64,000 bases of DNA from an uncultured Hyphomicrobiales bacterium (GTDB lineage Bacteria; Pseudomonadota; Alphaproteobacteria; Rhizobiales; Devosiaceae). Position numbers and translations under genes: made by a program. This document shows, piece by piece, positions 1-64,000 of the stretch (position 1 is its first letter; every line of letters starts with the position of its first letter). The notes beneath the pieces were generated by a model, which did no database searches, was not told where the DNA came from, and saw nothing but the letters and a program-made list of their open reading frames with translations. The DNA is taken from positions 1-64,000 of the forward strand of contig CAIMLX010000267.1 of assembly GCA_903842455.1 (NCBI GenBank), written 5' to 3'.

Positions 1-294
1 GGGCCAGCGGCTGACGGCTTCGGCGAAGCGGTCGAGTTCTGCGGCGCGCTGGCGTTCGAGCTTGATGGAGATGAAGACCGAGACGGGAAGGCCGACGGCT
101 TTCTGGTCCACCGTCGCGGCGTAGGCCGTGATGATGCCGCTGGTTTCGAGCTGGCGGATGCGGCGGAGGCAAGGGGAGGCCGAGAGGCCGACGCGGTCGG
201 CGATGGCCTGCACCGTCATGCGCCCATCCTCCTGCAGGGCGCGGAGGATTTTTCGGTCAATCGGGCTCAGCTTTGTATTGGCGGTTTCTGCCAC
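1..294 (-). CDS. Lrp/AsnC family transcriptional regulator (3' part outside window)
   Basis: Minus-strand translation VAETANTKLSPIDRKILRALQEDGRMTVQAIADRVGLSASPCLRRIRQLETSGIITAYAATVDQKAVGLPVSVFISIKLERQ is a typical Lrp HTH; GTG start at 294. Confidence 0.85.
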   Translation of the reverse strand, partial: MAETANTKLSPIDRKILRALQEDGRMTVQAIADRVGLSASPCLRRIRQLETSGIITAYAATVDQKAVGLPVSVFISIKLERQRAAELDRFAEAVSRWP

Positions 295-408
295 TCGATC
301 GCGACCCTCAGGTGAAATCCTGCGCAAATGACTGCGTCGACGCTCAAGATAGATGGAAACTGCCGGGCGCGCGAGAGCAGACTGATCCGAATATCGCAGG
401 GGAGCCGC

Positions 409-2796
409 ATGGACGGATTGGTAGAGGCGCGGGACCGGATCAGGCTGATCGAGGCGTTGACGAAAAAGACGCTGTGGCTCTCCAACTGGATGATCCACCA
501 CGCCAATCACATCCGGCCGAACCCCGATGGGCTGAAGGTGGGTGGGCACCAGGCGTCCTCGGCATCGATGACGGCAATCCTGTCGGCGCTGTACTTTGGG
601 GTGCTGCGACCCGAAGACCGGTTGGCGGTGAAGCCGCATGCGTCGCCGGTGTTCCACGCCATCCAGTACCTGTTCGGCAAGCAAAGCCTCGACAAGCTCA
701 AGGCGTTTCGCGGCTATGGCGGGGCGCAGTCGTATCCGTCGCGCACCAAGGACACGGACGACGTGGATTTCTCCACCGGTTCGGTGGGGCTGGGGGTGGC
801 GTTCACCGCGTTCGCCTCGATGGTGCAGGACTATGTGCGGCTGAAGCCTTGGTCGAAGCTTGGGGCAAAGCAGCGGCCCGAGGGGCGGATGGTGGCGCTG
901 GTGGGCGACGCCGAGCTCGACGAGGGCAATGTCTACGAGTGCCTGCAGGAGGGCTGGAAGCACAACCTGCGCAATTGCTGGTGGGTGATCGACTACAACC
1001 GGCAGTCGCTCGACGGGGTAGTGCGCGAGGGCCTCTACGACCGGATCGAGGCGATCTTCGCGGCCTTCGGCTGGAAGGTGGTAACGCTGAAATATGGCGT
1101 GCTGCAGCGGGCGGCGTTCGAGGAACCGGGCGGGCAGCGGCTGCGCGACTGGATCGACAGCTGCCCGAACGCCACCTACTCGGCGCTGATGTTTCGCGGC
1201 GGGGCGGCGTGGCGCGAGCGGTTGGCCGACGAAATCGGCGACCAGGGGCCGACCACGGCGCTGCTCGAACGGCGGACCGATGCCCAACTGGCCGAACTGA
1301 TGGCGAATCTCGGTGGGCACTGCATCCCGAGCCTCTTAGCTGAGTTCGAAGCGGCCACCTCCGACCAGCCCACGGTGTTCATTGCCTATACGGTGAAGGG
1401 CTGGGGCACGCCGCTGGCCGGGCACAAGGACAACCATGCCGGGCAGATGACCGGGGCGCAGATGGAAACGCTGCGCAAGTCGATGCAGGTGCGCGAGGGG
1501 CATGAGTGGGACAAGTTCGAGGGGCTGGGCGAGGCGCGCGAAGTGGAGCGCTTCCTCGCGACGGTGCCGTTCAATACCGACGCGACGCGGCGGCTGAGCT
1601 CGCCGCGGGTCGAGACCATCGGGCCGCAGTTCGTGGGCACCGGAGCGACCTCGACGCAGACGGCGTTCGGCAAGGTGCTCGACGCCATCGCCAAGACCGA
1701 CAGCGAGATGGCGAAGCGCATCGTCACGACGTCGCCGGACGTGACGGTATCGACCAATCTCGGCACCTGGGTGAACCGGCGGCACCTGTTTGCCAATGAG
1801 GACCTGGCGGACGTTTTCCAGACCGAAGCCATCCCCAGCGCGCAGAAGTGGCAGTTCAAGCCCGAGGGGCAGCATATCGAACTGGGCATCGCCGAGATGA
1901 ACCTGTTCCTGCTGCTCGGTGCGGCGGGGCTCAGCCATTCGCTGTTCGGCGAGCGGCTGCTGCCGGTGGGAACGCTCTACGATCCGTTCATTTCCCGCGG
2001 CCTCGATGCGCTGAATTATGCCTGCTACCAGGACGCGCGGTTCTTGCTGGTGGCGACGCCGTCGGGCGTGTCGCTGGCGGGGGAGGGCGGGGCGCACCAG
2101 TCGATCGCCTCGCCGCTGATCGGCATGTCGCAGGACGGGCTGGCGAGTTTTGAGCCGGCGTTTGCGGACGAACTCAGCATCATCATGGACTGGGCCTTCG
2201 ACTACATGCAGCGCGACGGATCGGAGCGGGCCGACCTCGCGGCGTGGCCGCGCGACGTGTCGGGGGGCTCGGTGTACCTGCGGCTATCGACGCGGGTGCT
2301 GGAGCAGGTGCCGCGGACGATGGATGCGGGGCTCGCGGACGGAATCATCCGCGGCGCGTACTGGCTGCAGCCGCCTACGCCGGCGACCGAGGTGGTGATC
2401 GCGTACCAGGGCGTGCTGGCCGACCAGGCGATCGCTGCTGCCGGGAGGATCGGGGGCGAGCGCCGCAACGTCGCGGTGCTGGCGGTAACGTCGGCCGACC
2501 GGCTGAATGCGGGCTGGCACGGCAGCCAGCGGGCGCGGCGGCGCGGCGAGGCGCCGGCGACGAGCCATATCGAGAGGTTGCTGGCGGAGGTGCCGCGGCA
2601 TGCGGGGCTAGTGACAGCAATCGACGGGCATCCGGCGACGCTGAGCTGGCTCGGCGGGGTGGGGGGGCATCGCACGATTTCGCTCGGGGTCGAGCATTTC
2701 GGCCAGACGGGCAGCGTCACCGAGCTGTACCGGCATTTCGGCATCGATGCCGAGGCGATCCGGACGGCGGCGCGGAGCTTCTTCGGTGGGCGCTGA
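409..2796 (+). CDS. Transketolase / homodimeric pyruvate dehydrogenase E1-like ThDP enzyme (MdeB-like)
   Basis: Long ORF with ThDP-type segments (GDAELDEGNVYECLQEG, GGAHQSIASPLIGMSQDG); internal ATG at 409 preferred over 328. Confidence 0.75.
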   Translation: MDGLVEARDRIRLIEALTKKTLWLSNWMIHHANHIRPNPDGLKVGGHQASSASMTAILSALYFGVLRPEDRLAVKPHASPVFHAIQYLFGKQSLDKLKAFRGYGGAQSYPSRTKDTDDVDFSTGSVGLGVAFTAFASMVQDYVRLKPWSKLGAKQRPEGRMVALVGDAELDEGNVYECLQEGWKHNLRNCWWVIDYNRQSLDGVVREGLYDRIEAIFAAFGWKVVTLKYGVLQRAAFEEPGGQRLRDWIDSCPNATYSALMFRGGAAWRERLADEIGDQGPTTALLERRTDAQLAELMANLGGHCIPSLLAEFEAATSDQPTVFIAYTVKGWGTPLAGHKDNHAGQMTGAQMETLRKSMQVREGHEWDKFEGLGEAREVERFLATVPFNTDATRRLSSPRVETIGPQFVGTGATSTQTAFGKVLDAIAKTDSEMAKRIVTTSPDVTVSTNLGTWVNRRHLFANEDLADVFQTEAIPSAQKWQFKPEGQHIELGIAEMNLFLLLGAAGLSHSLFGERLLPVGTLYDPFISRGLDALNYACYQDARFLLVATPSGVSLAGEGGAHQSIASPLIGMSQDGLASFEPAFADELSIIMDWAFDYMQRDGSERADLAAWPRDVSGGSVYLRLSTRVLEQVPRTMDAGLADGIIRGAYWLQPPTPATEVVIAYQGVLADQAIAAAGRIGGERRNVAVLAVTSADRLNAGWHGSQRARRRGEAPATSHIERLLAEVPRHAGLVTAIDGHPATLSWLGGVGGHRTISLGVEHFGQTGSVTELYRHFGIDAEAIRTAARSFFGGR

Positions 2797-2886
2797 GGGA
2801 AATGCCTACCGAATGAGCAGAGTATTATCTGCGCACATCCGTTGGACAATCAGCCTTGTAGGGCGCTTGCCAACGATGCCCGTATT

Positions 2887-2906
2887 TGTCAGACATATGT
2901 CATTGA
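2887..2906. promoter_or_regulatory. Repeated operator-like box TGTCAGACATATGTCATTGA, copy 1
   Basis: Identical 20-mer at 4816-4835; contains the perfect palindrome GACATATGTC; lies upstream of the ABC SBP gene. Confidence 0.55.
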
Positions 2907-3075
2907 TCGTGCCGCTCGGGAGGTGGCCGGTCTGGAGCAGGTCGAAGGGGATGGGACGTCGCCGCCTTTCGATTTTAACAGGGTGCGGTTTCAGGGAACA
3001 GCCATGCGGCAAGCATGGCGGCCCGGGACCGACGGGGGACGTCACAACAAGGCTCTGTATCAAGGAGGGAGCTTC

Positions 3076-4683
3076 ATGAACGCGTTGCTGAAGTTTGTCG
3101 GCGTCGCTGCACTGGCCGTGGGTTTGACCGCGGTTCCGGCGCTGGCGCAGACCAGGCTGACGGTTCCGGGTGGTTCGACCACCGGCACCTATATGGACTA
3201 CATGAAGACGGTGTATGCACGCGCCTCCGGCGCCGAGCTCCTGCAGGAGCCGCTCACCAGCTTCGACAACGAATATCAGCTGACCCCGCTCGGCGCGGCC
3301 AGCTGGTCGCAGTCGGAAGACGGCCTCACCTGGACCTTCACGCTGCGCGACGGCATGACGTGGAGCGACGGCGAGCCGGTCAAGGCGAGCGACTACGTGT
3401 TCGCCCTGCAGAATGCGGCGACTTCGGGCTACGACTTCGCCTGGTACTGGAGCTTCGCCGGCGGCATCAAGAACTGGGACGACGTGACGGGCGGCAAGGC
3501 CGACGTTTCGACCCTCGGCCTTGGCGCTCCGGACGACAAGACCCTCACCGTCACCACCAATGCGCCCAAGCCGTATCTGCCGGGCGTGGTGTCGCTGTGG
3601 TACCCGGTGCCGAAGCATCAGTTCGACAAGTTCGGCGACGACTGGTCGACCAACGTTGCCAACGTGGTGTCGAGCGGCCCCTTCCTGCTGCAGAGCTGGG
3701 AGAAGTCGAACAACTCGGTCGTGCTGACCAAGAACCCGGCCTACAATGGTCCGTGGGTGGCACAGGTCGATGAACTGACGATCGACCCGTCGGTCGGCAG
3801 CCCGGAAGTCGGCATGCCCGCCTTCCTCGCCGGCGACCTCGCCTTCACCAATCTCAACGCCGGCCAGATCCCGGTGGTGAAGCAGCGCTTCCCCGACTCG
3901 ATCCGCAGCGAAGCGGTGTTCGCGACCTCGTATATCGCGTTCGACCTCGAGAAGGCGCCGTTCGACAATGTCGACGTCCGCCGCGCGCTCTACTACGCGA
4001 TCAACCGTGACGAACTGACGTCCACGGTGCTCAAGGACATCGCCATCCCGGCTCGCTCGATCCTGGCACCCGGCTACCCTGGGTACTCCGACACCGTCGC
4101 GGCGCAGGCCGTGTTCGACCCGGAGAAGGCCAAGGAACTGATGGCCAAGGCTGGCTACGCGAACGGCGAAGGCTTCCCGGAAATCGAAATCTGGTTCCGT
4201 GAAGAAGGTGGCTATAACGGCGCCATCCTGCCCCCGATGGCCCAGTACCTGCAGTCGCAGTTCAAGGAGATCCTCGGGATCACCATGAATATCCGGGTGA
4301 TGCCGGGCAAGGACTGGATGGAGGGCATGCTCGCCCGCAAGAACAACATCTATCTTGCGCCCTACGAGTACGACTATCTCGATCCCTCGAACTTCTACGG
4401 CCTGTTCTACAATGGCGGCCGCCACAGCTATTTCGTGCCTGAGTACGATGCGCTGGTTGCGGAAGCCGACAAGAACCCGGTCTGGGAAGAGCGCGTGAAG
4501 CTCTACGAGCAGGCCGAGCAGCTGATGATCGACCAGGGGCTGATCGTGCCGCTGGTGCATCCGATCACCACGGCGGCCATCAGCGACAACATCACCGGTC
4601 CCGGTGTGTCGCCCAACTCGCGCGGCTTCACTCCGCTCGGCCGTATCGGCAACTTCATCTACTCGCATATCAGCGTGAAGTAA
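3076..4683 (+). CDS. Peptide/dipeptide-type ABC transporter substrate-binding protein (SBP_bac_5)
   Basis: Signal peptide MNALLKFVGVAALAVGLTAVPALAQ; SBP_bac_5 features (W..SEDGLTWTFTLRDGMTWSDGEPVKASDYVFAL); AGGAGG upstream of ATG 3076. Confidence 0.9.
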   Translation: MNALLKFVGVAALAVGLTAVPALAQTRLTVPGGSTTGTYMDYMKTVYARASGAELLQEPLTSFDNEYQLTPLGAASWSQSEDGLTWTFTLRDGMTWSDGEPVKASDYVFALQNAATSGYDFAWYWSFAGGIKNWDDVTGGKADVSTLGLGAPDDKTLTVTTNAPKPYLPGVVSLWYPVPKHQFDKFGDDWSTNVANVVSSGPFLLQSWEKSNNSVVLTKNPAYNGPWVAQVDELTIDPSVGSPEVGMPAFLAGDLAFTNLNAGQIPVVKQRFPDSIRSEAVFATSYIAFDLEKAPFDNVDVRRALYYAINRDELTSTVLKDIAIPARSILAPGYPGYSDTVAAQAVFDPEKAKELMAKAGYANGEGFPEIEIWFREEGGYNGAILPPMAQYLQSQFKEILGITMNIRVMPGKDWMEGMLARKNNIYLAPYEYDYLDPSNFYGLFYNGGRHSYFVPEYDALVAEADKNPVWEERVKLYEQAEQLMIDQGLIVPLVHPITTAAISDNITGPGVSPNSRGFTPLGRIGNFIYSHISVK

Positions 4684-4699
4684 GAGAACGTGCCACTGC

Positions 4700-4725
4700 G
4701 CTCCCCGGCCCCAGGGCCGGGGAGC
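4700..4725. other. Strong intergenic hairpin between SBP and ATPase genes
   Basis: GCTCCCCGGCCC-CA-GGGCCGGGGAGC, perfect 12-bp arms, no U tract. Confidence 0.6.
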
Positions 4726-4815
4726 GTCCTGACCGCCCGACCCGTCGCACCTGGCGAGGGTCGCAAACGGACACCGCGCAAAGCCTCCTGCCATGCTCGC
4801 GAGTCTGCGATTAAA

Positions 4816-4835
4816 TGTCAGACATATGTCATTGA
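4816..4835. promoter_or_regulatory. Repeated operator-like box TGTCAGACATATGTCATTGA, copy 2
   Basis: Identical to 2887-2906; upstream of the ATPase-permease genes. Confidence 0.55.
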
Positions 4836-4989
4836 CGCGGATTGTCGTGGGCATGCTCGAGCACGAGAACGACCTGTATCTGGCGCCCGGTGAGGGCGGA
4901 GGTGGGGCGTTGCTCATGCGGGCAGGACCCGTAACCGAAATGAACCGGCGTCTCCGGCTTCCGCCGGGGCGCTCCGCCCGGGACAACGC

Positions 4990-6759
4990 ATGAATCTGGT
5001 AGAGATCAAGGGTCTGAAGGTCAGCTTCCGCCAGCATGGCGGTGAAGTGGAAGCCGTGCGCGGCATCGACCTCAGCCTCAAGGACGGCGAAAGCCTCGGC
5101 ATCGTGGGAGAGTCTGGTTCGGGCAAGTCGGTGACCTGCCTCGCCCTGATGCGGCTGCTCGCCAACACCGCCACCGTGACGGCCGACAAGCTGGAACTGA
5201 GCGGCATCGACGTGCTCAAGGCGAACAACCGGAAGATGGCGTCGATCCGCGGCAGCTCCGCGGCGATGATCTTCCAGGACCCGGCGACGGCGTTCGACCC
5301 GGTGTTCACCATCGGCCACCAGATGGTCGAAACCATCCAGACGCATCGCGGGCTATCCAAGAAAGTGGCGATGGCCGAGGCCGAGCAGCTGCTGCTCAAG
5401 GTCGAGATCAAGAACGCCAAGGACGTGCTGGCCTATTACCCGCACCAGCTGTCGGGCGGCATGCTGCAGCGCGCGATGATCGCGATGGCGCTCTCCTGCC
5501 GGCCCAAGGTGCTGATCGCCGACGAGCCGACCACGGCGCTCGACGTCACCATCCAGGCGCAGATCCTGCAGCTCATCAAGGGCCTGCAGGCCGAAATGGG
5601 CATGGCGCTGATCATGATCACCCACGACCTCGGCGTCATCGCCGAGACGGTCGACCGGGTGGTGGTGATGTATGGCGGCAAGGTGATGGAAGAGGGGCCG
5701 GTCGAGCAGATTTTCGACAGCCCCAAGCACAGCTACACCCAGTCGCTGCTGGCCAGCCTGCGGGCCGGCGAGACGCGACGGATCGACCCGGTGGCGCCTG
5801 AACCGGTGGCGCCGGCGCTCGAACTCAAGAACCTCGGCAAGATCTACAAGCTGCGCCGGCGGGGCCGGATCCTCTCGACCTACACGGATTTTTCGGCGGT
5901 GCGGGGGGTGAACCTGGTGCTGCCGCGCAACAAGATCGTCGGGCTCGTCGGCGAAAGCGGATCGGGCAAGAGCACGACCGGGATGATGGCGATGCGGTTG
6001 CTCGAGCCGACGACCGGCCGGATCGTGGTCGACGGCGCCGATGTGTCGGACCTCGGCATCGAGGCGCTGAAGCCCTACCGCAAGAGCATGCAGGTGATCT
6101 TCCAGGACAGCTATTCGGCGCTCGACCCGATGATGACGCTGAGCCAGATCATCGCCGAGCCGCTCGACATCCACCAGATCGGTACCTCGCGCGAGCGGCT
6201 CGAGAAGGCCCTGGGCTGGCTCGAGCGGGTGGGCCTCGACCGCAATTTCGGCACGCGCTATCCGCATGAATTGTCGGGCGGGCAGCGCCAGCGCGTTGCC
6301 ATCGCCCGCGCCCTCATCCTCGGGCCGAAGGTGCTGGTAGCAGACGAGCCGACCTCGGCGCTCGACGTCACCGTGAAGGCGCAGATCATCGGGCTGCTGA
6401 AGGACCTGCAGACGCAGATGGGCCTGTCGATGCTGTTCATCAGCCACGACCTCAGCGTCGTGCGCTCGCTCACCGATACGGTGGTGGTGATGTACAAGGG
6501 CCGCGTGGTGGAGCAGGCGCCGACCGGCGCCATCTTCGCCAATCCGCGCCATCCCTATACCCGCGCGCTGCTGGACGCGATCCCGGTCACCAATCCGCGC
6601 GACCGGCGAATTCGTACCTTCCTGCAGCAGTCCGACATCGACAAGGCCACGCCGCATTTTGTGGTGGCCGAACTGCCGGGCTTCGTGCAGCCGGCGCCGG
6701 AGCCGCAACTGGTGGCCGTCGCGCCGGGACACCTGGTGGAAGCGGTGGTAACGCGATGA
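4990..6759 (+). CDS. Dipeptide/oligopeptide ABC transporter, fused dual ATP-binding protein (DppD-DppF type)
   Basis: Two Walker A motifs ([22 protein letters not shown]) and two signature motifs ([16 protein letters not shown]). Confidence 0.93.
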
Positions 6760-6772
6760 CGAGGGCCAAGCC

Positions 6773-7705
6773 ATGATCATCTATCTCATCAAGCGCCTGC
6801 TCTCGATCGCGCTGACGTTCTTCATCGTCTCGCTGCTCGTCTTCCTGATGATGCACGCAGTGCCGGGCGGTCCGTTCACCGAAAAGGACATGCCGCTCTC
6901 GGCGGAAGTCAAGGCGGCGCTCAACGCCCGCCTCGGCCTCGACAAGCCGCTGTGGGTTCAATACGTCAACTACATGGCCGGCGTGCTGCAGGGGAACTGG
7001 GGCGTGCCCTACCAGTCGCCCGGCGAGACGGTGATCAGCCTGCTGCGTCAGGCCTGGATCCCGAGCCTGATCCTCGGTGGCTCGGGCGTCATCATCGGCG
7101 CAATTCTGGGCATCCTGATCGGCATGGCGGCGGCGCTGAAGCGCAACACCTGGATCGACTACCTCGCCTCGGCGCTGTCAGTGCTCGGCCTCACCATCCC
7201 GGTCTTCGTCATCTCGATGATGCTGATCCTGATCTTTGCGGTGTGGCTCGGCTGGCTGCCGGCCAGCGGCTGGGGCAAGCCGGAGCGCTGGATCCTGCCG
7301 ATCGCCGCCTATGCCGCCATCCCGCTCGCTACCTATGCGCGCTACACCCGCTCGGCGATGCTCGACACGCTGAACCGGCCGTTTGTGACGGCGCTCAGGG
7401 CCAAGGGGCTGAGCGAGGGGCGCATCATCTTCCAGCACGTGCTGCGCAACTCGGCGATCCCGATGGTGACGGTGTTCCTGCCGATGTTCATCGGCACAGC
7501 TACGGGCTCGATCTTCGTCGAAGCGATGTTCCGCATCCCCGGGCTCGGCAGCTACTTCGTTTCCTCGATCGAGAACCGTGACTATCCGCTCGAGATGGCC
7601 CTGGTGCTGATGGTCACGATCGGCATCTGCTTTGCCTACCTCATTTCCGACATCGCCTATGCGTGGCTCAATCCCCGCATCCGCCTGGGAGACGACACCC
7701 AATGA
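6773..7705 (+). CDS. ABC transporter permease (DppB type)
   Basis: MIIYLIKRLLSIALTFFIVSLLVFLMMHAVPGGPF; typical BPD_transp_1 permease. Confidence 0.92.
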   Translation: MIIYLIKRLLSIALTFFIVSLLVFLMMHAVPGGPFTEKDMPLSAEVKAALNARLGLDKPLWVQYVNYMAGVLQGNWGVPYQSPGETVISLLRQAWIPSLILGGSGVIIGAILGILIGMAAALKRNTWIDYLASALSVLGLTIPVFVISMMLILIFAVWLGWLPASGWGKPERWILPIAAYAAIPLATYARYTRSAMLDTLNRPFVTALRAKGLSEGRIIFQHVLRNSAIPMVTVFLPMFIGTATGSIFVEAMFRIPGLGSYFVSSIENRDYPLEMALVLMVTIGICFAYLISDIAYAWLNPRIRLGDDTQ

Positions 7706-8607
7706 GCACCCAGATCGACGCGGACGCCACCACCCTCGCCGCGCCGCCTGCGACAAAGCAGCGGAGCCCGGCCTATTTCGCCTGGCGGCGCTTCACCGCG
7801 AACAAGGCGGCGGTGGTGGGCGGGGCCGTGCTCGGCATCATCGTGCTGATGGCGATTCTCGCGCCGCTGTTCACCAAGACAGACCCGACGGCGCAGGCCT
7901 ACCTGACCCAGTCGCTGGCCTTCCCGTCGGCGGAGTTCTGGTTTGGCGTGGATGACCTGGGCCGCGACTTCTTCACCCGCGTCGTCTACGGGGCCCGGGT
8001 GTCGCTTTCGATCGGCTTTGCTGCGGCCAGCTTCAGCCTGCTGATCGGCATTCCGGTCGGCGCGATCGCCGGCTATTTCGGCGGCCGGATCGACTGGTTC
8101 ATCATGCGCGTCATCGAGATTTTCTCGGTGGTGCCGTCGCTGCTGGCCGCCATGCTGCTCGGGGCGCTGACGGGGGGCGGTTACGTCACCATCGTGATCA
8201 TCGCTGCCGCGTTCGGCTGGTTCGGCGTCTGCCTGCTGGTCCGGGCGCAGGTGAAATCGTTCCGCGAGAAGGATTTCGTCCGTTCTGCCCAGGCACTGGG
8301 CGCCTCCCCCTGGTACATCCTCCGCCGGCACGTCATCCCCAACTCGCTGTCGCCGATCATCGTCGGCTTCGTGCTGGCCATGCCGGGGGCGATGATGCTC
8401 GAAGCATCGCTCAGCTTCCTCGGCATCGGCGTGGCGCCACCGACGCCGAGCTGGGGGCAGATGATCAATGTCGGCATCAACTTCATGTTCTTCTACTGGC
8501 ACATGGCGGTGTTCCCCACCGCCGCGCTGGCCATCACCGTTCTCGCCACCACGCTGTTCGGCGACGGACTGCGCGATGCGCTCGATCCCACTCTGAAAGG
8601 CCGCTGA
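7702..8607 (+). CDS. ABC transporter permease (DppC type)
   Basis: AWRRFTANKAAVVGG.. N-terminus and EAA-like loop; ATGA overlap with the preceding permease. Confidence 0.92.
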   Translation: MSTQIDADATTLAAPPATKQRSPAYFAWRRFTANKAAVVGGAVLGIIVLMAILAPLFTKTDPTAQAYLTQSLAFPSAEFWFGVDDLGRDFFTRVVYGARVSLSIGFAAASFSLLIGIPVGAIAGYFGGRIDWFIMRVIEIFSVVPSLLAAMLLGALTGGGYVTIVIIAAAFGWFGVCLLVRAQVKSFREKDFVRSAQALGASPWYILRRHVIPNSLSPIIVGFVLAMPGAMMLEASLSFLGIGVAPPTPSWGQMINVGINFMFFYWHMAVFPTAALAITVLATTLFGDGLRDALDPTLKGR

Positions 8608-8608
8608 C

Positions 8609-9808
8609 TTGTCGTCGAACCTTGCCAAGCACTTCCTCCTCCGCGAGGACGTGACCTTCCTCAACCACGGGTCGTTCGGCGCCTGTCCGCGACCGGTGTT
8701 CGAGACCTACCAGCGCTTCCAGCTGGAGCTCGAGGGCGAGCCGGTGGATTTCCTCGGTCGCCGGCTCACCGAGCTGATGAAGCCGCCGCGCGAGGCGCTC
8801 GGCAAGTTTCTCGGCACGACGGCCGACAACGTCGTGGGCGTGGTCAACGCCACTGGCGGGCTCAACATCGTCGCCCGGTCGCTGCCGCTCAAGCAAGGCG
8901 ACGAGATCCTCACGACCGACCATGAATACTCGGCGCTCGAGAAGACCTGGGCCTATGTGTGCCGCAAGACCGGCGCCAAGGTGGTGGTCGTGAAGGTGCC
9001 GATGCCGTTCGTGTCGGAACAGGCGTTCACCGACACGCTGGTCGCAGGGATGACCGAGCGCACCAAGGTGCTGTTCCTCAGCCACATCACTTCACCGACG
9101 GCGCTGGTGTTCCCGATCGCGCAGCCGATCGCCGAGGCGAAGAAGCGCGGCATCTGGACGGTGATCGACGGGGCGCATACGCCCGGCCATATCCCGCTCG
9201 ACCTGCCGGGGCTGGATGTCGATTTCTATTCGGGCAACTGCCACAAGTGGATGATGACGCCCAAGGGCTCGGCGTTCCTGTATGCACGGCCCGAACTGCA
9301 GGTAATGCTCGACCCGCTGGTGATCAGCCATGGCTGGACGGCCGACAACAAGGAGCCGGGGGTGCAGGGCCCGTTCGGCAACCCGGTGTTCATCGACCAG
9401 ATCGAGATGATGGGGACACGCGATCCATCCGCCATGCTGGCCGTGCCGTCGGCCATCGCCTTCCGCGAAGAGCACGACTGGGCCTCGGTGCAGCGCGCCT
9501 GCACGGCGCTGGCGCAGGAGACCGCCGAACGGTTGCGCGAACTCACCGGGCTGGAGCCATTGTCGTCGCCGGAGTTTTCGGCGCCGCAGATGGTGGCCAT
9601 GCCGATTCCCGAATGTGATCCGCTGGAAATCCACAAGCAGTTGTGGGAGCGCTACAAGATCGAGATTCCCGTCTTCAAGTGGCAGGATCACCATATCGCC
9701 CGGCTGTCGGTGCAGGGCTATAACAGCAAGCCGCAGATGGACTACCTGATCGAGGCGCTGACCGAACTGCTGGGACTGGGAGCGGAGCGCAGACGTCAGC
9801 ACGGCTGA
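8609..9808 (+). CDS. Aminotransferase class V-fold PLP enzyme (isopenicillin-N epimerase-like)
   Basis: FLNHGSFGACPRPVFETYQRFQ..; PLP lysine region DFYSGNCHKWMMTPKGSAFLY; TTG start. Confidence 0.85.
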   Translation: MSSNLAKHFLLREDVTFLNHGSFGACPRPVFETYQRFQLELEGEPVDFLGRRLTELMKPPREALGKFLGTTADNVVGVVNATGGLNIVARSLPLKQGDEILTTDHEYSALEKTWAYVCRKTGAKVVVVKVPMPFVSEQAFTDTLVAGMTERTKVLFLSHITSPTALVFPIAQPIAEAKKRGIWTVIDGAHTPGHIPLDLPGLDVDFYSGNCHKWMMTPKGSAFLYARPELQVMLDPLVISHGWTADNKEPGVQGPFGNPVFIDQIEMMGTRDPSAMLAVPSAIAFREEHDWASVQRACTALAQETAERLRELTGLEPLSSPEFSAPQMVAMPIPECDPLEIHKQLWERYKIEIPVFKWQDHHIARLSVQGYNSKPQMDYLIEALTELLGLGAERRRQHG

Positions 9809-9823
9809 CAAATCCGGCGAACT

Positions 9824-10594
9824 ATGGTGAAAGCTTCGGACCACAGAGATAAGCCATCAGGGCTTGAGGGTACCGGGTTGAACCAGGACGGAGCACTGAG
9901 CTTTCTCGAGCCGCTCGAGACCCGCACCCGCAACGTGGCGGTGCTGGATGCGCTCGCCGACATGATCCAGCGCGCCGGCATGAAAGTCGGCGACCGGCTG
10001 CCGCCAGAAGTCTCGCTGGCGACGACGCTGGGGGTGGGGCGCTCGACCATCCGCGAAGCGCTGAACCGGTGGGAAGGCCTCGGCATCATCCGCCGGCGGC
10101 GCGGCGATGGCACGTACCTTTCGGCCAAGGTGACGACCTCGCGCGGGCTCGTGCCGACGATGATCCGCCTCGAGGGCGAAGCGCTGATGCGGATGATCGA
10201 GGTGCGGCGGGCGCTTGAACAGGAAGTGGTGCGCAAGGCGACCATCAACGCCACGCCAAAGCAGCGCGCGGACATCTCGCGGCTCTGCACGCTGCTGATC
10301 GACGATGTGGAATCAGGGCGCAACTGGCATGCGGCGGACGCTGCGTTCCACGGCGCGATCTACCTGGCCTCGGGCAATCCGATGTTCGGGCAGATCCTGC
10401 ACCGGCTGGACGACGCGCTGGAGCGGGCACCGGACTCGCCGTTCGGCTCGGCGGCCTTCGGCCTCTCATCGTTCCCCCCGCACCGCACCCTGGCTGACGC
10501 CATCGCTGCAGCCGACGTGGAGGGGGCGGTAGCCGCCATCCACCAGATCCTCGACATCGTCTCGGACGAGGTGCGCGACCTCATCTCGCGCTGA
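9824..10594 (+). CDS. GntR family (FadR/FCD subfamily) transcriptional regulator
   Basis: wHTH GDRLPPEVSLATTLGVGRSTIREALNRWEGLGIIRRRRGDGTY followed by an FCD-like domain. Confidence 0.88.
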   Translation: MVKASDHRDKPSGLEGTGLNQDGALSFLEPLETRTRNVAVLDALADMIQRAGMKVGDRLPPEVSLATTLGVGRSTIREALNRWEGLGIIRRRRGDGTYLSAKVTTSRGLVPTMIRLEGEALMRMIEVRRALEQEVVRKATINATPKQRADISRLCTLLIDDVESGRNWHAADAAFHGAIYLASGNPMFGQILHRLDDALERAPDSPFGSAAFGLSSFPPHRTLADAIAAADVEGAVAAIHQILDIVSDEVRDLISR

Positions 10595-10595
10595 C

Positions 10596-10847
10596 CTACC
10601 CGTCGGGGCGGTGCTCGCCGAGGCGGGTGGTTTCGAGCGACACGGACAGGCGAACCGGGCCGTTCGCTCCGTCGTGGATGATGATCTGGATGCCTTCGGC
10701 GCCTGCGCCGATCAACATTTCCTTGGTCATGTCCGCCAGCGCCCGGCGCGCTTCGGTAATGGCCGTTTCCATGTCCGGCAAATCAAGGCCCACCTCATCG
10801 TGGAAGATGCCGTCCTTGTCGTGCACATCGAAATAGTAGTGCGGCAT
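10596..10847 (-). CDS. DUF6894-like small protein
   Basis: MPHYYFDVHDKDGIFHDEVGLDLPDMETAITEARRALADM pattern. Confidence 0.7.
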   Translation of the reverse strand: MPHYYFDVHDKDGIFHDEVGLDLPDMETAITEARRALADMTKEMLIGAGAEGIQIIIHDGANGPVRLSVSLETTRLGEHRPDG

Positions 10848-10861
10848 AGTGCTCTCTGAGT

Positions 10862-11593
10862 TTACCGGGCTTCGGCATCGAGGTGCAGGTAGGTCTCGTC
10901 AAACTCGGCGATGCCGGCGAGCCGCTGCCAATCGAGAATGCGGACCGTCTGCCCTTGCCAGGTGATCAGGTGCTCGGCCCGCATCTGCTGCAGCGTGCGG
11001 TTGACGTGCACGGTGGAGAGCCCGAGCGTGTCGCCGAGTTCGGTCTGGTTGATCGGCAGGATCAGTTCTCGATCGCGGTCACCGAGGCCGACGACACTGA
11101 GGCGGGTGAAGATCTCGCACAGCAGGTGAGCCAGTTGCTCCAGCGCCGAGCGCCGTCCCATGGCGACGATCCACTCGCGGTGGATGGCGCTGTCGAGCAA
11201 TGTCATCAGCCACAGCATGCGCGACAGGTGCGGGTAACGCTCCGTGATCATCCTCAGGTTGGTGTGGGGGAAGGTGACGACGCGGCACGCCGACAGCGCC
11301 CCCACCGAATGGTCCATCGTCCGGATCAGGAACGAGTGCAGATCGACGAAGTCGCCAGGCAGGTGGATGGCGGTAATCTGCCGGGTGCCGTCCCCGAGCA
11401 GCCGATAACGCGTGGTGAAGCCCTGCGCCACCAGCATCGAGCGATCCGGCCGGTCGCCTTCGCGGACCAGATCGGTGCCCGCAGCGAAGGTTATCATCGG
11501 TCCCGCTGCAGCCAGCAAGGCTGCCCGTTCTTCGGGCGAGACAGTGTCCCGCCGCTCGAGCTTGCGGACTAATGCATCGATATCTTCGATCAT
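10862..11593 (-). CDS. Crp/Fnr family transcriptional regulator
   Basis: cNMP-like N-domain (VREGDRPDRSMLVAQGFTTRYR) and Crp HTH (QTELGDTLGLSTVHVNRTLQQMR). Confidence 0.85.
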   Translation of the reverse strand: MIEDIDALVRKLERRDTVSPEERAALLAAAGPMITFAAGTDLVREGDRPDRSMLVAQGFTTRYRLLGDGTRQITAIHLPGDFVDLHSFLIRTMDHSVGALSACRVVTFPHTNLRMITERYPHLSRMLWLMTLLDSAIHREWIVAMGRRSALEQLAHLLCEIFTRLSVVGLGDRDRELILPINQTELGDTLGLSTVHVNRTLQQMRAEHLITWQGQTVRILDWQRLAGIAEFDETYLHLDAEAR

Positions 11594-11766
11594 GGGCACG
11601 ATCCACCTCATGGGGTTGGTCGCTCAACGCGTCCTGAGGAACACCCGTTCCGCGGCGTCGCGGGCGGTATGCAACCCGAAACGGCGAAGGAGCATTTCTT
11701 CGGCGGCCACCGTGCAGGGCCGCAGCCATAACCAAAGTTAATGCAGGACACGGAGCGGTTTGGCAG

Positions 11767-12153
11767 ATGAGCTACATGCTAGATGAAAACCAAGACTCTC
11801 CTCGCCGCCGTCAGCCGTCCGCCGAAGCCACCGCGGGCCGCGAAGCCCTCATGCTGGTTCGACAGTTGAATCGACAGCTGGGCCTGTGGCAGGCCGCGTC
11901 GGTGAAGCTCCAGACCATGGCGGAGCGCCTGCGCGCCACCGGCCGCAACGACGCTACCGTAGAAGAGGAGACGCGGACGCTAATGGCTGCAGTCTTGGCG
12001 GCGGCAGAGCGGTTCGAGGAAATGCTGTCCGGGCAGCGGGCTGCCGTCGCCCAGCACGGCAGGATCAAGGATACCCGCCGGTCGTTCGAGATGGTCACCG
12101 AGCGGCTGCGGGGGAGCCTCAGGCTTCTCGGCGTCGAGGAAGTATCGGAGTGA
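11767..12153 (+). CDS. Hypothetical protein
   Basis: 128-aa ORF, helical, no recognised domain. Confidence 0.5.
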   Translation: MSYMLDENQDSPRRRQPSAEATAGREALMLVRQLNRQLGLWQAASVKLQTMAERLRATGRNDATVEEETRTLMAAVLAAAERFEEMLSGQRAAVAQHGRIKDTRRSFEMVTERLRGSLRLLGVEEVSE

Positions 12154-12180
12154 GCGCCGGGGCGCCCACTCCGGCAGTGA

Positions 12181-12672
12181 TCAGGCCGCCTTGCGGTTGA
12201 CGTCGGCCAGGGCCACCTGGCTCAGCTTCTTGTCGGTGGCTTCTTCTTCCTTCAGCGTGGCATCGAGAAGGCCCACGGCCTCCTTCATGCCCAGCTGCTG
12301 CGCCCAGGTCTTGAGCGTGCCGTAGCGAGCGATCTCGTAGTGCTCTACCGCCTGCGCGGCAGCGACCAGGCCGGCGTCGAGCGCCACGGTGCCCTTGTAC
12401 TCGTCCATGATCGACTTGCCTTCCTCGAGAATGCCGAGGATGGCGTCACAGGTCTTGCCGCGCGCCGGCTTGCCGAGCAGTTCGAAGACCTGCTCGAGAC
12501 GCTCGATCTGACCTTCGGTCTCTTCGAGGTGCTGCTCGAAGCCGGCTTTCAGCTGCGGCGAGGTCGCAGCCTTGGCCATCTTCGGCAATGCCTTCACGAT
12601 CTGCTTTTCGGCGTAGTAGATGTCCTTGAGGGTATCGAGGAACAGGTCATCGAGGGTCTTTTCGTCGGCCAT
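12181..12672 (-). CDS. Ferritin-like DUF892 protein (YciE/YciF family)
   Basis: MADEKTLDDLFLDTLKDIYYAEKQIVKALPKMAKAATSPQLKAGFEQHLEETEGQIERLEQVFELLG is the DUF892 pattern; internal start at 12672. Confidence 0.9.
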   Translation of the reverse strand: MADEKTLDDLFLDTLKDIYYAEKQIVKALPKMAKAATSPQLKAGFEQHLEETEGQIERLEQVFELLGKPARGKTCDAILGILEEGKSIMDEYKGTVALDAGLVAAAQAVEHYEIARYGTLKTWAQQLGMKEAVGLLDATLKEEEATDKKLSQVALADVNRKAA

Positions 12673-12878
12673 TTTGGCTCTCCGTGCTTTGGATGGGAAG
12701 GCGGCAGAGGCGCCGCTGTTTGACTCCAATCTGGCAACGCCGGGATGGTTCCGCTTCTCCGCTGTCGGCGGCAAGCGGGGCCCGAAGGAAGGCTTGACCG
12801 AAGTAACCGGTTGGTGAATTAGTGCGTTTCAGGCGGCGCGAGGATGGCGACCGGCTCTGAGTGCGAGGATCTCCCCAG

Positions 12879-14174
12879 GTGAAATACGCGATCGTCGGCG
12901 TCGGTGGACGCCATGCCATGTTCCGCAAGGCGATTACCGAGACGCATGCGACGGGCAACGAACTGGTGGCTTTATGCGACGTCAACGAGACCCGGCTGGC
13001 GCTTTCCGCCTCGAAGATCGCGGACCAGCCCGGCAACGGCATTGCGACGTATGATGCCGCCGATTTCGGCCGGATGATCGCCGAGCAGCAGCCGGACACG
13101 GTGATCGTCACGACGCCAGACTACATTCACCACGAGTATATCGTCGCGGCACTCAAGGCCGGCCGAAACGTGATGACCGAAAAGCCGATGACGGTGGACC
13201 TCGGCAAGCTCAAGGGGGTGCTCGACGCGCAGCGCGAGAGCGGGCGGAAGCTGACCGTCACCTTCAACTACCGCTACACGCCGGCCCGCACGCAGCTCAA
13301 GGACCTGCTGATGAGCGGGGCCATCGGCGAGATCGAGGCGGTGGATTTCCGCTGGTATCTCGACCGGGTGCACGGGGCCGACTATTTCCGTCGCTGGCAC
13401 CGGTACAAGGAGAAATCCGGCGGGCTGCTGGTGCACAAATCCACCCACCACTTCGACCTGATGAACTGGTGGGTCGGCTCGACGCCGAAGACCGTCAGCG
13501 CCAACGGGAAGCGGGTGTTCTATACGCCGCAGATGGCGCAGCAACTGGGGCTCGCGGACCATTCTGACCGCTGCCATACCTGCCCGGTGTTCGACCGGTG
13601 TGAGTACAGACTGGACATCGCGACCGACGAGGCGCTGCGGGAACTCTACCTCGAGGCGGAAGGCGACGACGGCTATTTCCGCGATCGCTGCGTGTTTGCC
13701 GACGACATCACCATCGAAGACACCATGCAGGTGCAGGTGAAATACGCCAACGACGTGATGCTGAACTACACACTGTGCGCCTATTCCCCATGGGAAGGGC
13801 TGGAGATCAAGTTCCATGGCACCAAGGGTGAGCTGACACACCGGCATGTCGAGGTGCACGGCGTGTTCGGCGGCGAGCGCGATAAGGCGCACGAGGACAA
13901 CATGACCACGACGCTGCACCTCCACGGCGGGTTGCCCGAAAGCCTCGACGTGTGGGCCGGGCAGGGGGATCACGGCGGAGCCGATCCAGTGATGCTGGGC
14001 TACCTGTTCGACCCAGACGGGACGCCGCCCGACCGCTACAGTCGGGCCTCGACCCACAAGGAGGGCGCCTGGTCGATTCTCACCGGCATCGCCGCCAACC
14101 GCTCCATCGCCACCGGGCAGACGGTGGATGTCGATGCCATGCTGGCTGAGGCGGGGATCGTTCTGGAGCGGTAG
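12879..14174 (+). CDS. Gfo/Idh/MocA family oxidoreductase
   Basis: Rossmann start KYAIVGVGGRH, TPDYIHHEYIVAALKAGRNVMTEKPM; GTG 12879 (alternative GTG 12861). Confidence 0.87.
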   Translation: MKYAIVGVGGRHAMFRKAITETHATGNELVALCDVNETRLALSASKIADQPGNGIATYDAADFGRMIAEQQPDTVIVTTPDYIHHEYIVAALKAGRNVMTEKPMTVDLGKLKGVLDAQRESGRKLTVTFNYRYTPARTQLKDLLMSGAIGEIEAVDFRWYLDRVHGADYFRRWHRYKEKSGGLLVHKSTHHFDLMNWWVGSTPKTVSANGKRVFYTPQMAQQLGLADHSDRCHTCPVFDRCEYRLDIATDEALRELYLEAEGDDGYFRDRCVFADDITIEDTMQVQVKYANDVMLNYTLCAYSPWEGLEIKFHGTKGELTHRHVEVHGVFGGERDKAHEDNMTTTLHLHGGLPESLDVWAGQGDHGGADPVMLGYLFDPDGTPPDRYSRASTHKEGAWSILTGIAANRSIATGQTVDVDAMLAEAGIVLER

Positions 14175-14177
14175 CGC

Positions 14178-14736
14178 TCAGGGTCCGATGAGGAAGCGGT
14201 GGTAGGGGGCCGCCGAGATGGGTTGGCAGAGCTTGTCCGGGGCAAAGGCAAGCCCGGCGGCCGACAGGGCGTGCCAGCGTTTGGCGTCGCCTGCCAGGGC
14301 CCGCATCTCGCGGGCGGCATGGTCGAGCCTGGCATCGGCCCACACCAGACCCGGACCACCCGTATAGCGGCCGGATGCGTCGCTGACCGGCACGAGGTCG
14401 TAGTCGATGTCGATAGCCGCTCCAGCAGTGAATTCGGCACAGGGTCTCGCGCCCGCCGGTGGCGCCAATGCGCAGTCGCCTCGTGCCGAGGCCGAAGGCA
14501 TCGATATTGAGCCGCACCAGTTCACCGGCCTGCTGGGCCGGAGTGAGCGGCACTGCGAGCGCCGACCATTGTCCGGTGGTCCAGCGGCCATCCGGTTCCG
14601 GATGACTGAAGCCTTCAAGGAACTGGACTTCGGCAATGGAGGCGGGGTCGACGCGGCGGCGTAGCAACTGCCAGAGCGGCAGCGCGGTAAACGCATTGAG
14701 CCCAAGCCGGCGCAAGGGTGGCGTGGCGAGGGGCAA
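14178..14736 (-). pseudogene. Frameshifted C-terminal remnant of a glycosyltransferase-like protein
   Basis: Two minus-strand frames continue one another: ..FLEGFSHPEPDGRWTTGQWSALAVPL..DAFGLGTRRLRIGATGGRE (frame of 14736) then ..AAIDIDYDLVPVSDASGRYTGGPGLVWADARLDHAAREMRALAGD.. (frame of 14178); shift near 14400-14460. Confidence 0.55.
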
Positions 14737-14763
14737 AAAAAGGGCCGCCCTGGGGCGACCCTT
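14735..14763 (-). terminator. Rho-independent terminator of the MalK-type ATPase gene
   Basis: Minus strand AGGGTCGCCC-CA-GGGCGGCCCTTTTTTT. Confidence 0.8.
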
Positions 14764-14788
14764 GCGTTCGAGGATGGACCGTCCGGCT

Positions 14789-15829
14789 CTAGTTCAGGCG
14801 CTGGCCGTTGGCGCCGAACAGGTGGACGAGAGCCAGGTCGGGGGTGACGCGCAGCTTTTCGCCCGGGGCGGCGCTGATGCGCTCGCGGAAGATGCCGGTG
14901 ATGGTCTGCGTGCCGAGGCGCGCCAGCACGGAGGTTTCCGAGCCGGTCGGCTCCAGCACGATCACTTCGATCTCGATGCCGTTGGGGTCGAGCTTGAAGT
15001 GTTCGGGGCGGATACCGTAGGTGGTTGCGCCATCGGCCCGGTTGGAAACGGGCAGGTTGATGCCGTCCGTAGTGCGGAACCCTTCCGGGGTCATGGCGCC
15101 CTGGATGAAGTTCATCGACGGCGAGCCGATGAAGCCGGCCACGAAGACGTTCTGCGGGCGGTCATACAGATCGAGCGGCGAACCGGCCTGCTCGATGATG
15201 CCGTCCTTCATCACGACGATCTTGTCGGCCATGGTCATGGCTTCGACCTGATCGTGGGTCACGTAGATGGTGGTGGTCTTGAGCCGCTGGTGCAGCTCCT
15301 TGATTTCGGCGCGCATCTGCACGCGCAGCTTGGCGTCGAGGTTCGACAGAGGCTCATCGAACAGGAAGACCTGCGGATCGCGCACGATGGCGCGGCCCAT
15401 GGCAACGCGCTGGCGCTGGCCGCCCGAGAGCTGGCGCGGCTGGCGGTCGAGCAGGGTCTGAAGGCCGAGGATCTGCGCGGCGCGATCGACCTTCTGCTTG
15501 ATTTCGGCCTTTGGTACGCCCTTGAGCTTGAGCGAGAAGCCCATGTTCTGCGCGACCGTCATGTGCGGGTAGAGCGCATAGTTCTGGAACACCATGGCGA
15601 TGTCGCGTTCCTTGGGCGGCAGGTCGTTGACGACGCGATTGCCGATGCCGATCTCGCCCGAGGAGATTTCCTCGAGGCCGGCGATCATGCGCAGCAGCGT
15701 GGACTTGCCACAGCCCGACGGGCCGACCAGCACCACGAACTCGCCGTCGGCGATGTCGACCGACACGCCCTTCAGCGCTTCGAAATTGCCGTAGTGCTTG
15801 CCAGCCTTGTTGATGGTTACAGGCGCCAT
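14789..15829 (-). CDS. Sugar ABC transporter ATP-binding protein (MalK/UgpC type)
   Basis: [80 protein letters not shown]-terminal TOBE-like region. Confidence 0.93.
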   Translation of the reverse strand: MAPVTINKAGKHYGNFEALKGVSVDIADGEFVVLVGPSGCGKSTLLRMIAGLEEISSGEIGIGNRVVNDLPPKERDIAMVFQNYALYPHMTVAQNMGFSLKLKGVPKAEIKQKVDRAAQILGLQTLLDRQPRQLSGGQRQRVAMGRAIVRDPQVFLFDEPLSNLDAKLRVQMRAEIKELHQRLKTTTIYVTHDQVEAMTMADKIVVMKDGIIEQAGSPLDLYDRPQNVFVAGFIGSPSMNFIQGAMTPEGFRTTDGINLPVSNRADGATTYGIRPEHFKLDPNGIEIEVIVLEPTGSETSVLARLGTQTITGIFRERISAAPGEKLRVTPDLALVHLFGANGQRLN

Positions 15830-15947
15830 GAAGTCTCCTCCCCGAGTGCGGGCCGACGCCCGTTCATGCGAGCAAGCATCGGGCGAGGCTCGGCCGGCGG
15901 TCAAGCGGCTTTCCGCCTTTATAAGACTAAAGTTGCATGAAAGACTA

Positions 15948-15962
15948 ATACGAAAGTCGTAT
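15948..15962. promoter_or_regulatory. Operator-like perfect dyad ATACGA-AAG-TCGTAT
   Basis: Perfect 6-bp arms with 3-nt spacer between the divergent ATPase and kynureninase genes. Confidence 0.5.
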
Positions 15963-16031
15963 AAAATCGGAACGTAACGCGATCATCGCCGGGCTCTGGC
16001 GGGGCGGGCGGGTTCCGGCTACGAGAGAGGC

Positions 16032-17258
16032 ATGGCCTATACACTCGCCGATGTGCAGCAACTCGACCGCCACGATCCGCTCGCGGATTACCGCCAGCGC
16101 TTCAGCCTGCCCGATGGGGTGATCTACCTTGACGGCAACTCGCTGGGGGCGCTGCCGCGATCGGTGCGGGCGCGGATGGACGAGGTGGTGGCAACCCAAT
16201 GGGGCGAGGGGCTGATCCGGTCGTGGAACACGCATGACTGGATCGACCTGCCGGGACGCGTCGGCGATCGCATCGGCCGGCTGATCGGCGCTGGGCCGGG
16301 GACGGTCACGGTGGCTGATTCCACCTCGGTGAACCTGTTCAAGGCGCTGGGTGCCGCGCTTCGGCTGCGACAGGACCGTCGCGTCATCCTGCTCGAGGCG
16401 GGCGATTTTCCGACCGACGCGTACATAGCGTCGGGCCTCGCTGAACTCATGGGGAAGGGGCACGAGGTGCGCCTCGTCGCGGCGGACGAACTGGCCGCCG
16501 CTCTCGGCCCCGAGGTCGCGGTGCTGCTGGCGACGGAGGTCAACTATCGCACCGGGGCGCGGCTCGAGATGGCGGGACTGACCGCCGCCGCGCACGCGGT
16601 CGGGGCGCTGACGATCTGGGATCTCTGTCATTCGGCCGGGGCGTTCCCGGTTGACCTCGGCGCTGCCGATGCCGACTTCGCGGTGGGCTGCGGCTACAAG
16701 TACCTCAATGGCGGGCCCGGGGCGCCGGCGTTCATATATGCGGCGGCGCGCCATCATGCCGGGATGCGACAGCCGCTGACCGGCTGGCTGGGCCACGCGG
16801 CGCCGTTCAGCTTTGCGGCGGACTACAGCCCGGCCGAGGGTATTGCCCGGATGCGGGCCGGCACGCCGCCGATCCTGTCGATGCAGGCGCTGGATGCGGC
16901 GCTCGACGCATTCGAAGGCGTCGACCTGCGGGCAGTGAAGGCGAAGGCAGACCGGCTGTTCGACCTCTTCACCGGCGAGGTCGCCGGTCTCGGCCTCGGA
17001 CTTGCCACCCCGACCGATCCCGGCCGGCGCGGCACGCAGGTGTCGCTGCGCCACCCGGAGGCCTACGCGGTGATGCAGGCACTGATCGGACGCGGCGTCG
17101 TCGGCGACTTCCGCGAGCCGGACATCCTGCGCTTCGGGCTCACCCCGCTCTACCTGCGCTTCGAAGACGTGTGGAACGCCGCCAGAGTCCTCTGCGAGAT
17201 AATCGCGACCTCGGCCTGGGACCGGCCAGAGTTCAGGCGCCGCGCCAAAGTCGTCTGA
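16032..17258 (+). CDS. kynU: Kynureninase
   Basis: YLDGNSLGALPRSVRARMDEVVATQWGEGLIRSWN.., VNYRTGARLEMAGLTAAAHAVGALTIWDLCHSAGAFPVDL.. Confidence 0.92.
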   Translation: MAYTLADVQQLDRHDPLADYRQRFSLPDGVIYLDGNSLGALPRSVRARMDEVVATQWGEGLIRSWNTHDWIDLPGRVGDRIGRLIGAGPGTVTVADSTSVNLFKALGAALRLRQDRRVILLEAGDFPTDAYIASGLAELMGKGHEVRLVAADELAAALGPEVAVLLATEVNYRTGARLEMAGLTAAAHAVGALTIWDLCHSAGAFPVDLGAADADFAVGCGYKYLNGGPGAPAFIYAAARHHAGMRQPLTGWLGHAAPFSFAADYSPAEGIARMRAGTPPILSMQALDAALDAFEGVDLRAVKAKADRLFDLFTGEVAGLGLGLATPTDPGRRGTQVSLRHPEAYAVMQALIGRGVVGDFREPDILRFGLTPLYLRFEDVWNAARVLCEIIATSAWDRPEFRRRAKVV

Positions 17259-17390
17259 GCGCAAAACGAAAATATCTGCACGCTGTGATCGTTTCTCCCC
17301 AAGGAACCCCTTGGCGCGGACGTCACATCCTCGCATAAATCACGGGGCAGACGGGTCGTGCTGCTGTCCATTGGGATGGGCGAGGGTGAA

Positions 17391-18971
17391 ATGAAGGCGT
17401 ATCGACACTTCCTGGGTGGGCTTGGCGCTGTCGTGGCGCTGGCTCTTTTAGCCGTGCCGGCGATGGCACAGCAGAATTTCTCGCGTGGCTTTGGCGCCCT
17501 GCCGAGCGACCCCGAAAAGGTGCGCAGCCTGACGGGCACACCGGAGTTCCGGTCGTTCCTGCCCGAGGTGGTGGACCTGTCGTCCTATTTCCCGGTGCCG
17601 GGTGACCAGGGACAGCAGGGCAGTTGCACGGCATGGGCGGCTGGTTATGCGGCGCGCGCCTACTATGCGGCGGCGGTCGAACAACGCCGCATCACCTCGC
17701 CCCAGTCGATCCCGAGCCCGGCGTTCATCTACGGCCTCATCGTTGCCGATCCCGACAATTGCGGCTCGGGCAGCTCCAATCCGCTCGCCCTTGAGGTGCT
17801 GAAGCAGATCGGCAGCCTCTCCCTCGCAGAGTATCCCTATCGCGAGGAGACCTGTGGCCTGCCGACCGACGCAGAGTTCGAGTCCGTGACCGACTTCCGG
17901 ATCAAGGACTACCTCGTCGTCGACCACACGCGGCTCGACCAGGTGAAGGGGGAACTCGCCGACGGCAATCCGGTGATCATCCGCATCGTTCCCGAGGAGA
18001 ACTTCGACACCCTGTGGAACCAGCCGGATGGCGTCTGGCGGGCACCGCCGCTGCCCGAGGACTCGTTCGGCCATGCGATGGTGCTGGTCGGCTACAACGA
18101 GGCCAAGCAGACCTTCAAGTTCATCAACTCGTGGGGGCCGGACTGGTCGGATGGCGGCTATGGCCGCATGGATTACCAGACGTTCCTCAATCGGGTCACC
18201 GAGGCCTTCGTGATGGTGCTGCCGACCGGCGAGCCGAGGGTGCCGGTGGCCGATCTCGACCCCGAGGAGGCCCCTGCGCCCGAAGAACCGATCGTGCCCG
18301 AGGAGCCGGTGCAGCCGGCGGACCCGACGCCCAAGCAGGTGGTGGATTTCTCCGGGCTGCAATGCGCCAAGATCCAGATTTCGACGCGGGGCTCCCGCAA
18401 GGTGGCTGAAGGCTTCGTCAGCACTCCGGCTGATCTCGACACGGTAACGAGCCAGCTCGAGGGCGAGGTGGACGAAGTCAATGTCAAGCTGGCGCCCTGG
18501 CCGCAGTGCGAGGCGCTGATGACGCTCGACGCGCAACTGGCCGAGACCGACGTGCCGAAGATCGACGTCACCGGGACCGAGCTCAAGGCCGGCGATATCT
18601 TCGGCATCACCGTGGATACGCCGAACTTCGACAGCTACGTGCATGTCGCCTATGTGCAGGCCGATGGCACGGTGGTGAACCTGCAGCAGGTCGATGCCGA
18701 CAACCTGTCGACCCTGGCGCCGCGTTCCGAGATCAGGTTCGGCGATGGCCAGGACGGCCGCGCCAAGTTCGAGGTCAGCGGGCCCTTCGGCAACGAGATG
18801 CTGCTGGTCATCTCCTCGCGGGCACCGCTGTTCCCCGAGCCGCGGCCGCAGACGGAGACCGAGCGCGAGTTCCTCACGGCGCTGCGCGAGGCGATCCTGG
18901 CGCGACCCAACAAGCAGAGCCCGGAGCGCTTCATTTCCGCGGCCTTCGTCCCCATCCACACCTCCGAGTGA
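17391..18971 (+). CDS. Exported C1 (papain-like) cysteine peptidase with C-terminal DUF4384-like domain
   Basis: Signal peptide; GDQGQQGSCTAWAAGYAARAYY (Cys active site), SFGHAMVLVGYNEAKQTFKFINSWGPDWSDGGYGRM (His/Asn); C-terminal LKAGDIFGITVDTPNFDSYVHVAYVQADGTVVNLQ. Confidence 0.85.
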   Translation: MKAYRHFLGGLGAVVALALLAVPAMAQQNFSRGFGALPSDPEKVRSLTGTPEFRSFLPEVVDLSSYFPVPGDQGQQGSCTAWAAGYAARAYYAAAVEQRRITSPQSIPSPAFIYGLIVADPDNCGSGSSNPLALEVLKQIGSLSLAEYPYREETCGLPTDAEFESVTDFRIKDYLVVDHTRLDQVKGELADGNPVIIRIVPEENFDTLWNQPDGVWRAPPLPEDSFGHAMVLVGYNEAKQTFKFINSWGPDWSDGGYGRMDYQTFLNRVTEAFVMVLPTGEPRVPVADLDPEEAPAPEEPIVPEEPVQPADPTPKQVVDFSGLQCAKIQISTRGSRKVAEGFVSTPADLDTVTSQLEGEVDEVNVKLAPWPQCEALMTLDAQLAETDVPKIDVTGTELKAGDIFGITVDTPNFDSYVHVAYVQADGTVVNLQQVDADNLSTLAPRSEIRFGDGQDGRAKFEVSGPFGNEMLLVISSRAPLFPEPRPQTETEREFLTALREAILARPNKQSPERFISAAFVPIHTSE

Positions 18972-18976
18972 CCGAA

Positions 18977-19480
18977 ATGCTCAAGCTTTTTCGTATCGCC
19001 GCAATCGGCCTGCTGCTGGGGGCGGCCCCCCTCGCGATGGCGCAGGACAACTTCTCGGCCAACGACATCGTCGATGCGCTGACGCCGAAGGAAAAGACCC
19101 GTGGCCTGACGGTGACCGAAACCAACAAGGACGAGGCGCCATCGATCTCGATGCGGGTGCAGTTCGCCTACGACTCCGACCAGCTGGAGAACGAGGCGAT
19201 CCTGTCGATGCGGGCCCTGGGAGCAGCGCTGCGCGACCAGCGGCTCAAGGACTACCGGTTTGAAATCATTGGCCATACGGATGCCAAGGGCTCGGACGCC
19301 TACAACCTCGAGCTGTCGAAGCGCCGGGCCGCAGCGGTGGTGGAGCACCTGGTGTTCTTCCACAATGTCGACCCCGACAGGCTGGTCGCCATCGGCATGG
19401 GAGAAACGGACCCGACCAACACGGCCGATCCAGATGCGGCCGAGAATCGCCGGGTGGAAATCATCAATATCGGCTCGTGA
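18977..19480 (+). CDS. OmpA family protein
   Basis: Signal peptide; VQFAYDSDQLENEAILSMRALGAALRD..FEIIGHTDAKGSDAYNLELSKRRAAAVVEHL. Confidence 0.9.
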   Translation: MLKLFRIAAIGLLLGAAPLAMAQDNFSANDIVDALTPKEKTRGLTVTETNKDEAPSISMRVQFAYDSDQLENEAILSMRALGAALRDQRLKDYRFEIIGHTDAKGSDAYNLELSKRRAAAVVEHLVFFHNVDPDRLVAIGMGETDPTNTADPDAAENRRVEIINIGS

Positions 19481-19577
19481 CGACAGACTTTGCGACCTGC
19501 CTAAAGCCTAAGTTAAGTGCTCGTCGCTAGCTTAACCTGCTACCGCGGCTTTCGCGGGACAGGTTTGGTGTGCCGAA

Positions 19578-22271
19578 TTGCAGTCTCTGCCTCGAGTCAT
19601 GATGCGCGCTGGCGCGACATTGCTTCGGCCCACGGTGGCCCCGGCAGTAGTCATCCTGCTCGTCATGCTTGCAGTGGCGTGGTTTGCCGCGGCGCAGAAC
19701 CAGGCAGTGTACGACCAGCGGATCCGCTCGGACGTCCTGAAGGAAGTCAGCGTCATCCGCGCCAAGCTGGAAGGCAATATCAGCGGCAACATCCAGCTGG
19801 TGCGCGGGCTGGTGGCGGTGATCGCCACCGAACCGCAGATGACGCAGCAACGGTTTTCCGATTTGGCGCGGAAGCTGTTTTCGGAGCACTCCCAGCTGCG
19901 CAATGTCGCCGGTGCGCCTGATCTCATCGTCCGGCTGATGCACCCGCTCGAGGGCAACGAAAAGGCTATCGGACTCGACTACCGGACCAACGCGGCGCAA
20001 CGCGAGGCTACCCTACGGGCGCAGCAGACCGGCCAGATGGTGCTAGCAGGTCCGGTCGACCTGGTGCAGGGCGGCCGGGGGTTCATCGGGCGGTTTCCGG
20101 TGATCATCGGCGAGGCCCGGTATCAGCAGTTCTGGGGCGTGGTGTCGGCGGTGGTCGACGAACAACTGCTCTACGACGACAGCGGGCTCTCCGACCCTGA
20201 CCTTGGCATCGATATCGCCATCTCGGGCGTCGACGGCCGCGGGCGCGAGGGCAAGCAGTTCTATGGCGACGCCGCCGTACTGGACAATCGCCCGATCAAC
20301 GCCAGCGTGGTGCTGCCGAACGGCGAATGGATCATCTCGGCAGTGCCCAAGGGCGGCTGGCCGACGGTGGCGCCCGACAGCTGGGCGATCTGGGGCGGCT
20401 TCCTGGGGCTGGCGATCCTGCTGTCGGCGCCGATGTTCTTTGCCGGGCGGCTGATCGAGGAGCGGCAGCGCAACCTCGCGGTACTCCGCAGTCGTGAAGC
20501 CGAACTGCGCCGCCTGTCACGCCGCCTCGGCCTGGCGCTTGAAACGTCGCAGGTGGGCGTTTTCGAGCTTGACCTCGAAACCCGCGAGTTGTTGTGGGAC
20601 GATCGGGTGAATGCGCTCTACGGCCTGCCGCAAGACGGTGGGGAGCGCGGCTATGAACACTGGCGCAACGCGATTCACCCCGAGGACCTGCGACGGGCGG
20701 AGGAGGAATACCGGCTGGCCTGCGAGGTCACCGGCCAGTATCACTCGGAATACCGCATCATCACGCCGGCAGGGCTGGTCCGCAACGTCAGGGCCATCGG
20801 CACCGTCTACAAGGACCACGATTCAACGCCCAAGATGGTGGGCGTGAACTGGGACGTGTCGGCCGACGTGGCGCTCAACGAGAGCCTGAAGCGCTCCAAC
20901 CGGCTGAGCGAGGCGCGCAACTCGGAACTGGAGGCGGCCAAGGCGGCGATCGAGCACAACGCGCTGCACGATTCACTCACCGGCCTGCCGAACCGGCGCT
21001 ACCTCGACGACGTCCTGAAATCGCGGGCAGAGCATGCAGGGCGCAATGGCGGCACGCTGGCGCTGCTGCATATCGATCTCGACCGCTTCAAGCAGATCAA
21101 CGATACGCTGGGTCACGCGGCCGGCGATGCGATGCTGGTGCATGCGGCTTACACACTGAGCGCAAACTGCGGCCCGGATGACTTCGTGGCGCGGATCGGC
21201 GGCGACGAGTTCGTGGTGGTCTCGAACGTCAAGGATGGGGAAGCTGCGCTCGGGGCGCTGGCCGACCGGCTGATCGCGCGCATGCGGCTGCCCATCCTCT
21301 ACGAGGGGCACGAGTGCCGGTCTGGCATCTCTGTGGGCATCGCCTACGAGGAGGGGCGCAACCCCGATCCCAACCGCATCCTGATCAACGCCGATATCGC
21401 GCTCTACCGGGCGAAGAGCCGCGGCCGCAATCGTTACGAGTTCTTCACTTCGGCGCTGCAGGCCGAGGTGATCCGTACCAAGCGGCTGGCGGACGAGATC
21501 CTGCACGGGCTGGAAACCGACCAGTTCCTGCCCTGGTACCAGCCGCAGTTCGATGCCACGACGCTCGAGATCGTCGGGGTCGAGGCGCTGGCGCGCTGGC
21601 GGCACCCGGTCAAAGGCATCCTGCCGCCGGCGCATTTCCTCGACGTGGCGGAGGACCTCAATGTCGTCTCGAGCATCGACCGGCTGGTGCTGGAGAAGGC
21701 TCTCGTCGACTTCGCCGAGTGGGACCGGCTGGGGCTGGGGATTCCCAAGGTCGCGGTGAATGTCTCGGCCCGGCGGCTGCAGGATGAGCAACTCATCGCA
21801 TCGCTGAAGGGGCTGGCCTTCGAGCCAGGCAGGCTCGCCTTCGAACTGGTGGAGTCGATCTTCCTCGACGACACCGACGACATGGTCCGCTGGAACGCCG
21901 AGCAGATCAAGGAACTGGGCATCGATATCGAGATCGACGATTTCGGCACCGGTTATGCCTCGATCGTGTCGCTGATGAAACTGAAGCCGCGGCGGCTGAA
22001 GATCGACCGGCAACTGGTCTCGCCGATCGTGGTGTCGGCACAGCAACGGCGACTGGTGCAGTCCATCGTCGACATCGGCCGCTCGCTCGATATCGAGGTC
22101 GTGGGCGAGGGTGTCGAGACCATGGAACATGCCGCCATCCTGCGCGACCTCGGCTGCAAGGTTCTGCAGGGCTATGCCTTTGCCGCGCCGATGAGCGCCG
22201 AGGCGCTGTCCCGGTTCGTGGCCGAGCGCGGGTGGATGCCAGACAACACCAAGGCGCGGAAGCACGGCTAG
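19578..22271 (+). CDS. CHASE-PAS-GGDEF-EAL cyclic-di-GMP signalling protein
   Basis: Extracytoplasmic CHASE-like region, PAS, RIGGDEFVVVS and VEALARWRHP motifs. Confidence 0.9.
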   Translation: MQSLPRVMMRAGATLLRPTVAPAVVILLVMLAVAWFAAAQNQAVYDQRIRSDVLKEVSVIRAKLEGNISGNIQLVRGLVAVIATEPQMTQQRFSDLARKLFSEHSQLRNVAGAPDLIVRLMHPLEGNEKAIGLDYRTNAAQREATLRAQQTGQMVLAGPVDLVQGGRGFIGRFPVIIGEARYQQFWGVVSAVVDEQLLYDDSGLSDPDLGIDIAISGVDGRGREGKQFYGDAAVLDNRPINASVVLPNGEWIISAVPKGGWPTVAPDSWAIWGGFLGLAILLSAPMFFAGRLIEERQRNLAVLRSREAELRRLSRRLGLALETSQVGVFELDLETRELLWDDRVNALYGLPQDGGERGYEHWRNAIHPEDLRRAEEEYRLACEVTGQYHSEYRIITPAGLVRNVRAIGTVYKDHDSTPKMVGVNWDVSADVALNESLKRSNRLSEARNSELEAAKAAIEHNALHDSLTGLPNRRYLDDVLKSRAEHAGRNGGTLALLHIDLDRFKQINDTLGHAAGDAMLVHAAYTLSANCGPDDFVARIGGDEFVVVSNVKDGEAALGALADRLIARMRLPILYEGHECRSGISVGIAYEEGRNPDPNRILINADIALYRAKSRGRNRYEFFTSALQAEVIRTKRLADEILHGLETDQFLPWYQPQFDATTLEIVGVEALARWRHPVKGILPPAHFLDVAEDLNVVSSIDRLVLEKALVDFAEWDRLGLGIPKVAVNVSARRLQDEQLIASLKGLAFEPGRLAFELVESIFLDDTDDMVRWNAEQIKELGIDIEIDDFGTGYASIVSLMKLKPRRLKIDRQLVSPIVVSAQQRRLVQSIVDIGRSLDIEVVGEGVETMEHAAILRDLGCKVLQGYAFAAPMSAEALSRFVAERGWMPDNTKARKHG

Positions 22272-22327
22272 AGGGTTGCTGTCTTCGGAAGTTGGATTGC
22301 AGCACTAGCCGCCAGTATGTGCGGGCT

Positions 22328-22681
22328 TCAGAACAGCTCGGCTTGGCCGTGGATGCCGTGCGTTGCGGTGCCGGACAGGGTCGGGACGCGCAGTTCGTCC
22401 AGCACGAGGCCAGACCAGATGTCGTCGTAGATCTCGGGCGGCGTGCCGGGTGGCAGCAGGGCGAACTGGCGGACGGCGTGGGCCATGTTTTGGGCGCGCT
22501 GCTCGATGCGATCCTGTCCCTGCAAGGCGTGGATGATCATCCGGGCGGCGATGCGGCGGGCCTCGTCGGCAGGAACCGACCGGTCACCAAGGATCTCGAG
22601 CGCCTGCGTCACTTCCTCGACCATGCCGGCGGTCTGCCGCGCCGTTTCATCGAGCTCACGCGCGAGCTTGTACAGAGACAT
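22328..22681 (-). CDS. Small protein divergent from cheD with a CheZ/CheT-like DxxxQ motif; putative CheY-P phosphatase
   Basis: MSLYKLARELDETARQTAGMVEEVTQ...MIIHALQGQDRIEQRAQNMAHAVRQFALLP; QD-xxx-Q helix resembles the CheZ QDLTGQ helix; located in the che locus. Alternative start 22714. Confidence 0.5.
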   Translation of the reverse strand: MSLYKLARELDETARQTAGMVEEVTQALEILGDRSVPADEARRIAARMIIHALQGQDRIEQRAQNMAHAVRQFALLPPGTPPEIYDDIWSGLVLDELRVPTLSGTATHGIHGQAELF

Positions 22682-22820
22682 ATAGGCGAACCCCCGAAAA
22701 CACCGTTCGACCATAACGCCTATTCCTGAATGGCTCCTTGCGAAGGTTAGCGGGTTGTCTCGTACCTGCAGCGGTTGGTTAGCGCTTCACTAACGATTGT
22801 TGGGTAACGATCGGAACATA

Positions 22821-23447
22821 ATGCTTTTCGAGGTCGCCCCAAGAATGGTCCTGCCGAGCGCGCTGCCCCCTGAATTCGACCGTGGGGTCGTCACAACGGT
22901 GCACCAGGGCGACTGTCTCGTGTCGGCCGAAAGCGACCTGACCTACTCCACGGTGCTCGGCAGCTGCATCTCCGCCTGCGTGCGCGACGTGGTCGCCAAT
23001 GTTGGTGGGATGAACCACTTCCTGCTGGCCGAGCAGTCCGGCTCTGCCAGGGACCGCTACGGCGCATCGGCCCGCTATGGCGCGTTCGCGATGGAGCAAC
23101 TGATCAACAAGGTGCTCACCCGCGGCACCGGCAAGAAATCCAACCTCGAGATCAAGGTGTTCGGCGGTGGCAAGATCAACGCCGCGCTCGACGACGTGGG
23201 CGCCAAGAACATCGACTTCGTGCGGCAGTTTCTCGCTGACGAAGGCTACGCAGTGGCCAAGGAAGACATGGGCGGCAGCTACGCTCGCCGGGTGATGTTC
23301 AAGCCGGCCTCCGGACGGGCGTTCGTGAAGCGGCTGGACAACACCGCCAACGCTTCGATCGCGAAGGAAGAACTGGCCGTGGCGGCGACCCGCCGCCAGG
23401 CCCTGGTCACCAAGCCGAAGGTCGAGGACGACATCGAACTCTTCTAG
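22821..23447 (+). CDS. cheD: Chemoreceptor glutamine deamidase CheD
   Basis: VVTTVHQGDCLVSAESDLTYSTVLGSCISACVRDVVANVGGMNHFLL, a CheD Cys/His active-site pattern. Confidence 0.93.
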   Translation: MLFEVAPRMVLPSALPPEFDRGVVTTVHQGDCLVSAESDLTYSTVLGSCISACVRDVVANVGGMNHFLLAEQSGSARDRYGASARYGAFAMEQLINKVLTRGTGKKSNLEIKVFGGGKINAALDDVGAKNIDFVRQFLADEGYAVAKEDMGGSYARRVMFKPASGRAFVKRLDNTANASIAKEELAVAATRRQALVTKPKVEDDIELF

Positions 23448-23565
23448 GCCGCACCCGGGCTTACCAAATACTTACCCGGCGCAGGACTCCTATACGCTTG
23501 ATTAACCATACCAAACCTACGGTGCGGGAAAGGGCCTGCCGGAGGCCCGCCGGAGCCTGTGATTC

Positions 23566-25065
23566 GTGCGCCGCCTAAGCGTTGCGCTCATTGCCAATCT
23601 TCTCTGGGGGCTCGCGGCGCTGCTTGCTGCGGGCAGCGTGATGGCATTCGGCATGACTCTGCTGGCGCTGTGTGTTTCGGCGCTGGGGTTCGTGGCGGCC
23701 TTTGCGGCCAGCATCATCATCGCTTCTCGTGCCGACAGGGGCTTCACTGACCGGTTGGCGGCTCTGGGGAACGCGGTTGGTCTCAAGTCGCAGGAGGCGA
23801 CCAGCGTCGAGGCGATCGTCGCCAGCCTCGGGCAGCGGCTGGAACGGGCCAATCAGTTCAAGGCGGCGTTCCATCGGCTCAGGCATCCCGCGATGGTGAT
23901 CGGCGCCGACGGCAAGCTCAGCGGGTTGACGGGCGGGGCCGAGGCCCTGGACCGCCGTGCGGTAGAAGGCAGCGACGCTGCCGACCTGCTTGGCGACGCC
24001 CACATTGCGGGTGACGGGATCGTTTCGGTCGGTCGGCATCGGTTCGTAGCCGAACGATATGAACTGAACGGCGGGCGGCGGCTGGTCGAACTGGAGCCTG
24101 CCGGCTACCACATCGCCGACGATGACTTCGACGCCTTCGTCACGGCGCTCCGGCAGGGCCGTACCGGCTTCCGCTTCGATCCATGGAGCCACCAGCACTC
24201 GCCCGCCCTCAAGGCGCTCGGCGAAGCGCTCGAAGCATTCGACCGGCCGATCCGGGCGCTGCAGCAGATCCTCGATGGCGCAGATGTCGATCCAGCGCTG
24301 CTGGCGGGGTCACTGGGCCTCGTCCCGCAGGTTCGGACGTTCCGCGACGCCATCGAAGAGATTGTTGCCGAGCGAGACGAGGCGATCGTGGCGCGAGACC
24401 TGCTGGAGGCCAAGATGGAGGCGATCCTGCGGGCCATCGACCGCTATCGTGCCAGCGTCACGTCGCTCGCCGAGCTGGCCGACCAGAGCCGCACTGGCCT
24501 CGTCGTTGCCGCGAGCGCGATCGGCAAGGGCCGGGACCGTACCCGGGTGGTGCGCGGGCTCGAGCGCGAAGCAGTGCAGATGGCGGCGGACGCGGCGCTG
24601 GCGGTACAGCGCAGCGGGGCGGCGGTCGATGGCGTCGGTTCGGCCACCAGCCAGATCGACAAGATGGTTTCCGCCATCGAGGATGTCAGCTTCCGCACCA
24701 ACCTGCTGGCGCTCAACGCTGCGGTCGAGGCGGCGCGCGCCGGCGAGAAGGGGGCGGGCTTTGCCGTGGTGGCGGCCGAGGTGCGGACACTGGCGCAGGC
24801 AACGCAGCAGGCAGCGCGGGAGATTCGCGCCCTGGTCGGCACCAGCCGGAAGAACTCCGACCAATCGGCGGCCGAAACGGCACACCTGAAAAATATACTG
24901 GCCGGTCTCGGTTCGCATTTAGAGAATCTAAGCAATGAGACCGAGATGATAGCCGGTGCGCTGGATGAGGGCGGTGGGGCAATTGCCCGCCTCGACAGCA
25001 ACGTCAACGCGGTCGGTACGGTCGCGGCCAAGGCGTTGCAGCTCCCGGCGCGCAAGGCCAACTGA
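23566..25065 (+). CDS. Methyl-accepting chemotaxis-type protein (two N-terminal TMs, PAS-like region, MCP signalling domain)
   Basis: [43 protein letters not shown] hairpin; GTG start. Confidence 0.85.
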
Positions 25066-25085
25066 GGCCGAACGGGGGACGTCGT

Positions 25086-25952
25086 ATGGAGCAGGGCGAA
25101 CTTGCCCTAAGCGATCGGGAATTCAACCGGGTCAAGGCCCGCGTTCATGCCGAAGCCGGCATTTCGCTTTCCGACGCCAAGCGCACACTGGTGATATCGA
25201 GGCTGGGCAAGCTGGTCCGCGGGCTCGGCCTCACTTCCTTCGACGCTTACCTCGATCACCTGGAGCGGGCCGGCACGCCGGCCGACGCGCAGGAGTTCGT
25301 CAACGCGCTGACCACCAACCTGACGCGGTTCTGGCGCGAGGATCACCACTTCGCGCACCTCAGGACCTACGTTGCGCAGCTGATGCAGCAGCGACCGCGC
25401 ATGGGGCTCAATGGCCGGCCGAAGCTTCGGATCTGGTCGGCAGGGTGCTCGACGGGGCAGGAGCCCTACACCATCGCGCTCGACCTGCTCGATGCGTTTC
25501 CGGAGCTGAGGCGCTGGGACTTCCGCATCCTCGCCACCGATATCGACACCAACGTCGTGGCCAAGGCCGCTGCCGGGGTCTATCCGGTGGGCGAGCTGAA
25601 CGGGCTCAGCCGCGAACGCTCGGACCTGTTCGAGGCCGCCGAGGCAGGGCAGGTCCGCATTCCCGCGGCGGCGCGCGACCTGGTTTCGTTCAAGCCGCTC
25701 AACCTCATTCACACGCCGTGGCCGATGCGCGGACCGTTCGATGCGGTGTTCTGCCGGAACGTAGCGATCTATTTCGACAAGAAGACGCAGGGGGAGTTGT
25801 TCGCCCGGCTCGGCGCGATCCTCGCGCCCGAAGGCTTCCTCTATATCGGTCACTCCGAAAACCTCGGGGCCGGCAGCGAGAACTTCCGTCTCGTCGGCAA
25901 GACCGTCTACCAGGCACGGGCGCAGCACATCAAGGCGAGGGACGCAGCATGA
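25086..25952 (+). CDS. cheR: Chemotaxis protein methyltransferase CheR
   Basis: ALTTNLTRFWREDHHFAHLR..IWSAGCSTGQEPYTIALDLLDAFPE..DAVFCRNVAIYFDKKTQ. Confidence 0.95.
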   Translation: MEQGELALSDREFNRVKARVHAEAGISLSDAKRTLVISRLGKLVRGLGLTSFDAYLDHLERAGTPADAQEFVNALTTNLTRFWREDHHFAHLRTYVAQLMQQRPRMGLNGRPKLRIWSAGCSTGQEPYTIALDLLDAFPELRRWDFRILATDIDTNVVAKAAAGVYPVGELNGLSRERSDLFEAAEAGQVRIPAAARDLVSFKPLNLIHTPWPMRGPFDAVFCRNVAIYFDKKTQGELFARLGAILAPEGFLYIGHSENLGAGSENFRLVGKTVYQARAQHIKARDAA

Positions 25953-26995
25953 GTATCAAGGTGCTGGTCGTCGATGATTCCGCGCTCATCCGCGAGGTGT
26001 TGTCGCGCGCACTCGGCAAGGATGGCGACATCCTGGTGATCGGCACGGCCGCCGACCCGATCGAGGCGCGCGAGAAGGTCAAGACGCTGAGCCCCGATGT
26101 CGTGACGCTCGACATCGAGATGCCCAACATGAACGGGCTGCAGTTCCTCGACAAGCTGATGCGGCTGCATCCGCTGCCGGTGGTGATGGTCTCGACCCTC
26201 ACCACGAAGGGGGCGAGCGAGACGTTGCTGGCGATGGAACTGGGCGCGGTGGATTTCGTCGCCAAGCCCAATGCCAGGCTGTCAGGCGGGCTCGAAGCCT
26301 TTGGCGAGAACCTGCGCCAGAAGGTGCGGGCCGCAGCCAACTCCGACGTGAAGGGCCGCGCCATGCGCGCCCCGCCCGTCAACGTACCGGTGCGGACGGC
26401 GGCGGCGCCGAAGGGCACGGTCATCGCCATCGGCGCCTCGACCGGCGGCGTGGAAGCCATCCGCGTGGTGCTTTCGGGCATGCCCGTCGATTGTCCGCCG
26501 ATCGTCATTGCCCAGCATATGCCTGCCGGCTTCACGACCCGGTTTGCGGGCCGGCTCGACGAGGTCACCGAACTGACGGTGGTCGAGGCCGAGGACCGGA
26601 TGCCGCTGCTGCCGGGCCACGCCTATGTGGCGCGCGGGGACTATCACCTGCGGGTCGAGCGCTCGTCGGGCCAGCTCAAGTGCCGGTTGGCACAGGACGA
26701 GCTCGCCTCGGGGCATCGCCCCAGCGTCGATGTGCTGTTCGAGTCGGTGGCCAAGACCGTCGGCCCGATGGCGGTTGGGGCGATCCTGACCGGGATGGGG
26801 CGCGACGGGGCCAGGGGCCTCAAGCTGATGCGCGATGCCGGTGCCTACACCGTGGGGCAGAGCCAGAGCTCGGCGCTGGTCTACGGCATGCCGCGCGTCG
26901 CGTTCGAAGAAGGCGCTGTGATGGAGCAGGCGCCAGTCGAAGCTATTGCCGCGCGCCTCGCCGCGGCCCTGACCCGGATACGATCGGCTGCATAG
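25949..26995 (+). CDS. cheB: Chemotaxis protein-glutamate methylesterase CheB
   Basis: Receiver domain VLVVDDSALIREVL plus methylesterase IGASTGGVEAIRVVLSGMP..AQHMPAGFT; ATGA overlap with cheR. Confidence 0.96.
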   Translation: MSIKVLVVDDSALIREVLSRALGKDGDILVIGTAADPIEAREKVKTLSPDVVTLDIEMPNMNGLQFLDKLMRLHPLPVVMVSTLTTKGASETLLAMELGAVDFVAKPNARLSGGLEAFGENLRQKVRAAANSDVKGRAMRAPPVNVPVRTAAAPKGTVIAIGASTGGVEAIRVVLSGMPVDCPPIVIAQHMPAGFTTRFAGRLDEVTELTVVEAEDRMPLLPGHAYVARGDYHLRVERSSGQLKCRLAQDELASGHRPSVDVLFESVAKTVGPMAVGAILTGMGRDGARGLKLMRDAGAYTVGQSQSSALVYGMPRVAFEEGAVMEQAPVEAIAARLAAALTRIRSAA

Positions 26996-27090
26996 CGCAT
27001 GATCGGATTGAGGGTTTGGTAACGGAATATCCTTAGGGTCCAGAGTGCGCGACCCGCGTATTTTCGGGCGGCTAGAAGGCTAGCGTAAAC

Positions 27091-27480
27091 ATGCCGAAGG
27101 CAAGTGCTGTCAGTGTGATGATTGTGGATGACCAGCAGTCGATGCGGGGAATCTGCAAGTACATCCTCACCCAGCTTGGGTTCACCAACATCGTCGAGGC
27201 CAAATCCGGCCGCGACGCGCTGGGCAAACTCGAAAAAAGCACCGTCGATCTCATCATTTCCGACTGGAACATGGAAGACATCGACGGGCTGACGCTGCTG
27301 CGCGTCATCCGCAAGCATCCCAAGACGCAGGGAATGCCGTTCATCATGGCCACCGGCCGCTCCGACAAGGAGCAGGTGAAGGAAGCGATCTCGTCGGGCG
27401 TGAACAACTACATCATCAAGCCGTTCGACGCCTCGACGATGAAGAAGCGCATCGAGGCTGTGATCGGCGTGCTGTCCTAG
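27091..27480 (+). CDS. cheY: CheY-like response regulator
   Basis: MIVDDQQSMRGICKYIL..DLIISDWNMEDIDGL..FIMATGRSD..NNYIIKPFD. Confidence 0.92.
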   Translation: MPKASAVSVMIVDDQQSMRGICKYILTQLGFTNIVEAKSGRDALGKLEKSTVDLIISDWNMEDIDGLTLLRVIRKHPKTQGMPFIMATGRSDKEQVKEAISSGVNNYIIKPFDASTMKKRIEAVIGVLS

Positions 27481-27512
27481 CGCACCGATACCGCACGAAC
27501 TCGTCTCAGACA

Positions 27513-27540
27513 GGCCGCCTCCGGGCGGCCTTCGTGCTTT
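27513..27540 (+). terminator. Terminator-like hairpin after cheY
   Basis: GGCCGCC-TCC-GGGCGGCC then TTCGTGCTTT. Confidence 0.6.
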
Positions 27541-27729
27541 CCGGGGCAGGGATGCAATCGATCACATCGGCGGAAACGCTGGGCTCCGGACGATTCTGGC
27601 GTAATCAGAAATTAATGACCGCTGCCTACAATTTGGGCATGGCTTTCGGGGGGAGGCCGGCCCCGCGCTTCGTCGTTCCTGGCCGGCATCGTCCCCTCAC
27701 ACAGTCCCAAACAGACCAACGAGGGTAGG

Positions 27730-30270
27730 ATGATGGCCGGTTTGCCCAAGCTGAAGATCGCGCAGAAACTGCCGCTCGCCATGGTGATTTCAGCGCTGCT
27801 GGTCAGCGCCGGGGTCGGCACGGCAAGCTACCTGATCGGCTCGAGCACTGTGGAACAGATGAGCATCCGGCAGATGCAGACCGTTGCCGGCGAGCGGGCC
27901 CAGGAGTTCCAGACCTTCCTCCGGACGATCGAGGCGGACGTCGTCAGTACCGCCAGCACCGATCTGGCGTTCGGCGCCGCGCGTGACCTCGCGGTGGCGT
28001 GGGGCTCGATGGGTATCGCCAAGCCGCCACTCGACCCGGTGGCCACGCTGCGTGGCAACTATATCGACTTCAATCCCAACCCGGCGGGGCAGCGGCAGTT
28101 GCTCGACACCCCGACAGGCGACGGCATCAAGAAGACCAGCTACGAGTTCCAGCACGTCAAGATCAACCCGATCTTCCGCACGCAGCTGGAGCGGCGCGGC
28201 TACGCCGACATGTTCGTCTTCGATACCAAGGGCAACCTGCTCTATTCGGTGATGAAGAACGACGACTTCGCGAAGAATTTCGCCGAGGGCAGCGAGATGG
28301 CCGACGGCGGTCTCGGCCGCGCCTATCGCGCCGCGCTGGCGCTCCCTGAAGCCGGGCAGGTGGCCTTCTCGGACATGGAAGTCTACGGCCCGGCCGGCGG
28401 GCCGGCGAGCTTTCTCGCCACCCCGATCTTCGATCCACGCAAGAAACTGGCTGGCGTCCTGGCGGTGCAGATGCCCGTCGCCGCCATCAACGCCATGATG
28501 CAGAACAAGGATAACCTCGGCCAGACGGGCGAAAGCTTCTTCGTCGGCGCGGACTATCTTATGCGGTCGGATTCGAGTTTCTCCGAGGCCGGGGACATCC
28601 TCGCCACCCGCTACGAAAACGCCGTCGTCGCGGCGGCGCTTGAGGGAGAAAGCAGCCAGGGGTCGACGGCCGACTATCGCGGCATGCCGATGATCGTCAC
28701 GGCAACTCCGGTGGAGTTCAACGGTGCCAAGTGGGCGATGGTCACCACCATTTCGGAAGCCGAGGCACTGGCTCCGGTCGCCGACATGCGCGACATGATG
28801 CTGGTGATCGGGGCAGGGCTGCTCGTGCTGGCTGCCGCGGGCGGGTGGCTGTTCTCGCGGTCGGTGACGCGGCCGATCAGCCGGCTCACGGGCACGATGG
28901 ATGCCCTCGCTGCTGGCAATCTCGAAGTCGAGGTGCGCGGCGCCGAGCGCTCCGACGAGATCGGCGCGATGGCCAAGGCCGTGCAGGTGTTCAAGGAAAA
29001 CGCCGGCAGGATGACGGAGATGACCGAGGGCGAGAGGGCGGCTTCGCTGCAGCGCCGGGTCGATCGCACGGCGATGATGGGACAGTTGCAGCAGGCATTC
29101 GGCGAGGTGGTGAATGCCGCGATCGCCGGGGACTTTTCGAAGCGGGTCGATGCCGACTTCCCGGATGCCGAACTCAACACGCTGGCCGGTTCCGTCAACG
29201 AACTGGTGGCGACGGTGGAACGCGGTCTGGGGGAGACCGGCGAGGTGCTGGCGGCGCTGGCGCATACCGACCTGACCCGGCGCGTCCGGGGTGACTATGA
29301 GGGCGCGTTCCTGCAGCTCAAGACCGACACCAACGCGGTTGCCGAGACGCTGGGGGAGATCGTCGTCGGGCTGCGGGATACGTCGCGCTCGCTGAAGACG
29401 GCGACCGGCGAAATCCTCTCGGGCGCGAACGATCTCTCCGAGCGCACCACCAAGCAGGCTGCCACCATCGAGGAAACATCCGCCGCGATGGAGCGGCTGG
29501 CCGGCACGGTGATCGCCAATGCCGAGCGTGCCAGCGACGCGAGCAGCACGGCGGCGGGCGTTACCCGCACGGCGGAGGAGGGCGGGGCGGTGATGCAGCG
29601 CGCCACGGAGGCGATGGAGCGGATCACGGCGTCGTCGGGCAAGATCTCCAACATTATCGGGATGATCGACGATATCGCGTTCCAGACCAACCTGCTGGCG
29701 CTCAACGCCTCGGTCGAAGCAGCGCGGGCGGGCGACGCGGGCAAGGGCTTCGCGGTCGTCGCCGTCGAGGTGCGCCGCCTGGCGCAGTCGGCGGCGAGTG
29801 CGTCGAGCGACGTGAAGGTGTTGATCGAGCAGTCGGGCGCCGAGGTCAGCGGCGGCTCGCGTCTGGTGCTCGAGGCGGCCAACAAGCTCGAGGCCATGCT
29901 GGTGGCGGCGCGCTCATCCAATGCGGTCATGCACGCAATTGCCAAGGCGAGCCGCGAGCAGGCCTCGGCCATCGAGGAAGTCAACGCCGCGGTGCGCCAG
30001 ATGGACGAGATGACCCAGCACAATGCTGCGCTGGTCGAGGAGACCAACGCTGCCATCGAGCAGACCGAGGCGCAGGCGGTTGAACTCGACCGCATCGTCG
30101 AGATCTTCCGACTGGTGGAGCACGATGCGGTCGCCGGCAAGGCGACGCGCAGCCCACCGGAGCCGGAGAAAGGTGGAATTAAGGCATTGCAGGCAAAGGT
30201 ACGTACTGCCGCCCGCTCCTACCTCAGCCGGGGCAGCGTGGCAGTCGACAAGGACTGGGCCGAATTCTAG
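27730..30270 (+). CDS. Methyl-accepting chemotaxis protein with large periplasmic sensor; C-terminal DWAEF pentapeptide
   Basis: N-terminal TM, large extracytoplasmic region, TM-HAMP, MCP hairpin [44 protein letters not shown]; ends AVDKDWAEF. Confidence 0.93.
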
Positions 30271-30342
30271 CGGCCACATATTGCGTACCGGAGAGCGAAG
30301 CTCGGCCGGAGTTGATTAAAGAGTAGTCCAGGAAGGACGAAA

Positions 30343-33267
30343 ATGCGGATCGACCGCCGGCTCGCCACAGCCCTTGCCATCGGTATGTTGCCGTTGGCGA
30401 TCGGCGCTTTCATGATCGCCCAGGACATGGGAACGATCGATCGGGCGAAGGTCGAGGCCGACGGCGTCGACTATGCCGGGTTGGTGCTCCCAGAACTCAC
30501 CAGCCTCGCGCGTGACAAGGCGCTGCCCGCCACTCCCAACCCGGCCCTCGCCGCTGCCGCGAGCGCCAATGAAGGCCGGCTCGGTACCGCCGCGATCTCC
30601 GAGGCTTATGCCGACCTCAAGGCCGATGTCGCGAACGGTGCCTTCCCGGCTGCCGCGCGCCAGGCGGCGGCGACGCTTATCGCGCGCATCCACGAGGCGG
30701 CTGGTGTCACATCCGACAGCGACGGCAATGCCGCGCTCAGCGCCGAGGTGCCGCAGGCTGCGAACGCCGCGCCGCTGGCGCCGGCGCTGCTCGACGCCTC
30801 GCGCTATGCGCCGACCGTGCTGCCAGCGGCGGTTGACCGGCTGACCCAGGTGCTCGCCGAGTTCCGTGCCGCCATCGCGTCCGAGGGCAGGCCGCAAAGC
30901 GCCGCCCTTGCCGAGTATGGCGCGGCGGCGAAGGCGTTTGCCGACAGGGTCGAGGCGGGTATCGCCACCCTCGGGAAACCCGAACTGCGCCTTGCCTATG
31001 ACTGGGCCGGCCTCGACGCCGCCCACCGGCTCTACCAGGACGAGGCGCTCGCGCTGGGCCAGAGTTCCGCTGCGGCGCTGGGCGAAACGCTGCAGGCCCG
31101 TATCGCCGGCGCCGGCTTTCGCATCTGGCTGACGGCTGCCATCGCGGCAATCGCCGCTGCGGGGCTTGGGCTTTCCAGTTTTCTCGTCTTCCGGCGCTGG
31201 CAACCCTCGGTTAAGCAAACCGCCCTATCGTCCGCGCCGGGGAAGAGCGGAACGTTGCGGCCCGAGAGCCGCGGCACATCGAGGGTCATCATGACCAGTG
31301 CGTCCGCGCGCCGCTCCGGCGGCATGAAGCTCACGTCGTCCATCTCGCTGATGGTACTGGCCGCCGTTGCCGTTACGGTCTGCACAGTTCTGGGCACAGT
31401 GTGGGTGCTGCTCTCAGCCAATACGCAGAGCACGGTCGACCAGCGGTTGGGTACCGACCTGCGCATTGCCGCGGCGATCCTCGAGGTCAACCTGCCCAGT
31501 TCGGACGTCTACTGGGCCGAGGACGGCAGCCTCGACAAGATCGAAGCCAAGGCGATGCCGAAGTTCCGCAACCACGACCTGGTCAACACCATCGGGCGGG
31601 TGACGGGCGATACGGCGACGCTGTTCGTTTTCGACGCCGAGACGGAGGACTTCGTCCGCAAGACGACGACCATCCTCGACGCGGAGGGCAATCCGATCCT
31701 CGACACACCGCTCGATCGCACCGGTGCCGCCTACCCGGTGGTCAGGGCCGGCGGCACCTACCAGGGCGCCGCCAACATCCTCGGGGTGCCGTACTACGCT
31801 ATCTACAAGCCGATCGTAGACCTGAGCGGCGCGCCGATCGGCCTCGTCTATGTCGGCATTCCTAGGGTCGAGATCGACTCGGTGGCGTCGGATGGCCTCG
31901 GGGTGCTCGGGCTCGTCGGGGCGGCTGTTCTCGTCATCATCGGCGGCATCGCTTACCTCGCCTCGCGGCTGCTGACACGGCCGATCCCGCGGCTTTGCGG
32001 GGCCATGCAGCACCTGGCCGAGGGCGAACTGCAGACGGAAATTCCCTATACCGGGCTCGGCAACGAACTGGGCGCAATGGCTCGCAGCCTTGAAGTGTTC
32101 CGCGACAATGCCCTCAAGGTGCACGAGATGACCGAGAGCGAGCGCGTATCGCTGGCAGAGCGCCGCGATGAGCGCACCCAGATGATGCAGTCGCTACAGC
32201 GCGGCTTCGGCGACGTGGTGGATGCCGCGCTCGAGGGGGATTTCACGCGGCGGATCGATGCGAGCTTCAAGGACGAAGAGCTCAACCGGCTGGCCGCCAG
32301 CGTCAACGCGCTCGTGGGGCGCATCGACGAGATCATCGGCGAGACCGGACAGGCGCTCGCGGCGCTTGCCGATACCGATCTCACGCATCGCATGAACACC
32401 GGCTATGGTGGGGCACTGGGCCAGCTCGAGCACGACACCAACCAGGTGGCGGAGCGGCTGGGCGAAGTGGTTACGGCGCTGAAGCAGAGTTCGCAGGGCC
32501 TGAAGACTGCAACTGGCGAAATTCTATCGGGCGCCAACGACCTGTCGGAACGTACGACGCGGCAGGCCGCGACGATCGAAGAGACCTCGGCCGCCATGAC
32601 GCAACTGGCCGGCACGGTCCGCGTCAATGCCGAAAAGGCCGAGGACGCGCGCCACGTCGCCGCCGAAGTCAGCCGTACCGCCGAAGAGGGCGGGGCGGTG
32701 ATGGCGGAGGCCAACGCGGCGATGGAACGGATCATCGCGTCGTCGTCGAAGATCTCCAACATCATCGGGCTGATCGACGACATCGCGTTCCAGACCAACC
32801 TCCTGGCGCTCAACGCTTCAGTGGAAGCGGCGCGCGCCGGCGAGGCCGGCAAGGGGTTTGCTGTGGTGGCGGTGGAAGTTCGCCGTCTCGCCCAGTCGGC
32901 GGCGCAGGCCTCGAGCGAAGTCAAAGTGCTGATCGAAGCGAGTGGCGGCGAGGTCAAGGGCGGTACACGGCTGGTCGCCGAAGCGGCTGGCAAGCTCGAA
33001 AAGATGCTCGGCGCGGCGCAGCGCTCCAGCGCGCTGATGGCCGAGATTGCCAGCGAAAGTCATCAGCAGGCCGCCTCGATCGACGAAGTCAATGCCGCGG
33101 TGCGGCAACTCGACGAGATGACCCAGCACAATGCCGCGCTGGTCGAGGAGATCAACGCGGCGATCGAACAGACCGAAGCGCAGGCCGGGCAGGTCGATGG
33201 CATTGCGGCGATATTCACCGTCGCGGCGCCCGCACCGGCGGAGCGGAAGTCTCGCATCGCGGCTTGA
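30343..33267 (+). CDS. Methyl-accepting chemotaxis protein with two successive N-terminal sensor/TM modules
   Basis: 974 aa; TM - helical periplasmic region - TM ([27 protein letters not shown]) - linker - TM - Cache-like region - TM - HAMP - MCP. Possible internal start at ATG 31291 with GAGGG upstream. Confidence 0.85.
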
Positions 33268-33366
33268 AGCAGTATGGGCGCGCACCGGTCAAACTGCTGC
33301 GGTACACTTCAGTCTTTTATAACCTAGACGAAGTTTTAAGCGCCGGTGGTGCAGCATGGGTGCACA

Positions 33367-33733
33367 ATGAGCGACACACACGCCACCCCACCCGATATTC
33401 GTGAGCCAGCGGGCAGCACGCTGCTCGCGCTGCTCCCGGCGCTTCTAGTCGCCCTCGTGACCCTCGTGGCCGGCACGGCAAGCGCCTACGCGCCGCCGGC
33501 GACCGGCGAGATGGCGGTGGTGTTCCCCCCCCTGGACCAACGAGGTCGAGGCGTTCGAGGTCGTCGCCCGTGCAGGCGGTCTGCTCGTCGGACCCAGCCG
33601 TTTCGGCAACATCGTCATCGCCCTTGCTATAGATTCCGGCTTTGCGGCCCGGGTCGCGCAGCATGGGGCTCTCTTCACAACCAATGCGACCGGAATTTGC
33701 GGGCCGGCGTCAACCAATGGGTCCGTGCAATGA
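33367..33733 (+). pseudogene. Small membrane/exported protein, reading frame interrupted by a C8 homopolymer (33525-33532)
   Basis: With C7 it reads MSDTHATPPDIREPAGSTLLALLPALLVALVTLVAGTASAYAPPATGEMAVVFPPWTNEVEAFEVVARAGGLLVGPSRFGNIVIALAIDSGFAARVAQHGALFTTNATGICGPASTNGSVQ*, ending in a 4-nt overlap with the next ATG. Confidence 0.5.
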
Positions 33734-35544
33734 ATATCGAAACACTGAGGCAGCAGGCGAGCTACGTCATCGCTGTCGTTGCCGTCGTCATGGGCGTCGC
33801 CGCGCTCGCTACAGAGTATTTCGTGCAAGGTTCGCTGGGGCTGGGCAGCGGGCTGGCCGCTGGCATGACGGCCGCGTTGCTGGGCACCTACGTGGTGTCG
33901 CGCAAAGGCCAGGCGTTCCGCTTCCTAGCGGTATCGGTGATCATGGCGCAGGTGATGGCCCTGCTGATCGCCTCGCGCGGCCATGCCTTCCAGATCGACC
34001 TGCACATGGCGTTCTTCGCTGCGCTGGCGCTGTCGGCCCTGATGTATGACAGCAAGGCGATCATTCTGGGGGCCGCGCTCGTGGCGGTGCACCACCTCGT
34101 GCTCGGGCTGGGCATGGAAGAGCTGGTGTTCTACGGCGGCAGCGGGCTCGAACGTGTCGTGCTCCACGCGGTGATCCTCGTTGTCGAGGCGGCCGGTCTG
34201 GTCTGGCTGTCCACTACGACGGGGCGGCTGCTGTCGCTGGCCGAGAGAAAATCCGACGAGGCGGCCCTCGAAGCGCAGAAGGTCAGCGATCTGGCTGCAT
34301 CCACTGCGGCCGAACGGAGCGCCCGTGCAGAGCAGGACCAGGACATGCTCAATCGGCTCGAGCAGTCGTTCGGCCGGGTGGTCGCCGACGCCGCCGACGG
34401 GCGCTTCGACAGCCGCGTCGAGGAAGCCTTCGGCATGCCGGTCTTCGACAAGCTCGCGCGTTCCATCAATATGCTGATCGATACGGTGCAACGTGGCCTC
34501 GGCGAAACCGGTGCGGTTCTCGCCGGCCTCGCCCAGGCCGACCTGACCAAGCGGGTCGAAGGGCAATTCGTCGGCGAGTTCGGAGCGCTGAAGGACAGCA
34601 CCAACGCGGTGGCGGACCGGTTGAGCCAGATTGTCGGCCAGATCAAGGACACGTCGCGCGGACTGAAGACGGCTACGGGCGAGATCCTCTCGGGTGCCAA
34701 CGATCTGAGCGAGCGGACGACCAAGCAGGCAGCGACGATCGAGCAAACCTCCGCAGCCATGGAGCAGCTCTCCACCACCGTGCTGCAGAATGCCGACCGG
34801 GCCAAGGAGGCGAACAACGTGTCCGCCAGCGTCACGCGGACTGCCGAAGAGGGCGGCAAGGTGATGGGCGAGGCCAACATGGCGATGGAGCGCATCACGC
34901 AGTCGTCGGGCAAGATCTCCAACATCATCGGCATGATCGACGATATCGCCTTCCAGACCAACCTGCTGGCGCTGAACGCCTCGGTGGAGGCGGCCCGGGC
35001 CGGCGATGCGGGCAAGGGGTTCGCGGTCGTGGCAGTCGAAGTCCGGCGTCTCGCGCAGTCGGCCGCCAGCGCTTCATCCGACGTCAAGCTGCTGATCGAG
35101 GAATCAGGTGCCGAGGTGAGGACGGGATCCAAGCTCGTCGCCGACGCGGCCGCGCGGCTCGAGTCGATGCTCGAGGCAGCCCGATCCTCGAATGCGCTGA
35201 TGGATGGCATCGCGCGGGAATCGAGCCGGCAGGCGGCAGCGATCGAAGAGGTCAATGCCGCTGTGCGGCAGCTCGATGAAATGACGCAGCACAACGCTGC
35301 CCTCGTCGAGCAGACCAACGCGGCGATCGAGCAGACGGAGGCGCAGGCGAACGAACTCGATCGCGTGGTCGATGTCTTCAATGTATCGGGCAACGCCGCT
35401 GGCAGGGCCACCGGCCGCGCGCCAGAAGTCCGGGCGGCGCAGGCAAGCGGGATACAGGCCCTGCAGGCCAAGGTGAAGCAAGCTTCCAGATCCTACCTCA
35501 GCCGCGGCAATGCCGCCGTCGACAAGGACTGGGCCGAGTTCTAG
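33730..35544 (+). CDS. Methyl-accepting chemotaxis protein with multi-TM N-terminal sensor; C-terminal DWAEF pentapeptide
   Basis: MNIETLRQQASYVIAVVAVVMGV.. several TMs including FQIDLHMAFFAALALSALMYD..VAVHHLVLGL; MCP hairpin; ends AVDKDWAEF. The ORF track extends it to 33346 only via the C8 tract. Confidence 0.88.
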   Translation: MNIETLRQQASYVIAVVAVVMGVAALATEYFVQGSLGLGSGLAAGMTAALLGTYVVSRKGQAFRFLAVSVIMAQVMALLIASRGHAFQIDLHMAFFAALALSALMYDSKAIILGAALVAVHHLVLGLGMEELVFYGGSGLERVVLHAVILVVEAAGLVWLSTTTGRLLSLAERKSDEAALEAQKVSDLAASTAAERSARAEQDQDMLNRLEQSFGRVVADAADGRFDSRVEEAFGMPVFDKLARSINMLIDTVQRGLGETGAVLAGLAQADLTKRVEGQFVGEFGALKDSTNAVADRLSQIVGQIKDTSRGLKTATGEILSGANDLSERTTKQAATIEQTSAAMEQLSTTVLQNADRAKEANNVSASVTRTAEEGGKVMGEANMAMERITQSSGKISNIIGMIDDIAFQTNLLALNASVEAARAGDAGKGFAVVAVEVRRLAQSAASASSDVKLLIEESGAEVRTGSKLVADAAARLESMLEAARSSNALMDGIARESSRQAAAIEEVNAAVRQLDEMTQHNAALVEQTNAAIEQTEAQANELDRVVDVFNVSGNAAGRATGRAPEVRAAQASGIQALQAKVKQASRSYLSRGNAAVDKDWAEF

Positions 35545-35734
35545 CGGTCCGCAGGAGTGCTCGCATGGCTGCAATGTAGCCGCAGCAACGCAAGTCGACC
35601 ATTTCGACGCCTTTTGTGCCGACGACGGCGGGTCACGTTCATGCGGACTTAAGGCCGGCCATCCATGGTCGATGAAGCCGTATGTCGCGGCACTCATGCT
35701 GCGTCGGGCGTAGAACGCCCTCTGGGGGTATATA

Positions 35735-37819
35735 TTGTTGCATTTTTTTACGGCCAGTCTGTCGCGTCGGCTCTATGGTCTGCTGGCACTCTTTGCGGTT
35801 GGGTTCTTCGCAGTCGTCGGATACCAGCTCTACGACCTGAAGACCAATCTCGACGACTTCAAGCGCACCGAGCTGCAGAGTGTGGTGCAGGCGGCGACCA
35901 GCGTCGTCCAGTCATACTATGACCGCTTCCAGGCGGGAGAGCTGACTGAGGACGAGGCCAAGGTGCAGGCGCTCGATGCGGTTCGCGCCATGCGCTACCA
36001 GGGCAAAGAGTATTTCTTCATCGACGACTACAACTCGATGATCCTGATCATGCATCCGACCAAGCCGGAAAAGCAGGGTGCCGACCGGTCGGTGGAAGCC
36101 GACAGCCGCGGCAAGTTCTACCTGCAGGAACTGCTAGGCAAGGTGCGGACAGACGGCGCCGGTTTTGAGACCTATCTGTTCAAGATGCCCGAAGGCGGGG
36201 AAGCCGACAAAGTCAGTTACGCGCTGGGCTTTGCGCCCTGGGGCTGGTCGATCGCCTCGGGCGTCATGTTCACCCAAGTGGACGAAATCTTCTGGCAGGC
36301 AGCCGCCGAAGGCGGCGCGATGACCGCAACGATCGCGCTCCTTATCCTCCTCGCCGGCGTCCTGATTGCGCGCTCGATCGCCAAGCCGATGGTGCAGCTC
36401 AACCGCACGATGCTCAGGGTGGCGGATGGTGAGTATAGCCTCGTCGTCGAAGGCACCAAGCGTCGGGACGAGATCGGCGCCATGGCAAAGGCGGTCGAAG
36501 TGTTCCGTGAGAACGGTGCCAAGGTCGCCCAGATGACAGAGGCGGAGGCCGCCCGCATCGTTTCCGACCAGCAGGCGCGCGCCCGCATGATGGCCGAACT
36601 GCAGAAGTCCTTCGGCGAAGTGGTCGATGCGGCCATCGCCGGCGACTTTTCTCGCCGCGTCGATGCCGAGTTCCCCGATGCCGAGCTGAACGCGCTCGCC
36701 GGCAGCGTCAACAACCTCGTGGCCACCGTCGACCGCGGGCTGACCGAAACCGGCGAGGTCATTGCTGCCCTTGCCGATGCCGACCTGACCAAGCGCATGC
36801 AGGGCGATTACGAAGGCGCGTTCGCGCGGCTGAAGAACGATACCAACGCCATGGCCGACAAGCTGAGCGACATCGTCGGCCAGCTCAAGGAAACCTCGCG
36901 CGGGCTGAAGACCGCGACGGGCGAAATCCTGTCGGGGGCCAACGACCTGTCGGAGCGCACCACCAAGCAGGCCGCGACGATCGAGGAGACGTCGGCCGCG
37001 ATGGAACAGCTCGCCTCGACCGTGCTGAAGAATGCCGATCGTGCCAAGGAAGCCAGCGGCGTTGCCGGCCGGGTCACCGTCACCGCCGAAGAGGGTGGCA
37101 AGGTGATGGGCGAAGCCAACTCGGCGATGGAGCGGATCACCCAGTCGTCGGGCAAGATCTCCAACATCATCGGGCTGATCGATGACATCGCCTTCCAGAC
37201 CAACCTCCTGGCGCTGAATGCCTCGGTGGAAGCGGCGCGGGCCGGCGATGCCGGCAAGGGCTTTGCCGTGGTGGCCGTCGAAGTGCGTCGCCTGGCGCAA
37301 TCCGCCGCCAGCGCTTCGTCCGACGTCAAGAAGCTGATCGAACAGTCGGGCGCAGAAGTCAGCACCGGATCGAAGCTGGTGGCCGACGCGGCCAACCGGC
37401 TGCACCTCATGCTCGAGGCCGCCCGGTCCTCCAGCATGCTGATGGACGGCATTGCACGCGACAGCCGCGAGCAGGCCTCGGCGATCGAGGAGGTCACCAC
37501 CGCGGTGCGCCAGCTTGACGAGATGACGCAGCACAACGCGGCCCTCGTCGAAGAGACCAACGCCGCGATCGAGCAGACCGAGGCGCAGGCCAACGACCTC
37601 GACCGCGTGGTCGATATCTTCAACGTCTCGGGCTCCGGCCCGGCCGTTCAACTGCGGCCGACCGGTGCGCGAACCGCACCGCCCAAGGGCATCCGCGGGC
37701 TGCAGCAGAAGGTGAAGCAGGCCGCCAGTTCCTACCTCAGTCGCGGTAACGCCGCGGTGGAAAGGACTGGGCCGAATTCTGACGGCGGCGAAACAACCCT
37801 GACACGCGGTGTCAGGTGA
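35735..37819 (+). CDS. Methyl-accepting chemotaxis protein, single Cache-type sensor; C-terminus frameshifted
   Basis: [50 protein letters not shown] (Cache-like), HAMP, MCP hairpin; C-terminus [20 protein letters not shown].. instead of [12 protein letters not shown] start. Confidence 0.9.
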
Positions 37820-37829
37820 CTCGTGAGAC

Positions 37830-37861
37830 AACCCTTCCCGCGTCAACCGGGAAGGGTTTTT
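37830..37861 (+). terminator. Terminator-like hairpin immediately before ATG 37863
   Basis: AACCCTTCCCG-CGTCAAC-CGGGAAGGGTTTTT. Confidence 0.75.
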
Positions 37862-37862
37862 C

Positions 37863-38174
37863 ATGTCCATCGTCGTTCCTCACACCATCGAGCTCGTCAC
37901 CTTTCGCCTCGCCAAGGGCGACACGCAGGGGTTCGTCGATGCCAATGCCGCCATCAACGACTGGCTGAAGCGACAGCCGGGCTTCGTGTCCCGCCATCTC
38001 GCCGAGCGCGACGACGGCAGCTACCTCGACATCGTTTTCTGGAAAAGCCATGCGGATGCACTGGCGGCCAGCGGCAAAATGATGGAAGAGATGGCCCAGT
38101 CGGAGGCCATGACCATGATCGATCCCATGGGCCTCGACATGAGCCATGGAACAATCAGACTCTCGGTCGACTGA
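37863..38174 (+). CDS. Small conserved protein, antibiotic biosynthesis monooxygenase-like fold (tentative)
   Basis: 103 aa; TIELVTFRLAKGDTQGFVDANAAINDWLKRQPGFVSRHLAERDDGSYLDIVFWKSHADALAA. Confidence 0.65.
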   Translation: MSIVVPHTIELVTFRLAKGDTQGFVDANAAINDWLKRQPGFVSRHLAERDDGSYLDIVFWKSHADALAASGKMMEEMAQSEAMTMIDPMGLDMSHGTIRLSVD

Positions 38175-38175
38175 A

Positions 38176-38523
38176 ATGGTCGCCGATCTCCTCAACATCG
38201 TCCGCTCGTTTCCCGAGCCGGTGCAGCAGCTGACCAGCAAGCTGGCACTGACGCTGCTATCGGTTCGCCCGGATCTCGAGGGCAAGGCACGGCTCGGCTG
38301 GGGCTCGGTGAACTATCGGCATCCGGTGGCAGGCTTCGTCTGCGCCATCTTCCCGATGGAGGACCACGTCTCGCTGGTGTTCGAGCACGGCCGGCAACTG
38401 AGCTCGCCGCTGCTCGAGGGGGACGGCAAGCAGGTGCGATTCATCAAGCTGGTTCCTGGTGTCGACATCCCCGAGGACGAGATCGCCATCCTGCTTTCGG
38501 AGGCCATTGCACTGAAGGCCTGA
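38176..38523 (+). CDS. DUF1801-like domain protein
   Basis: WGSVNYRHPVAGFVCAIFPMEDHVSLVFEHGRQL pattern. Confidence 0.6.
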   Translation: MVADLLNIVRSFPEPVQQLTSKLALTLLSVRPDLEGKARLGWGSVNYRHPVAGFVCAIFPMEDHVSLVFEHGRQLSSPLLEGDGKQVRFIKLVPGVDIPEDEIAILLSEAIALKA

Positions 38524-38538
38524 GCCGGGCAGAACGGA

Positions 38539-38560
38539 GCCCTCACACGAGAGGGCTTTT
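38539..38560 (+). terminator. Terminator-like hairpin immediately before the mgsA ATG
   Basis: GCCCTC-ACACGA-GAGGGC-TTTT followed by C-ATG. Confidence 0.6.
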
Positions 38561-38561
38561 C

Positions 38562-38924
38562 ATGGCGCGCATCGGCCTCGTTGCACACGATGACAAGAAG
38601 GACGAACTGGTCGCCTGGGCGCTCAGGAACCGTGACGCGCTTGCCGCCCACGAGTTGTACGGGACCGGCACCAGCGGCGGCCGGATTATCGAAGGGACCG
38701 GGCTCGCAGTTACCCGCCTGCTATCGGGGCCGCTCGGCGGCGATGCGCAATTGGGCGCGATGATCGCCGAGGGCCGGCTCGACGTGCTGATCTTCTTTCA
38801 GGATCCGCTGACCGCCATGCCGCACGACGTCGATATCAAGTCGCTCACCCGGCTCGCCACGCTCTACGACATCCTGTTCGCCCCCAATCACAAAACTGCG
38901 GATGCCGTTCTGGCCGCTCTTTGA
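38562..38924 (+). CDS. mgsA: Methylglyoxal synthase
   Basis: IGLVAHDDKKDELVAWAL..LYGTGTSGGRI..LSGPLGGDAQLGAMIAEGRLDVLIFFQDPLTAMPHDVDIKSL. Confidence 0.95.
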   Translation: MARIGLVAHDDKKDELVAWALRNRDALAAHELYGTGTSGGRIIEGTGLAVTRLLSGPLGGDAQLGAMIAEGRLDVLIFFQDPLTAMPHDVDIKSLTRLATLYDILFAPNHKTADAVLAAL

Positions 38925-38937
38925 CCATCTGGTCAAA
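38920..38937. promoter_or_regulatory. Perfect 18-bp palindrome TTTGACCA-TC-TGGTCAAA upstream of liv genes
   Basis: 8-bp perfect arms, 2-nt spacer, at the mgsA stop and about 130 bp upstream of livG. Confidence 0.55.
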
Positions 38938-39064
38938 GCCGAACGGTTTCTGTAGGAAGCGCCCACAGCGAAGCTCGGCTGCTCGATTGACCGGGTATCC
39001 GGCATATGAGCAGATGCCCGGCAAGTCGGCATTTGACCGATAGATTTATCAGGACGGGGGTGGG

Positions 39065-39847
39065 GTGTCCTTCGACGCAGTCATCGACGTGCAGAACGTC
39101 AGCAAGCGCTTTGGCGGCTTGCGCGCAGTCAACGAGTGCTCGCTTCGGGTCGAGCGGGGATCGATCACCGGGCTCATCGGGCCGAACGGTGCCGGCAAGT
39201 CGACGCTTTTCAACCTCGTCGCCGGCAACATCACGCCCGACAGCGGCAAGATCATCTTTGACGGCAAAGATGTCACTGGTTTGAAGCCGCACCAGCTGTT
39301 TCACCGCGGCATGCTGCGCACCTTCCAGATCGCGCACGAATTCTCCAATATGACGGCGCTCGAGAACCTGATGATGGTGCCGCCGGGCCAGCCGGGCGAG
39401 AGCCTCGTCACCACCTGGTTCGCGCCGGGTGCGGTGAAGAGCGCCGAGCGCGCAGTGCGCCAGAAGGCGCTCGACGTCATCGATTTTTTGAAGCTGGGGC
39501 ATGTGAAGCACGAACTGGCAGGCAACCTGTCCGGCGGCCAGAAGAAGCTGCTCGAACTGGGCCGCACCATGATGGTCGATGCCAAGGTGGTGCTGCTCGA
39601 CGAGGTGGCGGCGGGCGTCAACCGCACGCTGCTGCAGGACCTGGCGGCCAATATCGAGCGGATGAACCAGGAACTGGGCTACACCTTCTTCGTCATCGAG
39701 CACGACATGGATCTGATCGGCCGCCTGTGCGATCCGGTGATCGTCATGGCGCAGGGCGAGAAGATCGCCGAGGGCCCGATGTCGGAAATCCGGGCCAATC
39801 CCGAAATCATCGAGGCCTATTTCGGCGCTCCGGTGGAGGCGGCGTAA
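39065..39847 (+). CDS. livG: Branched-chain amino acid ABC transporter ATP-binding protein
   Basis: GPNGAGKSTLFNLVAGNITPDSGKI..NLSGGQKKLLELGRTMM. Confidence 0.93.
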   Translation: MSFDAVIDVQNVSKRFGGLRAVNECSLRVERGSITGLIGPNGAGKSTLFNLVAGNITPDSGKIIFDGKDVTGLKPHQLFHRGMLRTFQIAHEFSNMTALENLMMVPPGQPGESLVTTWFAPGAVKSAERAVRQKALDVIDFLKLGHVKHELAGNLSGGQKKLLELGRTMMVDAKVVLLDEVAAGVNRTLLQDLAANIERMNQELGYTFFVIEHDMDLIGRLCDPVIVMAQGEKIAEGPMSEIRANPEIIEAYFGAPVEAA

Positions 39848-40551
39848 TGGCGCTCATCGAACTCAAGAACGTCATCGGCGGCTATGGTGGCGCGCCTATT
39901 CTCAACGGCGTCAACATGTCGATCGAGCAGAGCGACATCGGGGTGATCGTCGGACCGAATGGCGCGGGGAAATCGACGACGCTGAAGGCGATTTTCGGCC
40001 TGCTCAAGGTTACCGAGGGGTCGATCGTCTTCCAGGGCGAGGAGATCCAGAATGCGCTGCCGGACCGGCTGGTGCCCAAGGGGCTGAGCTTCGTACCGCA
40101 GGAGAAGAACGTCTTCACCTCGATGAGCGTCGAGGAAAACCTGGAGATGGGCGCGTTCACCCGCACTGACGACTTCCGCCCCACCATCGAGTGGGTCTAC
40201 GACATGTTCCCGGTGCTGCGCGAGAAGCGCCGTCAGCCGGCAGGCGAGCTCTCGGGCGGCCAGCGCCAGATGGTGGCCATGGGCCGTGCCCTGATGAGCA
40301 AGCCCAGCCTGCTGCTGCTCGACGAACCATCCGCCGGGCTCAGCCCGCGCTACGTGCTCGAAATCTTCGAGCAGATCGTCAAGGTCAACAAGGCCGGCGT
40401 CGCCATCCTGATGGTCGAGCAGAATGCGCGGCAGGCGCTGGCGTTCGCCTCGCGCGGCTTCGTGCTCGCCACCGGCAAGAACCGTTTCACCGGCACGGGC
40501 CCTGAGCTCATTGCCGACCCCGAAGTCGCCAAAAGTTTCCTCGGGGGCTGA
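39847..40551 (+). CDS. livF: Branched-chain amino acid ABC transporter ATP-binding protein
   Basis: [61 protein letters not shown]. Confidence 0.93.
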   Translation: MALIELKNVIGGYGGAPILNGVNMSIEQSDIGVIVGPNGAGKSTTLKAIFGLLKVTEGSIVFQGEEIQNALPDRLVPKGLSFVPQEKNVFTSMSVEENLEMGAFTRTDDFRPTIEWVYDMFPVLREKRRQPAGELSGGQRQMVAMGRALMSKPSLLLLDEPSAGLSPRYVLEIFEQIVKVNKAGVAILMVEQNARQALAFASRGFVLATGKNRFTGTGPELIADPEVAKSFLGG

Positions 40552-40558
40552 GCGCGCG

Positions 40559-41560
40559 ATGAACGAACTCATCTTCTTTTTCAACAACGTGATCGTCGGC
40601 GGCGTCGCCCTGGGCTCGATCTACGCGGTCGGCGCTATCGGCGTGACGCTGATCTTCGGCATCCTGCGCTTCGCGCATTTCGCCCATGGCGACATGATGA
40701 CGATGGGCGCCTTCATCGCCTTCCTGCTGATGCTGGCCTGCCAGGCGCTGGGCATATCGGTGCCGTTCCTGCCGACGGGGTTCCTGGTCCTGCCGGTGGC
40801 GATGGTGCTCACCACCATCATCGCGCTCGGGCTCGACAAGGGGTTCTACGCTCCCTTGCGCAAGCGCGGCGCCAAGCCCGTCACCATGCTGATTGCCTCG
40901 ATCGGCGTGACGCTGATCATCCAGGGCCTCATCCGCCTGTTCTTCGGCTCGGGCACCTGGTCGTTCTTCGAGAGCGAAACCAAGCAGTTGATCCGCATTC
41001 CGGTGCCGCTCGAGGGTGTCACCCGCACCATCAATTTCACCCAGCCGCAGGTGCTGATGGTGGTGTGTACCGCCGTCGCCGTGCTGGCGCTGCACTTCTT
41101 CCTGACCCGCTCGCGGCTGGGCAAGGCGATGCGCGCCATGGCCGACAATCCTGACCTGGCGCAGGTTTCAGGCATCAACACCAAGGTAGTGGTCCGCGTC
41201 ACCTGGATCATCGCCGGCTCGCTCGCCGCCATGGCCGGCACCATGCTGGCGCTCGACGTGCAGCTGAAGCCGGACCTCGCCTTCAACATCGTGCTGCCGA
41301 TCTTCGCGGCGGCGATCGTCGGTGGTCTCGGGCAATCCTACGGTGCCATCGCGGGCGGCTTCCTGATCGGCTTTGCCGAGACGGCGGCGATCTTCAACTG
41401 GTCGGTGCTGCTGCGGCCGATTGCCGGGGCGCTGCCGTTCGAAGTGCCGGCGACACTGGCCATCGTGCCGACCGAGTACAAGCTCACCGTGGCCTTCGTC
41501 ATCCTCGTGGTGGTGCTGCTCTGGCGCCCGACGGGTATCTTCAAGGGAGCTTCGTCATGA
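40559..41560 (+). CDS. livH: Branched-chain amino acid ABC transporter permease
   Basis: MNELIFFFNNVIVGGVALGSIYAVGAIGVTLIFGILRFAHFAHGDMMTMGAF. Confidence 0.92.
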   Translation: MNELIFFFNNVIVGGVALGSIYAVGAIGVTLIFGILRFAHFAHGDMMTMGAFIAFLLMLACQALGISVPFLPTGFLVLPVAMVLTTIIALGLDKGFYAPLRKRGAKPVTMLIASIGVTLIIQGLIRLFFGSGTWSFFESETKQLIRIPVPLEGVTRTINFTQPQVLMVVCTAVAVLALHFFLTRSRLGKAMRAMADNPDLAQVSGINTKVVVRVTWIIAGSLAAMAGTMLALDVQLKPDLAFNIVLPIFAAAIVGGLGQSYGAIAGGFLIGFAETAAIFNWSVLLRPIAGALPFEVPATLAIVPTEYKLTVAFVILVVVLLWRPTGIFKGASS

Positions 41561-42846
41561 TCGCACGTCGCTCCCTCACCCTGTTCGCAGGGCTGTTCGT
41601 GCTGTTCTGCGTCATTGGCTGGGCACTTGGCGCCGCCAATATCTCGCTGCTGCTGGTGCAGAGTTTCGCCTACGCACTAATCGCGCTCGGTCTCAACATC
41701 CAGTGGGGCTATGGCGGCTTGTTCAACTTCGGCATCATGGGGATGCTGATGCTGGGCGGCGCGGCCACCACCTTCATCTCGACCCCGATCATTCCTGGAT
41801 TCTGGGGGTCTGAAGGCCCGCTGCTGCTGGGCAGGGCGCTGCTCGCCTTTGCCTTCGGCTTCCTGCTGGTCTGGGGCGCCCGCAAGGCCGACCGGGTCGG
41901 CATCCGTGGCGGCTGGAAGACGGCGCTGACCATCGTCGCCTGGGCCGCCGCCTACATCATCTATCGCAGCCAGATCGACGTCGCGGCCGCCTATATCGAG
42001 GCGACGCCGGATGGCTGGATCGGCGGCCTCGGGCTTCACCCGGTTCTGGGCTGGCTGTTTGGCGGCGTCCTCGCGGCTGGTGCGGCCTATATCGTGGGCA
42101 AGATCTGCCTCGGGCTGCGCACCGACTATCTGGCCATCGCCACCATCGGCATTTCCGAAATCATCCGCGCACTGCTCAAGAATATGGACTGGCTGACGCG
42201 CGGTACCCTCACCGTCTCGCCCATCCCGTGGCCGACGCCGCTGCCGCAGGAGTTCCAGGCGAGCGGCACGCCGATCACCGACAGCTTCATCTACGCGCGG
42301 CTGGGCTTTCTCGGCCTCGTGCTGATCGTGCTGATCGTAGCGTTCTTCCTTGTGCAGCGCGCCTATGGCGGACCGTGGGGGCGCATGATGCGCGCCATCC
42401 GCGACAACTACGTCGCCGCGGCCTCGATGGGCAAGAACATCACCAGCCGGCAGCTCGAGGTGTTCATCCTCGGCTCGGTGCTGATGGGCATCGGCGGCGC
42501 CATGCTGGTGAGCTTCGGGCAGATCTACGACCCCGGTTCGTTCCAGCCGATCAACCACACCTTCCTCATCTGGGTGATGGTGATCGTCGGTGGGGCGGGC
42601 AACAACTGGGGCGCGGTGTTCGGGGCCATGCTGATCTACATCACCTGGATGATCTCGGACCCGGTGTCGCAATGGCTGTTCAACGGCATCTCCAACTGGT
42701 CGACCGATCTGGGATGGGGTGCCATTCCCGAGATCCAGTCGCGCGCCAGCCAGATGCGCGTGTTCGTTCTCGGCGTGGTCATCACCATCGCGTTGCGCTA
42801 CGCGCCGCGCGGGCTCATTCCGGAAGTGGTGAAGCGCGAAGCCTGA
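41557..42846 (+). CDS. livM: Branched-chain amino acid ABC transporter permease
   Basis: ALNIQWGYGGLFNFGIMGMLMLGG..RTDYLAIATIGISEIIRALLKN; ATGA overlap with livH. Confidence 0.92.
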   Translation: MIARRSLTLFAGLFVLFCVIGWALGAANISLLLVQSFAYALIALGLNIQWGYGGLFNFGIMGMLMLGGAATTFISTPIIPGFWGSEGPLLLGRALLAFAFGFLLVWGARKADRVGIRGGWKTALTIVAWAAAYIIYRSQIDVAAAYIEATPDGWIGGLGLHPVLGWLFGGVLAAGAAYIVGKICLGLRTDYLAIATIGISEIIRALLKNMDWLTRGTLTVSPIPWPTPLPQEFQASGTPITDSFIYARLGFLGLVLIVLIVAFFLVQRAYGGPWGRMMRAIRDNYVAAASMGKNITSRQLEVFILGSVLMGIGGAMLVSFGQIYDPGSFQPINHTFLIWVMVIVGGAGNNWGAVFGAMLIYITWMISDPVSQWLFNGISNWSTDLGWGAIPEIQSRASQMRVFVLGVVITIALRYAPRGLIPEVVKREA

Positions 42847-42848
42847 GC

Positions 42849-43493
42849 TCAGATCGAGTTCAGGAGCGCCAGCATCACCCGTTCGAGGTCGCGGTCCACC
42901 GACGGGCGCAGGGCCGCGAACTCGGGGCGTTCGAGCACCTCGGCGGCCGCCGTGGAGGGGTGGGCGTTGGGCCACATGCCGGCCACGAAGGTGCCGACCG
43001 TGGCGGCCGTCCAGACGCAGTCCTCGACTGAAGTTTCCGGCAGTTTGTTGTTGATGGCGACGCCGATGCGCCGCACCATTTCGACCAGCCGGCGCTTGAT
43101 CGCCGCGATGGTCTCGACCGAGACGTTCCGTTCGAGCGTCGAGGCGAGGATCGCCAACAGCCTCGGCAGTCGGGGGTTGGCCACGAAGGCCATCGTCCCG
43201 GCCGCGGCGATGGCCCGCTTGTCGCCTGTGGCGCATGCCGCTAGGTCCCGCTCGATCCGCGGCAGGAACGCGTCGATGGCTTCGTGCAGCAGGCCGATCA
43301 GGACCTGCTCGCGACTCTCGAAGTATCTGTAGACATTCGACTTGGTGAAGCCGGCCCTGGCGGCGATGGCATTGAGCCCGGCGCCTTCGGGGCCGCCCTC
43401 GTCGAACAACGCCGCCGCGGCCGCGAGCAGTGCATCGCGGCGGATCTGCTGCTCCTCCGGCTTTCGGGCGCGCTGGAAGTGGGTCTCGGTCAT
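42849..43493 (-). CDS. TetR family transcriptional regulator
   Basis: RDALLAAAAALFDEGGPEGAGLNAIAARAGFTKSNVYRYFESREQVLIGLLHEAID. Confidence 0.92.
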   Translation of the reverse strand: MTETHFQRARKPEEQQIRRDALLAAAAALFDEGGPEGAGLNAIAARAGFTKSNVYRYFESREQVLIGLLHEAIDAFLPRIERDLAACATGDKRAIAAAGTMAFVANPRLPRLLAILASTLERNVSVETIAAIKRRLVEMVRRIGVAINNKLPETSVEDCVWTAATVGTFVAGMWPNAHPSTAAAEVLERPEFAALRPSVDRDLERVMLALLNSI

Positions 43494-44446
43494 GCCGCCT
43501 TTGCAATCGAGGGGAATCGACGTCCTGTCAACTGCTCCGAGACCTGCCAGAGCCGCTCGGCGGCGGCAGCGTCCACGGCGCGCCGCGGGGGTTTTGCATC
43601 ACCCGGGCTGCCGCGCATTTCCATCATGCCGTCCGGCCCGTAGTAGCCACCGGGTCGGGCATCCGGGGAGGTCACCGCGAACAGCTGCGGCAGTGCGCCC
43701 TGGGCGCCACTCTGGCCCATCATCGGGGCGATGACCGTGCCGATGAACTTGCCGATCTGGCCCTGCAGTCCCTCCGCATTGGCGGGGCCATTGGCGACGA
43801 GATCCGTCATGGCCCAGCCGGGGTGGGCTGCCGTGGCGTGCAGGTGCCAGCCATTGGCGTCGCTGCGCTTCTGCAGCTCGCGAGCGAACATCAGCATGGC
43901 CAGCTTGCTCTGGCTGTAGGAGCGGAAGGGCCGGTATGACCTGCGGGCGTCGAGGTCGTCGAAGTCGATGCGGCCGATCTGTGCCGCAGTGCTCGACAGT
44001 TGCACGACCCGCGGCGCCTTGACCGCCATCAGCAGCGGCAGCAACTGCGCGGTGAGCGCGAAGTGGCTCAGGTAGTTGGTGCCCCACTGGAGCTCGAACC
44101 CGTCCTTGGTCTCCTGCCGCTTTGCCGGTGCCATGACGCCGGCATTGTTGACCAGAATGTCGAGCCGGTCATGCTTGGTGGCGAAGTCTTCGGCAAAGCG
44201 CGCGACGTTGGCGAGCGCCGAGAGGTCGAGGCTCTCGTAGCTCACCTTGGCGCTCGGGACCTCGGCCTTGATCCGCGCCAGCGCCGCGGCGCCCTTGGCG
44301 GCGTTTCGTCCGGTCAGCACCACCGTCGCCCCGGCGCGCGCCAGTTCCAGCGCCGTCTCATACCCCAGCCCACCCGTCGCCCCGGTAATCAGCGCCAGTT
44401 TCCCCGCCTGCGAGGGAATGTCCTTGGTCGACCAGCTCATCTGCAT
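43490..44446 (-). CDS. SDR family oxidoreductase
   Basis: ALITGATGGLGYETALELARAGATVVLTGR; NNAGVM; YSQSKLA. Confidence 0.93.
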   Translation of the reverse strand: MQMSWSTKDIPSQAGKLALITGATGGLGYETALELARAGATVVLTGRNAAKGAAALARIKAEVPSAKVSYESLDLSALANVARFAEDFATKHDRLDILVNNAGVMAPAKRQETKDGFELQWGTNYLSHFALTAQLLPLLMAVKAPRVVQLSSTAAQIGRIDFDDLDARRSYRPFRSYSQSKLAMLMFARELQKRSDANGWHLHATAAHPGWAMTDLVANGPANAEGLQGQIGKFIGTVIAPMMGQSGAQGALPQLFAVTSPDARPGGYYGPDGMMEMRGSPGDAKPPRRAVDAAAAERLWQVSEQLTGRRFPSIAKAA

Positions 44447-44458
44447 GCTCCATAAGAG

Positions 44459-44493
44459 AACGATGGTCTGTAATTAAGAGACTGCCGGTCTTT
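44459..44493. promoter_or_regulatory. Tandem operator-like boxes AGAACGATGGTCT / AGACTGCCGGTCT upstream of the first SDR
   Basis: Two 13-bp dyads, 22 bp centre to centre; homologous arrangement at 45551-45585. Confidence 0.55.
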
Positions 44494-44600
44494 TGTCAAG
44501 GCGAGGATGCGCGAGGCATTCGGATGGACGCGGTTCCGGAGGGCAGGGAGGTTGCGGACTGGTCCGACGTCGGGCGGAAGTACCTGGTCGCGGCGCTCGT

Positions 44601-45533
44601 TTACGCCGCTGCGGCCCGCTCCGGGAAGCGGACGCCGCTCAGTTCTTCGGATATGTCCCAGAGCCGCCGGGCAACTGCCACATCCAGCGACCGGCCGGGT
44701 GCCGAGGCCTCGCCGGGCAGGCCACGGACTTCCATGAAGCCCTGCGGCCCGTAGTAGCCGCCCGGCTTCGCCATGGGGTCGGTGGCGGCCATCAGCGTGG
44801 GGAGGGCACCTTGCGGCACCGCCTGGAACATGAAGGAAAAATTGCGACGGAAGAACCCAGCCATGCTCGCCTCGCCCATGCCGTTGTTCACGAGCTCGGT
44901 GCGCGATACGCCCGGGTGGGCGGTAATGCTCGCAATCCCCCAGCCATTGGCGTCGGACCGCCGCTGCAGCTCGAAGCCGAACATCAGGCAGGCGAGCTTG
45001 GTCTGGCTGTAGGACGTCATCGGGCTGTAGTCGCGCTCGGACTGCAGGTTGTCGAAATCGATCCTGCCGTTGCGCGCAGCGATGCTGGCCAGGGGCACGA
45101 CCCGGGCGGCCGGCGCCGCCATCAGCAGGGGCAGCAGCCTCCCGGTCAGGGCGAAGTGGGAAAGGTAGTTGGTTTCGAACTGCAGCTCGAAGCCATCGCG
45201 GGTGGTCTCGCGGGTAGGCGGCGCCATCACGCCGGCATTGTTGACGAGGATATCCAGGCGATCGTGCCGCGTGGCGAAGTCGGCGGCGAAGCGGGTGACG
45301 TTGCCGAGGTGGGACAGGTCGAGGTTTTCGTAGGTGACTTTGGCACCCGGCACCTCGGCCTTGATCCGCTGCAGCGCCATGGCGCCTTTTTCAGGGCTGC
45401 GTCCGGTCAGCACCACGTCGGCGCCGGCCCGCGCCAGCTCGATGGCGGTCTCGTAGCCCAGACCACCGGTTGCCCCGGTGACGAGCGCCAGTTTCCCGGC
45501 CTGCGAGGGAATATCCTTGATCGACCAACCCAT
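44601..45533 (-). CDS. SDR family oxidoreductase (paralogue of 43490-44446)
   Basis: MGWSIKDIPSQAGKLALVTGATGGLGYETAIELARAGADVVLTGR; NNAGVM; YSQTKLA. Confidence 0.93.
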   Translation of the reverse strand: MGWSIKDIPSQAGKLALVTGATGGLGYETAIELARAGADVVLTGRSPEKGAMALQRIKAEVPGAKVTYENLDLSHLGNVTRFAADFATRHDRLDILVNNAGVMAPPTRETTRDGFELQFETNYLSHFALTGRLLPLLMAAPAARVVPLASIAARNGRIDFDNLQSERDYSPMTSYSQTKLACLMFGFELQRRSDANGWGIASITAHPGVSRTELVNNGMGEASMAGFFRRNFSFMFQAVPQGALPTLMAATDPMAKPGGYYGPQGFMEVRGLPGEASAPGRSLDVAVARRLWDISEELSGVRFPERAAAA

Positions 45534-45550
45534 ATGCCTGCTCCATTAAG

Positions 45551-45585
45551 AGAACGATGGTCTTTAATTAAGCGGCCGTCGGTCT
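45551..45585. promoter_or_regulatory. Duplicated operator region upstream of the second SDR
   Basis: AGAACGATGGTCT at 45551-45563 and CGGCCGTCGGTCT at 45573-45585 align with 44459-44493. Confidence 0.5.
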
Positions 45586-45623
45586 GTTTTCAAGGCGCAG
45601 TTGAGCCCGTCGGGTGAGCAAAC

Positions 45624-45652
45624 AAGAAAGGCCCGGGGTCGCCCCCGGGCCT
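45624..45652 (-). terminator. Rho-independent terminator of the liv SBP gene
   Basis: Minus strand AGGCCCGGGG-GCGA-CCCCGGGCCTTTCTTG. Confidence 0.75.
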
Positions 45653-45675
45653 CGTATGCACTGAAGCGTCGATCC

Positions 45676-46884
45676 TTACTGGATCGGGCCCTTCTCGACG
45701 AACTTGCCGTCTTCGAGGGCGAGCTCGACGATGACGCCGTCGACGTCGCCGGCCGCGTCGAACTCGAGCGGACCACCAGCGCCTTCATAGTCGATGTCGG
45801 TGCCGGCCTTGATCAGCTCGACTGCCTTGCTCCACTCGCCGGGGAGGATCGTCTCGCCCGGAGCGGTTGCGACTTCGCGCAGCGCGGCGGACAGGCCCTC
45901 ACGGCCAGCGTTGCCGTTCTTCTCGATCGCGAGGGCGATCAGGAAGGCGGCATCGTAGGCCTGCGGCGCGTAGGTCGCCTCAGGGTTCTGGCCAGCGTCG
46001 GTCGCCAGCTTCTTGTAGGCATCGGCCGAGGCGCCGGCATAGGCACCGGCACGGGTGGCGATGATCTTGCCGTTGACGGCTTCCGGCGGCAGGCCGGTCA
46101 CCAGGTCGTCGCCGATCATGCCGTCGCCGCCGACATAGGCGGTGAACTCACCGGCCTCGATCGACTGCTGCAGGATGGTCTTGCCCGAGCCCGAGGCGTA
46201 GGCGAGGATCACGAGGTTCTGCGAGCCGCCCGAGGACAGCTGGCCGAGTTCGGCGCGGTAGTCTGCCTTGCCGTCTTCATGCGCGACGTTGGACGAAACC
46301 GTGCCGCCGCCGGCGGTGAAGGTTGCGACGAACACGTCGGCGAGACCCTTGCCGTAGTCGTTGTTCACGTAGGTGACGGCAACGTCCGTGATGCCCTTGG
46401 CGAGGACCAGTTCGGCCATCTTGACGCCCTGGAAGGCATCCGACGGGGTGGTGCGGTAGACGAGGTCGCTGTCCTCGAGCGTGGTCAGCGCCGGGGCCGA
46501 AGCCGACGGCGAGATCTGCACGACGCCGCCCGGGATACCGGCAGCGGTAGCAGCGCCGATGGTGGCGCCGGTGCAGAAGGCGCCGACGATGGCGGTGACC
46601 TGGTCGGTGTTGACGAGCTTGTCAGCGGCGGGGCCGGCAACCGACGGGTCGCAAGCGGAGTCACCGGTGATCGAGACGAGGTTGCCGCCGAGGATACCGC
46701 CCTGGGCGTTCACCTGGTCGAAGGCGAGCTGCGCGCCCGCCACGATCGGCGGGGCCAGAGATTCGATCGGGCCGGTCAGGTCGCCCAGGATGCCGACCTT
46801 CACGTCTTCAGCGAGCGCCGGCACGGCGAGGCCGAGAACCATGGCGCCGACAGCGAGGCCGAGCAAGGAGTGGGTTTTGGTCAT
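45676..46884 (-). CDS. Branched-chain amino acid ABC transporter substrate-binding protein (LivJ/LivK type)
   Basis: Signal peptide; VKVGILGDLTGPIESLAPPIVAGAQLAFDQVNAQGGILGG. Confidence 0.92.
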   Translation of the reverse strand: MTKTHSLLGLAVGAMVLGLAVPALAEDVKVGILGDLTGPIESLAPPIVAGAQLAFDQVNAQGGILGGNLVSITGDSACDPSVAGPAADKLVNTDQVTAIVGAFCTGATIGAATAAGIPGGVVQISPSASAPALTTLEDSDLVYRTTPSDAFQGVKMAELVLAKGITDVAVTYVNNDYGKGLADVFVATFTAGGGTVSSNVAHEDGKADYRAELGQLSSGGSQNLVILAYASGSGKTILQQSIEAGEFTAYVGGDGMIGDDLVTGLPPEAVNGKIIATRAGAYAGASADAYKKLATDAGQNPEATYAPQAYDAAFLIALAIEKNGNAGREGLSAALREVATAPGETILPGEWSKAVELIKAGTDIDYEGAGGPLEFDAAGDVDGVIVELALEDGKFVEKGPIQ

Positions 46885-47115
46885 GATGTCCCTCTTTCAC
46901 GTTGCGACGTCCCCGGTGCCGTTCTCTTGGGGCGCCTTGAGGCCGCTCGCAACAATTGATGGGGGCATGAACCCATGCCCCGCTGGGCGCGATATTGCAT
47001 AGTTCGGACAAGGGAGTCATCCGGTTTTGATCGGTTGGTAAAGGCCGCGGACATTGTGTTTGGTCTCGCCTCGCCTATAAGTTCGCCAGCGTCTTGCAGC
47101 ATTGGCGGGTCCCGG

Positions 47116-48165
47116 ATGCGTGTTCTTGTTTTCCTGTTCCTGCTGGTTGTCTGCTCAGTGCCCGGCGCGGCGTTGGCGCAGGGGTCGATCGAGACGCTCG
47201 AGACGACGCCTGCGGGGGAGGCCGCGACCGACGAAACCGCCGAGCCGCTGCCGCCGCCGCCGTGCGGCACGCAGCCGATGACCATTGCCCGCATGGCCTG
47301 GCCGTCCGCTGCGATCCTCGCCGAAGTGCATTCGCGGCTGCTGACGGCGTACTACCAGTGCAACGTCATGCTGAACGAGGGCGACCTGGCCGCCACCGGG
47401 TCGTCGATGGGCGCTACCGGCCAGCCCGCGGTTGCGCCGGAAATGTGGATCGCCCGGATCGCCGATATCTGGAACGCCGCCATGCAGGGCCAGAAGGTGC
47501 GGCAGGCCGGGGTCTCTTACGTCGATCCTGTATTCGAGGGCTGGTTCGTGCCGGACTACGCGGCGGAGCAATGGCCAGAGGTCACCACGATCGAAGGACT
47601 GAAGGCCCGCGCCGCTGACTTTGCCGAGGTGCCCGGCACGGCACGCGGCAAGTTCATCTCGTGCCCGCTCGACTGGGGCTGCGCCATCGTCAACCGCAAC
47701 CTGCTGCGCGCCTATGGCCTCGACCAGAGCTTCGACATCGTCGAGCCGGCCAACCGGTTCGAGATGGATACGCTGATTGCCGAGGCGGTGGGCCGCAAGC
47801 AGCCGATCCTGTTCTACTACTGGCAGCCCAACGCCATCCTCAGCCAGTTCGCCTTCCGGCCGGTTGCGCTGGCCGCCTACAATCGCGAGGCTTTCCAGTG
47901 CATGGGCCGCGCCACTTGCGCCGCGCCGTCGCCCACCGGTTTTGCGCCCGACCCTGTGATCACCGCCGTCGCCGAGTGGGTCTATCTGGATGCCCCGCAG
48001 GTGGCTGTCTATTTCAGCCGCGCCCATATGCCCTTTGCCGAGATGAACCTCATGCTTCAGCAACTGGGCGAGCCGGGTGCCACGGTGGAGACGGTCGCCG
48101 ACCGCTTCATCGCCGAGCGCAGCGAGATCTGGCGCCCCTGGGTCGGGCTGCCGGCAATCCCCTGA
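47116..48165 (+). CDS. Glycine betaine/choline-type ABC substrate-binding protein (OpuAC/ProX-like)
   Basis: Signal peptide MRVLVFLFLLVVCSVPGAALAQ; ARMAWPSAAILAEVHSRLLTAYYQCNVML..PILFYYWQPNAILSQF. Confidence 0.75.
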   Translation: MRVLVFLFLLVVCSVPGAALAQGSIETLETTPAGEAATDETAEPLPPPPCGTQPMTIARMAWPSAAILAEVHSRLLTAYYQCNVMLNEGDLAATGSSMGATGQPAVAPEMWIARIADIWNAAMQGQKVRQAGVSYVDPVFEGWFVPDYAAEQWPEVTTIEGLKARAADFAEVPGTARGKFISCPLDWGCAIVNRNLLRAYGLDQSFDIVEPANRFEMDTLIAEAVGRKQPILFYYWQPNAILSQFAFRPVALAAYNREAFQCMGRATCAAPSPTGFAPDPVITAVAEWVYLDAPQVAVYFSRAHMPFAEMNLMLQQLGEPGATVETVADRFIAERSEIWRPWVGLPAIP

Positions 48166-48299
48166 CCGGTAGTCAACCTCCGGTTAGCCATCCCAACTAT
48201 CTGCCTTGTGCTGATACGAAGCTGTCATGGAGCGCCGCTAGGCTGCCGACCGAGTCGCAAGCTAGCGCTTCAAGGTATTGAAATTACTATTTTATTTTC

Positions 48300-49898
48300 T
48301 TGCGGTTAGGTTTTCGGAAAGCTTCTTCGGTCAGGTTGACGCCGGCTTGCGCCATCAGTGCGCCGGAGAGTTACCAGTTGCGTCGCCAGTCTCCCGTCGA
48401 GCCGGTTATCGGCACCTATCGTCTCGTCTTTGTCGGTGTGGGCCTGATTCTGTTTGCCATGGGTGGCATCAGCGCCTTCGAGGTCATGCAGTCGGGCTTA
48501 GAGAGCCGGCCGCTCGAGTTCGTAGCTGTCCGGGTCGGTGGCTGCGTGTCCTTGATGCTGCTGCTGCGCTGGGGTTACACGCGGCTGAAGCGGCAACTGC
48601 TCCAGGCCGAAGCGGTGCAGCGGAAGCTGCTGGATTTGGCTTATGAGGACGCGCTGACAGGCGCTTTCACCCGCTCCTACTTCTACGACCAGTTGCAGGA
48701 ATGCATACACGGCACCGACAGTCCCGTTGCCTACATGCAGATCGACATGGACAACCTGAAGGTCCTCAACGATTCGCACGGACACAAGGCAGGCGACGCG
48801 GCGCTGGTCCACCTGGTCCGCACGCTGAAGACGCTGATGCCCGATGCGCTCGTCGGTCGCCTCGGCGGCGATGAATTCGGCATTGCCCTTGTCGGCCAGG
48901 ACAACAAGCCGGCCCTGGTCCGGCTCGGCGACCAGATCCTCTATACGCTCGGCCAGCCCATCGCCGTCGACGGACGCGCCATACGGCTCTCCGCCACCAT
49001 CGGCGTCGCGGTCTGGCCGCACGACGCCGGGGAAGTCGACGAACTGATCACCAAGGCCGACCTGGCGCTCTACAGGGGCAAGAAGGATGGCCGTGCTTCT
49101 ACCGTTGCGTTCGAGCCGGACCTGCTGGCGGACGAGCGCTACCGGCGCTTCATCGAGCGTGACCTGCGCGCGGCGCTGCTGCTCAACGAACTCGAGCTTC
49201 ACTATCAGCCCATCTTCGCCGCCGACGGGGCGACCCGCCTCAGCTACGAGGCGCTGGTGCGCTGGCAGCACCCGGTGCGCGGCCGGATCCTGCCAGGCGA
49301 GTTCATCGCCATCGCGGAACAGTCGGACCTAATCGACAAGCTTGGCGAGTGGGTGCTGCGGCGCGCCATCGCCGACCTGCCGCGGCTCGGCCAGCTGACG
49401 GTGGGGGTCAATATCTCGCCGGCACAGTTGAAGCGCCGCGACTTCGCCGACCGCTTCGCCGCGATCCTCGCCGAATCCGGCACCGCTGGCAGCCGCCTCG
49501 TCATCGAGGTCACCGAGTCGCTGCCGCTGCAGAGTTCGGGTGTCGAAAATGAGAACATCGCCAGGTTGCAGGCGCTAGGCGTGCGGGTCGCGATCGACGA
49601 TTTTGGCGCGGGATTTGCCAGCCTCGAGTATCTGCGCAGCTTTCCCTTCGACATCATCAAGATCGATCGATCCTATGTGGCCAACCTGTCGGCGAGCCGG
49701 GTCGACGGGCTGATCGTGACGGCCATCTGCAAGATCGCCCAGTCCCTCGGGGTGGAGGTTATCGCCGAGGGCGTCGAGACGGCGGAGCAGTTGCTATTCC
49801 TGCAGCGCGCTGGAGTGACGGCCCTGCAAGGCTACCTGCTGGCGAGACCCGAGCCGCTTGCCGCGCAATGGTCCATCGCCGTGGCGAGCGCCGCCTGA
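48300..49898 (+). CDS. GGDEF-EAL cyclic-di-GMP signalling protein
   Basis: GRLGGDEFGIALV and SYEALVRWQHPVRG; start uncertain. Confidence 0.9.
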   Translation: MRLGFRKASSVRLTPACAISAPESYQLRRQSPVEPVIGTYRLVFVGVGLILFAMGGISAFEVMQSGLESRPLEFVAVRVGGCVSLMLLLRWGYTRLKRQLLQAEAVQRKLLDLAYEDALTGAFTRSYFYDQLQECIHGTDSPVAYMQIDMDNLKVLNDSHGHKAGDAALVHLVRTLKTLMPDALVGRLGGDEFGIALVGQDNKPALVRLGDQILYTLGQPIAVDGRAIRLSATIGVAVWPHDAGEVDELITKADLALYRGKKDGRASTVAFEPDLLADERYRRFIERDLRAALLLNELELHYQPIFAADGATRLSYEALVRWQHPVRGRILPGEFIAIAEQSDLIDKLGEWVLRRAIADLPRLGQLTVGVNISPAQLKRRDFADRFAAILAESGTAGSRLVIEVTESLPLQSSGVENENIARLQALGVRVAIDDFGAGFASLEYLRSFPFDIIKIDRSYVANLSASRVDGLIVTAICKIAQSLGVEVIAEGVETAEQLLFLQRAGVTALQGYLLARPEPLAAQWSIAVASAA

Positions 49899-49974
49899 TC
49901 CGACCTTCCGCCTACGCCAATCGCCGTGGCTGCGCCCGCCTTGCGCGGCATGGGAAGCGCTGGCTATAACAGAG

Positions 49975-50424
49975 ATGGGAAGTCTCGGGACGGGTGGAGT
50001 ATCGGATTTGGACGTGAAGCGGATCAACGGCCACGTAAGCGTGTCCCCGCAGATCAACCCCGAGGATGTCGCTGCCATCAAGGCGCAGGGCTTCGTCGCG
50101 ATCATCAACAACCGGCCGGACGGGGAATCCCCGGACCAGCCGACCAGCGCAGCCGTCGAACAGGCCGCGCATGATGCAGGACTTGCCTATCACTACATCC
50201 CGCTGGGCCGTGAAGGGGTTTCCCCCGACATGGTCGAAAAGACCAGGGAAGTGCTCGAGGGGAGCAACGGCCCGGTCTTTGCCTACTGCCGGTCCGGAAC
50301 GCGCTCGACCACGCTGTGGGCGTTGAGCCAGTCCGGCACGGCATCTGCCGAGGAGATTATCTCGGCGGCGGCGAATGCGGGCTACGACATGTCCCACCTC
50401 GCGGGACATCTGAGCCAGAAATGA
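49975..50424 (+). CDS. DUF442 / TIGR01244-like (Blh-type) phosphatase-fold protein
   Basis: VSPQINPEDVAAIKAQGFVAIINNRPDGE..VFAYCRSGTRSTTLWALSQ. Confidence 0.8.
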   Translation: MGSLGTGGVSDLDVKRINGHVSVSPQINPEDVAAIKAQGFVAIINNRPDGESPDQPTSAAVEQAAHDAGLAYHYIPLGREGVSPDMVEKTREVLEGSNGPVFAYCRSGTRSTTLWALSQSGTASAEEIISAAANAGYDMSHLAGHLSQK

Positions 50425-50527
50425 GGGGCATTTAGCCCCTTGGGCCCTGGCATCAACCGCCGGGGACCGACTGACTACCCCTGCCGGCGCCTTAAGCGCC
50501 TTGCCCCCTCACGCTCGGGTTACATCG

Positions 50528-53500
50528 ATGCCAATCAAGAAGATCCTCGTCGCCAATCGCAGCGAAATCGCCATCCGGGTGTTTCGCGCGGCCAACGAGC
50601 TGAACATCAAGACGGTCGCCTGCTATGCCGAAGAGGACAAGCTGGCGCTGCACCGCTTCAAGGCGGATGAGGCCTACCTGATCGGAAAGGGCAAGGGGCC
50701 GGTCGAGGCCTACCTGCAGATCGACGAGTATATCCGCATCGCGCGGGTCTCGGGCGCCGATGCGATCCACCCGGGCTACGGCCTGCTGTCGGAAAGCCCG
50801 GAGTTCGCGGACGCCTGCGAGGATGCGGGGATCACCTTCATCGGCCCGCGCGCCCAGACCATGCGCGACCTCGGCAACAAGGTTGCGGCGCGCAACATGG
50901 CGATCGCCTCCAATGTGCCGGTGGTGCCGGCGACCGAGGCGCTGCCGGACGACATGAACGAAGTCCGCCGCATGGCCGCCGAGATCGGCTATCCGCTGAT
51001 GCTCAAGGCCTCGTGGGGCGGCGGTGGTCGTGGCATGCGCCGCATCATGGACGAATCGACGCTGGTCCACGAAGTTTCCGAGGGCAAGCGCGAGGCCAAG
51101 GCGGCGTTCGGCAAGGACGAGATGTATCTCGAAAAGCTGATCGAGCGCGCCCGCCACGTCGAAGTGCAGCTGATCGGCGACGATCACGGCAACCTCGTCC
51201 ACCTGTTCGAGCGCGACTGCTCGGTGCAGCGCCGCAACCAGAAGGTCGTCGAGCGCGCCCCGGCTCCATATATGAGCCAGGAAGTCCGCGACGACCTGAC
51301 CTCCTCGGCCATCCGGCTGGGCAACGCCGCCAACTATCGCGGCGCCGGCACGGTGGAATTCCTGCTCGATGCCGACACCAACAAGTTCTACTTCATCGAA
51401 GTGAACCCGCGCATCCAGGTCGAGCACACGGTGACCGAAGTGGTGACCGGCATCGACATCGTGAAGGCGCAGATCAAGCTGCTGCAGGGCGCGGTGATCG
51501 GCACGCCGGAATCAGGTGTGCCGCTGCAGGAGGACATCCGCCTCAACGGACACGCCATCCAGTGCCGCGTGACCACCGAGGATCCGGAGCAGAACTTCAT
51601 CCCGGATTATGGCCGCATCACCGCCTATCGCGAAGCCACCGGCTTCGGCGTCCGTCTCGATGGCGGCACGGCCTATGCCGGCGCGATCGTCACGCGGTAC
51701 TACGATCCGCTGCTCGAAAAGATCACCTGCTGGGCCCCGGGTCCGGAGGAAGCGATCGCCCGCATGCACCGGGCGCTGCGCGAGTTCCGCATTCGCGGCG
51801 TCGCGACGAACCTCGCCTTCCTCGAAAACATCATCACCCATCCGGATTTCGTCAATAACCGCTACACCACGCGGTTCATCGACACGACGCCGGCGCTGTT
51901 CGATTTCAAGCAGCGGCAGGACCGGGCGACCAAGCTCCTCACCTACATTGCCGATGTGACCGTCAACGGCCACCCCGAAGTGCGCGACCGGCCGCGCCCG
52001 CCGGCCGAGGCGGCCGAACCGCAGGTGCCCGGCTATGAGCCGCTGATCGTCGTCGAGGGCTCGAGGCAGATCCTCGACCGCGACGGGCCGAAGGGTCTGG
52101 CGCGGTGGATGAAGAACCAGAGCCAGGTGCTGTTCACCGACACCACCATGCGCGACGCGCACCAGTCGCTGCTCGCCACCCGTATGCGGTCGTTCGACAT
52201 CACCCGCATTGCCCAGGCCTATTCGCGCGGCCTGCCCAACCTGTTTTCGCTCGAATGCTGGGGCGGCGCGACGTTCGACGTTGCCATGCGCTTCCTCAAC
52301 GAGGACCCCTGGGAGCGGCTCAGCGCCGTCCGCGAAGGGGCGCCGAATATCCTGACCCAGATGCTGCTCCGCGGCAGCAACGGCGTCGGCTACACCAACT
52401 ACCCCGACAACGTGGTGAAGTTCTTCGTCAAACAGGCCGCCAAGGGCGGCGTCGACGTGTTCCGCATCTTCGACTGCCTCAACTGGGTAGAGAACATGCG
52501 GGTCTCGATCGACGCGGTGGCGGAAGCCGACAAGGTGGCAGAAGGCGCCATCTGCTACACGGGCGACATGCTCGACCCCGACCGGGCCAAGTATGACCTC
52601 AAGTACTACGTGGCGCTCGCCAAGGAGCTTGAAGCGGCCGGCGCGCATGTGCTCGGCCTCAAGGACATGGCCGGGCTGCTGAAGCCCGCTGCCGCCAAAA
52701 AGCTCATCGAAGTGCTGAAGCAGGAAGTCGGCCTGCCGATCCACCTCCATACCCACGACACGTCGGGCGCTGCCGCCGCGACCATCATGGCCGCTGTCGA
52801 TGCGGGTGTCGACGCCGTAGACGCGGCGATGGACGCCCTCTCGGGCACCACGTCGCAGCCGACCCTCGGTTCGATCGTGGCGGCACTCAAGGACGGCCCG
52901 CGCGACCCCAAGCTCGATGGCAAGGTGATCCGCGAGATCTCGTTCTACTGGGAGGCGGTGCGCACGCAGTACCGCGCCTTCGAGAGCGATCTCAAGGGCG
53001 GCGCTTCGGAAGTCTACCTGCACGAAATGCCCGGCGGGCAGTTCACCAACCTCAAGGAGCAGGCCCGCTCGCTGGGTCTCGAGTCGCGCTGGCACCAGGT
53101 GGCGCAGACCTATGCCGACGTGAACCAGATGTTCGGCGACATCGTGAAGGTGACGCCGTCCTCCAAGGTGGTCGGCGACATGGCCCTCGCCATGGTGTCG
53201 GCCGGACTTACCCGCGCCGATGTCGAGGACCCGAGCCGCGACATCGCGTTCCCGGATTCGGTCGTCGGCTTCTTCGCCGGCGATCTCGGCCAGCCGCCGG
53301 GCGGCTTCCCCGAAGCGCTGCAAAAGAAGGTGCTGAAGGGCCGCACCCCGCTCACCGACCGTCCCGGCTCCTACCTCAAGCCGATCGACCTCGAGGCCGA
53401 GCGGGCCAAGGTGGCGAAGGATGCGGGGATCGACATCGACGACAGGCGCCTTGCGTCGTCGCTGATGTACCCAAAGGTGTTCGCCGATTTCCTTAAGACG

Positions 53501-53968
53501 CAGGACAAGTATGGCCCGACAGCCGTGCTGCCGACGCCGATCTATTTCTATGGCCTCAAGGAAGGCGAGGAGGTGTTCCTCGACCTCGAGAAGGGCAAGA
53601 CGCTGGTCCTAACCTACCAGGGCCGCACCGAGACCAACGAGAAGGGCGAGGTTCGCGTCTTCTTCGACCTCAACGGCCAGCCGCGCACCATCACCGTGCC
53701 GGACCGGCTGAAGGTGGGCGAGATCAAGGTGCGCGCCAAGGCGGCGCTGGGCGATGCCAAGCAGGTGGGTGCGCCGATGCCGGGCGTCATCTCTGGCCTC
53801 GGGGTCAAGGTTGGCGACAAGGTGTTCGCGGGCGACGTGCTGCTGTCGATCGAGGCGATGAAGATGGAAACGGCCATCCACGCCGAGTTCGACGGCACGG
53901 TGGCCGAGGTGACGGTGAAGCCGGGCGACCAGATCGACGCCAAAGACCTGCTGGTCCGCTTCGAGTGA
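50528..53968 (+). CDS. pyc: Pyruvate carboxylase
   Basis: Biotin carboxylase N-terminus KKILVANRSEIAIRVFRAANELNIKTVACYAEEDK, carboxyltransferase DTTMRDAHQSLLATRMR, biotinyl site EAMKMETAIHA. Confidence 0.97.
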   Translation: MPIKKILVANRSEIAIRVFRAANELNIKTVACYAEEDKLALHRFKADEAYLIGKGKGPVEAYLQIDEYIRIARVSGADAIHPGYGLLSESPEFADACEDAGITFIGPRAQTMRDLGNKVAARNMAIASNVPVVPATEALPDDMNEVRRMAAEIGYPLMLKASWGGGGRGMRRIMDESTLVHEVSEGKREAKAAFGKDEMYLEKLIERARHVEVQLIGDDHGNLVHLFERDCSVQRRNQKVVERAPAPYMSQEVRDDLTSSAIRLGNAANYRGAGTVEFLLDADTNKFYFIEVNPRIQVEHTVTEVVTGIDIVKAQIKLLQGAVIGTPESGVPLQEDIRLNGHAIQCRVTTEDPEQNFIPDYGRITAYREATGFGVRLDGGTAYAGAIVTRYYDPLLEKITCWAPGPEEAIARMHRALREFRIRGVATNLAFLENIITHPDFVNNRYTTRFIDTTPALFDFKQRQDRATKLLTYIADVTVNGHPEVRDRPRPPAEAAEPQVPGYEPLIVVEGSRQILDRDGPKGLARWMKNQSQVLFTDTTMRDAHQSLLATRMRSFDITRIAQAYSRGLPNLFSLECWGGATFDVAMRFLNEDPWERLSAVREGAPNILTQMLLRGSNGVGYTNYPDNVVKFFVKQAAKGGVDVFRIFDCLNWVENMRVSIDAVAEADKVAEGAICYTGDMLDPDRAKYDLKYYVALAKELEAAGAHVLGLKDMAGLLKPAAAKKLIEVLKQEVGLPIHLHTHDTSGAAAATIMAAVDAGVDAVDAAMDALSGTTSQPTLGSIVAALKDGPRDPKLDGKVIREISFYWEAVRTQYRAFESDLKGGASEVYLHEMPGGQFTNLKEQARSLGLESRWHQVAQTYADVNQMFGDIVKVTPSSKVVGDMALAMVSAGLTRADVEDPSRDIAFPDSVVGFFAGDLGQPPGGFPEALQKKVLKGRTPLTDRPGSYLKPIDLEAERAKVAKDAGIDIDDRRLASSLMYPKVFADFLKTQDKYGPTAVLPTPIYFYGLKEGEEVFLDLEKGKTLVLTYQGRTETNEKGEVRVFFDLNGQPRTITVPDRLKVGEIKVRAKAALGDAKQVGAPMPGVISGLGVKVGDKVFAGDVLLSIEAMKMETAIHAEFDGTVAEVTVKPGDQIDAKDLLVRFE

Positions 53969-54336
53969 ACGCGCTGGTCGACGCCCTCGACCGCGCCTGC
54001 CCGGGCTGCAGCTCCGATGAAACGGAACTGAACTACATGTGGATGGGCGATTTCGTCCGCCACGTCGCCGACGCCCATGTCGCCGGCCGCCATGCCGAGG
54101 TGCAGGCGGCCTTCGACGTCATCGAACGGGTGCTGGCCGACAAGCTCAGCCCCGATCGCAACCTCGCCGTCGCCGGCTTTCTCGAGGACATGCAGAACGG
54201 CAACCTGCACAAGTCAGGCTCGAGGCCAGCCGATTTCGTCGGCTATCTCGGACCTTTGTCGCGCGTCAGCTGGGACGGGCTGAACGGCTTCTGGCAGATG
54301 GTCGAGCACAGCAAGACCGGGCGCAAGCCCGACTGA
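53965..54336 (+). CDS. Hypothetical protein, DUF7674-like
   Basis: 123-aa ORF, GTG start overlapping the pyc stop. Confidence 0.6.
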   Translation: MNALVDALDRACPGCSSDETELNYMWMGDFVRHVADAHVAGRHAEVQAAFDVIERVLADKLSPDRNLAVAGFLEDMQNGNLHKSGSRPADFVGYLGPLSRVSWDGLNGFWQMVEHSKTGRKPD

Positions 54337-54340
54337 CCGG

Positions 54341-54643
54341 TCAGCGGCGGCGATAGTCGCCGTCGATGACCTTGCTGCCGTCGGCGGCGCGCCGAGCGAC
54401 CGGAGCCGGCTGCGGCAACATCCTGACGATCCAGCCGACCAGCATCGGGATGACGACGAAGTCGTCGACCCAGCCGATGATGGGCACCACGTCGGGGATC
54501 AGGTCAATGGGGCTCAACAGGTAGGCCGGCACCAGCAGCATCAGCGCCTTGAGGTGCCTCGGCGTCCCGGGCGCGAGGAAGGCGCGCCAAAGGGTTGCGA
54601 GTTCAGTGCGGAAGGTAACGAAGCGGGTGAGCAATCTGGTCAT
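54341..54643 (-). CDS. DUF1232 (YkvA-like) membrane protein
   Basis: HLKALMLLVPAYLLSPIDLIPDVVPIIGWVDDFVVIPMLVGWI. Confidence 0.88.
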   Translation of the reverse strand: MTRLLTRFVTFRTELATLWRAFLAPGTPRHLKALMLLVPAYLLSPIDLIPDVVPIIGWVDDFVVIPMLVGWIVRMLPQPAPVARRAADGSKVIDGDYRRR

Positions 54644-54686
54644 GATGCACATCAGATGGTCCCGGCTGGCCCCCGCTTCAAGTGCG

Positions 54687-55667
54687 TCACTCGGGCAGGG
54701 GACCGATTTCTGGCCAGCCCGCCGCGTCGAACCCCAGTGGCGCCAGCTGCAGCTTCGGCGCCCCTTCGTCCTCACGGTCATAGTAGTGGAAGGCCAGCCA
54801 CGGCGCGCCTGCGACGGTGAATACTTCCTGCCCCCCGGGGCCGATGAAGCGCCCGGTGCCCCTCAGCAACTCGGTGCCGCCGCCATCGAGCATCGGCTTG
54901 CCGTCGCGATCGAGGTAGGGACCGGTAACTGCATCGGCGCGCCCGACCAGGATGCGGTAGGTCGAGGCGATGCCGCGGCAACAGGCGTCGAAGGACACGA
55001 ACAGGAAGAAGTGTCCGCCATGTTCGAGGATGGCCGCAGCCTCGATCGCCTCGCCATTGCGCGATGCGATTCGCAGCGGCTCTTCCGTGCCATTGCGCAG
55101 TCCGGTGACCGGATCGACCTCGATCATCCGGATGCCGTCCCAGTACGAGCCGAAGGCCAGCCAGGCACGATCGCCGACATCGATGCGGAACGGGTCGATG
55201 GCGTTCAGCCAGTCGCCGGGTTTCGAGCGGAACACCAGTCCCTGGTCCACCCAGCCATCGGCGGGCTTCGTCGCATCGAAGGCGGGGTTTGTCATCACGC
55301 CGATGGCGCTGTTGTTGCGGCCGAAACGCGAGGCGGAATAGTAGAGATAGGTGATGCCATCGCGCACCGACACGGTGGGAGCCCAGAGGTTCTTGGGCGT
55401 GTAGCGAAGCTCCTCCTTGATCCACGCAGGCAAGCCGCCGGGGATGGCCCCGGTTTCGGTCCAGGTGATTCCGTCGGGAGACGATTTGGTGCGCGGCATG
55501 CCCGCGTCTGCGGCACCTTCGACGCCGGTGGCGAAAGAGGCCCAGCCAGTCGCGGTGGCGATGATCGACGGGTCGTGGATGTAGATATTGCCTTCGAGTT
55601 GCGGCATGGGTTCGGCGGCGGCAGCCGTGCCCACGAGCATCAGCAGCGCCAGTATCGATCTACGCAT
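54687..55667 (-). CDS. Exported glycoside hydrolase family 43-like protein
   Basis: Signal peptide; IYIHDPSIIATATGWASFATG..LWAPTVSVRDGITYLYYSAS..NAIDPF. Confidence 0.85.
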   Translation of the reverse strand: MRRSILALLMLVGTAAAAEPMPQLEGNIYIHDPSIIATATGWASFATGVEGAADAGMPRTKSSPDGITWTETGAIPGGLPAWIKEELRYTPKNLWAPTVSVRDGITYLYYSASRFGRNNSAIGVMTNPAFDATKPADGWVDQGLVFRSKPGDWLNAIDPFRIDVGDRAWLAFGSYWDGIRMIEVDPVTGLRNGTEEPLRIASRNGEAIEAAAILEHGGHFFLFVSFDACCRGIASTYRILVGRADAVTGPYLDRDGKPMLDGGGTELLRGTGRFIGPGGQEVFTVAGAPWLAFHYYDREDEGAPKLQLAPLGFDAAGWPEIGPLPE

Positions 55668-55812
55668 CGGCCATCCCCCCGGTCGTCACGCAAACGTAAC
55701 ATTGCGCGGCCAAGCTCAAAGGCCTATTTGCCTTTAAGGCAAGTCTGTGATGGTCGCGCGTTCGAACTGGAAAGCCTGCTACCGTTCCTGAACGCGCTCT
55801 AGGGGTCCTTCG

Positions 55813-57078
55813 ATGAGCATTTCTCCTCGCCGGCAGTCGGTCGGCGTCAATGTCGGTGGCGTGATGGTGGGCGGCGGTGCACCGGTCGTCGTGCAGTCGA
55901 TGACCAACACCGACACCGCCGATATCGAGGCAACGGTGCGCCAGGTGGCGCAACTCTGGCGCGCCGGTTCGGAAATCGTCCGCATCACCGTAGACCGCGA
56001 CGAGGCAGCGGCCGCCGTGCCGCATATTCGCGACAAGCTGGCCCAGCGCGGCGTGTTCGTGCCACTGGTCGGCGACTTCCACTATATCGGCCACAAGCTG
56101 CTGACCGACCATCCGGCGGCCGCCGAGGCGCTGGCGAAGTACCGGATCAACCCGGGCAATGTCGGCTTCAAGGCCAAGCGCGACACGCAGTTTGCGACGC
56201 TGATCGAGCTGGCGATGCAGTACGACAAGCCGGTGCGCATCGGGGTGAACTGGGGCTCGCTCGACGAAGAACTGCTGACCCGGCTGATGGACGAGAACTC
56301 GGCCTCCGCCAACCCGGTCAGCGCCGCCGCCGTGCAGCGCGAGGCCATCATCCAGTCGGCGATCCTGTCGGCCGGGCGCGCCGAAGAGCTTGGGCTCGGG
56401 CGCGACCACATCATCCTCTCGACCAAGGTATCGGACGTTCAGCAGCTGATCGCGGTCTACCAGGACCTGGCGGCCCGGTGCGACTACGCGCTGCATCTGG
56501 GGCTCACCGAGGCAGGCATGGGGAGCAAGGGCATCGTTGCCTCGTCGGCTGCCATGGGCATCCTGCTGCAGCAGGGGATCGGCGACACCATCCGCGTCTC
56601 GCTCACTCCGGAACCCGGCGGCGACCGGACGCAGGAAGTTCGCGTGGCGCAGGAACTGCTGCAGACGATGGGCTTCCGCCAGTTCCTGCCGGTGGTGGCG
56701 GCGTGCCCAGGCTGCGGTCGCACCACCTCGCAGACCTTCCAGGTGCTGGCCAAGGAGATCCAGGATCACCTCAGCGCCTCCATGCCGGAGTGGAAGGAAC
56801 GCTACCCGGGCGTCGAGGCGATGTCGGTGGCGGTGATGGGCTGCATCGTCAACGGCCCGGGCGAGAGCAAGCACGCCAATATCGGCATCTCGCTGCCCGG
56901 TACCGGCGAAACGCCGGCGGCGCCGGTGTTCGTCGATGGGCAGAAGGTCGCCACGCTGCGCGGCGCCGATGTCGCGGACCAGTTCAAGGTGATGGTGGCG
57001 GACTATATCGAGAAGCGCTTCGGGACGGGGCAGAAGGCGGCCGCGGAGCAGGGCGCGTCCACTAGGCTGCCTGCTTGA
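55813..57078 (+). CDS. ispG: 4-hydroxy-3-methylbut-2-enyl-diphosphate synthase
   Basis: [74 protein letters not shown]. Confidence 0.96.
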
Positions 57079-57556
57079 CCGCCTGCTTTTCCTCGACCCG
57101 CAGGCGCTTGCGCTTCTTGTCGTAGCCGACGGCAGCGAGGAACAGCGAAAGGTTGAAGTCGAAGGCGATGGCGACCGCCTCGGCCTGCGCGAACCACCGG
57201 CGCTCGCGCTGGTCCTTTTCAGGCCAGGCGTTCAACTCCTCGACGTTGCCGACGCCGTAGACCGCCATGGTGCAGGGCAGCTCGGTTGCGTCATGCAGCA
57301 CCTTGATGAAGGCGTAACGCCCGATCGGCGTATCCGGCCCCTTGGCGCGGATACCGGCCTCCTCGAACGCTTCCTGAAGGGCGGCTTCGAGGCCGGACTT
57401 GCCCGGGATGGGCCAGCCCTTGGGGAGGAGCCAGTGCTTGGAGGTACGCGACGTCACCAGCAGGAACTCGAGCCCGCCCTCGGCGGCAAGTCGCCATGGC
57501 AGCGCAGCGACCTGGCGAGCTTTGCGGGGGATGCGAGTCTTTGCCGATTTGGCCAT
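57062..57556 (-). CDS. NUDIX hydrolase
   Basis: [33 protein letters not shown] Nudix box. Confidence 0.88.
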
Positions 57557-57670
57557 ATGGAATTGAATATATCGGTCTAGGCTTTGTGCAAGCGGGGTGT
57601 AGCGGCAACGCCCAACTTGTCTGATAGTTTCAACCAGTTTGATGGGTTGCAGCGTTGCCGCCCACGCTCC

Positions 57671-58450
57671 TCAGCTGGCGAAGCGCTGGTACAGCCGGGT
57701 CGAGACGGCGATCGCCGTGACCAGCGTCAGGCCGTTGATCGCGGCGCCCAGCGGGACCATCAGGATCGGCGCAAGGATGCCGAACAGGCCGCCGATCAAC
57801 GCAGCCACCATGACGCCACCGATCAGGATGGGCAGCATGGTGACCACCAGCACGCCGACGATGAACCAGAAGTGCCCTTTCGATTGGGCGAAGGCCGCGG
57901 GCAGACCGGCCCGGTCGGGCTCCAGCGCCAGGAGCGGCATCAGCGTCGCGGCGCGCACGGTGAAGATCCAGACGCCGATGGTGATCGCCATGATCATCAG
58001 CATGGCGCCGGTGTTGACGTTTGCCTCGGACAACTGCTCGGGCGGCACGTCGGGGCCGAAGATCGCAAACAGCAGTTCGGGCACTGCGATGATGAAGGCG
58101 GAGAGCACCGACCAGGCGGCGAAGCGCTGGGCCTCGCTGCTGCCGCGCAGCGCCTCGGCCCTGAGCGTCATGTCGTTGCTCAACACCGCCCGGTAGAGCA
58201 CGATGAGATAGGGCGAGATAAAGTAGGCTGCCGCCGCTGCCAGCAGCAGGTCGAGCACGCTCTGCCCGAGCCGCGTGGTGATGAAGCTGTCGGCGAGCCG
58301 ACCGACGAAGCCGGACACCACGATGACCGCGACGACTGTCAGCACGACCGGCCAAAGGCCGCGCAGCAACCGGGCGGCGTCCTCGTAGGCGAGGGTGAAA
58401 TAGCGCCAGAAACTCAGTTTGCGGTCGGGCACGGCATCCTCATCGGGCAA
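57671..58450 (-). CDS. Integral membrane protein of unknown function
   Basis: Several hydrophobic segments, 259 aa. Confidence 0.7.
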   Translation of the reverse strand: MPDEDAVPDRKLSFWRYFTLAYEDAARLLRGLWPVVLTVVAVIVVSGFVGRLADSFITTRLGQSVLDLLLAAAAAYFISPYLIVLYRAVLSNDMTLRAEALRGSSEAQRFAAWSVLSAFIIAVPELLFAIFGPDVPPEQLSEANVNTGAMLMIMAITIGVWIFTVRAATLMPLLALEPDRAGLPAAFAQSKGHFWFIVGVLVVTMLPILIGGVMVAALIGGLFGILAPILMVPLGAAINGLTLVTAIAVSTRLYQRFAS

Positions 58451-58510
58451 ATCGGCGAGAGTATCGCCGCCAAGTGCTAATCGCCCGTTCGGGCCTTCGG
58501 TGCAATCCCG

Positions 58511-59416
58511 TCAACTCTGCCGTTCGGCAAAGAACCGCGCCGTGGCCCGCAGACCCGCGGCCCGCTCGCCGAAGGGCAGGATGGCGCTCAAGGCGTCGTG
58601 GATCACCTCGCCGAGCTGGCGCCGCGCGGCCTCGAGCCCGATGCGGGCGACGATGGTCTGCTTGCCGGCCCCGGCATCCTTGCCGGTCGCCTTGCCCATT
58701 GCCTCGGGCGAGGCGACGACGTCGAGGATGTCGTCGGCGAGCTGGAAAGCGCGGCCTGCCGCCTCGGCATAGTCCGTTAGCCAGCACAGTTCTTCGTCGG
58801 ATGCGCCGCCGAGGATGCCGCCCATGCGGACGGAGGCACGGATCAGCGCGCCGGTCTTCATGGCCTGCATCCGGGCGATGGCGCGTTCGGTGAGAAAGCC
58901 CGTCTCGCCCTCGATGTCGCGCATCTGCCCGCCGGACATGCCGCCGGCCCCGGCTCCGGCGACCAGTTCGGCGACAAGGCGGAGGCGGACCGCCGGGTCG
59001 GCATCGAGACTGTCATGCGCCAGCACGCCGAAGGCATGCGTCAGGAGGGTGTCGCCGGCGAGGATGGCGGTGGCTTCGTCATAGGCCCGGTGCACCGTCG
59101 GCTGGCCGCGGCGCAGGTCGTCGTCATCCATCGCCGGCAGGTCATCGTGGACGAGCGAGTAGCAGTGGATCATCTCGACCGCGAGGCCGGCCTGCACTGT
59201 GCGCCCGGCGGGCACGCCGAAGACCCCGGCCGCCTGGCGCAGCAGCAGGGGACGCAGCCGCTTGCCACCATTGAGGCTGCCATGCCGCATGGCCGCGACC
59301 AGCCGTTCGGGCGGGTCGCCCGGGCCGCGCAGGGCGTGCGGGCTCAGCAAGGCATCTAGGGCCTGCTGGATATCGATTGCGGTGCTGGCGAGTTCGGCGG
59401 AAAAGTCGTAGGACAA
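58511..59416 (-). CDS. ispA: Geranyl/farnesyl diphosphate synthase
   Basis: GGKRLRPLLLRQAA, first Asp-rich motif DDLPAMDDDD, second DDILD. Confidence 0.93.
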   Translation of the reverse strand: MSYDFSAELASTAIDIQQALDALLSPHALRGPGDPPERLVAAMRHGSLNGGKRLRPLLLRQAAGVFGVPAGRTVQAGLAVEMIHCYSLVHDDLPAMDDDDLRRGQPTVHRAYDEATAILAGDTLLTHAFGVLAHDSLDADPAVRLRLVAELVAGAGAGGMSGGQMRDIEGETGFLTERAIARMQAMKTGALIRASVRMGGILGGASDEELCWLTDYAEAAGRAFQLADDILDVVASPEAMGKATGKDAGAGKQTIVARIGLEAARRQLGEVIHDALSAILPFGERAAGLRATARFFAERQS

Positions 59417-59627
59417 GGCAGCACACGATGGGGGGTTGTCGATCGGCGGGGCAGCAGAGTTCTAGCGGTTCCCGGCGCATTGGAAAAGCCGCCTGTCGTA
59501 GGCCAATCCCCTCTTCCCAAGCGCGCGTTTGTGCTCTATAGACCCGGCAAAATTCCTGACAGACCCCGTCTGTTGCACGCCGGATAGTCTTCGGCGACCC
59601 GCTATTGAGAAATCTGGAGTACCGAAG

Positions 59628-59807
59628 ATGGCAGTTCCGAAGCGCAAAACCTCGCCGATGAAGCGCGGTTTCCGCCGTTCCGCCGACGCGCTCGCTGCCC
59701 CGACCTATGTCGAAGACAAGGATTCGGGCGAGCTGCGCCGTCCGCACCACGTCGATCTGAAGACCGGCATGTATCGCGGCCGGCAGATTCTTCAGCCGAA
59801 GAACTAA
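59628..59807 (+). CDS. rpmF: 50S ribosomal protein L32
   Basis: [55 protein letters not shown]. Confidence 0.97.
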
Positions 59808-59835
59808 CGTCGCCTTGCGCGATCCGCAGTAAATC

Positions 59836-59866
59836 CCGGCCGGCTCCGCACAGGGGCCGGCCGTTT
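59836..59866 (+). terminator. Terminator-like hairpin after rpmF
   Basis: CGGCCGGC..TCCGCACAGG..GGCCGGCCG followed by TTTTG. Confidence 0.65.
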
Positions 59867-59901
59867 TGCATTGTCTTGAACTCCGGGGGGCTGCCGTGAG
59901 C

Positions 59902-61290
59902 ATGCGCGTCGAATCCGATTCCATGGGCACCATCAACGTGCCGGGCGACAAGTATTACGGCGCCCAGACGGCGCGCTCGCTCGCCAATTTCGACATCGGC
60001 GGCGAGAAGATGCCCACCGAGATCATCCGCGCCTTCGGCATCCTGAAGAAGGCCGCCGCGCTCGCCAACCACAAGCTCGGGCTGATGGATGCGGCGACCC
60101 GCGACCTGGTGGTGAAGGCGGCCGACGAGGTGATCGAGGGAAAGCTCAGGGAGCATTTCCCGCTCGTAGTGTGGCAGACCGGCTCGGGCACGCAGTCGAA
60201 CATGAACGTCAACGAGGTGATCTCGAACCGCGCCATCGAGATGGCCGGCGGGGTGATGGGCTCGAAAAAACCCGTGCATCCGAACGATCACGTCAACATG
60301 AGCCAGTCGAGCAACGACACCTACCCCACCGCCATGCATATCGCGGCGGTGGAGGCGATCGAGAACTACCTGATCGATCGGGTCATGCTGCTGCGCAACA
60401 CGCTGGACGGCAAGGCGACCGAGTTCATGGACCTGGTCAAGATCGGCCGCACGCACCTGCAGGACGCGACGCCGCTGACGTTTGGCCAGGAGATTTCCGG
60501 CTGGGTGGCGCAGCTCGACCTGGCGCTGAGGGCGATCCGCGCCACGCTGCCGCAGCTTTATGAACTGGCGCTCGGCGGTACTGCGGTCGGCACCGGCCTC
60601 AATGCGCATCCCAAGTATGGCGAGACGGTCGCCGCCGAGATCGCGGCGCTGACCGGGCAGCCGTTCGTCACGGCGCCCAACAAGTTCGCGGTGATGGCGG
60701 GGCATGACGCGTTCGTCGGGTCGTCGGGCGCGCTCAAGCAATTGGCCGCGGCACTGATGAAGATTGCCAACGACGTGCGCTGGCTGGCGTCCGGCCCGCG
60801 CTCGGGGCTGGGCGAGATCACCATCCCGGAGAACGAGCCGGGCTCGTCGATCATGCCGGGCAAGGTCAACCCGACCCAGGCCGAGGCGACGACCATGGTA
60901 GTGGTGCAGGTGATGGGCAACGACGCGGCGATCGGCTTTGCGGCGAGCCAGGGCAATTTCGAGCTCAACGTGTTCAAGCCGGTGATCGCCTACAACTTCC
61001 TGCAGTCGGTGCGGCTCCTGGCCGATGCGGCCAAGAGCTTCAACGACCACTGCGCCGTCGGCATCGAGCCGGACCGCGACCGGATCAAGCAACTGGTCGA
61101 CCAGTCGCTGATGCTGGTGACGGCGCTCAACCGCAAGATCGGCTACGACAACGCCGCCAAGATCGCCAAGTACGCCCACAAGAAGCGGACGACGCTGAAG
61201 GAAGCGGCGATTGAACTTGGCCTGCTGACGGGCGAGGAATTCGACGCCGAGGTGAAGCCCGAGCAGATGGTCGGCCCGCTGAAGCTTTGA
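59902..61290 (+). CDS. fumC: Class II fumarate hydratase
   Basis: [60 protein letters not shown]. Confidence 0.95.
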
Positions 61291-61379
61291 TGTAAGCGGT
61301 GTTAACATTTTTCGCGACCGGGTAACGGGACGCGGAAGGCCGATCTCTGACCATTTGGCTGTGCATGCATTTACCTGCC

Positions 61380-61790
61380 CCCTCTCCCGACGGAATGGGG
61401 GCAGTTTCGCATGGGCTGGACCGGCGGGGATAAGTCGCCGGGATTGCGCGAGGTCGCTCGGTCGGACGACCCCCTCTCCGCAGTTCCGCTAGGCAGCGAA
61501 CTGCCAAGCTTCACTATCCTCCCCCGCCGAGGGGGAGGAGGCGACGGGGCCGATGGCTCGGCGATATGACAGGGGCCGTCGCTCGACTGGTGGGCTTAGT
61601 CCCCGTGAGACGGCGGGCTGGACATTTGCGTGTGTGGCCGCCCCCTCCACCAGCTACGCTGGTCCCCCTCCCCCGTGGCTTCGCCACAGGGGAGGACCAC
61701 CCGGCGACCTCGGTGCCCCGACCTGTGTCCTCACCCGCAGAGCGGGGAGGGGGACCACCCGAAGGGTGGTGGTGGGGGCGGCAGGTATGC
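61380..61790. repeat. Cluster of GC-rich extragenic palindromes
   Basis: CCTCCCCC-GCCGA-GGGGGAGG, ACCAGC-TAC-GCTGGT, CCCCGTGGC-TTC-GCCACAGGGG, CCACCC-GAA-GGGTGG; no credible CDS. Confidence 0.55.
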
Positions 61791-61888
61791 TGACCTGAAT
61801 CCGATTACCAACTGCGATTGCCCCGTACCGCGGCGGGGATGGTAGCGAGGGGCTTGGCCAGGAGCCTGGCGTAGCCGAGGCGCCCCCG

Positions 61889-62446
61889 CTACGGCTCGAG
61901 TTCGATGTCCCAGTAGAGGTAGTCGAGCCAGCTCTGGTGAAGGTGGTTGGGGGGGAAGCTGCGCCCGTTATTGTGCAGGTCGTGCACCGTGGGCTGGTAG
62001 GGCGTCTGCATCGGGAACATCTTGATTTCCCGCGGCAAACGGTTGGCCTTCCTGAGGTTGCAGGGGGCGCAGGCGGCGACGACGTTTTCCCATGTAGTGC
62101 GCCCGCCCTTCGACCGAGGGATCACGTGATCGAAGGTCAGGTCGTCCTTGCAGCCGCAATACTGGCACTGGAATTTGTCGCGCAGGAAGACGTTGAAGCG
62201 GGTGAAGGCCGGGTGCCGGGCCGGGCGCACGTAGTCCTTGAGCGAGACGACGCTGGGGAGCGCCATCTCGAAGCTCGGGGATTTGATGGTCCGGTCGTAG
62301 GTGGACACGACATTCACTCGGTCGAGGCAGATCGCCTTCACCGCGTCCTGCCAGGACCACAGCGACAGAGGATAGTAGCTGAGCGGACGGAAGTCCGCGT
62401 TCAGCACCAAGGTCGGGCAGCTCTCAAGCGACACATGTACAGTCAC
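61889..62446 (-). CDS. HNH endonuclease family protein
   Basis: FQCQYCGCKDDLTFDHVIPRSKGGRTTWENVVAACAPCNLRKAN. Confidence 0.93.
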   Translation of the reverse strand: MTVHVSLESCPTLVLNADFRPLSYYPLSLWSWQDAVKAICLDRVNVVSTYDRTIKSPSFEMALPSVVSLKDYVRPARHPAFTRFNVFLRDKFQCQYCGCKDDLTFDHVIPRSKGGRTTWENVVAACAPCNLRKANRLPREIKMFPMQTPYQPTVHDLHNNGRSFPPNHLHQSWLDYLYWDIELEP

Positions 62447-62540
62447 CTGGCGCCCCCGTAACAGGAATCGCGGCTAGTCATGATCAGCAATAGTCTATGC
62501 CTACTGTGACACGGCTGTGAAGCGCGATTCTAGCAGTGGC

Positions 62541-63191
62541 TCAGCCCAGCCGCGCCATGAGGAACGATGTGGCGAAGTCGAGCCCGTCGGGCGCGATACC
62601 GTGCGCCGTGTTGGGCGAGATGTGCAGGGAAACCTCGAAGCCGGAAGCGCTTAGCTCCGTCGCAGCCTGCCGCGACAGGCCGGGGGCGACTATCTGGTCG
62701 AGCTCGCCGTGGATCAGGGCGACCGGCGGTTTGGCGAACTTGCCCTCGGCGAATCCGTCGGCCGGAAAGAAGGCGCCCGAGCAGGCGACGATGCCGGCGA
62801 GTTCCTCATCGATCGCGGTGCCGACATGCAGCGCCATCATGGCGCCCTGCGAGAAGCCGCCGAGAATGGTGCGGGCCGGCGTGATCTCCGTCTGCGACCA
62901 GAGGTCGGTGAGGAACTCCTTGATCGTCGGCGCGGCGGCCCTGGCGCCTTCGATGCGGCCGGAGATACGATCGAGGTTGAGCGGAAACCACTGGAAGCCG
63001 AAGGGGCTGCCGACACAGGGCTCTGGGGCGTTCGGCGCGACGAACATCGCATCGGGCAGCAGCTGTCTCCAGTGCTGGCCGAGGCTGATCAGGTCGCTGC
63101 CATCGGAGCCGTAGCCGTGGAGCAGGATCACCGCCTGGGTGGCGGGGCGGCCGGATTTCGGGGGGAGCAGCGGGCCGTTGAGTTTTACCAT
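62541..63191 (-). CDS. Alpha/beta hydrolase, carboxylesterase/phospholipase family
   Basis: AVILLHGYGSDGSDLISLGQ..GGFSQGAMMALHVG..HGELDQIV. Confidence 0.92.
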   Translation of the reverse strand: MVKLNGPLLPPKSGRPATQAVILLHGYGSDGSDLISLGQHWRQLLPDAMFVAPNAPEPCVGSPFGFQWFPLNLDRISGRIEGARAAAPTIKEFLTDLWSQTEITPARTILGGFSQGAMMALHVGTAIDEELAGIVACSGAFFPADGFAEGKFAKPPVALIHGELDQIVAPGLSRQAATELSASGFEVSLHISPNTAHGIAPDGLDFATSFLMARLG

Positions 63192-63862
63192 CAGATGGAG
63201 AGTCCTTCCTTGTTGCGGACCGCGGCATAGTAGCGCCAGAGCAGCAGCGCGGCGGTGGAGCGGTAGGGCGACCATGATTCCGCCAGCGAAATCAGGTCCT
63301 TGGCGACGGGTTTGGCGGGCAGGTTGAATGCCCACTCCACGGCGCGCTGCAGGGCAACGTCGCCGGCGGGGAAAATATCCGGATGCCGGGCGGAGAACAT
63401 CAGGTAGATTTCGGCCGTCCACGGACCGATCCCCTTCAGCCTGGTCAACGCGGCGATGGCCTGTTCGGCAGGGAGTTCGGCGAGGGGCGCGAAATCGAAC
63501 TCGCCGGCGGTGACCGCTTCGGCGATGGCGCGGATGGTGCGGTACTTGGCGCCGGACTGGCCGGAGTTCCGGACGATTTGTTCGCTGAGCAGCAGGTAGC
63601 CGGCGGGGTCCAGGGCCCCCTCGAGTTGCGCGAAGCGGCTCCAGATGGCGTCGGCGGACTGGGTGGAGACCTGCTGGCCGGTGACGATGCGGGCGAGGCC
63701 TGCGAAGCCGCCGGGGGAGTGACGGACCTCGAAGGCGCCGGCGCGCTCGGCTACGATGGCGAGGCGGGGATCGAGCGCGAGCAGGGCGGTCAGGTGGGCC
63801 GCTAGGGTCTCGGGAGAATCGAGGCGCTCTGTCAGAGGGTTAGCGGGGGTGGTAGAAGCCAT
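63191..63862 (-). CDS. DNA-3-methyladenine glycosylase II family (HhH-GPD)
   Basis: LTRLKGIGPWTAEIYLMFSARHPDIFPAGDVALQRAV HhH-GPD motif; start chosen at ATG 63862 (alternatives 63868, 63883). Confidence 0.9.
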   Translation of the reverse strand: MASTTPANPLTERLDSPETLAAHLTALLALDPRLAIVAERAGAFEVRHSPGGFAGLARIVTGQQVSTQSADAIWSRFAQLEGALDPAGYLLLSEQIVRNSGQSGAKYRTIRAIAEAVTAGEFDFAPLAELPAEQAIAALTRLKGIGPWTAEIYLMFSARHPDIFPAGDVALQRAVEWAFNLPAKPVAKDLISLAESWSPYRSTAALLLWRYYAAVRNKEGLSI

Positions 63863-63865
63863 GGT

Positions 63866-64000
63866 CATGTCATTGAAGCCCATATTGCGCTTCGCGCCCA
63901 GCCCAAACGGCTTGCTGCACCTCGGTCACGCCTATTCGGCGCTGATGACCCAGCGACAAGCGCAAGCCCTTGGTGGCACGATGCTTTTGCGGATCGAGGA
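63866..64000 (+). CDS. gluQ: tRNA glutamyl-Q(34) synthetase, N-terminal part (truncated by window)
   Basis: MSLKPILRFAPSPNGLLHLGHAYSALMTQRQAQALGGTMLLRIE; class I HLGH motif. Confidence 0.85.

Follow-up and report, generated by a model that had tools for sequence, protein, structure and literature searches.

The minus-strand open reading frame (ORF) at 22331-22681 of the window (the whole 64,000-nt stretch analysed, from an uncultured Hyphomicrobiales bacterium of the family Devosiaceae) encodes a 117-aa helical protein that, judged by profile comparisons, is homologous to the chemotaxis protein CheT, lies outside the curated CheT model and has its gene in reversed orientation. We consider it fairly likely (probability about 0.62) that this CheT-like protein is a divergent CheT homologue acting as a dimerising hairpin, in which D57 and Q61 would hydrolyse CheY-P and the C-terminal tail would dock on a partner, ending the signal via the CheY encoded beside CheA and CheS. 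Its CheY-P phosphatase activity is likely but unproven. An earlier note had proposed a CheZ/CheT-like CheY-P phosphatase at this position; the CheT-like part of that interpretation is supported, and the CheZ part does not reach beyond the motif.

The gene and its che locus

The gene of about 117 codons divergent from cheD that the earlier note had described is present as claimed, and occupies 22328-22681 on the minus strand with its stop codon (22328-22330) included. The encoded protein begins with MSLYKLARELDETARQTAGM, continues with HALQGQDRIEQRAQNMAHAV and ends in ELF; within it, the sequence ALQGQDRIEQRAQNMAHAV carries D57 and Q61, spaced four residues apart. An alternative upstream ATG would give 128 aa, but conservation favours the start for 117 aa, M1 being invariant across the homologues. 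The neighbours are cheD, MCP, cheR, cheB and cheY at 22821-27480, in agreement with the che locus named in the earlier note. The features, in window positions, are the following:

22331..22681, minus strand: CheT-like coding sequence, 117 aa (ORF and translation, homologues in relatives, conserved start position)
22589..22678, minus strand: helix 1 of the predicted hairpin, residues 2-31, with conserved E9, L10, E12, T13 and Q16 (AlphaFold2 and invariant columns)
22460..22570, minus strand: helix 2 of the predicted hairpin, residues 38-74, bearing D57 and Q61 (AlphaFold2 model)
22496..22528, minus strand: motif ALQGQDRIEQR, residues 52-62 (invariant columns in 45 homologues; in register with the CheT DXXXQ)
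22511..22513 and 22499..22501, minus strand: codons of D57 and Q61, respectively
22331..22348, minus strand: C-terminal tail GQAELF, residues 112-117, proposed docking peptide (F117 invariance, low pLDDT, tail likeness)
22821..23447, plus strand: cheD, the divergent neighbour, with C-terminus DDIELF, codons 23427-23444 (Pfam CheD, E=2.4e-25)
23566..25065, plus strand: MCP of the same che cluster (Pfam MCPsignal)
25086..25952, plus strand: cheR (Pfam CheR)
25949..26995, plus strand: cheB (ORF; homologous to cheB in relatives)
27091..27480, plus strand: cheY, placed like rhizobial cheY2 and a possible substrate (Pfam Response_reg; gene order compared with the rhizobial genome L124)

Wherever both genes were placed (92 loci), the CheT-like gene stands head-to-head with cheD, mostly across a gap of 140-300 bp, and cheR, cheB and cheY come next on the cheD side. 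Among the loci with at least 8 kb of flank, cheA lies on the far side of the CheT-like gene, on the cheD strand, in 54 of 64. Based on these placements, the usual Devosiaceae order is cheA, the CheT-like gene reversed, and cheD-(mcp)-cheR-cheB-cheY. The window's genome has the cluster split between window positions 22821-30270 and contig C238 (L243); the CheT-like gene and cheA are adjacent in most relatives. Contig C238 carries the order STAS(cheS-like)-cheY-cheA-cheW, in which the cheW label comes from position and length only. A gene for a CHASE-PAS-GGDEF-EAL protein (19578-22271, plus strand) is convergent with the CheT-like gene, and a similar gene occupies that spot in only three relatives' loci (L026, L030 and L036). 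No promoter or terminator was detected when the region between the divergent CheT-like gene and cheD was scanned.

Within the genus, 18 of 19 genomes encode a homologue of the CheT-like protein, as do 5 of 6 other genera sampled in the family; the closest named relatives are Devosia species (72-78% identity), which marks the window as DNA of a Devosia-like bacterium of this family. A tblastn search of a plasmid collection gave no match. In one genome of the genus (L017/L024, G014), the gene is split over two frames, covering residues 1-82 and 62-117, by either a frameshift or a sequencing error. An alignment of 45 homologues, which reach down to 48% identity and were collected partly by motif pattern, has no substitutions at residues Q54, Q56, D57, R58, Q61 and R62; therefore, the unbiased set of 21 sequences from a whole-genome search, in which the same residues are invariant down to 36% identity, is the cleaner test of conservation. 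Columns E9, L10, E12, T13 and Q16 of helix 1, as well as F117, are also invariant in the 45-homologue alignment. The motif QD-RIE-Q pointed out in the earlier note is real, and the lack of conservation that the note had named as grounds for dismissing its proposal did not materialise, D57 and Q61 being invariant in both sets. A lone DxxxQ in one 117-aa protein would be weak evidence, but its conservation across these alignments is not.

Comparison with CheT and CheZ

A review (PMC12654446) describes an Agrobacterium fabrum cluster of cheS (atu0515), cheY1 (0516), cheA (0517), cheB (0519), cheY2 (0520), cheD (0521) and cheT (0522), and a Sinorhizobium meliloti CheT that has a DXXXQ motif, was modelled as CheZ-like and enhances the dephosphorylation of only one of two CheYs. 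Using an HMM built from rhizobial CheTs alone against 2,162 ORFs (the window, L112 and 18 Devosiaceae loci), we recovered 19 Devosiaceae proteins, the window copy included, as the top 19 (E 1e-4 to 0.08), with all other ORFs ranking below. Single-sequence scores to CheT are weak (9.9 bits for the window copy). The profile-profile comparison of the CheT-like family with CheT scored 41, against shuffled controls that never exceeded 18.3 and a reversed profile at 13, and its alignment sets D57 and Q61 on the D and Q of CheT and the ELF on its FDFF/ELF. Two sequences are intermediate. One is the rhizobial CheT L147 (ALQGFDHIEQK...GDYELF); the other, L112 (ALQAEDRIRQR...EIELF), belongs to a different family of the order, and its gene is divergent from a cheD. 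Since the HMM ranking, the profile-profile score and the intermediates, three independent looks, agree, they argue for homology to CheT. With the motif masked, the profile score was 29, with an alignment over nearly the whole CheT-like protein; with motif and tail masked, it fell to 18, the null level. The case for homology therefore leans on the motif and the tail, with weaker full-length support.

Against the NCBIfam CheT model NF047973 (curated cut-off 200 bits), the CheT-like protein gave no hit and none of 41 relatives passed the cut-off; the divergent rhizobial CheT L147 also falls below it (61.9 bits). The small gene that ends the series cheB-cheY-cheD-small gene in L124 is CheT by the same model (215.6 bits), and this series agrees with the published order cheB-cheY-cheD-cheT. 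Searches of the CheT-like protein against Pfam, NCBIfam and PDB sequences returned sub-threshold noise and no significant match.

AlphaFold2 predicted a hairpin with helices at residues 2-31 and 38-74 (mean pLDDT 85.5) and D57 and Q61 on helix 2; residues 109-117, with pLDDT below 50, form a tail predicted to be disordered. A remote homologue was also predicted as a hairpin, at lower confidence (74.6). The earlier note had named the lack of a four-helix or hairpin fold as a ground for refutation, and on this point the predicted hairpin speaks in its favour. In a Foldseek comparison of the model with the PDB, the matches were generic helical hairpins (best E 0.78), and no CheZ was among the matches listed. 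The predicted hairpin fits CheZ and CheT and is not diagnostic of them. Generic hairpins, the weakness of DxxxQ as a motif and the absence of any Pfam, NCBIfam or PDB sequence match are what a small helical protein unrelated to CheT and CheZ, with a chance DxxxQ, would give. This explanation is highly improbable: it is largely refuted already by the CheT HMM ranking (top 19 of 2,162 ORFs) and by profile scores far above those of shuffled profiles, and the conserved che location also speaks against it.

The CheT-like protein resembles CheT (S. meliloti; A. fabrum Atu0522; NF047973) in its small size (117 versus about 120-130 aa), its conserved DXXXQ in the second helix, an L-x-x-L/M-rich C-terminal helix and an acidic-aromatic tail. 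Both genes are cheD-adjacent in the same kind of cluster, cheS-cheY1-cheA-...-cheB-cheY2-cheD; in Devosiaceae the location is borne out by the cheD (92/92) and cheA (54/64) placements, with cheS, cheY, cheA and cheW elsewhere in the window's genome. The two differ in the motif (QDRIEQR versus GIDLAVQK), in the tail (mostly ELF/DLF in Devosiaceae, FF in CheT) and in orientation: cheT lies downstream of cheD, whereas the CheT-like gene is transcribed against cheD, and a same-strand arrangement was found in none of the 92 loci. The CheT half of the earlier reading is thus upheld by profile searches in both directions, the motif register, the tail, the hairpin and the location in the che cluster.

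With CheZ (PF04344; e.g., that of Azorhizobium), the CheT-like protein shares QD-x-x-x-Q, often followed by R, in a helix, and an acidic flexible C-terminus (PMC7750401). It is roughly half as long, and no significant sequence, profile or fold match to CheZ was obtained. The Pfam CheZ model (PF04344) did not match, and an alphaproteobacterial CheZ profile scored 18.9, within the maxima of the shuffled (22.9) and reversed (24.9) controls; the shuffled null was taken on trimmed alignments, since gappy columns distort it. Despite this null-level score, the two motifs fall in register, and D57 and Q61 have the four-residue spacing of the catalytic D and Q of CheZ. A direct relationship to CheZ was rejected as unproven, so that of the CheZ half of the earlier proposal only the motif-level likeness stands, given the absence of a Pfam match and of CheZ among the Foldseek matches listed, and a profile score no better than controls.

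A Pfam search of the window's genome detected no CheZ over the cut-off. The statement in the earlier note that Alphaproteobacteria mostly lack CheZ holds for this genome and needs trimming as a generality, because the Pfam CheZ model finds a match in 71 of the 191 alphaproteobacterial genomes sampled. CheC, CheX and FliY also dephosphorylate CheY, and CheC works with CheD; their fold is unrelated to that of the CheT-like protein, and their active site is of the E/N type. The window's genome encodes a CheC-like phosphatase (L245:5611-6600 on contig C184; Pfam CheC 25.5 bits) apart from the CheT-like gene, within a third che-like cluster having its own CheA, CheB and CheR. In view of this protein, the idea of the CheT-like protein as the sole phosphatase of the genome was rejected.

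A receptor-fused module and a shared tail

With a score of 59 (null maximum 18-23), the best profile match of the CheT-like protein was a module at the C-terminus of receptor-like (MCP) proteins from alphaproteobacteria. The module, LQFQDRxxQRLEN ... TLGEMRxRF ... DDIELF, lies behind the MCP signalling domain of proteins mostly 350-550 aa long (e.g., L161 and L215), and is clear in about twenty of 241 sampled alphaproteobacterial genomes. Proteins of this kind were noticed in L113, L114, L115, L120, L154-L162 and L215-L240. It shares the motif, an xLxExR helix and the tail with the CheT-like protein, which stands alone, whereas the module is fused to the MCP signalling domain. Apart from MCPsignal and related MCP models, Pfam and NCBIfam have no model that recognised it, and a literature search for CheZ-fused receptors found nothing relevant. 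Compared with the CheZ profile, the module gave a significant score (41 versus a null maximum of 18), so the chain CheZ - receptor module - CheT-like protein - CheT is supported link by link. The second chemotaxis cluster of the window's genome apparently has a related module too: on contig C32, a 618-aa ORF (L206; L244:3715-5571, minus strand) close to cheB, cheR and an additional cheA contains MALQVGDATRQRVEH, followed by YTMDMERR and the tail SLDDLLF.

The tail also recurs on CheD, which ends in xIELF in 77 of the 78 Devosiaceae loci counted and in IEFF in most CheT-bearing rhizobia, whose CheT mostly has an FF- or AF-type tail. The conserved CheD C-terminus IELF/IEFF is seen in the window (23427-23444) and in the CheDs of L025-L104, L112, L124 and L133-L153. 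The CheT-like protein, CheT, CheD and the receptor modules thus end in the same kind of tail. E. coli CheZ binds CheY via its C-terminal peptide, and the alphaproteobacterial CheZs sampled mostly end in a DDIDALLASFD-like sequence. Most simply read, the ELF tail would be a peptide for docking on CheY or on some other shared partner. The parallel tails of CheD and the CheT-like protein or CheT, together with the head-to-head arrangement in 92/92 loci, could also mean that the protein is a partner or competitor of CheD at one docking site, tuning CheD with no CheY-P hydrolysis, as an analogue of the CheC-CheD pair. We regard this as improbable, since the tail, compared alone and apart from cheD adjacency, is also found on receptor-like proteins, and the invariant D and Q would be unexplained. 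As a broader proposal, to which we give about even odds, CheT, the Devosiaceae protein and the C-terminal module of soluble receptor-like proteins may form one unrecognised family of DXXXQ phosphatase modules, the receptor version providing the link to CheZ. A [D/E]-x-[D/E]-[L/F]-F docking peptide common with CheD would then let proteins of termination and of adaptation share one site on their partner, and some bacteria would have the phosphatase built into a receptor.

Proposed action and significance

In CheZ, the Q positions the attacking water and the D contacts the active-site lysine of CheY. If the CheT-like protein works as CheZ and CheT do, D57 and Q61 on helix 2 of its small helical hairpin, which probably dimerises, would form a DXXXQ site in which Q61 positions the water for hydrolysis of the CheY aspartyl-phosphate and D57 contacts the lysine. 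The flexible ELF tail would probably dock on a partner common to CheD, most simply a CheY, and raise the local concentration. The substrate of S. meliloti CheT is reportedly CheY1, the phosphate sink. The CheY at 27091 occupies the CheY2 position of the rhizobial cheB-cheY-cheD order, and the positional counterpart of CheY1 is the CheY on contig C238; hence, the latter, not the 27091 CheY that the earlier note had put forward as partner, is the first candidate substrate. Chemotaxis signal termination would thereby be aided in this CheZ-less genome, most likely via faster decay of the CheY beside CheA and CheS.

Points against the phosphatase reading are the missing NF047973 hit, the weak single-sequence CheT scores, the null score with motif and tail masked, the orientation opposite to cheD, the lack of CheZ among the fold matches listed and the additional CheC-like candidate phosphatase. 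D/Q mutants of CheT reportedly behave unlike the deletion; hence the alternative that the CheT homologue acts mainly in adaptation, binding CheR (or CheB/CheD) and coupling methylation to the state of CheY, with weak or no phosphatase activity in vivo. The gene sits among cheD, cheR and cheB, and helix 1 (E9, L10, E12, T13 and Q16) is as strongly conserved as the motif helix, which suggests a further interface; S. meliloti CheT forms a complex with CheR (PMC12654446). A pure scaffold would have no need of an invariant D57 and Q61, and the detectable similarity to CheT lies mostly in the motif and tail. We therefore hold this role to be rather unlikely, and favour the CheT-type phosphatase.

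Many alphaproteobacteria are without CheZ, their means of CheY-P signal termination are only partly known, and the description of CheT is recent. A divergent CheT that no current protein model captures indicates that annotation underestimates how widespread CheT-type termination is. It may close what looks like a gap in the resetting of chemotaxis in these bacteria and connect several look-alike signal-termination modules, and the tail held in common with CheD and the receptor-fused module ties signal termination to adaptation in a concrete way that can be tested.
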